A stretch of DNA of 64,000 bases, from the NCBI RefSeq assembly GCF_023586085.1, contig NZ_CP097757.1:124001-188000 (forward strand), given 5' to 3'. Each line of letters begins with the position of its first letter. Within the stretch, counting starts at the first letter, position 1. This DNA comes from Blochmannia endosymbiont of Camponotus sp. Lineage in GTDB: Bacteria > Pseudomonadota > Gammaproteobacteria > Enterobacterales > Enterobacteriaceae. The translations under genes and the position numbers were made by a program. Under the pieces are notes generated by a model that did no database searches, was not told the origin of the DNA, and saw only the letters and a program-made list of their open reading frames with translations. This document shows, one piece after another, positions 1 through 64,000 of the stretch.

Positions 1-880
1 AAGCATTAGCATCAACTCCTCCTGTTAATACTTTTCCAGATGAAGGTACAATAGTATTATAGGCTCTAGCTAATCGTGTGATGGAATCTAATAAAATAAT
101 GACATCTTTTTTATGTTCTACTAATCGTTTAGCTTTTTCAATTACCATTTCGGACACTTGTACATGACGAGAAGCTGGTTCATCAAAAGTAGATGCAATT
201 ACTTCTCCATGCACTAAGCGTTGCATTTCAGTTACTTCTTCTGGGCGTTCATCTATCAAAAGCACTATCAGTACACAGTCTGGATAGTTGTGACTAATAC
301 TTTGCGCAATATTTTGTAACAGTATGGTTTTACCCGCTTTAGGAGGTGCTACGATTAAACCTCGTTGACCACGTCCAATTGGTGATGCTAAATCTAATAC
401 TCTTGCGGTTAGATCTTCTGTAGAACCGTTCCCTCGCTCCATACGTAATCGTGAGTTTGCATGTAATGGGGTGAGATTTTCAAATAAAATTTTATTACGG
501 GCATTTTCTGGTTTGTCATAATTTACATCACTTACCTTAAGTAATGCAAAATAACGTTCACCTTCTTTTGGGGGTCTAATTTTCCCAGAAATAGTATCTC
601 CAGTACGTAAATTAAAACGACGAATTTGGCTAGGAGATACATAAATATCATCTGGACCTGCAAGATAGGAGCTATCACTAGACCTAAGAAACCCAAAACC
701 ATCTTGTAAGATCTCTAATACGCCATCCCCAAAAATATCTTCTCCAGTTTTAGCATGTTGTTTAAAAATAGCAAAAATAATATCTTGTTTACGCATACGT
801 GCTAAATTTTCTAGACCCATACTTTCTCCAAGGTGTACTAACTCAGAAACTGGTATATTTTTTAACTTTGTAAGATTCAT
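1..880 (-). CDS. rho: Transcription termination factor Rho (partial, N-terminal 293 residues)
   Basis: ATP-dependent hexameric RNA helicase that ends transcription at Rho-dependent sites in the cytoplasm. The reading frame starts at the ATG at 880-878 (MNLTKLKN) and runs off the left edge, so about 126 C-terminal residues are missing if the length matches the 419-residue E. coli protein. The N-terminal domain, the RNA-binding cold-shock-like domain and the Walker A motif (PPKAGKT) are visible and near identical to E. coli. It lies downstream of trxA on the same strand, as in E. coli. Retention of Rho matters here because canonical intrinsic terminators are hard to find in this window. Confidence 0.97.
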
Positions 881-1331
881 AATTATGGATTCTTAAATTG
901 GAGGTATACAATACCGTTGGTATTAAAGAGATATGGTTTATTGCACAACACAATATAATTATTCCCTTTATAGTATGATGGTGCTTAAATTATATACCCA
1001 ATCCCAAATATTATCGAGAACAGGTATATAATTAAATGCTACTTATTTTATTATCGGATTATCATATAGAAATAGATTTTTAAAAATTCACCAATAATCT
1101 CATAACTATATTAGAAAACATGTCTACATTTAATTTATCTTATTTATATTATACAATCGTAATCGCTATTATTACAATGGTTATTGTGCGTCTAATCGTT
1201 ACTGAAAAATTATATATTTATGGTTAATTACGAAGCAACAGGCTGTCATTCTACTATAATCCTAAAGAAACGTCTACTAACATATAAGATAAATTTTTGA
1301 AAATTACAAATATTAAAAATAAGCGTGAAAT
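881..1331. other. Gene-free stretch between trxA and rho
   Basis: This 451-base AT-rich gap holds the rho leader; in E. coli a leader peptide gene (rhoL) and an attenuator lie here. I see no counterpart of RhoL. One plus-strand frame at 1120-1227 would encode a 35-residue hydrophobic peptide, but it has no ribosome binding site and I do not call it a gene. Confidence 0.6.
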
Positions 1332-1667
1332 TTATATATATGTTTTTAAAAATTCTTGTAATTTTTGTTTAGACAACAATCCTATTTTAGTAGATAATAC
1401 TGTTCCATGGTGAATCAACAATAATGTTGGAATACTTCTAATGCCATATTTTTTAGTAGTTATTGGATTGTCATCTATATTTAATTTTGCTATTTTTAGT
1501 TTATCATGAAATTCAACAGCTATATCTTCTAAGATAGGTGTCATTGCTTTACAAGGATTACACCACTCAGCCCAAAAATCAATTAAAAATGGTTTATTGT
1601 CTTGATTGATAGAGTTTAATACCTTTTCTTTAAAATCAGAATCTGTCAAATGTAGTATATGATTCAA
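1332..1667 (-). CDS. trxA: Thioredoxin 1 with variant CNPC active site, TTG start
   Basis: Small dithiol redox protein that reduces disulfides in cytoplasmic enzymes and is itself reduced by thioredoxin reductase. The 111 residues match E. coli TrxA along the whole length (FWAEWC motif, KLNID, cis-proline in SIPTLLL at about residue 80). The active site reads W35-C-N-P-C39, whereas nearly all thioredoxins have CGPC. No in-frame ATG lies near the N-terminus; the start is a TTG at 1667-1665 with a good ribosome binding site (AGAGGAG) about seven bases upstream. It lies between ilvC and rho on the same strand. In E. coli ppiC, rep, gppA and rhlB lie between ilvC and trxA; they are absent here. 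Identity is secure; the effect of the Asn is inferred. Confidence 0.95.
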   Translation of the reverse strand: MNHILHLTDSDFKEKVLNSINQDNKPFLIDFWAEWCNPCKAMTPILEDIAVEFHDKLKIAKLNIDDNPITTKKYGIRSIPTLLLIHHGTVLSTKIGLLSKQKLQEFLKTYI

Positions 1668-1908
1668 TTTATTCTCCTCTTATAACCTGTTTCTGTTAAT
1701 TGTCATATGCGTATATAACAATTTGTTAATTTCAGTAAATATCGTAAATTAATTAGTGTTTATTGTTATCTACATAATTAGTCATGGATATCAAATTTTT
1801 ATTAATTTTATTTAAATAAAATATGTAATTTTCACTTATATCATCGGCTAAATGATCCTTCCTGATAACAAGATACCTTAAAATCAGTGTATGATCACAG
1901 TTTGGGTT

Positions 1909-3390
1909 TTAATTATTAATACATGATAAATTTTTCATGTTTTGCATATGATTTCTTAATTTAATTCCAACTTTTTCTATTGCATGATTTCTAATCATTT
2001 CATTAGTATTACGTAAAATAATATTATCTATTTTAATTTCTTCGGGCGATATACCTAAATCTCCTTTTTTTAAATCAGGTATTATAGTTTTTTGTAATAA
2101 AGGCACTACTGTATTACAAAACAAATAATTTCCGTATTCTGCAGTGTCGGAAATTACCGTATTCATTTCATATAATTTTTTTCGAGCTATAGTATTTGCA
2201 ATTAAAGGTAATTCATGTAATGATTCATAGTATGCTGATTCTGGCGTTATACCAGCTTTTGTCATTGTGTCGAAAGATAGCTCTACTCCTGCTTTTATTA
2301 TAGCTACCATTAATATTCCGTGATCAAAATATGTTTGATCCAAAATCTCTTGTTGATAGTTTGGCGCTTGTTCTAACGGAAGTTGACTGGTTTTTTTTCT
2401 CCAAATAAGTAATTTAGAATCATTATTCTTCCAATCTGACATCATTTCTTCAGAAAATATCCCGTTAAGTATATTTTCCATATGTCTTTCAAAAATTGGT
2501 TTTAATATATTTTTTAATTTTTCAGATAATATAAAAGCGCGTATTTTAGCAACATTAGACAATCGGTCCATCATTAATGTGATACCCCCGTGTTTTAATG
2601 CTTCGGTTATGGCTTCCCAACCATATTGAATAAATTTTCCCGAATATCCAGAATCAACACCATTGTTAATCATATAGTCAAAACAAATAATTGATCCTGC
2701 TTGCAACATTCCACATAAAATAGTTTGTTCTCCCATAAGATCTGATTTAACTTCTGCCACGAATGAAGATTCTAATACTCCAGCATGATGACTACCGAGT
2801 GCAAATGCCCAAGATTTTGCCAATTCTATTCCTATATTATATACATCGTTTTCTTTATGCACAGCAATTAAGGTAGGTACACCAAATCCTCGTTGATACT
2901 CTTGACGAACCTCCGTGCCAGGACATTTTGGAGCAACCATTATGACAGTGATATCTTGTCGAATTTTTTCTCCAACTTCCACAATATGAAATCCATGTGA
3001 ATAGCCTAATACAGATCCATGTTTCATTAAAGGTTCTATTTTTTTTACCACTTCTGTGTGATTTTTATCTGGAGTTAAGTTAATAACAATATCTGATTTT
3101 GGAATAATTTCTTCATAAGTTCCTATAGTAAATCCATTCTGTGTCGCCCTTGACCAAGATTCTTGTTTGTTAATAATGGATTCTCGACGCAAGGCATATG
3201 AAATATTTACCCCTGAGTCTCTCATATTTAAACCTTGATTTAATCCTTGAGATCCACAACCTATTATAGCTATTTTTTTAGATAGTAAGGCTTGGATTCC
3301 TTTAGAAAATTCATCACGACTCATAAATCGGCATTTTTTTAAATGTTTTAATTTTTGCATAAAAGTTAATGTATTAAAATAATTGGTCAT
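1909..3390 (-). CDS. ilvC: Ketol-acid reductoisomerase
   Basis: Class II NADPH-dependent enzyme that isomerises and reduces acetolactate and acetohydroxybutyrate in valine and isoleucine synthesis. The 493 residues align over the full length with the 491-residue E. coli enzyme. The Rossmann motif GCGSQG lies at about 44-49, the catalytic lysine in PKCPGTEVR, and the Mg-binding acids in KSDLMGEQ. In the NADPH phosphate loop, R68 and S78 are kept but the position of E. coli R76 is Gln. The stop of ilvA is only 59 bases upstream and the regulator ilvY is absent, so ilvC probably belongs to the ilv operon transcript. The ribosome binding site is AAGGT. Confidence 0.97.
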
Positions 3391-3449
3391 AACATACCTT
3401 TTTAAATAATGTTAAAATAATTCAATAATTTTGTATAAAAAATAATTTT

Positions 3450-4997
3450 TTAATTTAAAAATACTCTAAAAACTGGATTAGTTGTGACATCATGCCATTC
3501 ATATCCTAATTTAGATAGGTATTGTTCAAATTTTTCTTCTTCTTTTTGGTTAGATAATTCAAATCCAGCTAGAACACGCCCGTAATCAGTGCCATGGTTT
3601 CTATAATGGAACAGAGAAATATTCCAATTAGCGCCTAAAGTATAAAGAAATTTTAATAATGCTCCTGGAGCTTCTGGAAATTCAAAACTGAAAATTCGTT
3701 CCTGTAAAGACTGGAATAAATGCGCCCCTACCATATATCTAACATGCAATTTTGCCATTTCATCATCAGACAAATCTACGACGTGAAAACCATTAGCGAG
3801 TATTTCTTGTATTATTACTTTTCTTTCAGAATATCCATTTTTTAAACGTATACCAATAAATATGCAAACTTTTTTGGATCCATTATAACGATAATTAAAT
3901 TCCGTTACCGATCTGTTTCCCAATATTTTATAAAATTCTAAAAAACTACCTTTCTTTTCTGGAATAGTAATTGCCATTAATGCTTCTCGTTGTTCTCCTA
4001 GCTCACAACGTTCTGAAATATAACGTAATTCATGAAAATTTATATTAGCACCTGAAAGAATATGAGCTAATCTTTCACCCCGTATTGCATATTGTTGAAT
4101 GTATTTTTTCATTCCAGCTAATGCTAAAGCACCTGAAGGCTCAGCTATAGCGCGTACGTCTTCAAATAAATCCTTTATTGCAGCACAAATTGCATCATTA
4201 TCTACTGTAATTACGTCATCTAGATATTTTTTACATAAACGAAACGTTTCATTTCCAACACATCGTACAGCTACTCCTTCCGCAAATAAACCTACTTTAT
4301 GTAGCCATACTGGCATTCCAGCTGATAATGCGGCGCATAAAGAAGCTGATTCTGCTGATTCAACTCCTATAACTTTTATCTGGGGCATAAGATGTTTAAT
4401 TAACACAGAAATACCTGCAGCTAACCCACCTCCTCCTACTGGAACAAAAATACGATCTAAATGAGCATCTTGTTGTAACAATTCCATCGCTAATGTTCCT
4501 TGACCTGCTATAACCGTTGGATGGTCGAACGGAGGAATGAAAGTTAATTGGTGTTGATCAGCTAGAGACATAGCTTTAATTTTAGCTTCATCAAAATTAG
4601 CTCCACATAATAATGGTTTTCCTCCAAAATTACGTACTGCGTCTATTTTTATATCTGCAGTGTTTGTAGGCATTACAATCAAAGATGTTATACCAAGATG
4701 AGCGGCAGACAAAGCTACTCCTTGAGCATGATTGCCTGCTGATGCTGTAACAACTCCAGAAGATTTTTGTGCTTCATTGAGACTGGAAATCATAGCATAA
4801 GCGCCTCGTAGCTTAAAGCTATGTACTGGTTGTCTATCTTCACGTTTTACTAATACTATATTTTTGAAACGTTGTGATAATTTGCGCATAATTTGCAATG
4901 GTGTTATTTGAGCTACTTCATATACATGAGAACGTAAGGCAGTTCGTAGATATTCTGCGGGACAGGGTGCATTAGGAAAATAATTAAATTTTTTCAT
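3450..4997 (-). CDS. ilvA: Threonine ammonia-lyase (threonine deaminase), biosynthetic
   Basis: PLP enzyme that converts threonine to 2-oxobutanoate, the committed step of isoleucine synthesis. At 515 residues it is the long, allosteric form. The catalytic domain carries the PLP lysine K62 in HSFKLRGAY and the glycine loop GGGGLAAG. The C-terminal third holds the two ACT-like regulatory subdomains that bind isoleucine and valine in E. coli IlvA, so feedback control is probably retained. The start ATG lies 8 bases after the ilvD stop and has a weak ribosome binding site, which suggests translational coupling. Confidence 0.97.
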   Translation of the reverse strand: MKKFNYFPNAPCPAEYLRTALRSHVYEVAQITPLQIMRKLSQRFKNIVLVKREDRQPVHSFKLRGAYAMISSLNEAQKSSGVVTASAGNHAQGVALSAAHLGITSLIVMPTNTADIKIDAVRNFGGKPLLCGANFDEAKIKAMSLADQHQLTFIPPFDHPTVIAGQGTLAMELLQQDAHLDRIFVPVGGGGLAAGISVLIKHLMPQIKVIGVESAESASLCAALSAGMPVWLHKVGLFAEGVAVRCVGNETFRLCKKYLDDVITVDNDAICAAIKDLFEDVRAIAEPSGALALAGMKKYIQQYAIRGERLAHILSGANINFHELRYISERCELGEQREALMAITIPEKKGSFLEFYKILGNRSVTEFNYRYNGSKKVCIFIGIRLKNGYSERKVIIQEILANGFHVVDLSDDEMAKLHVRYMVGAHLFQSLQERIFSFEFPEAPGALLKFLYTLGANWNISLFHYRNHGTDYGRVLAGFELSNQKEEEKFEQYLSKLGYEWHDVTTNPVFRVFLN

Positions 4998-5005
4998 GTA
5001 TAATG

Positions 5006-6856
5006 TTATCCCAATAACTTGGATTTATCACGAACAGCGCCCTTGTCCGCACTTGTTACTAAATGGGCATACGCTTTTAAAGAAGTGGATATATTTCTAT
5101 TTCTGTTTATTGGAGTCCATGCTTTAGTGCCTCGAGCAATTTCTAATTTATATCTTGTTGTCAGTATATATTCAGGCACTTCTAAGACAATACTACGTGC
5201 ACTGATATCAATATTAATTATATCTCCGTCATATACTAAGCCGATTAATCCTTTATTAGCTGCTTCTGGAGATATATGTCCGATAGATAAACCGGATGTT
5301 CCACCTGAAAACCTACCATCTGTAATTAAAGCACAGCATAAATCTAAGCTCATAGATTTAAGAAAAGATGTTGGATATAGCATTTCTTGCATACCTGGAC
5401 CCCCTTTTGGGCCTTCATATCGAATTACAATTACATCTCCAGAATGCACATTTCCTGTTAGAATTGCTTGAACCGCTTCTTCTTGGCTTTCATAGACTTT
5501 AGCTGGCCCATAGAATTTTTGAAGCTTTACATGAACTCCAGCTGTTTTTACCAGACAACCATCTGTAGCAAGATTTCCATATAATACTGCTAAACCGCCA
5601 TCTTGGCTATAAGCATGTTCGCGAGAACGAATACAACCAGAGCAACGATCTATATCTAATGAATCCCATCTGTTTGTTTGAGTGAATGCTTGTGTAGTAC
5701 GTACTCCTCCTGGCGCTGCAGCGTACATATTTTTTGAATCAATATTATCGCAGGAAACAATATCATATTTTAGTAATGTTTCTGATAAAGATTGATTCAA
5801 TACATTGCGTGTGTTTTCATGTAATAGACCACAACGATGTAATTCGCCAAGTATACCCATGACTCCTCCAGCTCGATGAAAATCCTCCATATGATATTTT
5901 TGAGTGTTTGGAGCTACTCTACACAGATGTGGTACTTTTCGAGATAATCTATCAATATCTGCCATAGTAAAATCTATTTCTCCTTCTTGTGCGGCTGCAA
6001 GTAAGTGCAATACGGTATTAGTGGATCCACCCATTGCAATGTCTAACATCATTGCATTTTCAAAAGAAGATTTATTAGCTATATTACGAGGCAAAACAGA
6101 ATAATTATTCTCTTCATAATAAGATTTTGCTAAGTGGACAATATATTTACCAGCATTCAAAAATAATTTTTTTCGATCAGAATGGGTAGCTAATAATGAC
6201 CCATTTCCTGGCTGAGCTAATCCTAATGCTTCTGTTAAACAATTCATAGAATTTGCAGTAAACATTCCTGAGCAAGATCCACATGTAGGACACGCTTCTT
6301 CTTCGATGTTTTGTTGATCAATATTAGAAATACTAGGATTTGCGGCATAAGTTATTGCATCAATTAAACTAAGTTTAAGATCTTTATTAGATAGAGTTAC
6401 TGTGCCGGATTCCATTGGACCACCTGATATAAAAATAGCTGGAATATTTAAGCGCAATGCTGCCATTAACATTCCAGGTGTTATTTTATCGCAATTAGAA
6501 ATACACACCATAGCATCAACACAGTGGGCGTTGATCATATATTCTACTGAATCAGCAATAAGATCTCTAGACGGTAAAGAATATAGCATGCCACTATGTC
6601 CCATGGCAATTCCATCATCTATTGCGATAGTATTAAACTCTTTTGCAACTCCTCCATTAATCTTAATTTGTTCAGAAACTAATGTTCCTACATTTCGTAA
6701 ATGCACGTGACCAGGGACAAATTGGGTAAATGAATTAACTACAGCAATAATTATTTTATCAAAATCTTCGGTGGTCATGCCCGTAGCGCGCCATAGTGCT
6801 CGGGCACCAGCCATATTACGACCATACGTAGTAGTAGTAGAGCGATATTGAGGCAT
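5006..6856 (-). CDS. ilvD: Dihydroxy-acid dehydratase
   Basis: Iron-sulfur dehydratase that converts dihydroxyisovalerate and dihydroxymethylvalerate to the 2-oxoacid precursors of valine and isoleucine. The 616 residues equal the E. coli length. The Cys ligands of the [4Fe-4S] cluster are visible in [12 protein letters not shown] (about 118-129) and [11 protein letters not shown] (about residue 195), and the C-terminal motif [10 protein letters not shown] is intact. It is the fourth gene of the ilvGMEDA-C series, 47 bases after ilvE. Confidence 0.97.
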
Positions 6857-6903
6857 ATATATTTAAACTCCAGTATTATCTATAAATGTTGAGTGTTCAA
6901 TGG

Positions 6904-7824
6904 TTAATTGACTGGATCCAACCAATCCCATAGATCTTCAGTTACTCCAGTAAATAAGTTAAAGAATAAGTCTTGTAATCTTTTAGTAATGGGACCAGGT
7001 CTACCAGTACCTACTTGAATTCTATCTACACTACGTACTGGGGTTATTTCTGCAGCAGTACCCGACATAAATATTTCATCAGCTGTATATAAAGATTCAC
7101 GAGACAACACTTGTTCTTGTACTTCTAAACCGATATTTGTTGCTAATTTAATAATAGAATCTCGCGTAACTCCAGGTAAAATAGAAGAAGCGCGTGGTGG
7201 TGTTAAGATAATTTTATTTTTAACTTCGAATAAGTTTTCACCAGCTCCTTCTGAAATATAACCATATATATCTAACCCAATTCCTTCGTGATAACCATTT
7301 CTGTAAGCTTCATTACTAATTAACATGGATGATAAGTAATTTCCGCCAGCTTTAGCTGAGCTTGGAAGAGTATTTGCTGGAACTCTGTTCCAAGAAGATA
7401 TCATCACGTCAATGCCTTGCTCTAAAGAATCTGCTCCTAAATAAGATGACCAGGAGAAAGCTGCTATAGCAACGTCTGTGGTATATTTAGGATCCGGGTT
7501 AATTTTTATTCTTACGTCTCCAATGAATACTATAGGACGAATATATGCATTAATTAAATTATTTTTACGAATAATTTTTCTGCATGCTTGCATTAAATTA
7601 TCGATACTCCAAGAAATGGGTATACGATAAATTTTTGCGGAGTCATGTAATCTTTGTATGTGTTCACGATGACGAAATATAACAGGCCCCTTATATGAAT
7701 CATAACATCTCATACCTTCAAATACCGATGATCCATAGTGCAGAGAATGAGACATTACATGTATTTTAGCTTCTTGCCATGGTATGATATCTCCATTAAA
7801 CCAAATAAAATTTGTTCTATTCAT
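6904..7824 (-). CDS. ilvE: Branched-chain amino acid aminotransferase
   Basis: Fold-type IV PLP transaminase that performs the last step to isoleucine, valine and leucine. The 306 residues compare with 309 in E. coli. The PLP lysine is K158 in SSAKAGGNYLSS, and the motif EGAGENLFEV is present. The start ATG at 7824 has the ribosome binding site GAGGAAG. It lies 57 bases after ilvM on the same strand, so all steps from pyruvate or oxobutanoate to the amino acid are encoded in this one cluster. Confidence 0.97.
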   Translation of the reverse strand: MNRTNFIWFNGDIIPWQEAKIHVMSHSLHYGSSVFEGMRCYDSYKGPVIFRHREHIQRLHDSAKIYRIPISWSIDNLMQACRKIIRKNNLINAYIRPIVFIGDVRIKINPDPKYTTDVAIAAFSWSSYLGADSLEQGIDVMISSWNRVPANTLPSSAKAGGNYLSSMLISNEAYRNGYHEGIGLDIYGYISEGAGENLFEVKNKIILTPPRASSILPGVTRDSIIKLATNIGLEVQEQVLSRESLYTADEIFMSGTAAEITPVRSVDRIQVGTGRPGPITKRLQDLFFNLFTGVTEDLWDWLDPVN

Positions 7825-7881
7825 TTGATTTCTTCCTCGGTGATATAGTCAAATATAATGTTCATTTAAGAATTATTGAAT

Positions 7882-8118
7882 TTATTGAATTTCAATATGA
7901 TATATATCTGTCAATTTGTTTAATTGAGCAGATAGTAAGTATATTGCTCTATTACTGGAAACAGTCAAAAAAATATTTATTTTTTTATTATCAAATTTGT
8001 TATGTGACGACATATTTAACGTATTTAACTCAAAACCACGATGACGTATGACCCTCAGGATACGTTCAAGTACTTCTGGGCAAAATCTAGCTTTAATGCA
8101 TAAAGAGTAACATGGCAT
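7882..8118 (-). CDS. ilvM: Acetolactate synthase II small (regulatory) subunit
   Basis: ACT-domain subunit that stabilises and activates the large subunit IlvG. I place the start at the ATG at 8118, giving 78 residues (MPCYSLCIKARF), because this matches the E. coli IlvM N-terminus. GGAG lies 7 bases upstream, and the ilvG stop TAA is separated by one base (TAA T ATG). A longer frame could open inside ilvG at 8151 but has no homology there. The conserved core ERILRVIRHRGFE is clear. Compared with the 87-residue E. coli protein the C-terminus is slightly short. Confidence 0.93.
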   Translation of the reverse strand: MPCYSLCIKARFCPEVLERILRVIRHRGFELNTLNMSSHNKFDNKKINIFLTVSSNRAIYLLSAQLNKLTDIYHIEIQ

Positions 8119-8119
8119 A

Positions 8120-9763
8120 TTATTGCTCCAACATAGCGTCATTTGAAGCACCAGGTGGAACTAGTGGCCAAACGTTTTCATATTCATTGATTAGTACATG
8201 TAACAAAAAAGCCTCTGTGTGCATAAATAATAAATTAATCGCATCTGATATTTGAGATTTATGAGTAATACGTAATCCATGAATGTCAAATGCCTTGGCC
8301 AAAATAAGAAAGTTAGGATTATCTGTCAATGTAGTTTCACTATAACGTTTATTAAAAAACAATTGTTGCCACTGACGAACCATTCCTAAACGTTGGTTAT
8401 CTAATAAAACAATTTTAATGGGTAGACTTTTGCGTTTAATAGTGGCAAGTTCTTGTATATTCATCATGAATGACCCGTCACCAGAAATACATATTACCAT
8501 ATGGTTGGGTCGGCCAATTTGAGCGCCAATAGCTGCTGGTGTTCCAAATCCCATAGTTCCAAGTCCTCCAGAAGTAATAAAATTTTCTGGACGATTAAAT
8601 TGCATATGCTGGGCAGCCCACATTTGATGTTGTCCAACATCTGTAGTAACGATAGCATCGTAAGGAGCATTTTCACTAATTGCTCGTAATAAAGCTGGCG
8701 CACAAATTTTGTCGTCAGTTGATTGATAAGACCAACGGTACTTTAGTTTTAAAGATTTTACTTTTATTCTCCATTCGTCAATAGATAAGGATTGTGTTAA
8801 TGAAAATAGTAAATCGTTTAAATTCCCTGATAAAGAAACATGAGCTAGACGTAGTTTACCGAATTCTGCAGGATCAATATCTAAATGAATTACTTTTGCT
8901 TGTGGAGCAAAAGTATGTAATTGTCCAGTTACTCGATCATCGAAACGAGCTCCAATTGCAATGAGTAAATCACATTTTTGCACTGCTAAATTAGCTGCTT
9001 GATTACCGTGCATGCCTAACATTCCTAAATAACAATCTTCTGTATAATCTGGCGCACCAATTCCTTTTAATGTTACTACAGTAGGTATTTTTGTTTTAGA
9101 AATGAATGTACGTAGCGATGTTACTGCTTGCGCCATTCCCACGCCTCCACCTATATAAAGTATTGGTTGGTATGATTTAAGCATTAATACACGAGCTTTT
9201 TCTATATCACCTTTGATGCTACAAACATGCTTTTTATTATTAATATAGTTTTTAGGTATTATTTTTTCGGTAGATAGTTGAATATCTTTTGGTATATCTA
9301 TTAATACTGGACCTGGTCTTCCTTTGGAAGCAATATAAAATGCTTCATCAATAATACCAGGTATCATATGTAATGAATGTACTAAAAAACTATGTTTAGT
9401 GCAAGCTAAAGATAATCCTAATACATCTACTTCTTGAAATGCGTCAGTACCAATAAATTCTAATCCTACTTGTCCAGTAATTGCTACTATCGGGATAGAG
9501 TCTAACAGTGCATCAGCTAGCCCAGTGATAAGATTGGTAGCTCCTGGACCAGAAGTTGCAAAGCATACACCAACTTTTCCAGTGGCTCTAGCATATCCTA
9601 TAGCAGCTATAATCGCTCCTTGTTCATGTCTACATAATAGATGTTTTACTTCAGAATCAAATAATGCATCGTATATTGGCATGATAGCTCCACCTGGGTA
9701 ACCAAAAATAATATCTACACCTTTGTCTCTCAGTGCTTTTATTATCCACTGAGCTCCGTTCAT
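8120..9763 (-). CDS. ilvG: Acetolactate synthase II large (catalytic) subunit
   Basis: TPP- and FAD-dependent enzyme that condenses two pyruvates, or pyruvate with 2-oxobutanoate; it is the first common step of valine and isoleucine synthesis. The 547-residue frame is intact, unlike the frameshifted ilvG of E. coli K-12. The catalytic glutamate is E47 in CRHEQGA, and the TPP-binding motif starts with GDGSF at about residue 428. The start ATG has the ribosome binding site AGAGGA. Isozyme II is the valine-insensitive type in enterics, so flux here may escape valine feedback (inference from the family). No ilvL leader peptide or attenuator is visible upstream. Confidence 0.97.
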
Positions 9764-10865
9764 ATTTATTTCCTCTTGTGATTTGTATGAATTAAATAAT
9801 AATCAAATTAGATTATTCATAAATAAGTGATCGATTTTTAAAATTAATTGTAAACCATATGGAAATTATATATTTTTATTAGATTTAAATAAATTTGGAA
9901 TATTTATAAAATATTGTGTATTTTATCAAAAATGGCTTTTTTAGAAAAATCCTCGTAACATTTATATTTACGACATCAATATAAGCTTCCGGTGTATCGA
10001 CGCAATTGTAAAATATAATAATATTATTAGTTTAAAGCGTAATACTGCTATATATAAATAAAATTTCATTTTTTCTGTATATTTTAAACCAGTAAATAAT
10101 TATATAAAAATTAATCTTTTGTTACATTAGTGTTGATATTTAATTGTTAAGAATATTATATTCTATAATATGTTTTATTAAAAACTAGCAGTAATTTTTA
10201 AAACAGTAATTTCCATGTGCTTTAAATATAATAATTTTTTATGATAAATATAAATTATCATTACGTGAATAAAATATAACGCATTTGATATTCTTAAATA
10301 TTAATAATGATAAATTTTGTTTTGTTTTAATGCTTTTGTTTTAGTGGATACTTTCAATAAGACACATAATACACATTTGATTATATATGTGTGTTTTATT
10401 TATATTTTATATGTTACAGATGCGGTATTTTAAAAAGTGATATTTTTGTAAATAATATGATTTGAATAATCATCAGTATATAGATGATTATTGTAGTTTA
10501 TTGTTATAAGATTGTATATATTTTAATTATTTTGACAATATAAATAAAAACCATAACCGTTTATTTTTATTAAAAATTTTAATTAGTATCGTTTGTTTAT
10601 TTTTTGAGAAGAACGATATACGATATTAAGATTTTAACTTTTCTATATTAAATATTTATAGATTTCAGTTAATATAATTAATTTTTATATTAAAAAGTGT
10701 ATAAAGATCCATAAATATATGGGACGATAGTTATTTTTTAAAAAAATATAAATAACAAACACGTAAAAGATACAATATTATTTGCACATATTAAATATGT
10801 GTACTGTGAATTATATAAGAATTAAACAATATATTATTTATTTTAAAATTTTTATAGATAGATCA
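9764..10865. other. Gene-free stretch upstream of ilvG
   Basis: About 1.1 kb of very AT-rich DNA between tRNA-Trp and ilvG. In E. coli the ilvL leader peptide and attenuator lie here. I looked for a minus-strand peptide rich in Ile, Val and Leu codons followed by a terminator hairpin and found none. No ORF of useful length and no RNA gene is recognisable. Confidence 0.6.
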
Positions 10866-10939
10866 CAGGGGTGAAGAGACTTGAACTCCTAACACTCGGT
10901 TTTGGAGACCGACGTTCTACCTATTTGAACTACACCCCT
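10866..10939 (-). tRNA. trpT: tRNA-Trp (anticodon CCA)
   Basis: A 74-nt cloverleaf with acceptor AGGGGTG/CACCCCT, anticodon loop CTCCAAA (anticodon CCA), and T-arm AGGAG-TTCAAGT-CTCTT. The sequence closely follows E. coli tRNA-Trp, with one extra D-loop base. The 3' CCA is not encoded, because GTGA follows the acceptor stem, so it must be added by a nucleotidyltransferase. It follows tRNA-Asp on the same strand, the same Asp-Trp pair that trails rrnC in E. coli. Confidence 0.97.
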
Positions 10940-10967
10940 TATATTATTAATAATTAATACGGCGCTG

Positions 10968-11041
10968 CGGTGCGGACGGGATTTGAACCCGTGACCCTCG
11001 GCGTGACAGGCCGATGTTCTAACCATCTGAACTACCGCACC
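10968..11041 (-). tRNA. aspT: tRNA-Asp (anticodon GTC)
   Basis: A 74-nt cloverleaf with acceptor GGTGCGG/CCGCACC, anticodon loop CTGTCAC (anticodon GTC), and T-loop TTCAAAT. The discriminator is G and CCA is not encoded. It lies 28 bases upstream of tRNA-Trp and is probably co-transcribed with it. In E. coli this pair is the distal tRNA cluster of rrnC. Confidence 0.97.
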
Positions 11042-11198
11042 GTTATCAATTAAATAATTATTATAGTTAATGCTTAACTAAAAACATATATAACTTTTAT
11101 TGATAAATTCTGAGAATTTTGTTCTACTGGATGTATTACTTTTACGGTTTACATGTAAAAATTAATTTAACACAAAATTACTCAATATATTTAATTTA

Positions 11199-11271
11199 TG
11201 GAGCTAAGCGGAATCGAACCGCTAACCTTCTGCGTGCAAAACAGATGCTCTCCCAGTTGAGCTATAGCCCC
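11199..11271 (-). tRNA. alaT: tRNA-Ala (anticodon TGC)
   Basis: A 73-nt cloverleaf almost identical to the enteric tRNA-Ala(TGC) that normally sits in the 16S-23S spacer: acceptor GGGGCTA/TAGCTCC, anticodon loop TTTGCAC, T-loop TTCGATT. CCA is not encoded. No rRNA sequence adjoins it. Its position between murI and the Asp-Trp pair suggests it is a leftover of a deleted rRNA operon. Confidence 0.97.
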
Positions 11272-11755
11272 ACCAAGCTTATCAAGTGTACTGTAACAAG
11301 TTTAAAATAAAGATGCAAATTAAAATAATATAATTATAAATTGTTGCTTTATTAAATGCAAATAATTTCTAACATAATGGTTTTTAATTCTTAATGATAT
11401 TAATATTAGAGTTAATTAATAATTTAGAATTAGTTTAATTGAGTCAACAATTATTTCTTATAAAAAATCTATTGTAATTTGAGATAAATTAATTTAATAA
11501 ATCTAGCGGTATTAGATTAAGGTTGATAGATGTTTATAAAAATTTGCATTTTTTGATGTTTTGAGTCTATAAAATATTCATATGCACAGATAAAGTTTGA
11601 TGTTTAATTTAATAATTAAAAAATAGTTATTACATGTTAAGCTCATATTTGATATATATTTATATCTCTTAATATAATAAGCGCATGTTTATATATGCGA
11701 TAAAGATTAAATAAATATATGAATTTTATAGTAAGAAGTTCAAATTTTTTATAAT
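11272..11755. other. Gene-free stretch between murI and tRNA-Ala
   Basis: 484 bases of AT-rich DNA. In E. coli the rrnB operon begins just after murI, so 16S sequence would be expected here. I recognise no 16S or 23S motif and no ORF of useful length. Confidence 0.6.
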
Positions 11756-12610
11756 TTATATTGATAAGATTTCTGAGGAGAAAAAATTATAATTAGACAA
11801 TAAAATAGATTTTAGTTTAATAGCTTCTATAGTATCCATAGAGCAATAGATTTTATTTAGTCTGACGGAATAATTAATATTGTTTATAGCCCCTTTAGTT
11901 AGGGTCTTATTATGTCGTAGTAAACGTAAACTATATTTAGCGATGGTACGTCTAGAATCTACTAAATAGCTATTTGAAGATAACGTCGTAATTAATTCTT
12001 TTTTTAGCAAGGAAAAATGAGTACATCCTAGTACTATAGTATCAGGAGGTTGTTTCAGCTCTAACCAAGGGGCTAGAATACTACGAAGCATTGATAAAGA
12101 TATTTTTTCACCATATATTTTGGATTCAGCTAAGTTTACCAATTCAGATGTGCCTAATAATAGTACCTTGTATTTATTTGCAAAACGTTTTATAAGATTA
12201 CAAGTATAGTCATGATTGACAGTACGATGTGTTGCTAATACTCCAATGATGCCGTTTTTAGTTAATTTAGATGCTAACTTGATTGCGGGTATCACTCCAA
12301 TAATAGGAAATAAAAAATGATTTTGTAATATTTTTAATGAAACTACACTGGCAGTATTACAAGCAATAATTACCAGATCTAATCGATGTTGATTTTGTAC
12401 AGCTTTAATTATAGAAGTTACGCGATTTGTGATAAATATTTCTGAACGTTCACCATAAGGAAAGGCTTGATTATCAAAAAAATATAAATACCATACGTGT
12501 GGTAACAATTTGCGTATTGCAGTGTAAATGGATAAACCACCTACTCCAGAATCTAATATTAAGATTGTTGGTTGTTTGTATTTGTATGTATTTTTACAGA
12601 AATATGTCAT
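11756..12610 (-). CDS. murI: Glutamate racemase
   Basis: Cofactor-independent racemase that makes D-glutamate for peptidoglycan in the cytoplasm. The 284 residues compare with 285 in E. coli. The acid D20 in LDSGVGG and both catalytic cysteines, C84 in ACNTAS and C196 in LGCTHF, are present. The start ATG at 12610 has no obvious ribosome binding site. It lies downstream of metF in the same order as E. coli, with the arg, oxyR and btuB genes missing between them. Confidence 0.96.
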   Translation of the reverse strand: MTYFCKNTYKYKQPTILILDSGVGGLSIYTAIRKLLPHVWYLYFFDNQAFPYGERSEIFITNRVTSIIKAVQNQHRLDLVIIACNTASVVSLKILQNHFLFPIIGVIPAIKLASKLTKNGIIGVLATHRTVNHDYTCNLIKRFANKYKVLLLGTSELVNLAESKIYGEKISLSMLRSILAPWLELKQPPDTIVLGCTHFSLLKKELITTLSSNSYLVDSRRTIAKYSLRLLRHNKTLTKGAINNINYSVRLNKIYCSMDTIEAIKLKSILLSNYNFFSSEILSI

Positions 12611-13038
12611 TTACTTTATTAAATATTTACTTGATATAAGTATCATATAAATTGGTCTGATTAGGTATATATCTATCTACGATTTTATTTATAATTTTTT
12701 ATCTATTTTGGTGTGAACCTTTTATTGAAAAGTTTTATCTTTTAATCGATGATATTATATTGAATGGTATATCCATAATAGTATTAGTTTTATTAAAATC
12801 ATATATTTTTTATGATTTTATTTGTAATTGGTTAAATATTATCGGGAATTGGATTGTTATGTATTATGTTGATAATATGTAAGTAAATATGAATATTTTC
12901 AATCTTCTAATTAATAATTTTTTTTGCTAGCATAATAAGCATTTTTATGCAGAAACTGAGTTTTAAAATATATGTTTTTGAGTATGTATAGAAAATAAAT
13001 TTATTAAAAGTTCTTATTTGTATATAAGACATATTATG
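12611..13038. other. Gene-free stretch between metF and murI
   Basis: 428 bases of AT-rich DNA replacing several E. coli genes (katG, gldA, argECBH, oxyR, btuB region). No ORF of useful length, RNA or strong hairpin is seen. Confidence 0.6.
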
Positions 13039-13929
13039 TTAATTTTTGTTTTTTATTCCTAGACTATGACATATTGCATATGTTAAATCTGATCTATTAA
13101 GAGTATAGAAATGAAAATTTCTTACTCCTTCTTTAATAAGAATTCTAATCATATCTATTGCTACAAATGTTCCAATCATTTTTTGTGTTTTTAGATCGTG
13201 GTCTAACCCGTTAAAAATTACGTACATCCAATGTGGTATTTTAACTTTAGTAAAAGTAATAAAATTTTGTACTTGACGAAAATTGAAAATAGGTAATATT
13301 CCGGGAATAATTTCTATATCAATTCCAACAGATACACAAAGATCTCTAAATCTTAAATATTGTTCTACATCAAAAAAAAATTGAGTGATGGCACGATTAG
13401 CACCAGCATCTATTTTTTTTTTCAAATTAATTAAATCTGATTGTGCGTTTTTTGCTTCTGGATGTACTTCTGGGTAAGCGGCTACGGAAATATCAAAATT
13501 TCCAACTTTTTTTAATAAATACACCAAATCTGCAGCATACATAGATGATTGATGATTTTTGTTGATTTGATCACCTCTTAGTGCAACAATGTTATGGATA
13601 CCATTGTTCCAGTATTCTTGAGCAATGATTTGTAATGCTTGGGGGGTTTCATTAATACATGTTAAATGAGGAGCTACTACTAATCTAGTATGTTTTTTTA
13701 TATCATTAATTGTTTTGTTGGTATAATCTCGTGTTCCGGAATTAACACTATACGTTACAGAAACAAACACAGGATTTAGTTTACTTAATTTTTTTATAGT
13801 TTTACATAATATTTTTTTCATTTCATTGGTACGTGGAGGGAAGAATTCAAATGATACATTAATATTGCCGTTTAACTCTGCTAAATGTTGATTTAATATT
13901 TTTTGTTGAGCAGCATGGAACATACTCAT
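13039..13929 (-). CDS. metF: 5,10-methylenetetrahydrofolate reductase
   Basis: FAD enzyme that makes 5-methyltetrahydrofolate, the methyl donor for MetE. I choose the ATG at 13929 (MSMFHAAQQ) because it gives 296 residues, the E. coli length, and has AGAGGA four bases upstream; an upstream in-frame ATG at 13998 has no homology. Motifs FEFFPPR, APHLTC and ITQFFFD are intact. The coding strand contains runs of nine T and ten A (13372-13380 and 13413-13422), prone to polymerase slippage. metL, which lies between metB and metF in E. coli, is missing. Confidence 0.96.
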   Translation of the reverse strand: MSMFHAAQQKILNQHLAELNGNINVSFEFFPPRTNEMKKILCKTIKKLSKLNPVFVSVTYSVNSGTRDYTNKTINDIKKHTRLVVAPHLTCINETPQALQIIAQEYWNNGIHNIVALRGDQINKNHQSSMYAADLVYLLKKVGNFDISVAAYPEVHPEAKNAQSDLINLKKKIDAGANRAITQFFFDVEQYLRFRDLCVSVGIDIEIIPGILPIFNFRQVQNFITFTKVKIPHWMYVIFNGLDHDLKTQKMIGTFVAIDMIRILIKEGVRNFHFYTLNRSDLTYAICHSLGIKNKN

Positions 13930-14374
13930 ATTTTCCTCTCGTAAATTTGTAAAATAATATGCATAATATGTTATATATTCCATACTACAAATAAGCATTA
14001 TTATATTTACTATTTAAAGTTATATTTTTATAAAGAATTTTTTTGTATTTAAGTTATATGAAAGAGTGGTGTCTGCTTATTATAAACAGTATTTTTTAAA
14101 GTAATAAGTCAAAACAATGTTATTGTTATTTTGAGTTCTATGTTTATAGCAATTATATGCTCTCTAGTTAGGGCCTACATACCTAAAGTGTGTATTAAAT
14201 AAATTAATGATGTATATTTTACATCAATTTTTATGTGTTAAATATGTTATTTTTTAAATTTTATAGATGTTTAATTGATTACTAAAGTTTGTAATAATAT
14301 TTCTATACGTTCATTAATTATTTTGTTTTTATTAATAAGTATACGTATTGATGCGCCATTAATATGGGAATATT
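13930..14374. other. Gene-free stretch where metL is deleted
   Basis: 445 bases between the metB stop and the metF start. In E. coli the 2.4-kb metL (aspartokinase II / homoserine dehydrogenase II) lies here. A short open minus-strand stretch at 14271-14362 can be read, but I could not match it to MetL. The rest is AT-rich without genes. Confidence 0.6.
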
Positions 14375-15523
14375 TTATCGTATTGATGTAAATGCTTGCG
14401 CTAAGTCAGCGATAAGATCATCACTATCTTCTAGTCCTACTGAAACACGAAGCAACATATCATTAATGCCAGCACGTTTTAGAGTGCTTTCCGGCATAGC
14501 AGCATGCGTCATAGTAGCTGGATGGGCAATTAGACTTTCTACACCTCCGAAAGATTCTGCTAATGTAAATAATTTTAATGATTGCAAAAACTGTAGCAAC
14601 ATATTTTTAGTTCCTTTTAGTTCGAAACTAAATATCGATCCAAATCCACTTTGTTGTTTACAAGCAATATTATGTCCAGGATGAGTAGATAATCCTGGAT
14701 AGTATAGCTTATTGATTTGAGATTGTTGTTGACAGAAAGAAATAATGCTTTCAGTATTTTTTTGTTGTTGATAGACTCGAGGCATTAAAGTGCGCATACC
14801 ACGTAATAATTGATAGCTATCAAAAGCGCTGCTGGTAATTCCAAGTGTGTTGCCCCACCAAGCTAATTTATCGGAAATATATGTATCTTTAGATATTACC
14901 GCTCCTGCTATTAAATCTGAATGTCCGTTTAGATATTTACTACAAGAATGTATTACTAAGTCTGCGCCTAGAATTAATGGATTTTGAAAAACTGGAGTCA
15001 TAAATGTATTGTCTACGACACATAATATATTTTTTTGAAGTTTACAAATATTGTAAATATCTACTATTCGGAGCATAGGATTACTTGGAGTTTCTATAAA
15101 AATTAATTTAGGTTTATATACTAACGACTCTAGTAATATTTTTGTGTCATTTTGATCGATAAATAGTACCTTACATATGCCCTTTTTATGTAATGCATCT
15201 AATAGTCGGTAAGTTCCTCCATAGCAATCATGAGGCGCTATTAATAAATCATTTGGTTCAAGAAAAGCGGAGCATATCAAATAAATAGCAGACATACCGC
15301 TACTTGTCATAATTGTATTTTTTCCATATTCTAAATCTGATAAAGTCTGTTGAGCTACATCTCGAGTAGGATTTTTGCGTCGTGAATAATCATACAGACG
15401 TGGCTGATTTAATCCAAAAAAATTATAAGTAGTTGAGAGAGTAATAGGAGGCACAACACATCCATGTTGTTCATCAATATTCAAACCGCTTCTAACACTG
15501 ATTGTAGATTTTTTAATTTTCAT
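14375..15523 (-). CDS. metB: Cystathionine gamma-synthase
   Basis: PLP enzyme that joins O-succinylhomoserine and cysteine to cystathionine in methionine synthesis. The 382 residues compare with 386 in E. coli. The PLP lysine is K196 in HSCSKYLNGHSD, and the N-terminal YSRRKNPTRD motif of the Cys/Met family is present. The synteny with rpmE upstream and metF downstream, and pairing with metA in this window, favour MetB over MetC or MetZ. The repressor gene metJ, adjacent and divergent in E. coli, is absent. Confidence 0.93.
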   Translation of the reverse strand: MKIKKSTISVRSGLNIDEQHGCVVPPITLSTTYNFFGLNQPRLYDYSRRKNPTRDVAQQTLSDLEYGKNTIMTSSGMSAIYLICSAFLEPNDLLIAPHDCYGGTYRLLDALHKKGICKVLFIDQNDTKILLESLVYKPKLIFIETPSNPMLRIVDIYNICKLQKNILCVVDNTFMTPVFQNPLILGADLVIHSCSKYLNGHSDLIAGAVISKDTYISDKLAWWGNTLGITSSAFDSYQLLRGMRTLMPRVYQQQKNTESIISFCQQQSQINKLYYPGLSTHPGHNIACKQQSGFGSIFSFELKGTKNMLLQFLQSLKLFTLAESFGGVESLIAHPATMTHAAMPESTLKRAGINDMLLRVSVGLEDSDDLIADLAQAFTSIR

Positions 15524-15783
15524 AATAAATAATTAACTTGATCATTTGTACTCCTCAAAATACCATTAATATCATTAATATACTAATGTTATTTATGTAT
15601 CTGATAATATTTTCTATATATTTATTATTTATGATGACTAAAATAACAAATTTATTTTGATTTTAATTATATGTAGTAGTAATAGTAATGAAATTTGATA
15701 ATGTATGCTGTTTTTGCTCCGTAATATATTTTGTTAGCTACATACTATGTAGCGTGCAAATTCAGATGTAATAACGTATGTAT

Positions 15784-16032
15784 TTATGTTTTCTTCGTTT
15801 TTTTATTAATAGGTAAAAATTTAGAGTTAATAGCAATATTAAAGCGTTTATTAAAAAGATTTACACGGCCTCGTGTATCTACTATACGTTGTGTACCTGT
15901 ATAAAACGGATGACATAGATTACAAACGTCTAAATTTAAGTTGCGATTTAAAGTTGATTTAGTATTAATAATATTTCCACACGAACAATGTGCAGATATT
16001 TCACTATATTTTGGGTGAATATTTTTCTTCAT
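15784..16032 (-). CDS. rpmE: 50S ribosomal protein L31 (zinc-binding form)
   Basis: Protein of the 50S subunit that bridges to the small subunit. The 82 residues carry the four zinc ligands of the C-plus form, C16, C18, C37 and C40. The E. coli protein has 70 residues; the extra tail here is lysine-rich (KKTKKT at the end). It sits upstream of metB on the same strand, as in E. coli. Confidence 0.96.
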
Positions 16033-16398
16033 GGTATATTCTCGTATTCAGTAATACTGTATTTTTAATAGTTGATAAAATATTGTAACACATGATAAAA
16101 ATAATAAATTTTATTCTATGGAATTTAATAAATTCAATGTTAACATGTTCATAGTTAAACAATTAAATCTGTTAATTATGTATGCATGTACATGTGTAAA
16201 AATAAATGAAGAAATAAATTAATAACTTTTAAATATCTATTGACAATAGATGTTATTTTTATTTTATATAAAATTTTTATAAAAATTAATAATATTTATG
16301 TATTTTTTAGGCGCAATGCATCTAAATTTTAGGAACACTGTTATATACTATAAAAACTATGTTGTACTGTAATAGGATTAAATTAGTTTATAATTTAT

Positions 16399-16427
16399 TA
16401 TGATTATATTTATCAAATATAATCATA
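16399..16427. repeat. Perfect inverted repeat, 13-bp arms, 3-base loop
   Basis: Arms 16399-16411 and 16415-16427 are exact reverse complements around loop ATC. A T5 run follows on the plus strand, so it could act as a plus-strand terminator, but no plus-strand gene lies upstream. Its right arm and flank share a 14-base sequence (16416-16429) with the palindrome at 24516-24565. Confidence 0.8.
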
Positions 16428-17191
16428 TATTTTTGAGTTAAGAATTACTGTTGTTTTGGTTAGAAATAATTACATTTATGTTTAACTAAATATAAAGTTT
16501 GTTGTTTGTTTGATGTTGTATATAAATATTTATTTGGTTAATAACTATACTATTATTGAAACAATATTTATACCTACAATTATTCATTAATATTAGGGAC
16601 ATAACCATGTTAGAATATATTATGTATGCAATATTATTGTAATAATTAATAAAACTGTAATTATATTAAACTTTTTAAGTATACTAAAATATCGACTCTT
16701 AACAGATAATTATTCGTATAAGTATTTTTATCAGATATATAAAAGCTAATATATAAATTAGAGTAATAATGGTATTCATATTATAGTCTTCTTGATGAAG
16801 ATTAAATAGACTATTTGTAATTAGGTTATATTAGATATATAAAACTTCAATAAGTTCTAATTTAGTGTGGGTAAAAATATTTATTTCATTTATATTGAAA
16901 TTTTGTTTCTAATAATTTTTAGAAGTTATTGTGCGCTTTTATTATGTTAGTTTTATTAGGTAAAAATAGTAACGTAAGATCCGTTATGGTCATAATATTT
17001 ATAAAAAATTATAATTAAATATCTGGGTTTATATTATCGCTAATAGGTTTTTAATGATAATGTCAATCATTAAAAGAACTTTGATTTAATCGTTTAATTT
17101 ATTACTATAGGTTGTTAACTCGTGAATTTTTGTATATATGATTAGAAATGTCGATACGAATAAATAATGTATATAATTCATTAATTGAATT

Positions 17192-17225
17192 ATGCATAAG
17201 CTTATAAACGAGAAAGCTTATGCAT
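17192..17225. repeat. Perfect inverted repeat, 12-bp arms, 10-base loop
   Basis: Arms 17192-17203 (ATGCATAAGCTT) and 17214-17225 are exact reverse complements. No T-run follows on either strand, so it is not a standard terminator. It lies 262 bases before fpr in otherwise empty DNA. Confidence 0.8.
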
Positions 17226-17487
17226 GTAGGATATTTACATAATCACAACAACCTTAAAATAATTGCTGGGATGCATAATTTTAGTATAATAAATTGTTGT
17301 TGAAGTAAAAAATAAATACTTTTGAAGATGTTATATTGATTTTAGAAAAAGTTTTATATATCAGTACTATATCGTGAATCTTATAAAAATAAGGTAAAAA
17401 TATATGCATGTTTTAATTTAATATTGATGTTGATCTCTTAATGAATAACTTAAATAAATTTAAATAATTTAAATATAGGTCGACTTT

Positions 17488-18237
17488 ATGTCTACATGGG
17501 TTGTTGGAAAAATTATTGAAGTGAAACGCTGGACAGATAAATTATTTAGTCTGATTGTGCAAGCACCAGTGAATACATTTATTGCTGGACAATTTACTAG
17601 AATAGGAATATGCGTAAATAGCATGATTATGCAGCGTGCTTATTCATATCTTAATGCTCCTAACAGTCCCAATTTAGAATTTTATATAGCTACTGTCTTA
17701 GAAGGTAAATTTACCCCATTGTTGCGTGATTTACGTTCTGGTGATACTATTATGCTTACTAAAGAAGCATATGGACATTTTATACTTGACGAAATTCCAA
17801 GTTGTAAAAATTTATGGATGTTGGCTAGTGGGACAGGAATTGGTCCATATCTATCAATACTTGAGGATCATAACGAAAGATTGAATCAATTTTCAAATAT
17901 TGTGTTGGTACATGCAGTACGGTTTTATAAAAATTTAAACTATTTATCTCGAATGAAAAAATTAAAAAATATTTATTCTAGTAAATTACGTGTGCAAACA
18001 ATTATAAGTCAAGAAGAATTATCTGGTTCTCTTTTTGGACGTATACCTACTTTAATAGAAAATAATTCTTTAGAAAAAAAAGTGGGATTAAATTTGGATG
18101 TTAGCAATAGTCATGTAATGTTATGTGGTAATCCGCAGATGATATCTGATACTAAAGAGGTATTGAAAAAAAAATACGGAATGAAAGATCATATGCGACG
18201 CAATCCAGGCCATATTACTCAAGAACGTTATTGGTGA
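17488..18237 (+). CDS. fpr: Ferredoxin/flavodoxin-NADP reductase
   Basis: FAD flavoprotein that moves electrons between NADPH and ferredoxin or flavodoxin, for example to support iron-sulfur and radical enzymes. The 249 residues compare with 248 in E. coli. The FAD-binding RAYSYLNAP, the NADP-binding GTGIGPYLS and the C-terminal aromatic ERYW (E. coli EHYW) are visible. Near the 3' end the gene carries an A9 run (about 18176-18184). Next to tpiA as in the compacted E. coli order. Confidence 0.96.
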   Translation: MSTWVVGKIIEVKRWTDKLFSLIVQAPVNTFIAGQFTRIGICVNSMIMQRAYSYLNAPNSPNLEFYIATVLEGKFTPLLRDLRSGDTIMLTKEAYGHFILDEIPSCKNLWMLASGTGIGPYLSILEDHNERLNQFSNIVLVHAVRFYKNLNYLSRMKKLKNIYSSKLRVQTIISQEELSGSLFGRIPTLIENNSLEKKVGLNLDVSNSHVMLCGNPQMISDTKEVLKKKYGMKDHMRRNPGHITQERYW

Positions 18238-18486
18238 TAACAAATAATAATATATACATTATTATATAATGAATATTATGTATTATAACTTATAGCGTAT
18301 TTTAAATTAATTATTCAAACCATCGCAATTTTTAGCATTAACATGCTGTAATGCATGTCTTATTATGTTTGCAAATATGTGAATTTATCATCGTACAATA
18401 TATGTTTGATCTATTTTTTGTTTATGTTGTTAATATTGATGTAGATGATTATCATATAGAGGGATTGTAATAATAGGAGAGACGAT

Positions 18487-19269
18487 ATGAGACGCCTATT
18501 AGTAATAGGAAACTGGAAATTAAATGGTAACAAAAATACCATAACTAATCTAATTGTTAGATTAGTTATGGCGTGCGCTAGTATTTCCAAATGTAGTGTG
18601 GCTGTTGCTCCTCCTGTGATGTATTTAGATTTAGTTATGCGTTATTTAACAAATAGTAATATTTGGATGTGTGCGCAAGATGTTGATATTCATATATCTG
18701 GAGCATTTACCGGCGATGTTTCTGCAGCAATGTTGCAAGACCTAAATACCCGATATGTTTTGATCGGTCATTCTGAACGAAGAATACATCATAAAGAAAA
18801 CGATGCATATATTGCTAAAAAGTTTTTTATCTTAAAAAAGATTGGATTAATTCCTATCCTATGTATAGGAGAAAATAAAAGAGAATATGATGCTGGTCAG
18901 ACTCAATCAGTATGTCTTAATCAGATTAAGTCAGTCATTAAATTACTTGGTGTAGAGGCGTTTAAAGATTCAGTTATTGCGTATGAGCCTATATGGGCAA
19001 TAGGCAGCGGTATGAGTGCGTCCCCAGAAAGTGTACAAATAGTTCATAAATTAATTCGAAATTATATTGCAAATTATAATGTATCTATAGCCAATAAAAT
19101 AGTAATCCAATACGGAGGGTCTGTGACACCAGAAAATGTTACTCAATTTCTTAATCAAAAAGACATTGATGGTGTGCTAGTAGGATCTGCTTCTTTAAAT
19201 GCAGATAGTTTTTCTATGATTGTGCGAGCAGCTGAAAATCATGATAAATCTCATTCATTACTTAAATGA
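18487..19269 (+). CDS. tpiA: Triosephosphate isomerase
   Basis: Glycolytic enzyme that interconverts dihydroxyacetone phosphate and glyceraldehyde 3-phosphate. The 260 residues form a complete TIM barrel with N9 and K11 in GNWKLNG, H95 in GHSERR, E167 in AYEPIWAIG, and the phosphate loop IQYGGSV. The ribosome binding site is AGGAGAG. A perfect 15-bp hairpin lies inside codons 18-29 (18539-18571), which is unusual so close to a start. Confidence 0.97.
   Translation: MRRLLVIGNWKLNGNKNTITNLIVRLVMACASISKCSVAVAPPVMYLDLVMRYLTNSNIWMCAQDVDIHISGAFTGDVSAAMLQDLNTRYVLIGHSERRIHHKENDAYIAKKFFILKKIGLIPILCIGENKREYDAGQTQSVCLNQIKSVIKLLGVEAFKDSVIAYEPIWAIGSGMSASPESVQIVHKLIRNYIANYNVSIANKIVIQYGGSVTPENVTQFLNQKDIDGVLVGSASLNADSFSMIVRAAENHDKSHSLLK
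18539..18571 (+). repeat. Perfect 15-bp hairpin inside the tpiA coding region
   Basis: Arms 18539-18553 and 18557-18571 are exact reverse complements with loop TTG. The hairpin begins 52 bases after the A of the tpiA start codon. The encoded residues here (about TITNLIVRLVM) are poorly conserved with E. coli, so the DNA or RNA structure may have shaped the sequence. Confidence 0.8.
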
Positions 19270-19454
19270 TAAATAATATATATTGAAAATAAGTTGATTC
19301 TATTTGTACAACAGACGGATTGTATTTTTCAGAAACTAATAAATAACAATAGATACAACTTTGTATATGGGTTTATATAGCATATAAAATTGAAATGTAT
19401 ACTACATTGTAATTTTAATATAGCATAGAGTTGAGTGATAGTGATTATTTAAAT

Positions 19455-20417
19455 TTAAAATAGTTTTTTAGCTGTTTTTAGTAAATCTTGACGAAATGGA
19501 CGTTGCATATGTTGTATTGCATCGTTAATGTCATGGTGTACTAGTTTTTCGTTTTGTACCCCAATGCAACGTCCTTTATACCCTTGCAATAATAGTTCAA
19601 TAGAATATGCTCCCATTCTGGATGCTAGAATACGATCGTAAGCTACTGGTTTTCCTCCGCGTTGAATATATCCTAAAACGGTAGCACGAGTTTCTCTACC
19701 AGTTTTTTCTTCAATGTATTGTGCTAAGTAAAATATATTACAAATACGTTCGGTAATAGTTACTATTGCATGTTTTTTTCCTTTAGAAATACCAGATTTA
19801 ATTTCATTTACTAAATCTTGTGCGTTAAATTCTACTTCGGGGACTACAATAAACTCGCAACCTCCAGCGATTGCTGCTGCCATAGTTAAATCGCCACAAC
19901 AACGCCCCATTACTTCTACAATAGAAATACGTTGATGTGAAGATGATGTGTCACGTAATCTATCAATTGCATCAACAATTGTTTCTAAAGCTGTGAAATA
20001 ACCAATAGTATAATCTGTTCCAGCGACATCGTTATCGATGGTACCAGGTAATCCTATACAGGGGAATCCTATATCACTTAATCTTTTGGCTCCTAAATAA
20101 GATCCGTCTCCTCCAATTATTATGAGGGCATCAAGTTTGCGTTTATATATATTATTAATAATTACTGTTCTAACGGCATCTTTTTTAAATTCAGGAAAAC
20201 GTGCAGAACCAAGAAAGGTACCCCCCCGGTTTATTATTTCTGAAACGCTGCGACGACTCAATTGTATCATTCGATTTTGAAATAATCCTAAATAACCATC
20301 ATATACCCCATAAACTTCTAATCCTTCAGAAAGACCTGCTCGTACTACACCTCGAATAGCTGCATTCATTCCTGGAGAGTCACCACCGCTTGTTAGTACT
20401 CCTATTTTTTTTATCAT
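19455..20417 (-). CDS. pfkA: 6-phosphofructokinase I
   Basis: ATP-dependent kinase that commits fructose 6-phosphate to glycolysis. The 320 residues equal E. coli PfkA. The ATP loop GGDSPGMN, the catalytic GTIDNDV (aspartates 128 and 130 counting Met) and the ATP-binding GGDGSYLGA are intact. Convergent with tpiA. The start at 20417 has only a weak ribosome binding site. Confidence 0.97.
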
Positions 20418-21016
20418 ATATACAGAACTCTATTATGTTGTTTATTAGCAGAGCAGATCATAACCAAATTCTTATGTAATTTATATAATTAATAATAAAA
20501 TATACTTGTTATGTGAAATATATAAAAATAAAAACCACATTTAATATATATAATTATATATTAAATTATAAGATATTTGGGTAATAGTATTTTTAGAATT
20601 GAATACTGAAATATTATTTTTATATATTTGGTTTATATTGATATTAAATATATTAATTGTATCATATTATATTTATTTGTAATGAAATAGATTAGTGTTA
20701 TATCTTTATAAGATTTAACTATATACATAGATAATCATATTAGTACAATAATTTCAATTGTGTTAACAATATAATTAAATTGTTTTCAAGACTAAAAATA
20801 TAAGAAGAAACATATATTTTTTAATTATATAGCTAATATTTTAGCTATATAATTATTTTAATTTCTGATAAATAAAGTATTTAATTTTATTGTATATGTT
20901 ATGTGGAAATAAATTACGTACAGATTATATCATATCTTTATTTGCAGTGAATATTATTAATTTTTGTTTATCAAAATATTTTTATTGCGCTATGTAGTTA
21001 ATACTTGCTCAAAAAA
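20418..21016. other. Gene-free stretch between cysE and pfkA
   Basis: 599 AT-rich bases marking a junction between two E. coli-like blocks. It holds the hairpin at 20822-20855 and nothing else I can recognise. Confidence 0.6.
20822..20855. repeat. Perfect inverted repeat, 15-bp arms, 4-base loop
   Basis: Arms 20822-20836 and 20841-20855 match exactly around TATT. It lies about 160 bases downstream of the cysE stop on the cysE transcript. It has no T-run in the minus-strand direction, so if it ends or protects cysE mRNA it is not a textbook terminator. Confidence 0.8.
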
Positions 21017-21799
21017 TTATGTATTTTCATTTTTATGCAGTAAATTATTGTGATTTTTTAATTTTCTTACAAGTCTGGCAGGTTTTCCTGTCACTGTAGC
21101 ATAAGGTGGTACGGAATGTAGTACAACAGATCCAGCCCCAACTTTAGCTCCGTATCCTATTTCAATATTACCTAAAATAATGGCACTGGCCCCAATCATC
21201 ACTCTTTGCCTAACTTTAGGATGACGATCGCCATTTATTTTACCAGTTCCTCCTAAAGTAACAGATTGCATTATAGATACATTATTTTCTATAATTGATG
21301 TTTCTCCTATTACTACTCCAGTGGCATGATCTATCATAACACCGCATCCAATACTTGCAGCGGGATGAATATCGACATTAAAAGCAGCGGAGATATGATT
21401 ATAAAAATACATAGACAATTCTTGACGATTATTATGCCATAACCAATGAGAAATACGATGTGCTTGCAATGCATGAAATCCTTTAAAGTATAGAAAAGGA
21501 GTAAAATACTTAGTTACAGATGGATCGTTCAAATGTATTGCATAAATATCTCGTGCTGCAGCAGTAATTATGTTTTCGTCAGAATTATATATGTCTTCTA
21601 ATATTTTGATTATATCAGTTATAGGTATATCTACATTATTCAATTTTTTAGATAGTATATGAATTAGCGCATTCTTAAAATTTTTATGTTTTAATATAGT
21701 AGTATATATAAAATTAGCCAATATAGGTTCGGATTCGGTTAATAATTTCGCTTCAACCTTAATATTATTCCAAACTATTTCTAATATATTTAAAGGCAT
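21017..21799 (-). CDS. cysE: Serine O-acetyltransferase, C-terminal tail shortened
   Basis: Makes O-acetylserine from serine and acetyl-CoA, the first step of cysteine synthesis. The 260 residues include the N-terminal helical domain and the left-handed beta-helix with D143 and H158, the same numbering as E. coli. The body aligns without gaps to PARLV, then ends in a basic tail (KLKNHNNLLHKNENT). The E. coli tail ending GDGI, which inserts into CysK and carries cysteine feedback sensitivity, is missing. Upstream neighbour gpsA is 66 bases away, as in the E. coli secB-gpsA-cysE order. Confidence 0.96.
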   Translation of the reverse strand: MPLNILEIVWNNIKVEAKLLTESEPILANFIYTTILKHKNFKNALIHILSKKLNNVDIPITDIIKILEDIYNSDENIITAAARDIYAIHLNDPSVTKYFTPFLYFKGFHALQAHRISHWLWHNNRQELSMYFYNHISAAFNVDIHPAASIGCGVMIDHATGVVIGETSIIENNVSIMQSVTLGGTGKINGDRHPKVRQRVMIGASAIILGNIEIGYGAKVGAGSVVLHSVPPYATVTGKPARLVRKLKNHNNLLHKNENT

Positions 21800-21865
21800 A
21801 AGCTTACCTTATTTTCATAACATGAAGAATAACTAAAATAGATATATTATTAATTATTTTAGTTA

Positions 21866-22888
21866 TTAAATTTTTTTTCTTTTTTGTGTACGTTGTAATA
21901 AAGAATAAGCCGCATCATGAACATTTTTATTTTGATATAATATTTGATATATTTGTTCAGTAATGGGCATATCTATTTTATATTTAATAGATAACTCATA
22001 TACTTCTTTTGTGTTTAAGAATCCTTCTATTATTTGCCCAATATTTTTTTGGGCATGATGTATATTTAAACCCTGTCCCAAAAATATTCCAAATCGACGA
22101 TTTCGTGATTGATCATCAGTGCAAGTCAATACTAAATCTCCTAACCCGGCCAATCCCATGAAAGTTTCTGGTATTGCTCCAATTGCTGTTCCGAGACGCG
22201 ACATTTCTGCTAAACCTCGTGTAATTAGTGCTGTTCGTGCGTTGGATCCAAATCCTATTCCATCAGAAATACCTGCTCCAATAGCAATAATATTCTTTAC
22301 TGCTCCCGCTATTTGAGTACCAATAGTATCAGTATTAACATATATTCTAAAATTTTTGTTGCAATGCAGTATATTTTGTAAATCATAATTTAATATTGCA
22401 TCGGTGGAAGATAATGTTATTGCAGTAGGCAATCCTATAGCGAGTTCCTTAGCAAAAGTTGGACCAGAAATAATTGCAATAGGCACATTATTTCCTAAAA
22501 TGTCACGTGTCACGTCTTTTAGAAAACGGCCAGTTTTGGGTTCTAATCCTTTAGATGCTATGATAATACGAGTATTTTTTTTTAACTTTGGTTTTATTTG
22601 CATTAACACATGACTAAATATATGACTTGGTACTGCAATTAATAAATTTAAGCAGGTAGCTAAGGTTACTGATAGAGATGTTTCTAAATATAACGATGGC
22701 GGAAAGGGTATATTTGGTAAATAGGCTTGATTGCATCGATGAGTTTTAAGCGTTTGAATGTGAGAGGCATTATGGCCCCATAATAATACTATATGACCAT
22801 TTCTAGATAACGCAATAGCCATGGCCGTACCATAGGATCCAGCCCCAATTATTGTAACAGTAGGATGTACAATAGTAGACATAGTCAT
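21866..22888 (-). CDS. gpsA: Glycerol-3-phosphate dehydrogenase [NAD(P)+]
   Basis: Makes sn-glycerol 3-phosphate for phospholipids. The 340 residues compare with 339 in E. coli. The Rossmann motif GAGSYGTA and the catalytic lysine motif [13 protein letters not shown] are intact. A second ATG six bases in (22882) is an equally possible start. A T9 run lies at about 22575-22583 on the plus strand. It follows secB on the same strand by 30 bases. Confidence 0.96.
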
Positions 22889-22918
22889 GAAAACTCAACT
22901 ATTTTATAATACTAATTT

Positions 22919-23365
22919 TTAGGGTGTATTATCATGTTTTTTTAGAGACTTAATAAATAACATATCGAAATTGATTGGGTCTAAATTAAATTGAGGAAAA
23001 GTTCCTCTAGACACTTGGCTACTTATGCATTCACTAGCGTAAGGGAACAAAATACCTGGACAATATGCACTGAGACAATGTCTCATTTGTGTTTGATTAA
23101 GTCCTAAAATATTAAAAATTCCAGCTTGTTTTACTTGACACAAAAAAGCTGTATTTTCCCCAATTTTTGCAGTAACAGTGATGTATAATACTACTTCATA
23201 TGCGTTAGTATGGATATTAGCCGAATTGCAAGATAAATCTACCGTAATTTTTGGATTCCAGGTTGTTTGAAAAACTTCAGGAGTATTCGGAGCTTCAAAC
23301 GAAACATCTTTTGTATATATCCTTTTTATGTGAAACAATGTATTACTTTTATTACTTTCTAGCAC
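22919..23365 (-). CDS. secB: Protein-export chaperone SecB, GTG start
   Basis: Homotetrameric chaperone that keeps pre-proteins unfolded and hands them to SecA. The 148 residues compare with 155 in E. coli; the acidic C-terminal tail is shorter. [13 protein letters not shown] and the [10 protein letters not shown] region are conserved. The start is GTG at 23365, preceded by AAGGTG; an ATG five bases upstream is out of frame and meets a stop at once. Confidence 0.96.
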
Positions 23366-23428
23366 ATAAACACCTTACAACCTTCGATGTTAATAAGCAA
23401 TTATTATTTTTTATGTTTTTAGTTTAAA

Positions 23429-23680
23429 TTATTTTAATTTCCCCTGGTTATTTAATGATACCAAATCATCCGACCCTCCAATATGTAAACCATCTATAAA
23501 AATCTGTGGTACTGTGGTGCATCCATTAGATCGTTGTTTCATTTCTATATACATATTATTTAGTAAGTTATTATCATCTATGGTAATTTCTTTAAAATCT
23601 AATGATTTTTTTATTAATAATGATTTAGCGCGATCACAATAAGGACAGTTTTTTTTTGTGTAAATTTCAATGTAAGCCAT
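23429..23680 (-). CDS. grxC: Glutaredoxin 3
   Basis: Glutathione-dependent dithiol oxidoreductase with active site CPYC (about residues 11-14), the same as E. coli Grx3. I prefer the ATG at 23680, giving 83 residues as in E. coli (MAYIEIYTKK), with GAGAG upstream. An in-frame ATG at 23692 overlaps the yibN stop as TAATG and would add four residues. The TVPQIFIDG motif with cis-Pro is present. A T9 run on the plus strand lies at about 23649-23657. Confidence 0.95.
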   Translation of the reverse strand: MAYIEIYTKKNCPYCDRAKSLLIKKSLDFKEITIDDNNLLNNMYIEMKQRSNGCTTVPQIFIDGLHIGGSDDLVSLNNQGKLK

Positions 23681-23691
23681 TTTTACTCTCA

Positions 23692-24141
23692 TTATTTTAA
23701 TATTTTGTTTGTTAATAGCAGAGGAAAGTTATCAGATTTCCAACCAACTATACCGCCATGAAGTACATATACCTCTTCGAATTTTAATTTATACAAGTGC
23801 TGTTTAATTGAGTGAGCTAGCGAATTATTATCATGTACTACAATTAATGGATATTTTTTAAATCTTTTTAGCTTATAAATATTATTATTTTTAATGTCTT
23901 TTATTGGTACATTAATGCTATTTGTTATGTGTCCTGAGCAATAGTCATCTTGACTACGAATATCTATTACTATTGCTTTTTTTTTATTTATTAATAAAAT
24001 AGCTTGATCACGTAATATTTCGGAAGATTTGAATAAACAACTGCTAATTGTAGTATATAAAGTTGCAATTAACAAGAGCACCCATATGATACTCAGTATT
24101 GGATGTTGTTGTAAAAATATTGTTATTTCCTGTATATACAT
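23692..24141 (-). CDS. yibN: Membrane-anchored rhodanese-domain protein YibN
   Basis: 149 residues with an N-terminal transmembrane segment (about residues 15-35) and a rhodanese-like domain (about 40-145). E. coli YibN (143 residues) sits in the same place upstream of grxC and secB. The position of the catalytic loop cysteine in E. coli is Ala here (DNNSLAHSI), so sulfurtransferase activity is unlikely. Its role may be structural and is not established by the sequence. First gene of the yibN-grxC-secB-gpsA-cysE run. Confidence 0.9.
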   Translation of the reverse strand: MYIQEITIFLQQHPILSIIWVLLLIATLYTTISSCLFKSSEILRDQAILLINKKKAIVIDIRSQDDYCSGHITNSINVPIKDIKNNNIYKLKRFKKYPLIVVHDNNSLAHSIKQHLYKLKFEEVYVLHGGIVGWKSDNFPLLLTNKILK

Positions 24142-24622
24142 GGATTGTAAACCTTATTAAAACAATACTATATTAATCAATATATTTATGATTGTGAAAA
24201 AGTATAATACAGTTTTTATTAAACTAACAGTACTATTAATAATTGTAATAAAATTGTAAGAATATACGTTTTAGTTTTGATAATATTTGTATAAACGAAT
24301 CAAAATAATATGTAATTAATCGTAATGCATAAGTGTACTAAATTTTATTAATAGCTATATTATATGTAGCATATATTTTGTTTTAACAAAATCTAGCGCA
24401 TTCTATCATGAATATATTAATAAATGAATATTATTCATGATACATTGTAATTTTCAGTTTTTATTAATCAAATCATAATTGATGATTGTTCTGCATCAGT
24501 ATTTGTTTTCTATAATAATATAATCATATAACAATATATAATTATATTGTTATATGATTATATTAAAACGAATTTAAGTTGTTGTGTTCATTATACCTAA
24601 TATGTATTTATGTGAGTAATGT
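24142..24622. other. Divergent promoter region between yibN and hldD
   Basis: 481 bases separating two divergent operons, so it should hold both promoters. The main feature is the 23-bp-arm palindrome at 24516-24565. No gene or RNA is seen. Confidence 0.6.
24516..24565. repeat. Perfect AT palindrome, 23-bp arms, 4-base loop
   Basis: Arms 24516-24538 and 24543-24565 are exact reverse complements around TAAT. It lies 57 bases before the hldD start between divergent genes, so it cannot be a terminator for either. It could form a cruciform in DNA or a hairpin in the hldD leader. Confidence 0.9.
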
Positions 24623-25588
24623 ATGATTATAGTTACTGGTGGAGCGGGGTTTATAGGTTGTAATATTATTAAAGCATTAAACAATATTTCATACAAAAAT
24701 ATCTTGGTAGTAGATAATTTAAAGAATGGAATGAAATATAAAAATTTAACAAATGTATATATTTCAGACTATATAGATAAGAGTCGTTTTATTAAAAATA
24801 TAGTTGACAGTCCTGTTGACTCTTATATTAAAAATATAGATGTAGTGTTTCATGAAGGGGCTTGCTCTTCCACTACTGAATGGGACGGTAAATATATGAT
24901 GGAAAATAATTATCAATATTCTAAAGATCTATTGTTGTATTGTATTAAAAGTAACATTCCTTTTATATATGCTTCTTCTGCATCAGTGTACGGGAAAGAT
25001 ACTAACATCCTGGTTAACTCTCAGAAATATGAACGACCTATTAATATATATAGTTATTCTAAATTTTTGTTTGATCAATATGTACGTGCTATGTTGCCAA
25101 AAGTTACATCTCAAGTTTGTGGATTAAGATATTTTAATGTTTATGGGCCCTATGAAGAACATAAAGGTAGTATGGCGAGTATAATATTGCAATTATATAG
25201 ACAAATCAAAAGCAAAAAACATCCAACATTATTTGTTGGAAGTAAGGAATTAAAACGAGATTTTATACATGTTGAAGATATAGTTGATATAAATCTTTGG
25301 GCTTGGAGTAATAATATGTCTGGAATTTTCGATTGTGGGATTGGTAAGGCTGCATCATTTGAGATCATCGCTAATATTATATTAAGTTTTTTTCGTAAGA
25401 ATATGACTATTAAATATATTTCGATGCCAAATAAAATCCGTGATCACTATCAGATTTTTACCCAAGCAAATATTTATCAGTTAAGAGAAGCAGGATATAG
25501 TAAGAAATTTATTGATATTAATAAAGGTATATACCAGTATTTAAAGTGGTTGTCATATAACGATATTGATCGTTATCATATGAAATAA
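24623..25588 (+). CDS. hldD: ADP-L-glycero-D-manno-heptose 6-epimerase
   Basis: NADP-dependent short-chain dehydrogenase that makes the heptose donor for the LPS inner core. The 321 residues compare with 310 in E. coli. The dinucleotide motif TGGAGFIG is at 5-12, EGACSSTTEWDGKYM is conserved, and the catalytic YSYSK gives Y143 and K147. First gene of a tight hldD-waaF-waaC run as in E. coli. Confidence 0.97.
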   Translation: MIIVTGGAGFIGCNIIKALNNISYKNILVVDNLKNGMKYKNLTNVYISDYIDKSRFIKNIVDSPVDSYIKNIDVVFHEGACSSTTEWDGKYMMENNYQYSKDLLLYCIKSNIPFIYASSASVYGKDTNILVNSQKYERPINIYSYSKFLFDQYVRAMLPKVTSQVCGLRYFNVYGPYEEHKGSMASIILQLYRQIKSKKHPTLFVGSKELKRDFIHVEDIVDINLWAWSNNMSGIFDCGIGKAASFEIIANIILSFFRKNMTIKYISMPNKIRDHYQIFTQANIYQLREAGYSKKFIDINKGIYQYLKWLSYNDIDRYHMK

Positions 25589-25607
25589 GTAAAGTGTAGT
25601 GTTGGTT

Positions 25608-26651
25608 ATGAAAATATTAGTGGTTAGTCCTTCATGGATCGGTGATACTGTGATGTCACATAGTATGTATCGTTTACTTACTAATCAGTATTGTTCTAAT
25701 ATAAAGATTGATGTTATTACGTCAATATGGTGCAAAGATCTTTTTAATTATATGCCTGAAGTCAATCGCACATTATTTATTCCTTACAGACATGGAGCAT
25801 TAGAGCTTGCAAAATGTTTTCGTCTGGGAAAAATTTTAAAAAACGAAAAATATCAACAGGCAATAATATTACCTAATTCGTTTAAATCAGCTTTAATACC
25901 ATTTTTTGCAGATGTTCCAATTCGTACTGGATGGCGTGGGGAGATGAGGTATGGTGTAATAAATGATTTAAGGAGGCTTAAACCCGCATCGCTACCATTA
26001 ATGGTGCAACGTTATGCTGCTTTAGCATATGACAGCAATGTTATAAAACATTTTTGTGATTTACCTTATCCGCTACCATGGCCTTATTTAAATATAAGCA
26101 AAAAAGAAATTGAAGATGTATTATGTAAATTTAATTTAGATAATCATAAAAAACTATTAATTGGATTGTGCCCAGGTTCAGAATTTGGATTAGCCAAGAA
26201 TTGGCCACACTATCATTATGCAACGTTAGCTATTCAATTAATTTATTGCGGATACCATGTGGTTATATTAGGATCATCTAAAGATCAATTAATTGATAAA
26301 TTTATTGAATATAGTATTCTAAAAAATTTGAAACAACATTATAACAATCTTATAGGGATTACATCTTTAAGTGAAGCTATTGCAATTATAGCGGCGTGTA
26401 AGGGAATTGTTAGTAATGATTCTGGTCTGATGCATATAGCTTGTGCGTTGAAATGTCCTGTAGTAGGATTGTACGGTCCTAGTAATCCTAATTTTACTCC
26501 TCCTTTATTTCATCAATCTATTGTAATGCGTTGTATTCAAAGATGTTATACTATGCGCAGAGATAGTACTCTATATGATGGTTATCATAGTAGTTTAGTA
26601 AATATTACTCCAGATCAAGTTTTAAAAGCATTAAAGAAATTATTAAATTAA
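25608..26651 (+). CDS. waaF: ADP-heptose:LPS heptosyltransferase II
   Basis: GT9-family transferase that adds the second heptose to the LPS inner core at the inner membrane. I choose ATG 25608 (MKILVVSPSWIGDT), giving 347 residues against 348 in E. coli; a GTG at 25599 would add three residues. Motifs NSFKSALIPFF, GWRGEMRYG and SNDSGLMHIA are conserved. Starts 19 bases after hldD. Confidence 0.96.
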   Translation: MKILVVSPSWIGDTVMSHSMYRLLTNQYCSNIKIDVITSIWCKDLFNYMPEVNRTLFIPYRHGALELAKCFRLGKILKNEKYQQAIILPNSFKSALIPFFADVPIRTGWRGEMRYGVINDLRRLKPASLPLMVQRYAALAYDSNVIKHFCDLPYPLPWPYLNISKKEIEDVLCKFNLDNHKKLLIGLCPGSEFGLAKNWPHYHYATLAIQLIYCGYHVVILGSSKDQLIDKFIEYSILKNLKQHYNNLIGITSLSEAIAIIAACKGIVSNDSGLMHIACALKCPVVGLYGPSNPNFTPPLFHQSIVMRCIQRCYTMRRDSTLYDGYHSSLVNITPDQVLKALKKLLN

Positions 26652-26667
26652 TTAATAAAATATATTC

Positions 26668-27642
26668 ATGAAGGTTTTAATTATAAAAGTTTCTTCTATG
26701 GGAGATATTATACATACTTTGCCTGCGATTACTGATGCATCGGTTTCTGTGCCAAAAATATCATTTAATTGGGTCGTAGAAGAAACTTTTTCTGAGATTC
26801 TTAGATGGCATCCAGCCATACATCAAATTATCCCTATAAATCTTAGATTTTGGATAAAAAATTGGTATGACACTTCTTCATGGAAGAAATATTATGAGTG
26901 TATTCAAGAATTAAAAAAAAAAGAATACGATGTAATTATTGATGCACAGGGTCTATTGAAGACATCGTTGTTAATAACATGTAGTTCACGTGGTGAAAAA
27001 CATGGAATGGATTATATAAGCACACGAGAACCCATTAGTTCTTTGTTTTATCACAAACGACATTACGTAAACAAGAGCCAACATGCTGTAGAACGCATTC
27101 GTCAGCTTTTTTCGTTGAGTTTAAAATATCCTGTACCGTCTTGTATAGGAAAATATAATATTGAGCATTTATTTCCACCTCAAAAAAATAACGTTCCTTA
27201 TTTAATATTTTTTCATGCTACTACTAAAATAAAAAAACATTGGCCAGAACTTAACTGGAGTGTCATTGCGCGATGTGCTATTAATGCAGGTTATCATATT
27301 AAATTACCTTTTTGGACAAAAAGTGAAGAATCACGTATTAATCGGTTGGTAAAATTATCTTATAACCAAATAATAGTCTTACCAAAATTAACATTGCAAG
27401 AAATTGCCATGCAAATATCTGGAGCAACGGCGATAATATCTGTTGATACTGGACTTAGTCATTTAGCAGCAGCACTTAGTTGTCCTAATTTAACATTATA
27501 TGGACCAACTAATCCTGAATTAATTGGAACATATGGACAAAATCAAATTATTTTATATTCTTCAACTAAAAAAATGGAACACTTAAATCCTATGTATGTT
27601 TGGGAAGTATTTCAAAAGGTTTTAGCTTTGACATCTATTTAA
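26668..27642 (+). CDS. waaC: LPS heptosyltransferase I
   Basis: GT9-family transferase that adds the first heptose to Kdo2-lipid A. 324 residues against 319 in E. coli. The N-terminal VSSMGDIIHTLPA and C-terminal SVDTGLSHLAAAL motifs are clear. An A10 run at 26913-26922 (encoding LKKKE) is a likely slippage site. Follows waaF by 16 bases. Confidence 0.96.
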   Translation: MKVLIIKVSSMGDIIHTLPAITDASVSVPKISFNWVVEETFSEILRWHPAIHQIIPINLRFWIKNWYDTSSWKKYYECIQELKKKEYDVIIDAQGLLKTSLLITCSSRGEKHGMDYISTREPISSLFYHKRHYVNKSQHAVERIRQLFSLSLKYPVPSCIGKYNIEHLFPPQKNNVPYLIFFHATTKIKKHWPELNWSVIARCAINAGYHIKLPFWTKSEESRINRLVKLSYNQIIVLPKLTLQEIAMQISGATAIISVDTGLSHLAAALSCPNLTLYGPTNPELIGTYGQNQIILYSSTKKMEHLNPMYVWEVFQKVLALTSI

Positions 27643-28416
27643 GAATATTTTTTAAATAAACCCATTTATTATTAATGTTATAATGGTGCTATTGTTGCTG
27701 AGTATAGATTATTTTAAGTTTAAAAAATATTACTATTATTTATAGTTTTAGTGTTTATATATTTCTAATAATTTTTAGAGTTGTTTTATTTTAAAAATAG
27801 TTAATATTTAGAGCGCATATGTTATTTATGTAACATGTGTTACTTTTAAAAATTAAAATTATATAATATTCCGGCACTAACTATTTATAATTAGCGAATC
27901 TGGTATATAAATTCCAGACATTTATTTTCAATAAAAGTTATTATGAGTAAATTTAATATTGCTGACTCATACTCTTATATCTATACAATCATAATGATTG
28001 TATAGAGTTATGTTGTAATCTTAGAATATTAAATATTTTTGAGCATTATTAATTTTTGCGTATATTCGATTATTTGAATTACTTAATACTATTTAAGTAA
28101 AATTAAAAATTTTATGTAATAACATATGTTACTTTTTAAGTAATTAATGATTTTATTTATATAAATATTTAGTAAAATTTCAAATTTAATTATTTTTATT
28201 AGCATGAAAAACATCAAAATAAAATGGGTGTTGTTTTTTATTATTGATATTTTATTAGATTTATATGTTTTTAAATAATTTATTTTAATTCACATAAGAA
28301 TGGATCGTTAAATCGTATCTTATGAAATATATCAGTATTGATATATTATTAAATTTCACATACACTCCTAAAAGTGGTAATTATAAATATATTAACTGAT
28401 TATTTTGAGATATCAT
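27643..28416. other. Gene-free stretch between waaC and waaA
   Basis: 774 bases where enterics carry outer-core and ligase genes (waaL and the waaQ operon). All are absent, which predicts a rough, core-only LPS. A perfect 12-bp hairpin (27980-27991 with 27995-28006, loop TAA) is the only structure I see. Confidence 0.6.
27980..28006. repeat. Perfect inverted repeat, 12-bp arms, 3-base loop
   Basis: Arms 27980-27991 and 27995-28006 around TAA, about 340 bases after the waaC stop. No T-run follows on the plus strand, so a terminator role is doubtful. Confidence 0.75.
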
Positions 28417-29700
28417 ATGTTTGTACTATATATTGGAATATATAGTATTATTATGTATATCGCTCAACCTATAATATGGATACGGTTATTATGGCGTAGT
28501 AGGAAATCACCATCATATCGTAAACGTTGGTTAGAGCGTTATGGGTTCTATCATAAACCTATTAAATCTGATGGTATTATTTTGCATGCTGTATCTCTTG
28601 GGGAAACATTAGCAGCGATTCCGCTGATACGTGCTTTACAGAAACGTTATCCGAAAATAACTATTACATTAACTGCAATGACCCCAACAGGAATAGAACT
28701 AGCGCAGTCTAGGTTTCATGGTAACACACATTGTAGTTACTTGCCATATGATTTACCTGGTTCTATGAAACGATTTATTGATCAAGTTAGACCTAAATTA
28801 GTTATTGCTATGGAAACTGAGTTATGGCCGAATCTTATTAATATATTATATCGACGCAATATCCCTTTTGTTATTGTTAATGCTCGTCTTTCATTTCGTT
28901 CTTTTATTGGGTATAAGAAGTTTCGTTATTTTATTTCATTAATTATGGAACGTATAACTTTTATTGCTGCCCAAAATAAAGGAGATGCTGTTCGATTCCT
29001 TAAGTTAGGATTAAAAAAAAATAAATTATTTGTTACAGGTAATTTAAAGTTTGATATTGAAATATCTCAGGATTTGTTAAATAAAATTTCATTTTTAAAA
29101 AAAACCTGGATTAAAGAACGACAGGTATGGATTGCTAGTAGTACTCATGAAGGAGAGGAAACATTATTACTACAAGTACATAAACATCTTTTGACAATAT
29201 TTCCTGATTTATTGATGATTTTAGCTCCGCGCCATCCAGAACGTTTTATTAATGTTAGAAGTATTACTGAGCAAGCTGGCTTTTCCTGTATTATGAGAAG
29301 TGGCGGCGTTGCGCCATCTTCAAAAACGCAGGTAATTATTAACGATACTATAGGAGAGTTGATGTTACTGTATGGTGTTTCGGATATAGCTTTTATTGGA
29401 GGTAGTTTAGTAAAACACGGAGGACATAATCCATTAGAGCCAGCAGCACATTCTATTCCGTTGATTATGGGCCCATATACTTTCAATTTTCATGATATTT
29501 GTATTAAATTATATAAATCAGGTGGATTAATTACTGTAACTGATACTGAATCTTTAATAACTACTATTGCTATGTTACTTACAAATAAACAGTGTCGTTT
29601 AAATTATGGTTATAGAGCTATTAAAGTTCTAAAACATAATCGAGGAGCGTTGCAACAATTATTATATTTATTAGATAATTATTTATTAATTAGAAAATAA
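28417..29700 (+). CDS. waaA: 3-deoxy-D-manno-octulosonic acid (Kdo) transferase
   Basis: Bifunctional transferase that adds two Kdo residues to lipid IVA at the inner membrane. ATG 28417 gives 427 residues against 425 in E. coli; a TTG at 28405 is less likely. The N-terminal membrane anchor (about residues 1-20), SLGETLAAIPL, METELWPN and the GGSLVKHGGHNPLEPA signature are present. An A9 run lies at about 29013-29021. Upstream of coaD as in E. coli. Confidence 0.96.
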   Translation: MFVLYIGIYSIIMYIAQPIIWIRLLWRSRKSPSYRKRWLERYGFYHKPIKSDGIILHAVSLGETLAAIPLIRALQKRYPKITITLTAMTPTGIELAQSRFHGNTHCSYLPYDLPGSMKRFIDQVRPKLVIAMETELWPNLINILYRRNIPFVIVNARLSFRSFIGYKKFRYFISLIMERITFIAAQNKGDAVRFLKLGLKKNKLFVTGNLKFDIEISQDLLNKISFLKKTWIKERQVWIASSTHEGEETLLLQVHKHLLTIFPDLLMILAPRHPERFINVRSITEQAGFSCIMRSGGVAPSSKTQVIINDTIGELMLLYGVSDIAFIGGSLVKHGGHNPLEPAAHSIPLIMGPYTFNFHDICIKLYKSGGLITVTDTESLITTIAMLLTNKQCRLNYGYRAIKVLKHNRGALQQLLYLLDNYLLIRK

Positions 29701-30458
29701 TTTTTTACAATTAAAAATTATTGATTGTTGACTTAATTATGTAGCACTTAAAAGTTATCGTTGTTTTGTTATTATTTAAAAATATAGTAATACTTATGCG
29801 TAATATGAAATATTAAAATCATCTTTATACAATGCAGTTAAATTATAAAATTAAATTAAGAAACACAGTAATTGGAAGATTATAGTATGATTTGATGTTT
29901 TTATTTTCATTGTCAATAGACCGTGATTTTAAACAAATAATTTTATGTATTATAATCTAGCATAGACAAAGGGTGTTGTTTTAATTTTTATAGATTCATG
30001 TATAACTGTTATATAAATATATGTATAATATTAAAGTTTGTTTGTGTTGGAATTTATAATTATATGTAGATATATATGATATCTGATACAAATGATTATA
30101 TCTTAAAAAATTTTAATAATATTTTTTAAAGTATATATATGTTTAAATAGTAATTAGGATTAATTAAGATTTGTGGTATAAGAGTGATTATTTTATCTTT
30201 GATAAATATTTGTTAAATTTTAATACGAATAGTTTAAATATGTGGAAATATAGGAACTAAAACTATTTTTTAAACATATTTAATAGTTATTACGCGATCC
30301 TGTATTTTTTGAGACATATTTATGTTTTAATTAGATATTTAAATCTTTAAATATAGGCAGTATTACAATACTGATAAAAAATCAGTTTAGTTTATTTATA
30401 TAGATAAATGTGTTTTATAGTTTTTACTTTAATTGTAAAAAAGTATAATTTCTAATAT
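29701..30458. other. Gene-free stretch between waaA and coaD
   Basis: 758 AT-rich bases. In E. coli these genes are close together, so the insertion of so much apparently empty DNA is unexplained. No ORF of useful length, RNA or long perfect hairpin is seen. Confidence 0.55.
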
Positions 30459-30968
30459 ATGATGATAACTCATGCAATGTATCCAGGAACTTTTGATCCA
30501 TTAACTTATGGGCATTTAGATATAATTGTTAGAGCCCATAAAATTTTTGATGAAGTATTTTTAGCAGTAGCTGAAAATCCACAAAAAAATCCTCTGTTTA
30601 GTCTTAAAGAGCGTGTAATATTTGCAGAACAAGCGACTGCAACATTGTCTAATGTAACAGTATTTGGGTTTAATGATTTAACGATAAACGTTATGAAAAA
30701 AAAACAAGTAAATATTTTAATTCGGGGTTTAAGAACTAGATCAGATTTTGAATATGAAATACAACTTGCAAAAATTAATAATTATTTTGAAAAAGAGATA
30801 GAAACGATATTTATGATATCTACGGGGATTTGGACATATCTTTCTTCTAAATTAGTGAAAGAGATTGCCCAATATGGAGGGAGCATAGACCAATTGATCC
30901 CTAATTTTATTGCTGAAAAAGTTATAGAAAAATTAAGAAATACTTCGAAAGATATAAAGACTTTATGA
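30459..30968 (+). CDS. coaD: Phosphopantetheine adenylyltransferase
   Basis: Fourth step of coenzyme A synthesis from pantothenate, transferring AMP to phosphopantetheine. The nucleotidyltransferase motif YPGTFDPLTYGH and the RGLRTRSDFEYE loop are conserved. Two adjacent ATGs start the frame; the second (30462) gives 168 residues and matches the E. coli N-terminus better. An A9 run lies at about 30698-30706. Confidence 0.95.
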   Translation: MMITHAMYPGTFDPLTYGHLDIIVRAHKIFDEVFLAVAENPQKNPLFSLKERVIFAEQATATLSNVTVFGFNDLTINVMKKKQVNILIRGLRTRSDFEYEIQLAKINNYFEKEIETIFMISTGIWTYLSSKLVKEIAQYGGSIDQLIPNFIAEKVIEKLRNTSKDIKTL

Positions 30969-31205
30969 TTATAAAAATACCATATATACTTATATTTCAA
31001 GCTTATGTATTTAATATTATAAGAAGTTATTATTTATTAGTAGATTATTGGAATAATTAAATATACCCTGGTTAATTCTGCTAATTTTTAATTAAATACA
31101 TGTTTTTAAAAGTACAATGTATACCACCAGTATATTTAGCTGAAGCTGGATCTCTCAAAGTTATTTTTTAATAAGTTATCGTAGGACGTTTAGTTCTTCG
31201 TTTAT

Positions 31206-31373
31206 TTAATTGCTTTTTCTTTCTGTATATATTACATGTTTTTGTATAAAAGGGTCAAACTTTTTTAATTTTATTTTTTCAGGGTTAGTGCGTTTGTTTT
31301 TAGTAGTGCTGTAATAATGTCCATTATTAGAAGAGGAAAATAAACGGATTATTTCTCGTATTTCTTTAGCCAT
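31206..31373 (-). CDS. rpmG: 50S ribosomal protein L33
   Basis: 55 residues, exactly the E. coli length, starting [14 protein letters not shown] and ending ERKSN. The core [19 protein letters not shown] is diagnostic. It follows rpmB by 14 bases on the same strand, as in the E. coli rpmB-rpmG operon. mutM, the next gene in E. coli, is missing. Confidence 0.97.
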
Positions 31374-31387
31374 TATATAATTCCTTT

Positions 31388-31624
31388 TTAATATTGTTTA
31401 TTTTTAGAATGTAAATTAGATAAAAAGTATTCAATGCCTAATTTATCAATCAATCGCATACCTTTTGCAGATATCCGTAACGTAAAGTAGCGTTGTTTAC
31501 TTTCGATCCAAAAACGATGAGAATGGATATTAGGTATAAACCAACGTTTGGTCGCATTCATCGCGTGAGAACGTTTATTTCCATTCATAGGGCGTTTACC
31601 AGTAATTTGGCATACTCGTGCCAC
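31388..31624 (-). CDS. rpmB: 50S ribosomal protein L28, GTG start
   Basis: 78 residues, the E. coli length, with VCQITGKRP and the HSHRFW motif. The start is GTG at 31624, with GGAG seven bases upstream; no in-frame ATG fits the conserved N-terminus. Heads the rpmB-rpmG pair. Confidence 0.97.
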
Positions 31625-32109
31625 AGTTATTCTCCTAATTGTTATTATTATTAATAATAATTTAAAAAATAATAATAATAAAATTATTTTGTTTATATTT
31701 CCTGCAAATTTGTGAATATTTTTATTTATTTAGACTCAGTTAAATATCTAACATAAGATATATATATTATATAACAATTATTTATTTATGTCCTTCATAT
31801 CTTGTTTTTAACTATAATTAATAAAAAATTTTTTAAAAATTTATATAGATATATCTAAATTACAATAGATTCAATATCGTGATATTAGTTTTATTATTGT
31901 TTGAACATATATTACACAAATATTCATATTTTATATGGAGTTATCGGGATATATTGTATAGGAATTTGTATGTTGTGCGCAAGATTATTATTTTATTGAA
32001 ACGTTCAATTAATAAAAATTCATTAATTTTATCTATATTAATAAAAACTATTAATTTTGTGATATAACACATAAAACAAATAATCATTAAAATCATGTGA
32101 ATATATAAT
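31625..32109. other. Divergent region between rpmB and coaBC
   Basis: 485 bases; E. coli radC, which lies here, is gone. It must hold promoters for both directions. A TTA/TAA trinucleotide palindrome near 31641-31660 is low-complexity. A 62-codon plus frame (31879-32067) looks like chance. Confidence 0.55.
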
Positions 32110-33318
32110 ATGACGGGATTAATTGATAAACATATCATATTAGGAGTAAGCGGTGGTATTGCTGCATATAAAACTATAGACTTAGTACGATGTCTAAAAG
32201 AAAGAGGTTCAACAGTTAGAGTGATTATGACAAAATCTGCAAAAAAATTCGTTACTCCTTTAAGTTTACAAACAATATCTTGTTATCCAGTTTTGGATAA
32301 CTTTTTTTCCCCTCAAATAGAAATGACAATGCCTCATATAAAATTAGCTAAATGGGCTGATTTAGTTTTACTTGCTCCAGCTACGGCTAATTTATTAGCT
32401 AGATTATCTGTGGGATTATCTAATGATTTATTATGTAGTTTGTGTTTAGCTACAACAGCTCCAATTGCTGTTGCACCCTCCATGAATCAACAAATGTATA
32501 AAGCTATCGTAACTCAAGCTAATTTGGATGTTCTACGGAAAAGAGGGGTGTTAGTCTGGGGCCCAGATTATGGATATCAAGCTTGTAATGATATTGGCTA
32601 TGGACGTATGACGGATCCAAAAATACTTGCTGAGTATGTAGAGCATTATTTTTCTCATGACAGTTCTTTAAGCCATCTTAATATTATGATTACTGCTGGG
32701 CCTACCCATGAAGCTTTAGATCCAGTTCGGTTTTTTACTAATTACAGTTCAGGAAAAATGGGCTTTGCTATTGCACAAGCTGCTGCAGATAAAGGAGCAA
32801 AAGTTACATTAATTACAGGACCAGTACATTTACATACTCCTACTCGAGTGAGACGAATTAATGTTATCTCTGCATTAGATATGAAAAAAGCGGTGATGCA
32901 AGATATTAAAAATCAGCAAATTTTTATTAGTTGTGCAGCGGTATCAGATTATCGTTTTTATCATTCTTCTTCTGAAAAAATTAAAAAGGATGAAGATACT
33001 TTAAAAATAGTTATGATTAAAAATCCTGATATTGTATCAGAAGTAGGATCATTAATTGATAACCGTCCTTATGTTGTTGGATTTGCTGCTGAAACTAAGA
33101 ATATAGAAAAATATGCTCAAGATAAACGTGTTAGTAAACGTTTAGATTTAATTTGTGCTAATAATATTTCTTATGTGAATCAAGGATTTAATAGTGATAA
33201 TAATTCTTTGTATCTGTTTTGGAATAAAGGTAGCATCATATTGCCTTTAAGAAGAAAAAATTTATTGGCGCAACAACTTATTAATGAAATTATTAAGCGT
33301 TACAATGAAAACCATTAA
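32110..33318 (+). CDS. coaBC: Bifunctional phosphopantothenoylcysteine decarboxylase / phosphopantothenate-cysteine ligase
   Basis: Two consecutive coenzyme A steps in one 402-residue protein. The N-terminal FMN-binding CoaC half has [20 protein letters not shown] and the active-site [10 protein letters not shown] with its cysteine. The C-terminal CoaB half has [22 protein letters not shown] and KNPDIV. Its stop overlaps the dut start by 14 bases. Confidence 0.97.
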
Positions 33319-33754
33319 TATTAAAATTATTGACAATCGCGTGTCTAACTATTTTTGTTTTCCGAGATATGTTACAGCAGGATCTGCTGGATTAGATTTG
33401 CCAGCTTGCTTGAGTAAACCTTTGACTATTTATCCTGGAGAAACTCATCTAATTTATACTGGTATCGCAATACATATTTCTGACGCAAAGATAGCGGGTG
33501 TTATTTTACCTCGCTCAGGGTTGGGGCACAAATATGGTATTGTTTTAGGAAATTTGGTTGGACTTATAGATTCAGATTATCAAGGAGAATTAATAGTATC
33601 TTTATGGAATCGTGGATCAAAAAAATATGTTGTACGTCCTGGAAAGAGGGTAGCACAGTTGGTTTTTATACCGATCATTCAAGTTAAGTTTTCTGTAGTT
33701 AAATCATTTATTCCTACCGAACGTGGGTCTAATGGTTTTGGTCATTCGATGTAA
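33305..33754 (+). CDS. dut: Deoxyuridine 5'-triphosphate nucleotidohydrolase
   Basis: Homotrimeric dUTPase that removes dUTP and supplies dUMP. ATG 33305 gives 149 residues ([13 protein letters not shown]) and matches E. coli; an ATG at 33284 inside coaBC has no homology. All five dUTPase motifs are visible, including [27 protein letters not shown] and the C-terminal RGSNGFGHS. Translationally coupled to coaBC by overlap. Confidence 0.96.
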
Positions 33755-34535
33755 AATATTATCAATGATAATAATGAAAATTAAGTTTTATTTATTAAGA
33801 TTATAATATATGTATTTTAAATAATTATATAAATAAAATATATTATTAATTTGTTGAAATAAGGTTGTGAAATAAAATAGTATGTTTAATAAATTGTTAT
33901 ATTTGTAAATAATATATAAATATTCTAATCAGAATTTATATATAGCAATGATCTTTATTATTAATAATAATATATTTATATTGATTTTTTGTATTAATTT
34001 TGGGCCAAAAAATTATTTACTACAATATATACGTACATATGTGTATGTATATCTATAGTATAGATATACAATGATATTACATAAGGTTTAATAAAATTAA
34101 AATCTTTAATATAATTTTGTACTTATTAATTGATTTTATTTGTTACAATAACCTATATAAAAAATACCATTTTTATATAGGTTATTGTATTTAATTTTCG
34201 ATAAATTTTATGTGATTTATGTATAAATAATATTACATACAGTGGTATTTATATGCGAATCATATAATTTTCTAAACTGGTAGATTATATTTAAAATAAA
34301 TAAGAGTTTTATAAATTATTATTAGTTATCGTATTAGTGTTTTGTTATTACTGAATTAAATAATATGATTTTTATAAGTACTAAATTAATCCTACAAATT
34401 TTTAATGAATTACACTTATATATATAAGTATATGATTAAAATTATGATTTTTATATGAATGATGGAATTAAATTATTTTATTGGTTTAAATTTTAAAATT
34501 TATTTTTTATATTTTGACAAAATTTAGGTACTGTT
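33755..34535. other. Gene-free stretch between dut and yicC
   Basis: 781 bases replacing slmA, pyrE and rph of E. coli. It holds the 20-bp-arm hairpin at 34144-34189. I see no ORF remnants. Confidence 0.6.
34144..34189. repeat. Perfect inverted repeat, 20-bp arms, 6-base loop
   Basis: Arms 34144-34163 and 34170-34189 are exact reverse complements around ATACCA, with three GC pairs in the stem. The plus strand continues TTTAATTTT, a weak U-tract, so it could end the coaBC-dut transcript about 390 bases after dut. Confidence 0.85.
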
Positions 34536-35408
34536 ATGGTTTATAGTATGACCGCTTTTTCAAGACATGAAGTGAAGTATACGTGGGGTAATGTTATTTG
34601 GGAAATTTGTTCCTTAAATCAACGTTATTTAGATATTCATATTGATTTACCCAAATATCTTTATGATTTATCGTGGATGGTTCGTAAACAAATTAAAGAT
34701 TCTCTTATTAGAGGAAAAATAGAATGTTTTTTACGAGTTAAAATGAATAATAACTGTGATAATAATACAAATATGCTTATTATCAACAAACAGTTAGTTT
34801 ACAATCTTATTTCACATGCAAAATGGGTAAAAACATTAATTAACGAAGGTGATATTAATCCGATAGATGTTTTATCTTGGCCAGGAGTAATAACATATGA
34901 ACAAAATAATATGAATAATGTTAGTACTGAGTTATTAACATGTTTTAAAGAGACATTATATAATTTAGTGCAAAATAGGGAAAGAGAAGGTATTTTTTTA
35001 AAAAATAAAATTATTGAACGTTTACGTTTGATGTATAAGGAAGTTAATGAAATACGTCAATATATTCCCAACGTATTAGAGTGGAAGCGAAAAAAACTTT
35101 TGGAGCAAATGAAGGATGTTTGTGTTTATGTTAATCCAATACGATTGGAACAAGAGTTATTAATAGTAGCGCAGAAAATTGATATTTCAGAAGAAGTAGA
35201 TCGGTTAACGGGTCACATAAAAGAAATGCATCGTGTTCTTGATCAAAAAGGATCTATTGGTAGACGATTGGATTTTATAATACAGGAACTGTATAGAGAA
35301 GCTAATACATTAACTTCAAAATCTATAAACTCTCATATTACTCAATCAGCAATTTCTTTAAAAATATTCATTGAACAAGTGCGAGAACAAGCTCAAAATA
35401 TTGAATAA
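34536..35408 (+). CDS. yicC: YicC-family endoribonuclease
   Basis: 290 residues against 287 in E. coli YicC. The N-terminal YicC domain starts with MVYSMTAFSRHE, and the C-terminal DUF1732 domain holds RRLDFIIQELYREANTLTSK. E. coli YicC has been described as an endoribonuclease linked to small-RNA turnover. Its retention in a reduced genome suggests a useful RNA role, but the target is unknown. Confidence 0.93.
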   Translation: MVYSMTAFSRHEVKYTWGNVIWEICSLNQRYLDIHIDLPKYLYDLSWMVRKQIKDSLIRGKIECFLRVKMNNNCDNNTNMLIINKQLVYNLISHAKWVKTLINEGDINPIDVLSWPGVITYEQNNMNNVSTELLTCFKETLYNLVQNREREGIFLKNKIIERLRLMYKEVNEIRQYIPNVLEWKRKKLLEQMKDVCVYVNPIRLEQELLIVAQKIDISEEVDRLTGHIKEMHRVLDQKGSIGRRLDFIIQELYREANTLTSKSINSHITQSAISLKIFIEQVREQAQNIE

Positions 35409-36394
35409 AATATAGTTATTAAGTAAATAATTTTCTATTTAACTTAAATTAGATTATTTGGTTAGAACTATATTTATTTGTCAACAGTCAATTTCGATAG
35501 TTTTTTAAATTACACAAAATATTTTCATTAGTTATGTTAGAGCTGAGATTTTAATATTCAAATTCTACATTTGTATATGTAAATATTGTTATTTACTATC
35601 TTCAATTGCAATTACATCATTAATTATTAAATACGTTTACTAGCTTAGTAACTCTCTTTAATTAAAACGATATATATATGATAGTATTTATAGATGTAAC
35701 GTTATCATATATAGAATAAATTATATTACTTAAAAATATATAAATTTGTAAACCAAATATTTTACTATAAATTAAATGATATATATCATTTAATTTCATT
35801 ATTTTTATAATTTTATATAAACTTAAATGTATTATATATTATTTTTAAAAATATTATTTATTATTAAATGTAAATTTAAATAATATTCTTATAAAAAAAT
35901 AAATTAGATTTTTATTTTTTATAAGAATATTATTTAAAGATCGTAATTTATATCTGTTTAATTGTATATATATAAATTTAAATTAAAAATAAATCATAAA
36001 AAATAAAAAAATTATTTTTCTGAAAATCTATCAGAAATTTTCTTTTTCCTACAGTAATATTTCAAATTTAAAAAAACTCCGATAAAATAAAAACAGTAAA
36101 CAATATAAAGTTAAATATCAGAATATATGCATTTTAGAGTAACAATGTCTGATTATTTCAAATATAACTGAGAATATTAATTTAGTAGAATTACAATAAT
36201 TTAGGAGGCATAAACTGAAATAATTGATTAAATAAGTATTGTTAATTGCCAGGTTTAAATAATTATACTGAAAGTTATTATTTTAATAAAAAATATACTG
36301 CAGATGATTTATTTTATAATTTAGCCTGATATTAATTGAAACTGTCAAATACAGTCCTATTATCATTATTGATTTAATATAGAGACACATAATT
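35409..36394. other. Gene-free stretch between yicC and the MarR-type regulator
   Basis: 986 extremely AT-rich bases with long A and T runs. In E. coli dinD and ligB lie near this position. It contains the 24-bp-arm palindrome at 35875-35938. No ORF or RNA is recognised. Confidence 0.6.
35875..35938. repeat. Perfect AT palindrome, 24-bp arms, 16-base loop
   Basis: Arms 35875-35898 and 35915-35938 match exactly. It is flanked by other A/T runs, about 470 bases after yicC and 457 before the regulator gene. The right arm begins with T6, but no U-tract follows the stem. Confidence 0.9.
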
Positions 36395-36835
36395 ATGAAT
36401 AGATTAACAGATATTTCAAATATGGTAGAATCTTTATCCCGTATTTATCATCGTTTACGCAAAGAAATAAATGGTCAATTAGTTAATGAAGGACTTTCGA
36501 TGTCTAAAATGAAAATATTACATCTTATTACTACCGGTAAAACTAGTGCAACAGACATCAAGAATTATATGGGATTTTCTTCAAGAACCGTGGTAACAGT
36601 ACTTGATGCATTAGAAAAAGATGAAATGTTACGTCGACAACAAAGTTTGACAGATCGTAGAGTAAAGTATGTTCATATTACAGAAAAAGGACGTGATAAA
36701 TTACGTATTGCTAAAGATACACATAATATTATTTTAGATCGTATGTTTTCTCCTTTGTCTGATATACAACTTAAAAATTTTAGAGAAGTATGTAATTTGC
36801 TTGAAATACGACAGAAAAATAATATATTAAACTAA
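36395..36835 (+). CDS. MarR-family transcriptional regulator
   Basis: 146 residues with a winged helix-turn-helix: recognition helix region about residues 50-75 (TSATDIKNYMGFSSRTVVT) and the wing motif DRRVKYVHITEKGRD. The family fold is clear, but it does not match E. coli SlyA, MprA or HosA well enough to name. E. coli has no such gene between yicC and gmk. The start ATG has AGAGACA upstream. It is the only dedicated transcription regulator in the window and is flanked by large repeats, so autoregulation is possible but unproven. Confidence 0.85.
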   Translation: MNRLTDISNMVESLSRIYHRLRKEINGQLVNEGLSMSKMKILHLITTGKTSATDIKNYMGFSSRTVVTVLDALEKDEMLRRQQSLTDRRVKYVHITEKGRDKLRIAKDTHNIILDRMFSPLSDIQLKNFREVCNLLEIRQKNNILN

Positions 36836-37149
36836 TATGATGTTTTGTTATAGTATAATACATTATAGACATTTGGGAACATAAATAAGATCCCCAGTAA
36901 GACTTGATAGTTATTAGATAATTTAATAGTAATTATACATGCTTACACACTAAATCTATAAAATATGTCTTACTGGGGATCTTCCATAGAAGACCATTGA
37001 CAGCTAAATATGTTAATGTAGATAGCAATTTTTAGTATCAACTAGAACTACTTGTAGGTTGTTGCACTTAATTTAATTATGTACGAATAAAAAATATATT
37101 TTTATAGATTTGTTTATTTATGTAATCAAAGATTGTATGTTCTTTTGCT
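36836..37149. other. Gene-free stretch with a long-looped inverted repeat, before gmk
   Basis: 314 bases that hold the 17-bp-arm inverted repeat at 36887-36983 and the gmk leader. No other feature is seen. Confidence 0.6.
36887..36983. repeat. Perfect 17-bp inverted repeat with 63-base spacer
   Basis: Arms 36887-36903 (AAGATCCCCAGTAAGAC) and 36967-36983 are exact reverse complements. The arms are much more GC-rich (8 of 17) than their surroundings. They start 52 bases after the regulator stop. The layout could be a small structured RNA, an operator pair, or the ends of a lost element; I cannot tell which. Confidence 0.85.
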
Positions 37150-37788
37150 ATGAAGAATCCAGGGACATTATGTATTATATCTGCTCCAAGTGGCACGGGC
37201 AAGTCTACGTTAATTCAAACCTTGATGCAGTATAATGGTTTCATTTATAAAATTAAATTATCTATTTCTTATACTACACGTATTAAAAGATCTGGGGAAA
37301 TTCATGGAAAAGATTATTATTTTATTTCAAGAAAAAAATTTAAATATATGATTAATAAGAATAAGTTTTTTGAACATGCGAAAGTTTTTAATCATTATTA
37401 TGGTACTTTGAAAAATGATATTAAAACCATGCTAAATGCCGGCATACATGTTGTGCTCAACATTGACTGGAAAGGAGCGCAACAAATTCGAAATAAAATA
37501 CCAAATAACGTTTACACTATTTTTATTTTACCTCCATCAAAGAAAGAATTATCACGTCGATTATATCTTAGAGGACAAGATGCAGCAAAAATTATTGCTG
37601 AACGTATGAAACATGCAATGGATGAAATTAGTCATTTTAAAGAATATGATTATGTCGTGATAAATGATAATTTTAATATTGCTCTAATACATTTACAATC
37701 AATTATATTATCTGAACAATTGCGTATAGCACATCAAAAAATACGCTATGCAGCGTTAATAAATAACTTGTTGTTATCAGATGTATAG
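37150..37788 (+). CDS. gmk: Guanylate kinase
   Basis: Phosphorylates GMP to GDP. 212 residues against 207 in E. coli. The P-loop APSGTGKST lies at about 10-18, GMP-binding SISYTTR and GKDYYF follow, and the lid region RLYLRGQD is present. Upstream of rpoZ as in E. coli. Confidence 0.96.
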   Translation: MKNPGTLCIISAPSGTGKSTLIQTLMQYNGFIYKIKLSISYTTRIKRSGEIHGKDYYFISRKKFKYMINKNKFFEHAKVFNHYYGTLKNDIKTMLNAGIHVVLNIDWKGAQQIRNKIPNNVYTIFILPPSKKELSRRLYLRGQDAAKIIAERMKHAMDEISHFKEYDYVVINDNFNIALIHLQSIILSEQLRIAHQKIRYAALINNLLLSDV

Positions 37789-37859
37789 CAATAATATGAG
37801 ATTTACATAATAATGCTTTACTGCAGTAGTAATTTAAAAATTAACAAGGATAAAACAAA

Positions 37860-38048
37860 ATGGCACGTATTACTGTACAGGATGCTGTAGAAAAAGTTGG
37901 CAACAGATTTGATTTAATATTAGTTGCTGCACGGCGTGCACGGCAAATGCAAATTGGTGGAAAAGAAACGTTAGTTAAAAAAAATAATAATGACAAATAT
38001 ACTGTGCTTGCTCTTAGAGAAATAGAAGAAGATTTGATTGCTAAGTAA
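37860..38048 (+). CDS. rpoZ: RNA polymerase omega subunit, C-terminally short
   Basis: Binds the beta-prime subunit and helps assemble RNA polymerase. The 62 residues match the first ~61 of the 91-residue E. coli omega ([34 protein letters not shown]), then stop. The missing ~29 residues are the flexible, glutamate-rich C-terminal part. The ribosome binding site is AAGGA. spoT and the rest of the E. coli operon do not follow. Confidence 0.95.
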
Positions 38049-38748
38049 ATTTTAATATTTGTGTACAATGAAAATTAATGTTGTTTAAGTTAAAAAATTA
38101 TTTTTATAAGTTGGAGTTCATGTATATGGTGAATATAAAAAATAGTTGAAATAGAAATACTCGGTTGTTCTATTATGTAAGTTTCAATGTTTCAATAGAA
38201 TATTGCAATATTTACATTTTTGAGATTAACAATGTAACCATTAATAATAGTTACATTTATTGATACAAAAAATTATTTTTAATTACTAGCATTGATATTT
38301 ATATGATAAAATTGTGTATATATTACATATTTTGTTAAAGATAGTAAATTTATTACAAAAATTAATTTTTTTAATCGATAAAAAATATACTAATTGTTAT
38401 ACTTTATGGTGTGTATTGTTTGTGACAATAGAATATTGTATTGAGATGTAAGTAATTAAAAAAATAATTATGCGTATAAATATTCATTTCGTTAAATTAT
38501 ATTGCCTTGAAATTACAGTGAGTAACATTATAATTCCAGATTAAGAGCTTTAAAGTTAGGTAAATATCAATAGCATTTGCTAAATATATCAAATACTAAT
38601 AGTATCAATGATCATTCCAACGTGGATATATTTAAATTAAATAAATTTTTAAAAGGCATTGGTAGCAATAATTTTTATACGTAATGACTTTAAGGTGTTA
38701 TTTTATGACCTTGCTATCGTAAGATTTACAGTGGCTGAGAGAACAAAT
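38049..38748. other. Gene-free stretch between rpoZ and glnA
   Basis: 700 bases where spoT, trmH and recG lie in E. coli. It is also a junction to a different E. coli block. I looked for a sigma-54 (GG...GC) promoter for glnA and found none that convinces. No gene or RNA is seen. Confidence 0.55.
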
Positions 38749-40173
38749 ATGACAGATATCGAAAAAATTTTTTCTGTTCTTAATGAAAATCAAATAAAAT
38801 TCGTTGATTTGCGTTTTACCGATACAAAAGGGAAAGAACAACATATTACTATTCCTAAAATGCAAGTTGATGATCATTTATTTAATAATGGCAAGATTTT
38901 CGACGGATCTTCTATTAAAGGCTGGAAAAATATTAATGAGTCAGATATGATTTTAATGCCTGATCCCACTAGTTTTGCGATAGATCCATTTTATGAAAAT
39001 GCCACAATAATTATTCGTTGTGATATATTTGACCCTAGTACTATGAAAAATTATGATAGGGATCCACGATCTATAGCTAAACGGGCAGAAATGTTTTTAT
39101 ATAACTCTGGTATTGCTGATATTGCAATGTTTGGGCCTGAACCAGAATTTTTCTTATTTGATGACATTCGTTTTGAAACGACAAAATCAGGGTCTTATGT
39201 AATAGTTGATGACCGAGAATCGGCATGGAATAGCGGCAAAATATATAAAGACGGAAATAAAGGTCATCGCCCTAGAATAAAAAGTGGATACGCCCCAGTA
39301 CCTCCAATTGATTCCTCGCAGAATTTGCGCTCTATTATGTCTTTAATAATGGAAAAGATGGGGTTAATTATAGAGGCTCATCATCATGAAGTCGCAACAT
39401 CTGGACAAAATGAAATAGCAACTCGATTCAATACCCTTACTAAAAAAGCTGATGAAATACAAATATATAAGTATGTAGTACACAATGTTGCTCATAATTC
39501 TGGTAAAACTGCGACTTTTATGCCAAAACCCATTATAAATGATAACGGATCAGGTATGCACTGTCATATATCTTTACATAGAAAAGATACTAATTTATTT
39601 TCAGGCAAACAATATGGATATCTGTCTGATATAGCTTTATTTTATATTGGAGGGATTTTGCGTCATGCTAAAGCATTAAATGCTATAACTAATCCAACTA
39701 CTAATTCATATAAGCGTTTAGTTCCAAATTACGAGGCTCCAGTAATGTTGACTTATTCTGCTGGTAATCGTTCCAGCGCTATTAGGATTCCATCGATTAT
39801 TAATAAATCAAAAAACAATGCATCAAGTCGAGTTGAAGTCCGTTTTCCTGATCCAGCCGCTAACCCTTATTTAGCTTTTTCTGCGTTGCTTATGGCGGGA
39901 TTAGATGGAATTATTAATAAAATCCATCCCGGAGAACCTATAGATAAAAATTTATATACTATTTCTAAAAAAGAAGCATTATCTATACCACGCATGGCCT
40001 CATCTTTTGATGAGGCCTTGAATTCTTTGGCAGAAGATCATACATTTTTAATGCGAGGCGATGTCTTTAGTGAAGATTATATCAATACCTATATTCTGTT
40101 ATGTCAGGAAGAAAGTAGGTTAGTGCATATTACTCCGCATCCTGTGGAATTTGATTTATATTATAGTGTTTAA
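38749..40173 (+). CDS. glnA: Glutamine synthetase, type I
   Basis: Dodecameric enzyme that joins ammonia and glutamate; in ant symbionts it would recycle nitrogen. ATG 38749 ([14 protein letters not shown]) gives 474 residues against 469 in E. coli. An upstream in-frame ATG at 38659 adds 30 residues without homology. [19 protein letters not shown], the [11 protein letters not shown] region and [12 protein letters not shown] are conserved. The adenylylation tyrosine is kept in [11 protein letters not shown] short insertion precedes [11 protein letters not shown]. glnL and glnG do not accompany it. Confidence 0.97.
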
Positions 40174-40349
40174 AATTTTCTATAATTTATAAGATAAAAT
40201 CATGTAATTAATGACTATAACAGGATAATTATGAAAAAATTATATTAATAAATTAAATAATATTTAATATCTTTATATATCTAAGCAATTAAATATATAA
40301 ACTTAAGCGTTCGCTTTTATGTTACTATGATTATAAATAATATATATGT

Positions 40350-40952
40350 ATGAAATATAATTATCATGTTACTTATTTCTTAGTAAGTGTGCCTGAAATT
40401 TGTAAATTACCTGATGGAAAGATGGGTATGGAGGTAGCTTTTGTTGGTTATTCTAATAGCGGAAAATCTAGTGTTATTAATGCTTTAACTTATCAAAAAA
40501 AACTTACTAAAGTTAGTAAAACACCAGGATGTACGAAACTCATTAATTTATTTGAAGTAAAACCGGGTATTCGTCTTATTGATTTTCCTGGTTATGGTTA
40601 TGCTAAAGGTATCAACATAAGAAAAAATTATTGGCATGATGTAGTATGCGAATACTTGAAGAAAAGAGAAAATTTAAAAGGATTGATTTTAATCATGGAT
40701 ATTAGACATCCTATAAAAGATCTAGATCAAAAAATGGTTGAAAGCGCGATTTCTATGAAAGTTCCGGTTTTTACTCTATTAAGTAAATCAGATAAAATTT
40801 CTAGAAATATTTTGAAAGTTACAACTAAAAAAATGATACAGGACATGAATATAAAGTTCGCAACGTGCATACAAGTTGCACCTTTTTCTGCTGTTAAAAA
40901 ACATGGAATAGAATTGTTAAAAATTACTCTTAATCATTGGTTAAAACATTAA
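40350..40952 (+). CDS. engB: Ribosome biogenesis GTP-binding protein EngB (YihA)
   Basis: Essential GTPase for 50S assembly. 200 residues against 210 in E. coli. G1 is GYSNSGKSS, G3 is DFPGYGYA, and the G4-type SKSD lies in LLSKSDK. Convergent with polA as in E. coli; the Spot 42 RNA gene that lies between them there is absent. Confidence 0.96.
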   Translation: MKYNYHVTYFLVSVPEICKLPDGKMGMEVAFVGYSNSGKSSVINALTYQKKLTKVSKTPGCTKLINLFEVKPGIRLIDFPGYGYAKGINIRKNYWHDVVCEYLKKRENLKGLILIMDIRHPIKDLDQKMVESAISMKVPVFTLLSKSDKISRNILKVTTKKMIQDMNIKFATCIQVAPFSAVKKHGIELLKITLNHWLKH

Positions 40953-41109
40953 ATGAATAAAATCATACATGTTTATAAAATTAAGCATAATATTTCTTCT
41001 ATATTTATAGGAACTATAAAGATTTGTATCGCAAAAATAAATTATTTGAATTGGTATTTAATAATTTTATGTATATTATTTGTATGACATTTGCATTAAA
41101 TTAATGGTT

Positions 41110-43905
41110 TTAATGTGCTTGCTCCCAATTTTTTCCAATACCGATATCTACTTTTAATGGTACATCAATAATAAAGCATGCTTCCATTAATTTTTTAATT
41201 TGTTTCACAACTGGATCTATGATTTCATGGTGCACTTCAAATACTAATTCATCATGAACCTGCATGATTATACGTGCTGGAATTTCATTTTTTTGCAACC
41301 AATTATCAACAGATATCATTGCTTTTTTAATAATATCAGCAGCACTGCCTTGCATGGGAGCATTGATTGCCGCTCTTTCAGCACTTTTTTTTTGGTAAAT
41401 ATTAGAAGAAAAAATATTTGGCAAATACAATTTTCGACCATCTAATGTAGATACATAGCCATATTTATTGGCATATTCCCGAACATGTTTCATATATCTC
41501 ATGACTCCAGGATACCGTTTAAAATAACGATCTACATACTTTTGCGCCTCTTTACATGTTACTGATAATTGACGTGCTAATCCAAATGCACTCATTCCAT
41601 AAATTAATCCAAAATTGATAGTTTTAGCTTGATGTCTTTGTTCATTGGTTACTAAATGTAATGCAGTTACAAATATTTCAGAAGCTGTTGCAGTATGAAT
41701 ATCTTTTTCAGAAAGAAAATCGTTGATTAATGTGATATCTTGAGATAGGTGCGCCATTATTCTTAATTCTATTTGTGAATAATCTGCAGCTACAATTAAA
41801 AAATTTGTTGGAGCAATAAAAGCTTGACGTATTTTTCTACCGTCATAATTTCTATTCGGAATATTTTGTAAATTTGGGTTAGTAGAAGAAAGACGTCCCG
41901 TAGCAGTTCTAGTTTGATTATACGAGGTATGTACTCGATTTGATTTTTCGTTAATCATAGCGATTAATTTATTGGTATAAGTAGATTTTAATTTAGCTAA
42001 ACTACGATACTGTAAAATAATTTTTGGCATTGGATATTTTTTTGATAATTTTTTTAATACTTCTTCATTGGTTGAAGGAGCGCCGGTAGGTGTTTTTTTT
42101 AAAATTGGCAATTTTTGTTGACTATATAATATTTCCTGTAATTGCTTGGTTGAAGAAAGATTAAAAGAAGTATGTACTAATTGATACGCTTCTAGTTTTA
42201 ATGCATCAAGTCGAGAATCTAATTCTACTGAATGAGCATTAAGTAGTTTTTTATCTATTAATACGCCATAATTTTCGATACGAGTTAATATGGATATTAA
42301 AGGCATTTCTATTTCTTCAAATATTTTTTTTAGCTTATCGTTTGTGTTTATCTTTGGCCATAAAGTATAATGCAGATTGAACAAGGATTTGCTAAATTTA
42401 GCAGCATGTAGAGATTGTGATTGTATATTATGTACGTCTGAGACAATATCATTTTTATGATAATTATTTTTGAAATCTATAACAGCTTTGAATGTATCTT
42501 GATCTAAAAATTTTTTTATATCTTGATAATCGGAAGTACCATACAATATGTATAATTCTAATATAACGTCAAATGCCATACCAACTAAATTTATATTGTA
42601 ACGTTTAAATATAGCGTAACTAAACTTTAAATGTTGTCCAATTTTTTTTATTTCTGAATTTTCTAAAATTGGCTGCAGCGTTGATAGTACTTCTTCAAGA
42701 CATAAAAAATCCTGATGATTATTAATTGAATTAGTTTTTATAGGAATATATGCGCTTTCATTAGGATTTATAGATAAACATATGCTTATGATATTAGCTG
42801 TAGCAGCGTTAAATATATCTGTATGTATGTTAAATATAAATAATTTAGATATTTTAATTTTTTCAATCCAATGATACAGCATGCCAATATCATGTATTAT
42901 TTTGACAACTATTTTTTCTTTGACATAATCTAATAATAAATTATTTTTTTGATATAAAAACGTATTTTTTAAGTGTTGATTTGATAATGGCTTATTTAAA
43001 TATTGATATTTATGTAACCATTTTTTTGATTTTAAATCTATTAACCAATTTTTGAATTCATATCGTTTAAATAATGACGATAAAGCATCAATATTTGCTT
43101 GTTGTATTGATAGTTGATAGACAGATGTGTCCAAAGACACATCTGTTTTGATAGTTGTTAATTTATAAGAAAGAAATGCTATTTCTTTGTTAATCTGTAA
43201 TATATTTTGTATTGATTTAGCGCCTCGTACCTTCAATAGACTAATTCTGTTCAAATTATTATATAATGTTTTTAAATTTCCTATTTTTTTTAACAATATT
43301 TGTGCAGTTTTTTTTCCCACTCCAGGAACTCCAGGAACATTATCAGAGCGATCTCCTATTAACGCTAAATAATCAGCTATCAACGCTGGCGGTATTCCAA
43401 ATTTTCTTTCTACTTCTTTAGGAGTAAATATAATATTTGACATAGTGTTAATAAGAGTTATCGTAGGTGATACTATTTGGGCCATATCTTTATCTCCTGT
43501 ACTAATTAATACGGGATTTCCTGATTGCGCGTAAAACATGGCTAGCGTACCTATAACATCGTCTGCTTCTACATTAGGCACCTGAAGCGTTGGCAATCCC
43601 ATGGCTTGTATTATTTTGCGTAATGGATCTATTTGAGTAGATAGATCTTTAGGGGTTTTGATGCGATTAGCTTTATATTTTTCAAATAAGTTATTACGAA
43701 ATGTTTTTCCAATTGTATCAAAAACAATTACCATATGAACAGGTTGATATCGCGCTAATAGACTTTTTATCATGTTGATTACTCCATATATTACCCATAC
43801 TGGTTCTCCATTACTGGTTTTTAATGGTGGTAACGCATGATATGCGCGATGTATATAAAAAGAACCATCCACTAAAATTATTGGATGATTTATAATTGCA
43901 ATCAT
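41110..43905 (-). CDS. polA: DNA polymerase I, proofreading site substituted
   Basis: 931 residues against 928 in E. coli. The 5' nuclease domain (about 1-290) is intact, with VDGSFY, VEADDVIGTL, STGDKDM and GDRSDNVPG. The polymerase domain (about 550-931) has motif A VAADYSQIELR, motif B INFGLIYGMSAFG and motif C QVHDELVFE. The middle 3'-5' exonuclease fold is still recognisable, but its metal ligands are gone: E. coli D355, E357, D424, Y497 and D501 align with N359, H361, S429, H500 and F504. It should therefore do gap filling and primer removal without proofreading. Confidence 0.97.
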   Translation of the reverse strand: MIAIINHPIILVDGSFYIHRAYHALPPLKTSNGEPVWVIYGVINMIKSLLARYQPVHMVIVFDTIGKTFRNNLFEKYKANRIKTPKDLSTQIDPLRKIIQAMGLPTLQVPNVEADDVIGTLAMFYAQSGNPVLISTGDKDMAQIVSPTITLINTMSNIIFTPKEVERKFGIPPALIADYLALIGDRSDNVPGVPGVGKKTAQILLKKIGNLKTLYNNLNRISLLKVRGAKSIQNILQINKEIAFLSYKLTTIKTDVSLDTSVYQLSIQQANIDALSSLFKRYEFKNWLIDLKSKKWLHKYQYLNKPLSNQHLKNTFLYQKNNLLLDYVKEKIVVKIIHDIGMLYHWIEKIKISKLFIFNIHTDIFNAATANIISICLSINPNESAYIPIKTNSINNHQDFLCLEEVLSTLQPILENSEIKKIGQHLKFSYAIFKRYNINLVGMAFDVILELYILYGTSDYQDIKKFLDQDTFKAVIDFKNNYHKNDIVSDVHNIQSQSLHAAKFSKSLFNLHYTLWPKINTNDKLKKIFEEIEMPLISILTRIENYGVLIDKKLLNAHSVELDSRLDALKLEAYQLVHTSFNLSSTKQLQEILYSQQKLPILKKTPTGAPSTNEEVLKKLSKKYPMPKIILQYRSLAKLKSTYTNKLIAMINEKSNRVHTSYNQTRTATGRLSSTNPNLQNIPNRNYDGRKIRQAFIAPTNFLIVAADYSQIELRIMAHLSQDITLINDFLSEKDIHTATASEIFVTALHLVTNEQRHQAKTINFGLIYGMSAFGLARQLSVTCKEAQKYVDRYFKRYPGVMRYMKHVREYANKYGYVSTLDGRKLYLPNIFSSNIYQKKSAERAAINAPMQGSAADIIKKAMISVDNWLQKNEIPARIIMQVHDELVFEVHHEIIDPVVKQIKKLMEACFIIDVPLKVDIGIGKNWEQAH

Positions 43906-44089
43906 AATGATGTTTTATATATGATTTAATCTTATAGAAAAGATTAAAGGACGCTGGATACTTATTTAGTAAATTCATCAAGTAACAATATTATCATAGA
44001 TAATAAAATAATAAAAATTAAATGAAGTTGCGTTATAATCACTTAGGTGAGAGTATGTATAGTATTATAATTATAAAAATATATGAATT

Positions 44090-44719
44090 TTATGTTTTAT
44101 TTATGAGTAAATTTAATAATTCACAAAATTGTCGTATATAGGCATTTACTGATGATATATCCAACTTGTCGTTTTTTATCATATATTTACCATTGATAAA
44201 TATTGATGGAACCCCTCTCAGATGAAAATTTATTGCTGCCTGTTCTTGATCTAAGACTAAGGATTTTACTAATATACTATCCCAAGTAGTATCAAATTCT
44301 TTTGCATTAACGCCAGATTTAATAAATATTGCACGAATATCGTCTATGGTATGGATAGATTGTTGTTTTTGTATTGCTATAAATAATATGGGACTAATTT
44401 TATTTTCTATTCCTAATACTATCGCCACAGCCCAAGCGTGCGTTAATTGTTTGCCTAAATTACCTAAAAAATTTACATGATATTTATAAAAATTTACGTT
44501 TTTAGGTAGTGTTTGTTTTATATTGTTCGAAATATGATAAATTTGTTCAAACTGATAACAATGTGGACAATAAAAAGAAAAAAACTCTAGTAGTTTAGGA
44601 GCATTATGAATAGGTTTATTTAATCGAATATATTGTTTTCCTTCAACAATTGAAGACGAAATGCTTTTGCATGAAAATATTAAAAAAATTATTATCAAAA
44701 TAAGATGTAATTTTTTCAT
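44090..44719 (-). CDS. dsbA: Periplasmic thiol:disulfide oxidoreductase DsbA
   Basis: Introduces disulfides into exported proteins. ATG 44719 (MKKLHLILI) has the strong ribosome binding site AGGAGG; an ATG 21 bases upstream lacks one. 209 residues. An N-terminal signal peptide (about 1-24) precedes the thioredoxin fold. The active site is CPHC in FFSFYCPHCYQF, and the cis-Pro lies in RGVPSIF. A 33-bp-arm palindrome ends 39 bases upstream of the start, in the probable mRNA leader. Confidence 0.96.
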   Translation of the reverse strand: MKKLHLILIIIFLIFSCKSISSSIVEGKQYIRLNKPIHNAPKLLEFFSFYCPHCYQFEQIYHISNNIKQTLPKNVNFYKYHVNFLGNLGKQLTHAWAVAIVLGIENKISPILFIAIQKQQSIHTIDDIRAIFIKSGVNAKEFDTTWDSILVKSLVLDQEQAAINFHLRGVPSIFINGKYMIKNDKLDISSVNAYIRQFCELLNLLINKT

Positions 44720-45261
44720 ACAACCTCCTAATAATCCCACAAATATTGATTATTAAAATATAGAATATTATTATTAATTAAAATAAAAATATCATTTTTA
44801 TTTTAATTAATAATAATATTCTATATGACTTGTTTGATATGTGATTTTAATTATCATACTAATATTATTTGATATGTATGAGAATTTGTGTGTTTATTAT
44901 AGATTAATAGATTTAATAATTATTATATTAATTAAATGTAATAATAAATAAAAAATATTTTTATAATAATGACTTAATCTTATTAAGACGTTCTCATTAT
45001 TTATATAGGAACTTTAAAAAGTTGAGATTATTTTAGTATTTATATAAATGGTTATAATAGAATAAATACGGGGATAATTTTTAAGGCAGTAATCATCAAT
45101 TACAAAGATATTGTCATATAGGCAATAGAAAGATGTCTATTGAGTATAGAGTAATTTATATTTTATGTATATATGCTATCTTTAATTAAAGAACAGAGTA
45201 ATAGTAATTTTTTGTTATCATAAAGATATGATAGTTCCTACGTTTGTAAAATTATGTTATA
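44720..45261. other. Gene-free stretch between ubiD and dsbA
   Basis: 542 bases with the longest palindrome of the window (44758-44826). E. coli genes between ubiD and dsbA (fre, fadBA, mobAB region) are gone. No ORF or RNA is seen. Confidence 0.6.
44758..44826. repeat. Perfect AT palindrome, 33-bp arms, 3-base loop
   Basis: Arms 44758-44790 and 44794-44826 are exact reverse complements around ATC, with one GC pair in 33. The near edge is 39 bases upstream of the dsbA start. By length alone it cannot be chance. It has no U-tract, so it is not a standard terminator. Confidence 0.95.
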
Positions 45262-46740
45262 TTATTGTTTTTTATTAAATATGTTTAATTTATCCCAAAT
45301 ACTATCAATATAATGTCGTACTGTATTGTGCATCTTAATTGGGATGCCCCATTCTCTTTCAGTTTCTCCAGGCCATTTGTTTGTAGCATCCATACCTATT
45401 TTAGCGCCTAATCCAGAAATTGGACTAGAAAAATCAAGGTAATCAATTGGAGTATTTTCTACTATTATAGTATCTCGAGCAGGATCCATGCGTGTAGTAA
45501 TTGCCCATATAACATCATTCCAATCCCGTGCATTAATATCGTCATCACATATAATAATAAATTTAGTATACATAAATTGTTTTAGAAAGGACCATATTCC
45601 AAAGATAACACGCTTGGCATGTCCAATATATTGTTTTTTTATAGTTACGACAGCCAGTCTATATGAACAACCTTCAGGAGGTAAATAAAAATCTATAATT
45701 TCTGGGAATTGTTTTTGTATGATAGGAATAAATACTTCATTCATTGCCATTCCAAGAATCGCAGGTTCGTCTGGTGGGCGTCCAGTATAAGTAGAGTGAT
45801 AAATTGGATTATTTCTTTGAGTAATGTGGGTAATAGTACACACTGGAAATTGAGCAGTAGTATTATAGTATCCTGTGTGATCTCCAAAAGGCCCTTCCAT
45901 TGCTGTTTTACCGCGCTCTAAATATCCTTCCAATATGATTTCAGAATTAGCTGGAACATCCAAGTCACATGAAATACATTTAATTACTTCAGTTTTATAA
46001 CCTCTTAATAGTCCGGAAAACGCATACTCTGATAATGTATCAGGGATAGGGATTACTGCTCCTAGTAAAGTAGCTGGATCAGCCCCTAGTGCTACAGTGA
46101 TGGGAAATCTTTTTTCTGAAGTATATTTATTCCATTCCTGAAAATCTAATGCTCCGCCACGATGAGATAGCCATCTTATAAGAATTTTGTTTTTAGATAG
46201 CACTTGTTGGCGATAAATTCCAAGATTTTGCCGTTTTTTTTTAGGTCCGCGAGTTATCGTGATCCCCCAAGTAATTATAGGAGATATATCTTTAGGCCAA
46301 CAACGCATTATTGGCATATGTGTAATATCTACGTCTGTATTACACCAAATATTTTCTTGACATGGAGCTGTACTTACTCGCTTGATAGGCATATGTAAAA
46401 TATGGCGAAAATGAGGCATTTTAGAAAAAAAATCACGTATTCCTGTTGGAAGCTCAGGTTCTTTTAAAAATGCTAGCAATTTTCCAACATCACGTAATGA
46501 TAGGAAATTTTCTTTTCCCATACCTAAAGCTATTCTATTAGTAGTACCAAACAAATTACAAAGAACAGGTATTGTGTATCCTTTAGGGTTTTCAAAAAAG
46601 AGTGCTGGTCCTCCAGATTTAATGGTACGATCAGCAATTTCTGTTATCTCCAAATCAGGATTAATAGGAAGAGTAATTCTTTTTAAGTCTCCTCTATACT
46701 CTAAAATTTTAATAAAATCACGCAAATCTTTGTATTTCAT
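45262..46740 (-). CDS. ubiD: 4-hydroxy-3-polyprenylbenzoate decarboxylase
   Basis: Prenylated-FMN-dependent decarboxylase of ubiquinone synthesis. 492 residues against 497 in E. coli. The motifs [11 protein letters not shown] and [11 protein letters not shown] are conserved through the core, and the full length aligns. It needs the flavin prenyltransferase UbiX, which is not in this window. A T9 run lies at about 46234-46242. Confidence 0.96.
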
Positions 46741-47047
46741 AACATTTGATAGGCATTAAATTTATATTTATTGTTCCTAATTTGCATTACTTTGACAATA
46801 ATATTCATTATATACAACATATATTATATATTGCAATTAATAGATTATTTTTAAAACAGTTTAAATTTTAATTATGTTGATATCGTTTATATAGTATACA
46901 CACTATATTAGTTATTTTACTTATATTAAAGTAATTATATTGAATATAAAATATTTTTATTTTTATAATGCAAATATGAAGATATTTCTTTGAATTGTTA
47001 AAATAATTCTTTATTAGAAATAAAATTAAACGTGAAGTTAATAATAA
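46741..47047. other. Gene-free stretch between ubiB and ubiD
   Basis: 307 bases where E. coli has tatABCD and rfaH. Nothing recognisable remains. A TTGACA at 46792 has no fitting -10 box. Confidence 0.55.
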
Positions 47048-48688
47048 TTACTGCATGATACGTTTCCAGCCAATTGTCCAAATGAGTATTCCAGTTACAA
47101 ATAAAAAAATAGAAAAATTTTCAAAATATTTGTCCTGTATACATAAGAAAATACTGCTGGTAATTAATGTTGCTCCAACACCAAATAAAAATAATGCTTG
47201 ACTTTGTCTAGTTCGTTGCGTTTTTAACTCTGTTATCAAAATTTCTATTTTTTTTTGTAGCATACAAGAACGTTTAAATTCATTAGATAGTAAAGTGGGT
47301 AATTCTGGTATTTTATTTATCCAATGAGGTATTTTGTCTTTTAAAACACATATTGTCGTTGAAAATTTTAATTGATCTTGCATCCACTTTTCTAAAAAAG
47401 GCCTAGCAGATTTCCAAAGATTTAAATGAGGATACAGTTGTCTCACTATTCCTTCAACGTATAATAAAGTTTTTTGTAAGAGGATTAATTGAGGTTGTAT
47501 TTCCATATTAAAACATCGTGCAGTATTAAATAAATATAGTAATATTTTACTGAAAGGAATATTTTCTAGAGGTTGTTCAAAAATTGGCTCAAATACTGTT
47601 CTCATCGCGCATTCAAAGTCTCCAATGTTAGTATTAAAGGGTATCCAACCTGAGTCAAGATGTAATTCAGCTATCTTACGATAGTCACGATTAAAAAATG
47701 CGATAAAATTTGCTGCTAAATAGTATTTATCTTTTTTATTTAAAGATCCAATAATACCACAATCAATACTAATATATTTTGGATTTTCTGGATGTTTATA
47801 GCTAATGAATATATTACCAGGATGCATGTCTCCATGAAAAAAACTATCTCGAAATACTTGAGTAAAGAATACTTCTATTCCGCGTTCTGCTAATAATTTC
47901 ATATTGGTTCTTTGTTTTTTTAATGCAACTACATCGTATACGGGTATACCATAAATACGCTCCATAACCATAACTTTTTCGCTGCAAAAATCTACATATA
48001 CTTTAGGTATGTATAATATCTGACTTTTTTTAAAATTTCTTCGTAATTGAATAGTATTAGCTGCTTCTTTTAATAGATTAAGTTCGTTAAAAAGGGTTTT
48101 TTCATATTCTGAAACCACTTCTGAAAATTTAAATTTCCGTCCTTCTGGTAGAAATTTATAAATCCAATTAGCTAATCTGTGCATTAAACGTATATCTGTT
48201 TTAATAATAGGCAGGAGACCTGGACGAATAACTTTGATTACTATAGCTTTATTGTTTTTTTTAAATCTGGCAGAGTGTACTTGTGAGATAGATGCCGATG
48301 CCAATGGTATTTCTTGAAAATCTTTAAACCATGTTTCTAATGAATTACCAATAGCACGTTCTATATATGTTTTAGCAAGGATACCATCAAAAGGAGTCAC
48401 GCGATCTTGCAGCATTGATAATTGATCTGCAATAGAATCTGAGAAAATATCTCGTCGAGTAGAAAGTATCTGACCCAATTTAATCCATATTGGACCTAAT
48501 TCTTGTAATGCTAAACGAAATCGCTCTCCTAAAGTTAATTGATAATGCTTATTTAAAATACGCAAAACAAATCTATTGCCTATTCTTAATGGAAAAATTA
48601 ATCGATGGGTAGGAACGAAATCACTTAATCCATAATTTAGTATTGTTTTAATTATGTAATAAAATCGATATAATTCATCAACAAACAT
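47048..48688 (-). CDS. ubiB: Ubiquinone biosynthesis protein UbiB (atypical kinase)
   Basis: 546 residues, the E. coli length. UbiB is a membrane ATPase of the ABC1/ADCK family that assists the ubiquinone enzyme complex. The family KxGQ motif appears as [10 protein letters not shown], then [17 protein letters not shown] and [10 protein letters not shown]. Two C-terminal membrane segments (about 495-540) anchor it. The E. coli partner gene ubiJ, which lies between ubiE and ubiB, is missing. Confidence 0.96.
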
Positions 48689-49221
48689 TAAATTTCCTAT
48701 TATTTATTTAAATAATTAGATAAATATTTTAGTTATATTTTTAAATAGTGTATTTAAGGAAACTATAATAATTCTAGTGTACTTTTAGTACAAGTGCTTA
48801 TTTATCATTAATAATTTTTTTAATCTAATACTTTTGAACATGAACAATATTTATTTTTAAATGGAACTTAGAAATATTGGATCATATGATTCGTTTTTAA
48901 TAAGGCATGGTTAATGTAAATAAAATAAAATTAGTAATATATAACTAGATATCATCTAAATATTTTATTAAATATATTATTTTAATTATAAACTACTGTT
49001 ATTTATTAAAATAAATATTTTTATATACGTATTGTACAAAATAAATTGTATTTTTAAATACTAAAAATATGTAACTATTTCTTATTAAAATATAAAAATA
49101 GTTAGACATTGTAAAGATTATGCGGAATAATTTTAAAAAAATTTAATACTATTATTAATAGTTTTGGTGATGATTAATAAAAGATTAAAATTAATATTTT
49201 ATTAATATAAATATATTTGTT
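48689..49221. other. Gene-free stretch where ubiJ is deleted
   Basis: 533 bases between ubiE and ubiB. E. coli ubiJ (about 200 codons) lies here. I see no UbiJ-like frame on either strand, only AT-rich DNA. Confidence 0.6.
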
Positions 49222-49980
49222 TTAATATTTATATGCGCAATGTAACACGGCAATTCCACAAGTCATGTTAAAATATGTAACGTTATTAAATCCTGTTTGT
49301 ATCATCATATTTTTCAAAGTTTCTTGATCTGGATGCATGCGAATAGATTCTACAAGATAACGATAACTATTAGCGTCTTGAGCTATTAATTCACCCATTT
49401 TGGGTAAGACATGAAACGAATATAAATCATATATTGTATTTAATATTTTAAAGATAGGCACTCCAAAGTCTAAAATTAGTAATTGGCCTTTAGGTTTTAG
49501 AACTCTATGTATTGAAAATAATGCTTGTTCCTTGTTTGTAAAATTACGTAAACCAAAAGACACAGCGACACAATCAAAAGTATTTTCAGGGAAAGGTAAA
49601 GCTTCAGCATCAGCTTGTATATATATTACATTATTTAATATACCTAGATTGCGCAATTTTTTTTGCCCTATATCTATCATAGAATCATTGATATCTACTA
49701 ATACTACTATTCCTGAATTACCAACTAATCGTGAAAATTTAATACTTAAATCTCCAGTACCTCCGGCTAGATCTAGGACTTTTTGTCCAGTATGCACTGC
49801 GCTGTGATAAATCATAAATTGTTTCCATATTCTATGTATGCCGAAAGACATTAAGTCATTCATTAAATCATACTTTGATGCTATAGTATGGAAGATTTTA
49901 GATACTAGTAATGTTTTTTTGTTTTTGGGGACTTTTTGAAAGCCAAAATGAGTCGTAATTTTTTTGTGTTTATTATTCAT
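49222..49980 (-). CDS. ubiE: Ubiquinone/menaquinone C-methyltransferase UbiE
   Basis: SAM-dependent methyltransferase of ubiquinone synthesis. 252 residues against 251 in E. coli. The SAM motif [12 protein letters not shown] and the UbiE signatures [11 protein letters not shown] and [11 protein letters not shown] are conserved. Downstream of rmuC on the same strand as in E. coli. Confidence 0.97.
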
Positions 49981-50097
49981 ATTTGTTTGTTATTGCAATA
50001 CCTTTCATTAGATTTTTATTTATTGAAAATTTAATGAAATGAGTATTTGGATTTTACTGATTTACATATTTTAAATGTTGCTTTATTAAGAATTTAT

Positions 50098-51627
50098 TCA
50101 AGATTCATGACATGTATTTTGGGTTATATTATCTTCAAAATTGGATGGATCGTAAGAATTACTTTGTTTATCGCATAAAAATATAGAATGAGGGGCAATT
50201 TCATTAGTAATAATTGGTTGTTTTATTTGCACCCCAAGTGCTCTAAAACTTTCTGCTTGACTTATAATATTCCCTTTTCCTTCAGAAAATTTATTTTTTG
50301 CTGCATTATAAATAACTTCTGCTTTATTTAGATATAGACCAATTTTGTTTAAGTCATCCATAAACAGTCGTAGTTTATCATATAAGCGCCCTGCTTTATC
50401 AGCAATTTTTTTCGAGTGACAATTTTGATACTCATAGCGCCATAGATTATTAATAGTACGCAAAGCGATCAACAACGTTGTAGGACTAATCAACATGATA
50501 TTATATCGCATGGCATCGGTTAATAATGATGCTTCTTTTTCAATAGCTAACATAAAAGCAGATTCAATAGGAACAAACATTAAAATATAATCTAATGTGT
50601 TCAATCCAAATAATTTTTGGTAATCTTTTTTACTTAATGATTTTATATGTGCACGCAATGAGTGTACATGGTCAGCAATAGCTAGCTGTCGATCTTCTTC
50701 ATTATTGCTATTGAAATAACGTTCATAGGCTACTAAAGATATTTTGGAATCAATTACTACATCTTTACCTTGGGGTAAATGGATGATGACATCAGGTTGC
50801 GATCTATGCCCATTTGTTTGTTTTATACTAACTTGTATATGAAATTCATGACCTTCGCGCATACCAGAAGCTTCTAATGCACGAGTTAAAATTACTTCTC
50901 CCCAGCTCCCTTGAGTTTTATTATTTCCCTTTAACGCTTGTGTTAAATTAATAGTTTCTTGAGTGATTTGTGCGTTTAATTGATGTAAATTACGAATTTC
51001 ATACGTTAGAGTATGCCTTGCTTGTTCTTCTTTTTCAAAGTTGTTTTGTATTTGATTTTTAAAACTCTCTAATTGTTCCTTCAATGGATATAGTATTCTA
51101 TCAAGGGTTATTCGATTTTGTTTATCTATCTTGTATCCGTTCTGTTCAAAAATACGATTCGCTAAATTTTCAAATTGCATAGTTAATCGATGTTCACTAT
51201 CAATAAATAACTTTTGCTTCTCTTCTGTTGCAAGCTTATATTCTTCTAAGCGAATGTTTAATTCTTGCAGTTTTAATTCTTGAGTATGATTTAAATTCAA
51301 TTGTACATGTAATTCATGATTTAATTGCTCAGATTTTTGGTGATAGTAATCTAATGATTTTAAACGTTCCTCGGTAGTAGATAATTTCCCATGTAGTTCA
51401 TATATTATTTGTAATTTTTTTTGTAATTTTTGTTCAATGTCATGTCGTAAATCAGATTCATTTTTTAAATTTTGTTTAATTATACACAAGGCATTCTCGT
51501 GATCTATACAGTCATTTTTATATCTTTGAATACAACGTTTTTCTATAATTTTACAGAATATTCCAGTGATTAAGGAACCTACTAACATACCAATTATAGT
51601 AGATAAGCAAAATGGGACAATTGTCAT
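50098..51627 (-). CDS. rmuC: DNA recombination protein RmuC
   Basis: 509 residues against 475 in E. coli. An N-terminal transmembrane segment (about 5-27) is followed by a long coiled coil (about 40-210). The RmuC domain with its nuclease-like core (GSWGEVILTRALEASG, QPDVIIHLPQ, VVIDSKISL) follows. The family limits inversions at short inverted repeats in E. coli, which is of interest given the many inverted repeats here. Its biochemical role is not firmly known. Confidence 0.95.
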   Translation of the reverse strand: MTIVPFCLSTIIGMLVGSLITGIFCKIIEKRCIQRYKNDCIDHENALCIIKQNLKNESDLRHDIEQKLQKKLQIIYELHGKLSTTEERLKSLDYYHQKSEQLNHELHVQLNLNHTQELKLQELNIRLEEYKLATEEKQKLFIDSEHRLTMQFENLANRIFEQNGYKIDKQNRITLDRILYPLKEQLESFKNQIQNNFEKEEQARHTLTYEIRNLHQLNAQITQETINLTQALKGNNKTQGSWGEVILTRALEASGMREGHEFHIQVSIKQTNGHRSQPDVIIHLPQGKDVVIDSKISLVAYERYFNSNNEEDRQLAIADHVHSLRAHIKSLSKKDYQKLFGLNTLDYILMFVPIESAFMLAIEKEASLLTDAMRYNIMLISPTTLLIALRTINNLWRYEYQNCHSKKIADKAGRLYDKLRLFMDDLNKIGLYLNKAEVIYNAAKNKFSEGKGNIISQAESFRALGVQIKQPIITNEIAPHSIFLCDKQSNSYDPSNFEDNITQNTCHES

Positions 51628-51925
51628 ATATTCTCAATTATAAAATATAACCATAAAAATATTATGGTAGTTACTTGTTACTAGCTATTATATATGATGT
51701 TTAAATAATTTCAGGATCAAAATTACCCAGTATTATACTATGTTGTAAAATATATTATTTATAATAATATAAAACATTTTCTCATATGAAAGTACTTTTA
51801 TTTTAAAATAAATGATATGCTAGTTCTTTTATGCTAAAATAGCATGTTTATTAAAATTTTTAAAATCAATTAAATCAAAAGTTTAAATAATAATGAATGA
51901 TAGTTAATATTATTAAATAAATTAA

Positions 51926-52708
51926 TTATACGGAGTTATCGTCTTCATTAAGAAGAATATGAGCTCCTTCAATTACAACTTTGATTGCCATATATTCAGC
52001 ATTGCGCATACAAATAACATTTGGAATTTCTTGTTGTATTCGATTCACAATAATACCAGTTACAACTCCTGCCCGTAGTCCCTGAGTTACACACATGGTC
52101 AACAGCGTTGCAGATTCCATCTCGTAGCTCATAACTCCCATACTTTTCCATTCTTCCATAGAACCACGTAATTTTTTAATAATTCGGCCAGAATATGTGT
52201 CTTTTCTTTCTTGTCCGGGATAGAATGTATCTGAAGACACAGTTATACCATAATGTGATTTAATGCCAATTTTTTTAGCGGCTTTAATTAACGCCATACT
52301 ACATGATAAGTCTGCTATTGCTGGAAATGCTAATGGAGCAAAATGTTGGCTGGCTCCATCACAACGGACAGCAGCAGTTACAATTAATACATCACCTATT
52401 TTTATATATTCTTGGATAGTACCCGCAGTACCTACGCGTAAGAATGTACGTATACCTAATTGGGACAATTCCTCTATTACAATAGAAGTGGATGGACCAC
52501 CTATTCCTGTGGAACAAACGATTATTGTATTTTCATTAATTTTTGCAGACCAAGTAGTAAATTCTCGATAGCTAGAAATATATTTTGGATTATTCATAAG
52601 CAATGCAATTTTCTTAACTCTGTTAGGATCCCCTGGAAGAATAGCTAAAGTTGCCCCTTGGAGATCACTAATTTTTAAACCTAAATGAAATACGTTAGTT
52701 ATAGACAT
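51926..52708 (-). CDS. udp: Uridine phosphorylase
   Basis: Cleaves uridine to uracil and ribose 1-phosphate for pyrimidine salvage. 260 residues against 253 in E. coli. The phosphate and nucleoside motifs [18 protein letters not shown] and [11 protein letters not shown] are conserved. It lies between metE and rmuC as in E. coli. Confidence 0.96.
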
Positions 52709-52946
52709 AAAATTTATTACTTAACTATGCTTAGTGTGATTACACGTCTGTTTTGTAGTTAAAAATTAATTATTATTTTTTCAGAGTTCATTGATTGTTA
52801 TGAATATAAATAATATTAATTTAAATTTATTTGACCGATTATTTTTTAAACTAAAATTCACAGATATACTTTATAATAATATCACAGACTAAGTTATTTT
52901 ATTGTGATGTTTATTGTTCAATCGTTAAAAAATTATTAGTTATAAT

Positions 52947-55235
52947 TCATGAGTACTGTTTACGCAATACTTTTACCGCAGATACCATATTATTTAATGA
53001 TTGTTTAGTTTCAGGCCATGATCTTGTTTTTAATCCACAATCAGGATTAATCCATAAACGGTTTTTTGGAATATATTTTAATAATTGATTAATTTTTTCG
53101 ACAAGATCATTCTGAGTTGGTTCATTTGTAGAATGAATATCATATATACCTGGGCCAATTTCATTTAAGTTTATTACTACATTTTGTATGGTCTCTAATA
53201 TTTTTTCGTCTGACCTAGATGCTTCTATGCTGATTACGTCTGCATCTAATTCTATAATTGCATGAATAATATCACTAAATTCGGAATAGCACATATGAGT
53301 ATGAATCTGGGTATCATCTTTTACTGATGACGTAGTTATTCTAAATACGTTGATTGCCCATTCTAAATATTGTTTTTGATCAGAATATTTTAAAGGTAAT
53401 CCTTCCCGTAAAGCTGGTTCATCAATTTGTATTATTCGAATTCCAGATTTTTCTAAATCTATTACTTCATCACGTATTGATAGCGCTAATTGCAACGCTA
53501 TTGTTTTACGTTGTATATCTTCACGTAGAAATGACCAAGACATGATAGTCACAGGTCCAGTTAATATACCTTTTATTGGTTTATTAGTTAATGATTGAGC
53601 ATAACTTATCCATTTTGTAGTAATAGGTTTTGAACGATTAATATCTCCAATAATTACCGGAGGTTTCACACAACGAGAACCATAACTTTGCACCCATCCA
53701 TTTTGAGTAAATATAAATCCATTCAAGTTTTCTCCAAAGTATTCTACCATATCATTTCTTTCTGGCTCTCCGTGAACTAAAACATCTAAATCTAATTTTT
53801 CTTGTTCCACAATGATTTTTTTAATATAATTTTTAATGCCAACGTAATAATCCTTTTTCTCAATTTGGTTATTTTTAAAGTTTGCACGAAGTTTACGAAT
53901 TTCTTCAGTTTGAGGAAATGAACCGATAGTAGTTGTTGGAAATAATGGTAAATTAAGATTTTTATGTTGTAATATAACCCGTGCTGTGTATGGAGAGCAT
54001 CGAGAGTGTGGAATTTTATTAATATGTTCGAGTCTTTTTTTAACTTGTATATTATGAATAGTAGTGGAGTGAGATCTTAAACTACTGGTAATATAATATT
54101 TATTAAGTATATCTTCATATGTTGAGTCATTTTTATTTTTAGAATTTAAAGCAGTGCATAACATTTTTATTTCAGCACATTTTTGTAATGCAAAAGCAAA
54201 CCATTCTGTGATATGTTTATCTAATTTCTTTTCCATATTTAGATCAATAGGGCTGTGCAATAAAGAACAAGAGGAGCCTATCCATATTTTACGCTCTCCT
54301 ACTAAAGGGGAGAGTTTTTTGAACCAATTATGCAAATTAGTTTTCCATATATTACGTCCGTTAATTACTCCTGCTGATAATATCCAATTTTTTGGTATTT
54401 GTGTGTGAATCAAAGGCACATTATCAGGACTAGAAACTAGATCTACATGTAGACCATCTACTTTAAGTTGTTTGATGATATTTAGATGATGATATATACT
54501 GTCGAAATAAGTAGTTAGTAATAATTTAACTTTACCATGAAGTTGTTCATACGTATTCAAATATGCTTCTAACCATTTTGATGGAAGCTCTAACACTAAT
54601 ATGGGCTCGTCAATTTGTACCCAATCAATGTTTTTTTTTGAAAAAATATTCAATATATTTTGATATACTGATAATACAGCAGGTAGCAATGATAATCGAT
54701 CAAATTTTTTCCCCTTTACTTTTCCTAACCAAAGATAACTAATTGGCCCAAGAAGTATTGGCTTGATTTTATGTTTTAGTGATAAAGCTTCATCTATTTC
54801 ATCAAATAATTGAGTCCAATTTAATTTGAATTCTTGAGTTTGGATAAATTCAGGTACAATATAATGATAATTTGTATTGAACCATTTTTTCATTTCTGAA
54901 GGAGGTATCAGCTTGTTATTTAAAGAATAACCTCGGCTTACTTTAAATAATGTATTCAAAGTAATTTTTTCCTGAAAAACGCGATGTCTATTTGGAACAT
55001 TATTAAGCATTAAACTGGTAGTTAGAACATGATCATACCATGCAAAATCACCTACTGGGATCCAGTCCATACCAGAATCTTTTTGTTGTTTCCAATGACG
55101 CATACGTAGTGTACGGCCTATTTCTAATAATTTATCTTCTTGTATTTTTCCGTTCCAATAATTTTCTAGAGCGTACTTTAGTTCTCTATATAAGCCAATA
55201 CGAGGAAATCCTAATGTATGACCGACAATTGTCAT
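52947..55235 (-). CDS. metE: Cobalamin-independent methionine synthase
   Basis: Transfers a methyl group from methyltetrahydrofolate (triglutamate) to homocysteine, the last methionine step. 762 residues against 753 in E. coli, with both barrels present. The zinc ligands lie in THMCYSEF (His and Cys), SIEASRSD (Glu) and NPDCGLKTR (Cys). A T9 run lies at about 54631-54639. With metA, metB and metF in this window most of the pathway is accounted for; metC is not here. Confidence 0.97.
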   Translation of the reverse strand: MTIVGHTLGFPRIGLYRELKYALENYWNGKIQEDKLLEIGRTLRMRHWKQQKDSGMDWIPVGDFAWYDHVLTTSLMLNNVPNRHRVFQEKITLNTLFKVSRGYSLNNKLIPPSEMKKWFNTNYHYIVPEFIQTQEFKLNWTQLFDEIDEALSLKHKIKPILLGPISYLWLGKVKGKKFDRLSLLPAVLSVYQNILNIFSKKNIDWVQIDEPILVLELPSKWLEAYLNTYEQLHGKVKLLLTTYFDSIYHHLNIIKQLKVDGLHVDLVSSPDNVPLIHTQIPKNWILSAGVINGRNIWKTNLHNWFKKLSPLVGERKIWIGSSCSLLHSPIDLNMEKKLDKHITEWFAFALQKCAEIKMLCTALNSKNKNDSTYEDILNKYYITSSLRSHSTTIHNIQVKKRLEHINKIPHSRCSPYTARVILQHKNLNLPLFPTTTIGSFPQTEEIRKLRANFKNNQIEKKDYYVGIKNYIKKIIVEQEKLDLDVLVHGEPERNDMVEYFGENLNGFIFTQNGWVQSYGSRCVKPPVIIGDINRSKPITTKWISYAQSLTNKPIKGILTGPVTIMSWSFLREDIQRKTIALQLALSIRDEVIDLEKSGIRIIQIDEPALREGLPLKYSDQKQYLEWAINVFRITTSSVKDDTQIHTHMCYSEFSDIIHAIIELDADVISIEASRSDEKILETIQNVVINLNEIGPGIYDIHSTNEPTQNDLVEKINQLLKYIPKNRLWINPDCGLKTRSWPETKQSLNNMVSAVKVLRKQYS

Positions 55236-55547
55236 AATTTACTCCATGATTTATCTTTAGTTATATATAGTGGGTTTTAAGAATGAAAATAAAAAATATT
55301 TTAAAAGATTATTATTGATATCAACAGTTAACTCAATGGCTATTAAATTAATTTAAATAAACTAATATTTGATTACATATAGTATTTATAATTAGTTACT
55401 AAGTTATTATATCTAATACTAGATAATTTGAATGTTTTATCTACGAGAATAATATCAAATAATTATGTATACAGTCAAGTAACTAAAATTCTATAAATAT
55501 ATGTTTAATAGTTTGTGTTTTTTATAAATACCATTTATAAAAATTAA
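55236..55547. other. Gene-free stretch between metE and rpoH
   Basis: 312 bases, a junction between two E. coli blocks. It must hold the metE promoter. I see no MetR-type site I would trust, no gene and no RNA. Confidence 0.5.
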
Positions 55548-56396
55548 TTAGTTCTGTATTATTAATTTCATTTTCTTCATGGCATTTTTTTCTAATTGAC
55601 GTACTCGTTCAGCAGAAACACCATATTGATTGGCCAGTTCTTGTAATGTACTTTTATTATTATCTACGTTCAGCCATCGTGCACGAATAATATGTTGACT
55701 GCGTTTATCCAGGGTATTTATAGCTATATTTAGTTTGTCACTAACTTGATCAATCCATTCATTTTCCTCGTTAGAAGTAATTATTTTATCTTGTAAATAT
55801 AGTATAGGTGCAATTACTCCTCGATTATCTTCATCTGAAGATTGTTCAAAAGTCATATCTTGTGCTGCCATACGAGATTCCATTTCGCGCACGTCTTTAC
55901 TAGTTACGTTTAATGCTTTTGCAACTATTTCTATTTCTCCTGCATTAAACCAACCTAAACGCTGTTTAGTTTTTCTTAAATTAAAAAATAGCTTGCGTTG
56001 TGCTTTAGTAGTAGCTATTTTTACAATACGCCAGTTTTTTAGAACATATTCATGGATTTCTGATTTAATCCAGTGTACAGCAAATGATACTAAACGAACG
56101 TCTAACTCCGGATTAAATCGACGTACAGCTTTCATCAAGCCGATATTACCTTCTTGTATTAAATCAGCTTGTGGTAATCCATAGCCGGAATAATTGCGAG
56201 CTACGTGAATGACGAATCTTAAATGTGACACAATAAGTTTTTTCGCTGATTCTAAATCTCCGTGATAATATAATTGTTCAGCCAGCGCTCGTTCTTCTTC
56301 TGAAGTTAGAAGAGTATAGGAATTGGCTGCTCTTACATATGTTTCCAAAGTTCCTTGGGGAACTAAAGTAACACTGTGTTGCGTATTTTTAGGCAT
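55548..56396 (-). CDS. rpoH: RNA polymerase heat-shock sigma factor (sigma-32)
   Basis: Directs RNA polymerase to heat-shock promoters. 282 residues against 284 in E. coli. Region 2 ([19 protein letters not shown]), the RpoH box ([10 protein letters not shown]) and region 4.2 ([12 protein letters not shown]) are intact. The ribosome binding site is TAGGAG. The RpoH box is the site of chaperone/FtsH control in E. coli, so regulated turnover may persist. ftsX and ftsE, which separate rpoH and ftsY in E. coli, are missing. Confidence 0.97.
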
Positions 56397-57022
56397 TTAT
56401 TCTCCTAAAATGATCACATATGTGCAGATGATTATACCATGCCTGTATGGGATATACATGAAACTAAGTATAAAATAATTCTGTTATATTAAAAGGAGTA
56501 TCTATGCAATAAGATAGAACAGCACATTTATAATAGAACCACCATTAATTTTATTGTTAATTTAATGACATTAAATTACCATAAAGTTATTTATTATCAA
56601 TAAATAATCATCGTTCCTAATGAAATCATATGGTCTACAGCTAGTCGTAGTAAGAAATATAAATCTTTTAAGTTAATGTCGATAATGATGTATATTTTAC
56701 ATTTAGCGTAAAAATTTTATACACACATATTAGCGGATTTATTTATTTAATTATTGTGAGTATGTGATGATTCTTGTAGTTTTAATTTTATTCTTTTATT
56801 AATTCCCTAGCGTACGTTAAAACTTTGATTCAAATCAATTGTAACTAGTATTTTATTTTTTAAAAATAGAATAATTTTTAGAAAACATTCACGAAAGTAC
56901 TACAGATGTAGATAACATTATTTTGCAATAATTATCTGTAAAGAAATTATTGTTATTTAATATAAACATTTTATTTTAAATAAATATTTATGTAAATTGG
57001 ACACAGTTTTTTATTATTAAGA
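56397..57022. other. Gene-free stretch where ftsEX are deleted, rpoH promoter region
   Basis: 626 bases between ftsY and rpoH. E. coli ftsE and ftsX lie here. The part next to rpoH is less AT-rich and holds an extended -10 promoter. No ftsEX remnant is recognisable. Confidence 0.6.
56431..56439 (-). promoter_or_regulatory. Probable rpoH promoter, extended -10 TGGTATAAT
   Basis: The minus strand reads TGG-TATAAT, a perfect sigma-70 -10 box with the TGn extension, 34 bases upstream of the rpoH start codon. No good -35 box is seen at the usual distance, as is common for extended -10 promoters. Confidence 0.55.
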
Positions 57023-57949
57023 TTATTTTTTAAAAATAGCTTCAACAAAATTATGTGGTTCAAATGGTTGAAAGTCGTCTATATTTGGTCCTATTCCAAT
57101 ATATCGTATTGGAATAGAAAAATGATCAGCAATAGATAAGAGAGTACCTCCTTTAGCACTGCCGTCCAATTTAGTCATAATTATTCCTGTAATTTTAATT
57201 GCGTTATTAAACATACGCACTTGATTAATAGAATTTTGCCCGATATTAGCATCAAGAACTAATATAGTTTCATGAGGTGCTTTTATATCAATTTTTTTTA
57301 TAACTCTAATAATTTTTTTTAATTCTTCCATTGCATGGATCTTATTTTGTAACCTACCCGCAGTGTCAATAATAAGTAGATCAATAAGCTTCATTTTAGC
57401 CGTTTTAACGGCATCAAAAATTACTGAAGCAGAATCAGAAGTGGTGTTATTTTTTATTACTGCAACACAACCACTATATTTTCCTATAATTTCCAATTGA
57501 TCTATTGCTGCTACTCTACTGGTATCTCCTGCCGCTAACATTACAGTTTTATTTTTTAATCGGTAATGATACGCTAATTTTCCAATAGTAGTAGTTTTTC
57601 CGACACCATTGACTCCTACCGTTAATATGACAAATGGATTTTTTTCTTGTATAAGTAATGGTTGATCGACAGGTATAAGTATATTTAATATTTCATTGCG
57701 CAGTATATCATAAAAAGATTTGTTATTGTAATCAGCATGAAGGTTAATATAATTTCTTAAATTACTAATAATTTTTTGAGTAGTTTGTGTGCTTATATCT
57801 GCGACCAATAATTTATGTTCGATATTATTTAGTATATCAATATCAATGTTTTTATTACGAATTAATTTTATTATGTTATCGCCCAATTTTTTTCGAGTAT
57901 TCAATAAACTCTGTTTTAGTCTATCAAACAAATTATGTTCATAATTCAT
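57023..57949 (-). CDS. ftsY: Signal recognition particle receptor FtsY, NG domain only
   Basis: SRP receptor GTPase for membrane-protein targeting. ATG 57949 (MNYEHNLFDRL) gives 308 residues, with GAGG nine bases upstream; two other ATGs (57964, 57976) are possible. E. coli FtsY has 497 residues; the acidic N-terminal A domain is absent and only NG remains. G1 is GVNGVGKTTT, G3 DTAGRLQ and G4 TKLDGSAKGG. The usual DTFRAAA loop reads DTSRVAA here. Confidence 0.95.
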   Translation of the reverse strand: MNYEHNLFDRLKQSLLNTRKKLGDNIIKLIRNKNIDIDILNNIEHKLLVADISTQTTQKIISNLRNYINLHADYNNKSFYDILRNEILNILIPVDQPLLIQEKNPFVILTVGVNGVGKTTTIGKLAYHYRLKNKTVMLAAGDTSRVAAIDQLEIIGKYSGCVAVIKNNTTSDSASVIFDAVKTAKMKLIDLLIIDTAGRLQNKIHAMEELKKIIRVIKKIDIKAPHETILVLDANIGQNSINQVRMFNNAIKITGIIMTKLDGSAKGGTLLSIADHFSIPIRYIGIGPNIDDFQPFEPHNFVEAIFKK

Positions 57950-58424
57950 GTGCACTGACCTCATCACTATTGTCAATGTATTAAATGTTACTTTTTTTAT
58001 ATTTTTTTATGTAATACTTACAATTAATCAATAATCACTTATGTAAGCAATAGAAATATATTTCAGTCTTATAGAACATTTATAGATAATTAATTATTTA
58101 TGTAGATAGGATATTTTATGTTGTTCTTCATGAGAAGACAATATATTTAACATTATTGATCAATTACAAGTATCAAATACGATTAGCTGATAATATAACA
58201 AATTATAAGTTGTGGATATATAAAAACATTAAATCATTATACGTTATAATTATAAATATAATCTATAATATTTTATAACGTGTAGAATGTATGAATCCAT
58301 GTCTAAATAGTTAGACTTTATTGGAGGAATATAAAAGTTGGTATTGTTTTTGACAGTAGATATTTGTACGTTAAAAGATTAGAATTACTATGAGTTACTT
58401 ATTTTATCGTGTAAGAGATACAAT
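57950..58424. other. Divergent region between ftsY and rsmD
   Basis: 475 bases that should hold both promoters. Imperfect inverted repeats (ACGTTATAA at 58241 with its complement at 58273) are weak. A plus-strand 70-codon frame at 58390 overlaps rsmD in another frame and is not a gene. Confidence 0.55.
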
Positions 58425-59012
58425 ATGTATAAAAATAAACTACGATGCAGTGCTGTTGGGAAAGTTAGAATTATTGGAGGCAAATGGAAGGGACGTAAAA
58501 TACCTATTATTCGGTGCGCTAATATACGTCCAACTACTAATCGCATGCGTGAAATTTTATTTAGTTGGCTTAGTCCTATTATTTATGGTGCTATCTGTTT
58601 AGATTGCTTTGCTGGAAGCGGTGCATTAGGATTAGAATCATTGTCTAGAGGAGCTAATAAAGTAACTTTTTTAGATAATAGATATATGTGTATCACAGCA
58701 TTGATGAAAATTATGCAGTCTTTTTTGGTGTACAATAGTGAAATAATATATACTGATTGTCGTTCTTGGTTAAGACGGGCAATTGCTACTTATGATGTGA
58801 TTTTTCTAGACCCTCCCTTTCAAGATAACGTTATACCTGAGGTCGTTTTTTTATTAGAACGGTATAATCTTTTTAAAAAAGAATCTTGGATTTATATAGA
58901 AACTCCAAAAAATAAAAATATTTTTAATATTAAAATAATCCCTAGTTATTGGTTTTTATATCGAAAAAAAATTACTCAAAGTATCATATGTTATCTTTTT
59001 GTAAGAAAATAA
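58425..59012 (+). CDS. rsmD: 16S rRNA (guanine(966)-N(2))-methyltransferase
   Basis: SAM-dependent methyltransferase acting on G966 in the assembled 30S subunit. 195 residues against 198 in E. coli. IRPTTNRMREILFSWL, the SAM motif DCFAGSGALGLE and the catalytic DPPF are present. Divergent from ftsY as in E. coli. Confidence 0.95.
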   Translation: MYKNKLRCSAVGKVRIIGGKWKGRKIPIIRCANIRPTTNRMREILFSWLSPIIYGAICLDCFAGSGALGLESLSRGANKVTFLDNRYMCITALMKIMQSFLVYNSEIIYTDCRSWLRRAIATYDVIFLDPPFQDNVIPEVVFLLERYNLFKKESWIYIETPKNKNIFNIKIIPSYWFLYRKKITQSIICYLFVRK

Positions 59013-59169
59013 TAAAATTTATAGATAAAACAAAAACCAAATAAAATGCCAGTTAGAGTCAAAAAGTATCTCATTATTTAATAATTATATATAATTTCTG
59101 TTATAATTGGTCTGTTTACAAATGTACGAATAGCGAATGAATAGGTGATTTTATAATGAAAGAATTATA

Positions 59170-60825
59170 TTAATTACACCAGGATTTGTAATAATTGATT
59201 AAACCATGAGTCGAGCTGTCTTGGTTATTAGGAATAACATTTCCGCATTTTAATTCTGATAAAATGCTATCAGCTAGTTGTTTTCCTAGTTCTACTCCCC
59301 ATTGATCAAAGGGGTAAATATTAAAGATAACGCCTTGCGTAAATATTTTATGTTCGTATAAAGCAATTAAAGCTCCTAAAGTATAAGGAGTAATTTTTCT
59401 AACTAAAATGGAGTTGCTGGGGTTATTTCCTTTACATGTTTTAAACGGAACCAGATGTTGTTTGGATTTATAATCTTTGTTAGATGTTTCAGATTCTTGT
59501 AATATTTTTTCATGCGTGTTCCCAAAAGCTAGTGCTTTAGTTTGAGCAAGAAAATTTGATATTAATTTTTCATGATGATCAGATATAGGATTATGACTTA
59601 TTACTGGTGCTATAAAATCACATGGAACCATTTTAGTGCCTTGATGAAGCAGTTGATAAAACGAATGTTGTCCATTAGTTCCAGGTTCTCCCCATATGAT
59701 AGGACCAGTTTGATATGTAATAGGGCATCCATTACGATCTATACATTTTCCATTAGATTCCATGTTTACTTGTTGTAAATATTCTGTAAAACGATGCATA
59801 TATTGATCATAAGCAAAAATTGCTTCGGTTTCTACTTGAAAAAAATTATTATACCAAATACCAATAAGTGCTAAGATTACCGGCAGGTTTTTATCTAGAG
59901 GTGTGTGATAAAAATGCATATCCATAGCATGGGCTCCGGTCAGTAACAATTCAAAATTATTAACCCCCAATGATAGCATTATAGATAAGCCAATGGATGA
60001 CCATAATGAATAACGGCCGCCTACCCAATCCCAAAGCTCAAACATGTTTTCTGATGGATCAATACCGAATTCACAAACTTCAATAGTATTTGTAGATAAT
60101 GCTATAAAATGTTTAGATATATGTTGTTTATTAGGAGTAGCTTTACAAAACCAACTGCGTGCACTACGTGCATTAGTCATAGTCTCTTGAGTGGTAAAAG
60201 TTTTTGATGCTATTATAAATAATGTATTTTCTGGATTTAAATATTTTAGTGTTTCAAAAATATGAGTTCCGTCTATATTAGAAATAAAATGCATATTCAA
60301 ATGATTTTTATATGGTTTTAATGCTTCAGTTACCATATAAGGCCCAAGATTGGAACCTCCAATTCCTATATTAACAATATCTGTTATTGTTTTATTTGTA
60401 TATCCAGTCCAACTACCTTGAATAATACGATTACAAAATTGTTTCATTTTTTCTAACACTGCGTTTATTTGTGGCATCACATCCAGTCTATTTACTAAAA
60501 TGGGCGTATTTTTTCTGTTCCTCAAAGCTATATGTAATACAGCACGATTTTCACTATAATTAATTTTTTCACCGTGAAACATATCTGAGATAGCACCTAC
60601 AAGATCACATTCTATAGCCAAAGATATTAGTTTAATAATGGTTTTGTTTGTGATTAAGTTTTTTGAATAATCAATTAAAATTTCATTATCAAATGTCTTA
60701 GAGAAATGTGTAAATCTGTATTTATCTTGATTAAATAAATCACTGATTGATATATTCTGCATGTCGTAAAAATGTTGTTTTAGGTGCTTCCAGGCTTGTG
60801 TATGAGTAGGATTTATATTTTTCAT
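59170..60825 (-). CDS. pgi: Glucose-6-phosphate isomerase
   Basis: Interconverts glucose 6-phosphate and fructose 6-phosphate. 551 residues against 549 in E. coli. [18 protein letters not shown] and [15 protein letters not shown] (with the catalytic histidine) are conserved. The start has a weak ribosome binding site. A 23-bp-arm palindrome lies 75 bases upstream of its start. Confidence 0.97.
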
Positions 60826-61256
60826 AATTCATTTCGCGTTTTATTGTAAAAATAAGTAAATAGAAATAGAAGTCTAGAATCAACTTTCAATTAAAAATTT
60901 ATGATTGTTATCATTGTGTTGCGTGCAACACAATGATAACAATCATATCATATTTAATATATATCAACATAATTAAAGTTTATAATTATGGAGATTAAAA
61001 CATATTAAATAATTATTTATTTTTAAATCAAATTTATATGTATTTATATTTAATTGAATTATCTTTTTTTATCTTCATGAAAATATATTTTGGAAAAATA
61101 TGTTATTAGTGAAGTTATATGCATCAGGAATGTGTGTATTAATTACGATTTATTAAATTATGATAAACAATCTAAAACTTAGCTTTTGTAAAATAAATAG
61201 TTTAAAATAGGAATTATTATTCGTTCATTTATTTTATTCCAATAAAATAAAATATT
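60826..61256. other. Gene-free stretch between metA and pgi
   Basis: 431 bases where E. coli has aceBAK, metH, lysC and others. It contains the palindrome at 60900-60947. No gene remnant is seen. Confidence 0.6.
60900..60947 (-). terminator. Strong hairpin, 23-bp arms; possible metA terminator
   Basis: Arms 60900-60922 and 60925-60947 are exact reverse complements with a 2-base centre (GT); the central GC step means the real loop is a little larger. It has more GC pairs than the other palindromes here. In the direction of metA transcription it is followed by AAATTTTTAATTG, a short U-run. It could end metA mRNA or lie in the pgi leader. Confidence 0.6.
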
Positions 61257-62150
61257 TTATGACATTTTATATACATAATGATTTAACCAATTGGAGAATA
61301 ACAAATATGCATGACTTCTCCAATTTATTTTAGGAATTAAATTAGGGTTACTTTTAGGAAAATAATGATCTGGTAACATTGGATTTAGTCCTAATTTTAT
61401 ATCTCTATAATATTCTTGAGATAGAGTAAGCGCATCATATTCTGGATGTCCCGTAACAAATATTAAACGTTTGTCTTGACTAATAAGTAAATATACCCCA
61501 GCTTCATCAGATTCTGCTAAGATTTCTAAATCTGTGTTTTGATAAATTAAATTTTTTGGAAAATCTGAATAACGAGAATGAGGTGCTGCAAATATTTCGT
61601 CAAATCCTTTTGTTAAAAGTACATGAGAATTTATAGTGTTATGTTGATAGATTCCTACTAATTTTTTTTTTCGGATGAATTTAGGAAGATTGTATAATAC
61701 TTTCAAAGCCGCCTGTGTGGCCCAACAAATAAATAATGTTGAAGTAATATGTTCTTTTGCCCATAAGAATAATTGCTCGATTTGTGGCCAAAAGGTTATG
61801 TCTGTAAAATCAATTAATCCTAAAGGAGCTCCAGTTACAATTAGACCATCAAAATTTTGATGTTGAATATCTGTAAAACTACAATAAAAATTATTTAAAT
61901 GTTCAACAGGTGTATTTTTAGGAATTCGGTCGTCTATGCGTAGTAATTGGACATCGATTTGTAAAGGAGAATTTGATAATAATCGTAAGAATTGGTTTTC
62001 TGTTTCAACTTTTTTTGGCATTAAATTAAGAATTAATATTTTTAAAGAATGGAGTTCTTGAAAAATATCTTGCGATTTTTGCATAATAAAAATATCTTCG
62101 TTTTGCAAAAACTTTACCGCAGGCAATTTATCTAATACCCGAACTGGCAT
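61257..62150 (-). CDS. metA: Homoserine O-succinyltransferase
   Basis: First committed step of methionine synthesis, from homoserine and succinyl-CoA. ATG 62150 ([12 protein letters not shown]) matches E. coli and gives 297 residues; an in-frame ATG at 62180 adds ten without homology. The catalytic C142 lies in [10 protein letters not shown], with His and Glu in VTGHPEYD. The C-terminus is about 12 residues shorter than in E. coli. An A10 run (61662-61671, read as lysines in FIRKKKLVG) is a slippage risk. Confidence 0.96.
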
Positions 62151-62528
62151 AGCGTTATGATCTTTAATATATACGTACAAAATTTATCTAATTTTATATG
62201 GTTTATTATCTTGTCTATATAGACAAAACCTAATTTTCATCTTTTGTCATAAGAATAGAACAAGTTTTGATAAAAATTAAATTTTTTCACGCATATGCAT
62301 AGAATACAGACATTAAGTTATAGTTAAGAACGGTTGATGTTGTGTCAGTAAATATGACTGTGCATATAGCTATATTTAAAAGCGGAATTAGTACTGATAA
62401 ATGTCTATTATTATATGTAGAGTAAAAACCAATACTATTAATTTTTACCAGATTTATTTATATAGTAAATGAATGTCTCTGTATTTTTAACAAAATAAAA
62501 ACCTGATAAAGTAACCTATCAACAATGA
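62151..62528. other. Gene-free stretch between tRNA-Ile and metA
   Basis: 378 bases. In E. coli the rrnE operon ends just upstream of metA, so 23S and 5S sequence would lie here. I recognise none. It should hold the metA promoter; no MetJ box (AGACGTCT) is visible. Confidence 0.55.
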
Positions 62529-62602
62529 TAGGCCTGAGTGGAATTGAACCACCGTCCTCACCCTTATCAGGGGTGCGCTCTAACCGCCTGAGCTACAAGC
62601 CT
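62529..62602 (-). tRNA. ileT: tRNA-Ile (anticodon GAT)
   Basis: A 74-nt cloverleaf nearly identical to enteric spacer tRNA-Ile: acceptor AGGCTTG/CAGGCCT, anticodon loop CTGATAA, T-loop TTCAATT. CCA is not encoded. In enterics it normally sits in the 16S-23S spacer next to tRNA-Ala, but here it stands alone upstream of metA. Confidence 0.97.
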
Positions 62603-63278
62603 GTAATATATAGCGTGAAACCATATCATTCTTTATAACTTCAACCACAATAATATAATGCAAATATTAATACTTTGTTATTGAAACCGTTCGTTGTTAT
62701 TAACATAATGCGTGATCAAGTACACAGACTAACGATTCTTATATAAGATAAACTATTTTACCACAATAACATGATTAGGAATGCTGATTCAAGCATTTCT
62801 GTGTATTTACATACCAATCAAAAGAATTATTAAATAATAGTAAATATTCAACTTTTTTATTTTTATGATATGTGTGATACTAATTATCAATGTTGTAATT
62901 TTTAATTTTCCGTAACAATATATACCATAATTCAAATAATTATCGTGTAATTACCAAACAGTAATACCGATTCAATTGATGTGAAAATGAATAATTAATC
63001 TATTCTTTGTAGTTGAATTTCTTAATCTTTTTTATTACAATTATTGTAATAGTATTATTGAATGAACAAATTAAATATCAGTGTGTAGTAATGTATTTGC
63101 TGAAATAAAGGGTTATTACATTATGATGTGTATATTTGTGGCACATATATGGATGCAATTTGTTGTTGTTCCGTCCTTGCATAAGTACTTAGATAGTGAA
63201 ATATTACTGAAAAATTTTTGTCAATACGAAATCGTTCTTCCAATAAAATAAGTATTATTTGCGCGCTGAGGTTAATGT
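62603..63278. other. Gene-free stretch upstream of mnmG (ancestral oriC side)
   Basis: 676 bases. In E. coli oriC lies upstream of mnmG (gidA). I searched by eye for DnaA boxes (TTATCCACA and its complement) and GATC clusters and found no box and a single GATC (62712). No other gene is seen. It must hold the mnmG promoter, for which I see no convincing boxes. Confidence 0.55.
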
Positions 63279-64000
63279 ATGTTTTATTCGACTCATTTTG
63301 ATGTTATTGTTGTTGGAGGAGGTCATGCTGGAACAGAAGCGGCGTTAGCTGCTGCTAGAATGAAATGTAATACTTTATTAATTACGCATAATATCGATAC
63401 ACTTGGTCAAATGTCTTGTAATCCAGCTATTGGTGGTATAGGCAAAGGACATTTAGTAAAAGAAATTGACTCAATGGGTGGAGCGATGGCATGTGCTATA
63501 GATAACGCAGGAATTCAGTTTAGAATACTTAATAGAAGTAAAGGAGCTGCTGTTAGAGGAACACGCGCGCAGGCAGACAAGATATTATATCGTCAAATAA
63601 TACGTAATACTCTTGAATATCAAGATTTTTTATTAATTATTCAGGCTTCAGTAGAGGATTTAATAATTAATAAAAATAAAATTGTTGGAGTTTTTATTCC
63701 AAAGATAGGAATAAAAATTAGTGCTACATCTGTTGTATTGACAACAGGAACATTTCTTAATGGTAAGATCCATATTGGAATGAATAATTTCAGAGGTGGT
63801 CGTGCTGGAGACGTAGAATCATCCTCGTTGTTATCTAAACGATTAAAAGAATTTTCTTTGAGAGTCGGTCGTTTGAAAACAGGTACCTCTCCTCGTGTAC
63901 ATAGTAAAGGGATCAACTTTGGTTCTTTACAATCACAATATAGCGATAGTCCTGTTCCTGTGTTTTCATTTATAGGATCTGAAAAACAGCATCCTAAACA
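63279..64000 (+). CDS. mnmG: tRNA uridine 5-carboxymethylaminomethyl modification enzyme MnmG (partial)
   Basis: FAD protein that, with MnmE, modifies the wobble uridine of several tRNAs. ATG 63279 ([18 protein letters not shown]) matches E. coli; an ATG four bases upstream is out of frame and stops soon. The ribosome binding site is GAGGT. The first 240 residues are visible, with the FAD motif [10 protein letters not shown] and [16 protein letters not shown]. The gene runs off the right edge. Confidence 0.97.

What the first reader, a model, noticed from the sequence alone, without database searches (positions are those of the whole stretch)
42394..42831. DNA polymerase I has lost every catalytic residue of its proofreading site
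Seen: the 3'-5' exonuclease fold is still aligned to E. coli, but D355, E357, D424, Y497 and D501 correspond to N359, H361, S429, H500 and F504. Known: D355, E357, D424 and D501 bind the metal ions, and substitutions at these sites abolish exonuclease activity in Klenow fragment. Nuclease and polymerase motifs are intact. Inference: an error-prone Pol I that could raise the mutation rate in this lineage, a different route from endosymbionts that keep only the 5' nuclease domain.
Basis: partly seen in the sequence, partly recalled or inferred. Interest (0 to 1): 0.75.

Follow-up and report, generated by a model that had tools for sequence, protein, structure and literature searches.

The report
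Ant symbiont polymerase without working proofreader
An ant endosymbiont's DNA repair polymerase has kept its shape and its copying and flap-cutting sites but has lost all the residues it would need to proofread, and many related small-genome symbionts seem to have lost the same ability, which makes it look like a common early step in symbiont genome decay and not a quirk of this one.

The parts
41110..43905 (-). polA, DNA polymerase I, 931 aa, full length
   Evidence: ORF; NCBIfam PRK05755.1 1024 bits and TIGR00593; Pfam domains
43036..43905 (-). 5' nuclease (flap endonuclease) domain, about residues 1-290; eight catalytic Asp kept
   Evidence: PF02739 and PF01367; residue table
42916..43035 (-). 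linker, about residues 291-330, low constraint (median dN/dS 0.70)
   Evidence: pLDDT below 50 at 304-329
42331..42915 (-). 3'-5' exonuclease-fold domain, about residues 331-525, catalytic site lost
42829..42831 (-). N359 at the E. coli D355 position
42823..42825 (-). H361 at the E. coli E357 position
42619..42621 (-). S429 at the E. coli D424 position
42406..42408 (-). H500 at the E. coli Y497 position
42394..42396 (-). F504 at the E. coli D501 position
41113..42330 (-). polymerase domain, about residues 526-931; D705, R754, K758, F762, Y766, H881, D882, E883 (E. coli numbers) kept
   Evidence: PF00476 509 bits

Best explanation
This is an ordinary orthologue of bacterial Pol I whose 3'-5' exonuclease domain has become a catalytically dead scaffold. 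The 5' nuclease removes RNA primers and flaps and the polymerase fills the gaps, but a mismatched 3' end can no longer be trimmed by Pol I. The loss came about because Pol I proofreading became dispensable in host-restricted symbionts with small populations: DnaQ still proofreads the replicase, and Pol I copies only short patches. The same activity has been lost several times and early in this family, followed in many lineages by loss of the whole Klenow part, with the 5' nuclease kept longest. Shown: residue losses, conservation elsewhere, constraint on the fold, distribution across the genomes examined. Inferred: lack of activity, dispensability as the cause, symbiotic lifestyle of the unnamed small genomes, and the order of loss (read from a cross-section of genomes).
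For: All four metal ligands and Tyr497 replaced, none relocated. Of 151 family rows, 147 have the polymerase positions and 146 of these read exactly as E. coli (the other has S707T, not an acid ligand); 131 of 151 have all eight 5' nuclease Asp, the other 20 being frames that lack that part wholly or partly. Exonuclease-domain dN/dS median 0.23 against 0.12 (polymerase), 0.17 (5' nuclease), 0.70 (linker) in 12 Blochmannia; fold predicted and matched to Klenow. Family survey, all four ligands kept: 0 of 47 (<=1.05 Mb), 0 of 12 (1.05-2.05 Mb), 3 of 4 (2.05-2.5 Mb), 84 of 84 (>=2.5 Mb). Two broken genes outside that count (G066, G092, both 1.2 Mb) have also lost ligands. DnaQ catalytic residues kept in 59 of 59 genomes, 52 of them at or below 2.0 Mb. 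Intermediates: G074 HEDYD beside G210 DEDYD in one genus; P0030, P0032, P0046, P0048 with one ligand changed. Ten lineages have on average 75% of the four ligands changed against 62% of linker residues (my mean of ten rows), about the level of unconstrained sites. 56 of 61 further small genomes match only the N-terminal part, none beyond residue 377.
Against: No biochemistry. Tree-controlled support is limited: 7 changes on the best tree, 5 forced by starred branches, outgroup not cleanly placed; independent-pair sign test median p 0.0625 on 5 supported pairs. D355 is replaced in 12 of 12 tabulated genomes of 1.1-2.0 Mb, by Asn in 8 (the broken G092 keeps it), which drift explains less easily. 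Symbiosis alone does not suffice: P0044, named Sodalis-like endosymbiont of Proechinophthirus fluctus, is intact, as is P0052 on a 1.87 Mb Sodalis contig (genome sizes not seen), and three family genomes of 2.1-2.2 Mb are intact.
Confidence: 0.85

Rival explanations
1. The loss is adaptive: a Pol I that cannot proofread extends mismatches and bypasses lesions, and so stands in for the translesion polymerases these symbionts have lost, as proposed for H. pylori.
For: No Y-family polymerase in 14 of 14 genus members, found in 6 of 60 genomes searched; no Pol II in 14 of 14, found in 3 of 40. H. pylori Pol I without proofreading does translesion synthesis (PMC3121766, passages). In 1.1-2.0 Mb genomes the five catalytic residues are substituted more often than other invariant exonuclease residues (Mann-Whitney p 0.007; p 0.028 for all genomes up to 2.0 Mb), and D355N recurs (8 of 12).
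Against: The substitution level at the ligands is near that of the linker, so no selection is needed. In Blochmannia itself the ligands do not stand out clearly from other invariant exonuclease residues (p 0.064). G210 lacks both Y-family and Pol II yet keeps the exonuclease site; G076 has a Y-family gene and has lost it. Catalytic residues freed while folding residues stay constrained gives the same pattern.
Confidence: 0.1
2. The exonuclease site still works weakly with other residues or another mechanism.
For: The fold is kept and constrained; D359 is acidic in 25 of 27 rows, and D441 and E445 in 27 of 27.
Against: All four metal positions lack acids in 26 of 27 Blochmannia-type proteins, and no acid near D424 or D501 occurs in more than 11 of 27. 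D441 and E445 are also invariant in the large-genome rows with intact sites and are not metal ligands there (recalled).
Confidence: 0.03
3. Loss follows genome size or AT content mechanically and not symbiotic lifestyle.
For: Sharp split by size within the family.
Against: The 30 best-scoring of 41 genomes of another family (f9; the 30 are 1.8-2.9 Mb) all keep DEDYD, nine of them at or below 2.0 Mb; the other 11 were not read. DnaQ and the other Pol I sites in the small genomes stay intact.
Confidence: 0.07

Closest known systems
Helicobacter pylori DNA polymerase I (HP1470)
   Same: Full-length Pol I, fold thought to be kept, D355, D424 and D501 equivalents missing; purified enzyme lacks proofreading (PMC3121766, passages)
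   Different: Here E357 is lost too; no activity data here; the H. pylori authors argue for selection, here drift is likelier
Exo-inactive PolA1 of Firmicutes and Actinobacteria (Bacillus, Mycobacterium) and Taq Pol I
   Different: Inactivation is described as largely phylum-specific (PMC12926913, passage); here it is scattered inside one family whose examined larger-genome members are all intact
E. coli DNA polymerase I
   Same: Same domain order, 51% identity over the Klenow part, same polymerase and 5' nuclease residues
   Different: Proofreading site intact in E. coli
5'-nuclease-only Pol I of highly reduced symbionts
   Same: Same family; the 5' nuclease is the part kept
   Different: The window's gene still has the polymerase and a folded exonuclease domain

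Membership tests
Bacterial Pol I orthologue (PolA1) | 5' nuclease + 3'-5' exonuclease fold + family A polymerase in one protein | tested here: met
Proofreading-proficient Pol I (DEDDy) | D355, E357, D424, D501 and Y497 present | tested here: not met
   N, H, S, F and H
Exo-inactive Pol I (H. pylori type) | exonuclease metal ligands missing, fold kept | tested here: met
   (fold by prediction)
Exo-inactive Pol I (H. pylori type) | no removal of mismatched 3' ends in vitro | not testable with these tools
   needs purified protein
PolA2 / APEX | lacks the 5' nuclease domain | tested here: not met
   5' nuclease domain present; definition from PMC12926913 passages
5'-nuclease-only symbiont Pol I | polymerase domain absent | tested here: not met
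   PF00476 509 bits

The most novel reading that the evidence does not exclude
In insect symbionts of this family Pol I is dismantled in a fixed order (proofreading first, polymerase second, 5' nuclease last), and the first step is repeatedly favoured by selection, often through the same D355N change, because an exo-dead Pol I takes over lesion bypass once Pol II and the Y-family polymerases are gone.
Probability: 0.12. Interest if true: 0.75.

Novelty: new member of a known kind. Interest (0 to 1): 0.5.

Why it matters
The enzyme itself is one more proofreading-dead Pol I. The useful part is the family-wide pattern: a testable case in which one of three activities of a single protein is lost again and again on the way to small symbiont genomes while the replicase proofreader is kept in all 59 genomes checked. 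A 2026 survey of over 3000 species concluded that Pol I exonuclease inactivation is unrelated to genome size (PMC12926913, passages); inside this one family it is tightly linked to genome reduction, so a bacteria-wide average hides it. It may also serve as an early marker of decay and as a candidate source of lagging-strand mutations.

Tried and rejected
Considered and rejected: alignment slip (two alignments and a structural match agree on the offset); sequencing error (13 of 14 genus members carry full-length genes with losses); relocated ligands; a decaying pseudo-domain (dN/dS 0.23, not near 1); genome size alone.

Led nowhere: the scan of genome contigs with PolA gave no loci. only listed loci. 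One search took wrong open frames because loci were in contig orientation; redone. One search read the wrong DnaQ column (motif index failed); corrected. The family search centred on G054 found only G054. The box held no model coordinates, so distances at the metal site were not measured. Paper searches listed no paper that I could recognise as reporting Pol I proofreading loss in Blochmannia or related insect symbionts; only listings, abstract starts and the passages cited were seen, no supplements, and subscription papers are mostly not held. Passages read without a relevant result: PMC10333215, PMC7042692, PMC3017870, PMC3620526, PMC5437351. The size of the E. coli polA exo- mutator effect was not found in the passages read of PMC6153641, PMC2680738 and PMC11253446; only a second-hand statement in PMC3121766.

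Limits and dropped rows: the 84 large genomes are part of the large ones in the 392-genome sample; many were picked from the top of the similarity list, some by size. Of 154 PolA rows, 4 without exonuclease columns (G005, G066, G092, G217) and 3 of other families were left out of the 147; read piece by piece, G066 and G092 have changed ligands and G217 has no exonuclease match. In 19 of the 59 small-genome rows at least one of the five columns is a gap; among the 40 without gaps 0 keep all four ligands. Genome sizes are rounded to 0.1 Mb; for the 40 large genomes a placeholder size was used, their sizes being 3.8 Mb or more. For split or broken genes only the best-scoring open frame was used. 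G117 had only a sub-cut-off hit for DnaQ and is not among the 59. A strongly diverged Klenow part could have been missed. The free-living comparison for dN/dS used 10 rows and only 11-17 of 45 pairs passed the dS limits in the three domains (exonuclease 0.084, polymerase 0.059, 5' nuclease 0.045; 5 of 45 for the linker).

Full report
What is there. The window encodes one DNA polymerase I, 41110-43905 on the minus strand, 931 aa, a full-length orthologue by NCBIfam and Pfam. Its neighbours are a GTPase with an MMR_HSR1 domain (40350-40952; YihA by name is my inference) and a DsbA-like protein (44090-44740). The genus is Blochmannia: the nearest named proteins are from B. vicinus, B. camponoti, B. 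floridana and B. vafra. The genome is 780,612 bases in one contig.

Observation. Against E. coli Klenow (E 6e-195) the five catalytic positions of the 3'-5' exonuclease read N359, H361, S429, H500, F504. The polymerase positions D705, R754, K758, F762, Y766, H881, D882, E883 and the eight 5' nuclease Asp are kept. In 27 Blochmannia-type proteins, 26 have no acid at any of the four metal positions and one has a single Asp at the E357 position; no acid within 8 residues of D424 or D501 occurs in more than 11 of 27; D359, beside the first motif, is acidic in 25 of 27.

Within the genus. Of 14 genomes, 12 closely related ones have none of the four E. coli ligand letters (G003 has Asp at the 357 position), G006 keeps D355 and D424 but not E357 and D501, and G005 has only a 306-aa 5' nuclease frame. 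So, if G006 is the outer branch as, the full loss is later than its split, and the 5'-nuclease-only state arose in the same genus. MutS is found in 1 of the 14 (G005), Y-family polymerases in 0 of 14, Pol II in 0 of 14, and DnaQ in 14 of 14 with its catalytic residues.

Across the family. I tabulated 147 family genomes whose PolA row has exonuclease columns. All four ligands are kept in 0 of 47 genomes up to 1.05 Mb, 0 of 12 between 1.05 and 2.05 Mb, 3 of 4 between 2.05 and 2.5 Mb, and 84 of 84 at 2.5 Mb or more. The nominal Fisher p is 1e-41, but it ignores kinship. Restricted to the 40 small-genome rows without gaps the count is 0 of 40 (22 with four ligands changed, 10 with three, 7 with two, 1 with one). 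Replacement letters differ among lineages. DnaQ is DEDHD in 59 of 59 genomes, 52 of them at or below 2.0 Mb. In 56 of 61 further small genomes only the N-terminal part matches, none beyond residue 377; 5 have no match. Two genomes with broken polymerase parts (G066, G092) have changed exonuclease ligands too. So no examined genome had an intact exonuclease site together with a broken polymerase part, which is why I infer the order exonuclease, polymerase, 5' nuclease; this is read from a cross-section, not from dated events.

Kinship. On a polymerase-domain tree of 103 rows (quick search, outgroup not cleanly placed) the state changes 7 times, 5 forced by starred branches. Individual residues need 7 to 15 changes, in either direction (D355 10, E357 15, D424 11, Y497 7, D501 7). 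Within-genus contrasts are clear: G210 (2.2 Mb) DEDYD against G074 (1.4 Mb) HEDYD; G362 (3.6 Mb) DEDYD against G417 DKGYD and G084 EENYD. Long AT-rich branches may hide further independent losses. The independent-pairs test goes the expected way in 4.9 of 5 supported pairs on average, median p 0.0625; 8 pairs on all branches.

Size or lifestyle. In another family of the order (f9) 41 genomes matched; the 30 best-scoring, 1.8-2.9 Mb, were read and 30 of 30 are DEDYD, including nine at or below 2.0 Mb. Of 14 stretches from other families of the order, 12 are intact; G054 (1.7 Mb, YDQGQ) and G035 (2.2 Mb, AHDYL) are not. Genome size alone does not predict loss. Not every symbiont has lost the site: P0044, from a louse symbiont by its name, and P0052 (a Sodalis sp.) are intact.

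Drift or selection. In genomes of 1.1-2.0 Mb the ligands are among the most often substituted of the residues invariant in large genomes (D355 1.0, D501 0.83, D424 0.75, E357 0.5, Y497 0.17; other invariant exonuclease residues 0.26 on average; p 0.007 for the five). Over all genomes up to 2.0 Mb p is 0.028, and in Blochmannia alone 0.064. Against a 5.2 Mb relative (L015), ten lineages have about 75% of ligands and 62% of linker residues changed, the level of unconstrained sites. Relaxed selection is enough; the repeated Asn at 355 (8 of 12) is a lead for the adaptive reading.

What is known. H. pylori Pol I lacks D355, D424 and D501, shows no proofreading and does translesion synthesis (PMC3121766, passages). 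That paper also reports others' finding that E. coli Pol I without proofreading is a mutator biased to the lagging strand, Pol I doing 1-2% of lagging-strand synthesis in their model. A 2026 survey (PMC12926913, abstract and passages) found substitutions in the exonuclease motif in about half of Pol I orthologues, by phylum and unrelated to genome size. So the kind is known; this enzyme is a new member. The close link within one family between exonuclease loss and genome reduction is the part I did not find in the searches named under Tried and rejected. Partial polA loss in Cardinium symbionts is reported (PMC12842512, passages).

Verdict. Observation confirmed; 'error-prone enzyme' plausible but unproved; 'different route' and lineage-specific framing not supported.

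Noticed in passing
L070, L074, L079, L098-L106, L108-L112: In 17 genomes (16 small ones and the 2.4 Mb G076) the best two PolA frames are one of 286-326 aa (5' nuclease) and one of 521-648 aa (Klenow part), the break falling near the linker: natural Klenow-like pieces.
   Followed up: partly
G000-G013 (genus): MutS is absent from 13 of 14 genus members and present only in G005, the one that lost the Klenow part.
   Followed up: no
12 tabulated genomes of 1.1-2.0 Mb: D355 is replaced by Asn in 8 of 12, in several places of the tree, more often than D424 (4) or D501 (6).
   Followed up: partly
L214 (G054) and L216 (G035): Two genomes of other families in the order (1.7 and 2.2 Mb) also lost Pol I exonuclease ligands.
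   Followed up: no
L100 (G076, 2.4 Mb): Largest family genome examined with a lost site (DEKYE) and a split polA; it still has a Y-family polymerase gene, so site loss can precede loss of translesion polymerases.
   Followed up: no
P0030, P0032, P0046, P0048: Proteins with a single ligand changed (D355N, D424N, D424Y, E357A), three of them named Sodalis: apparent first steps of the loss.
   Followed up: partly
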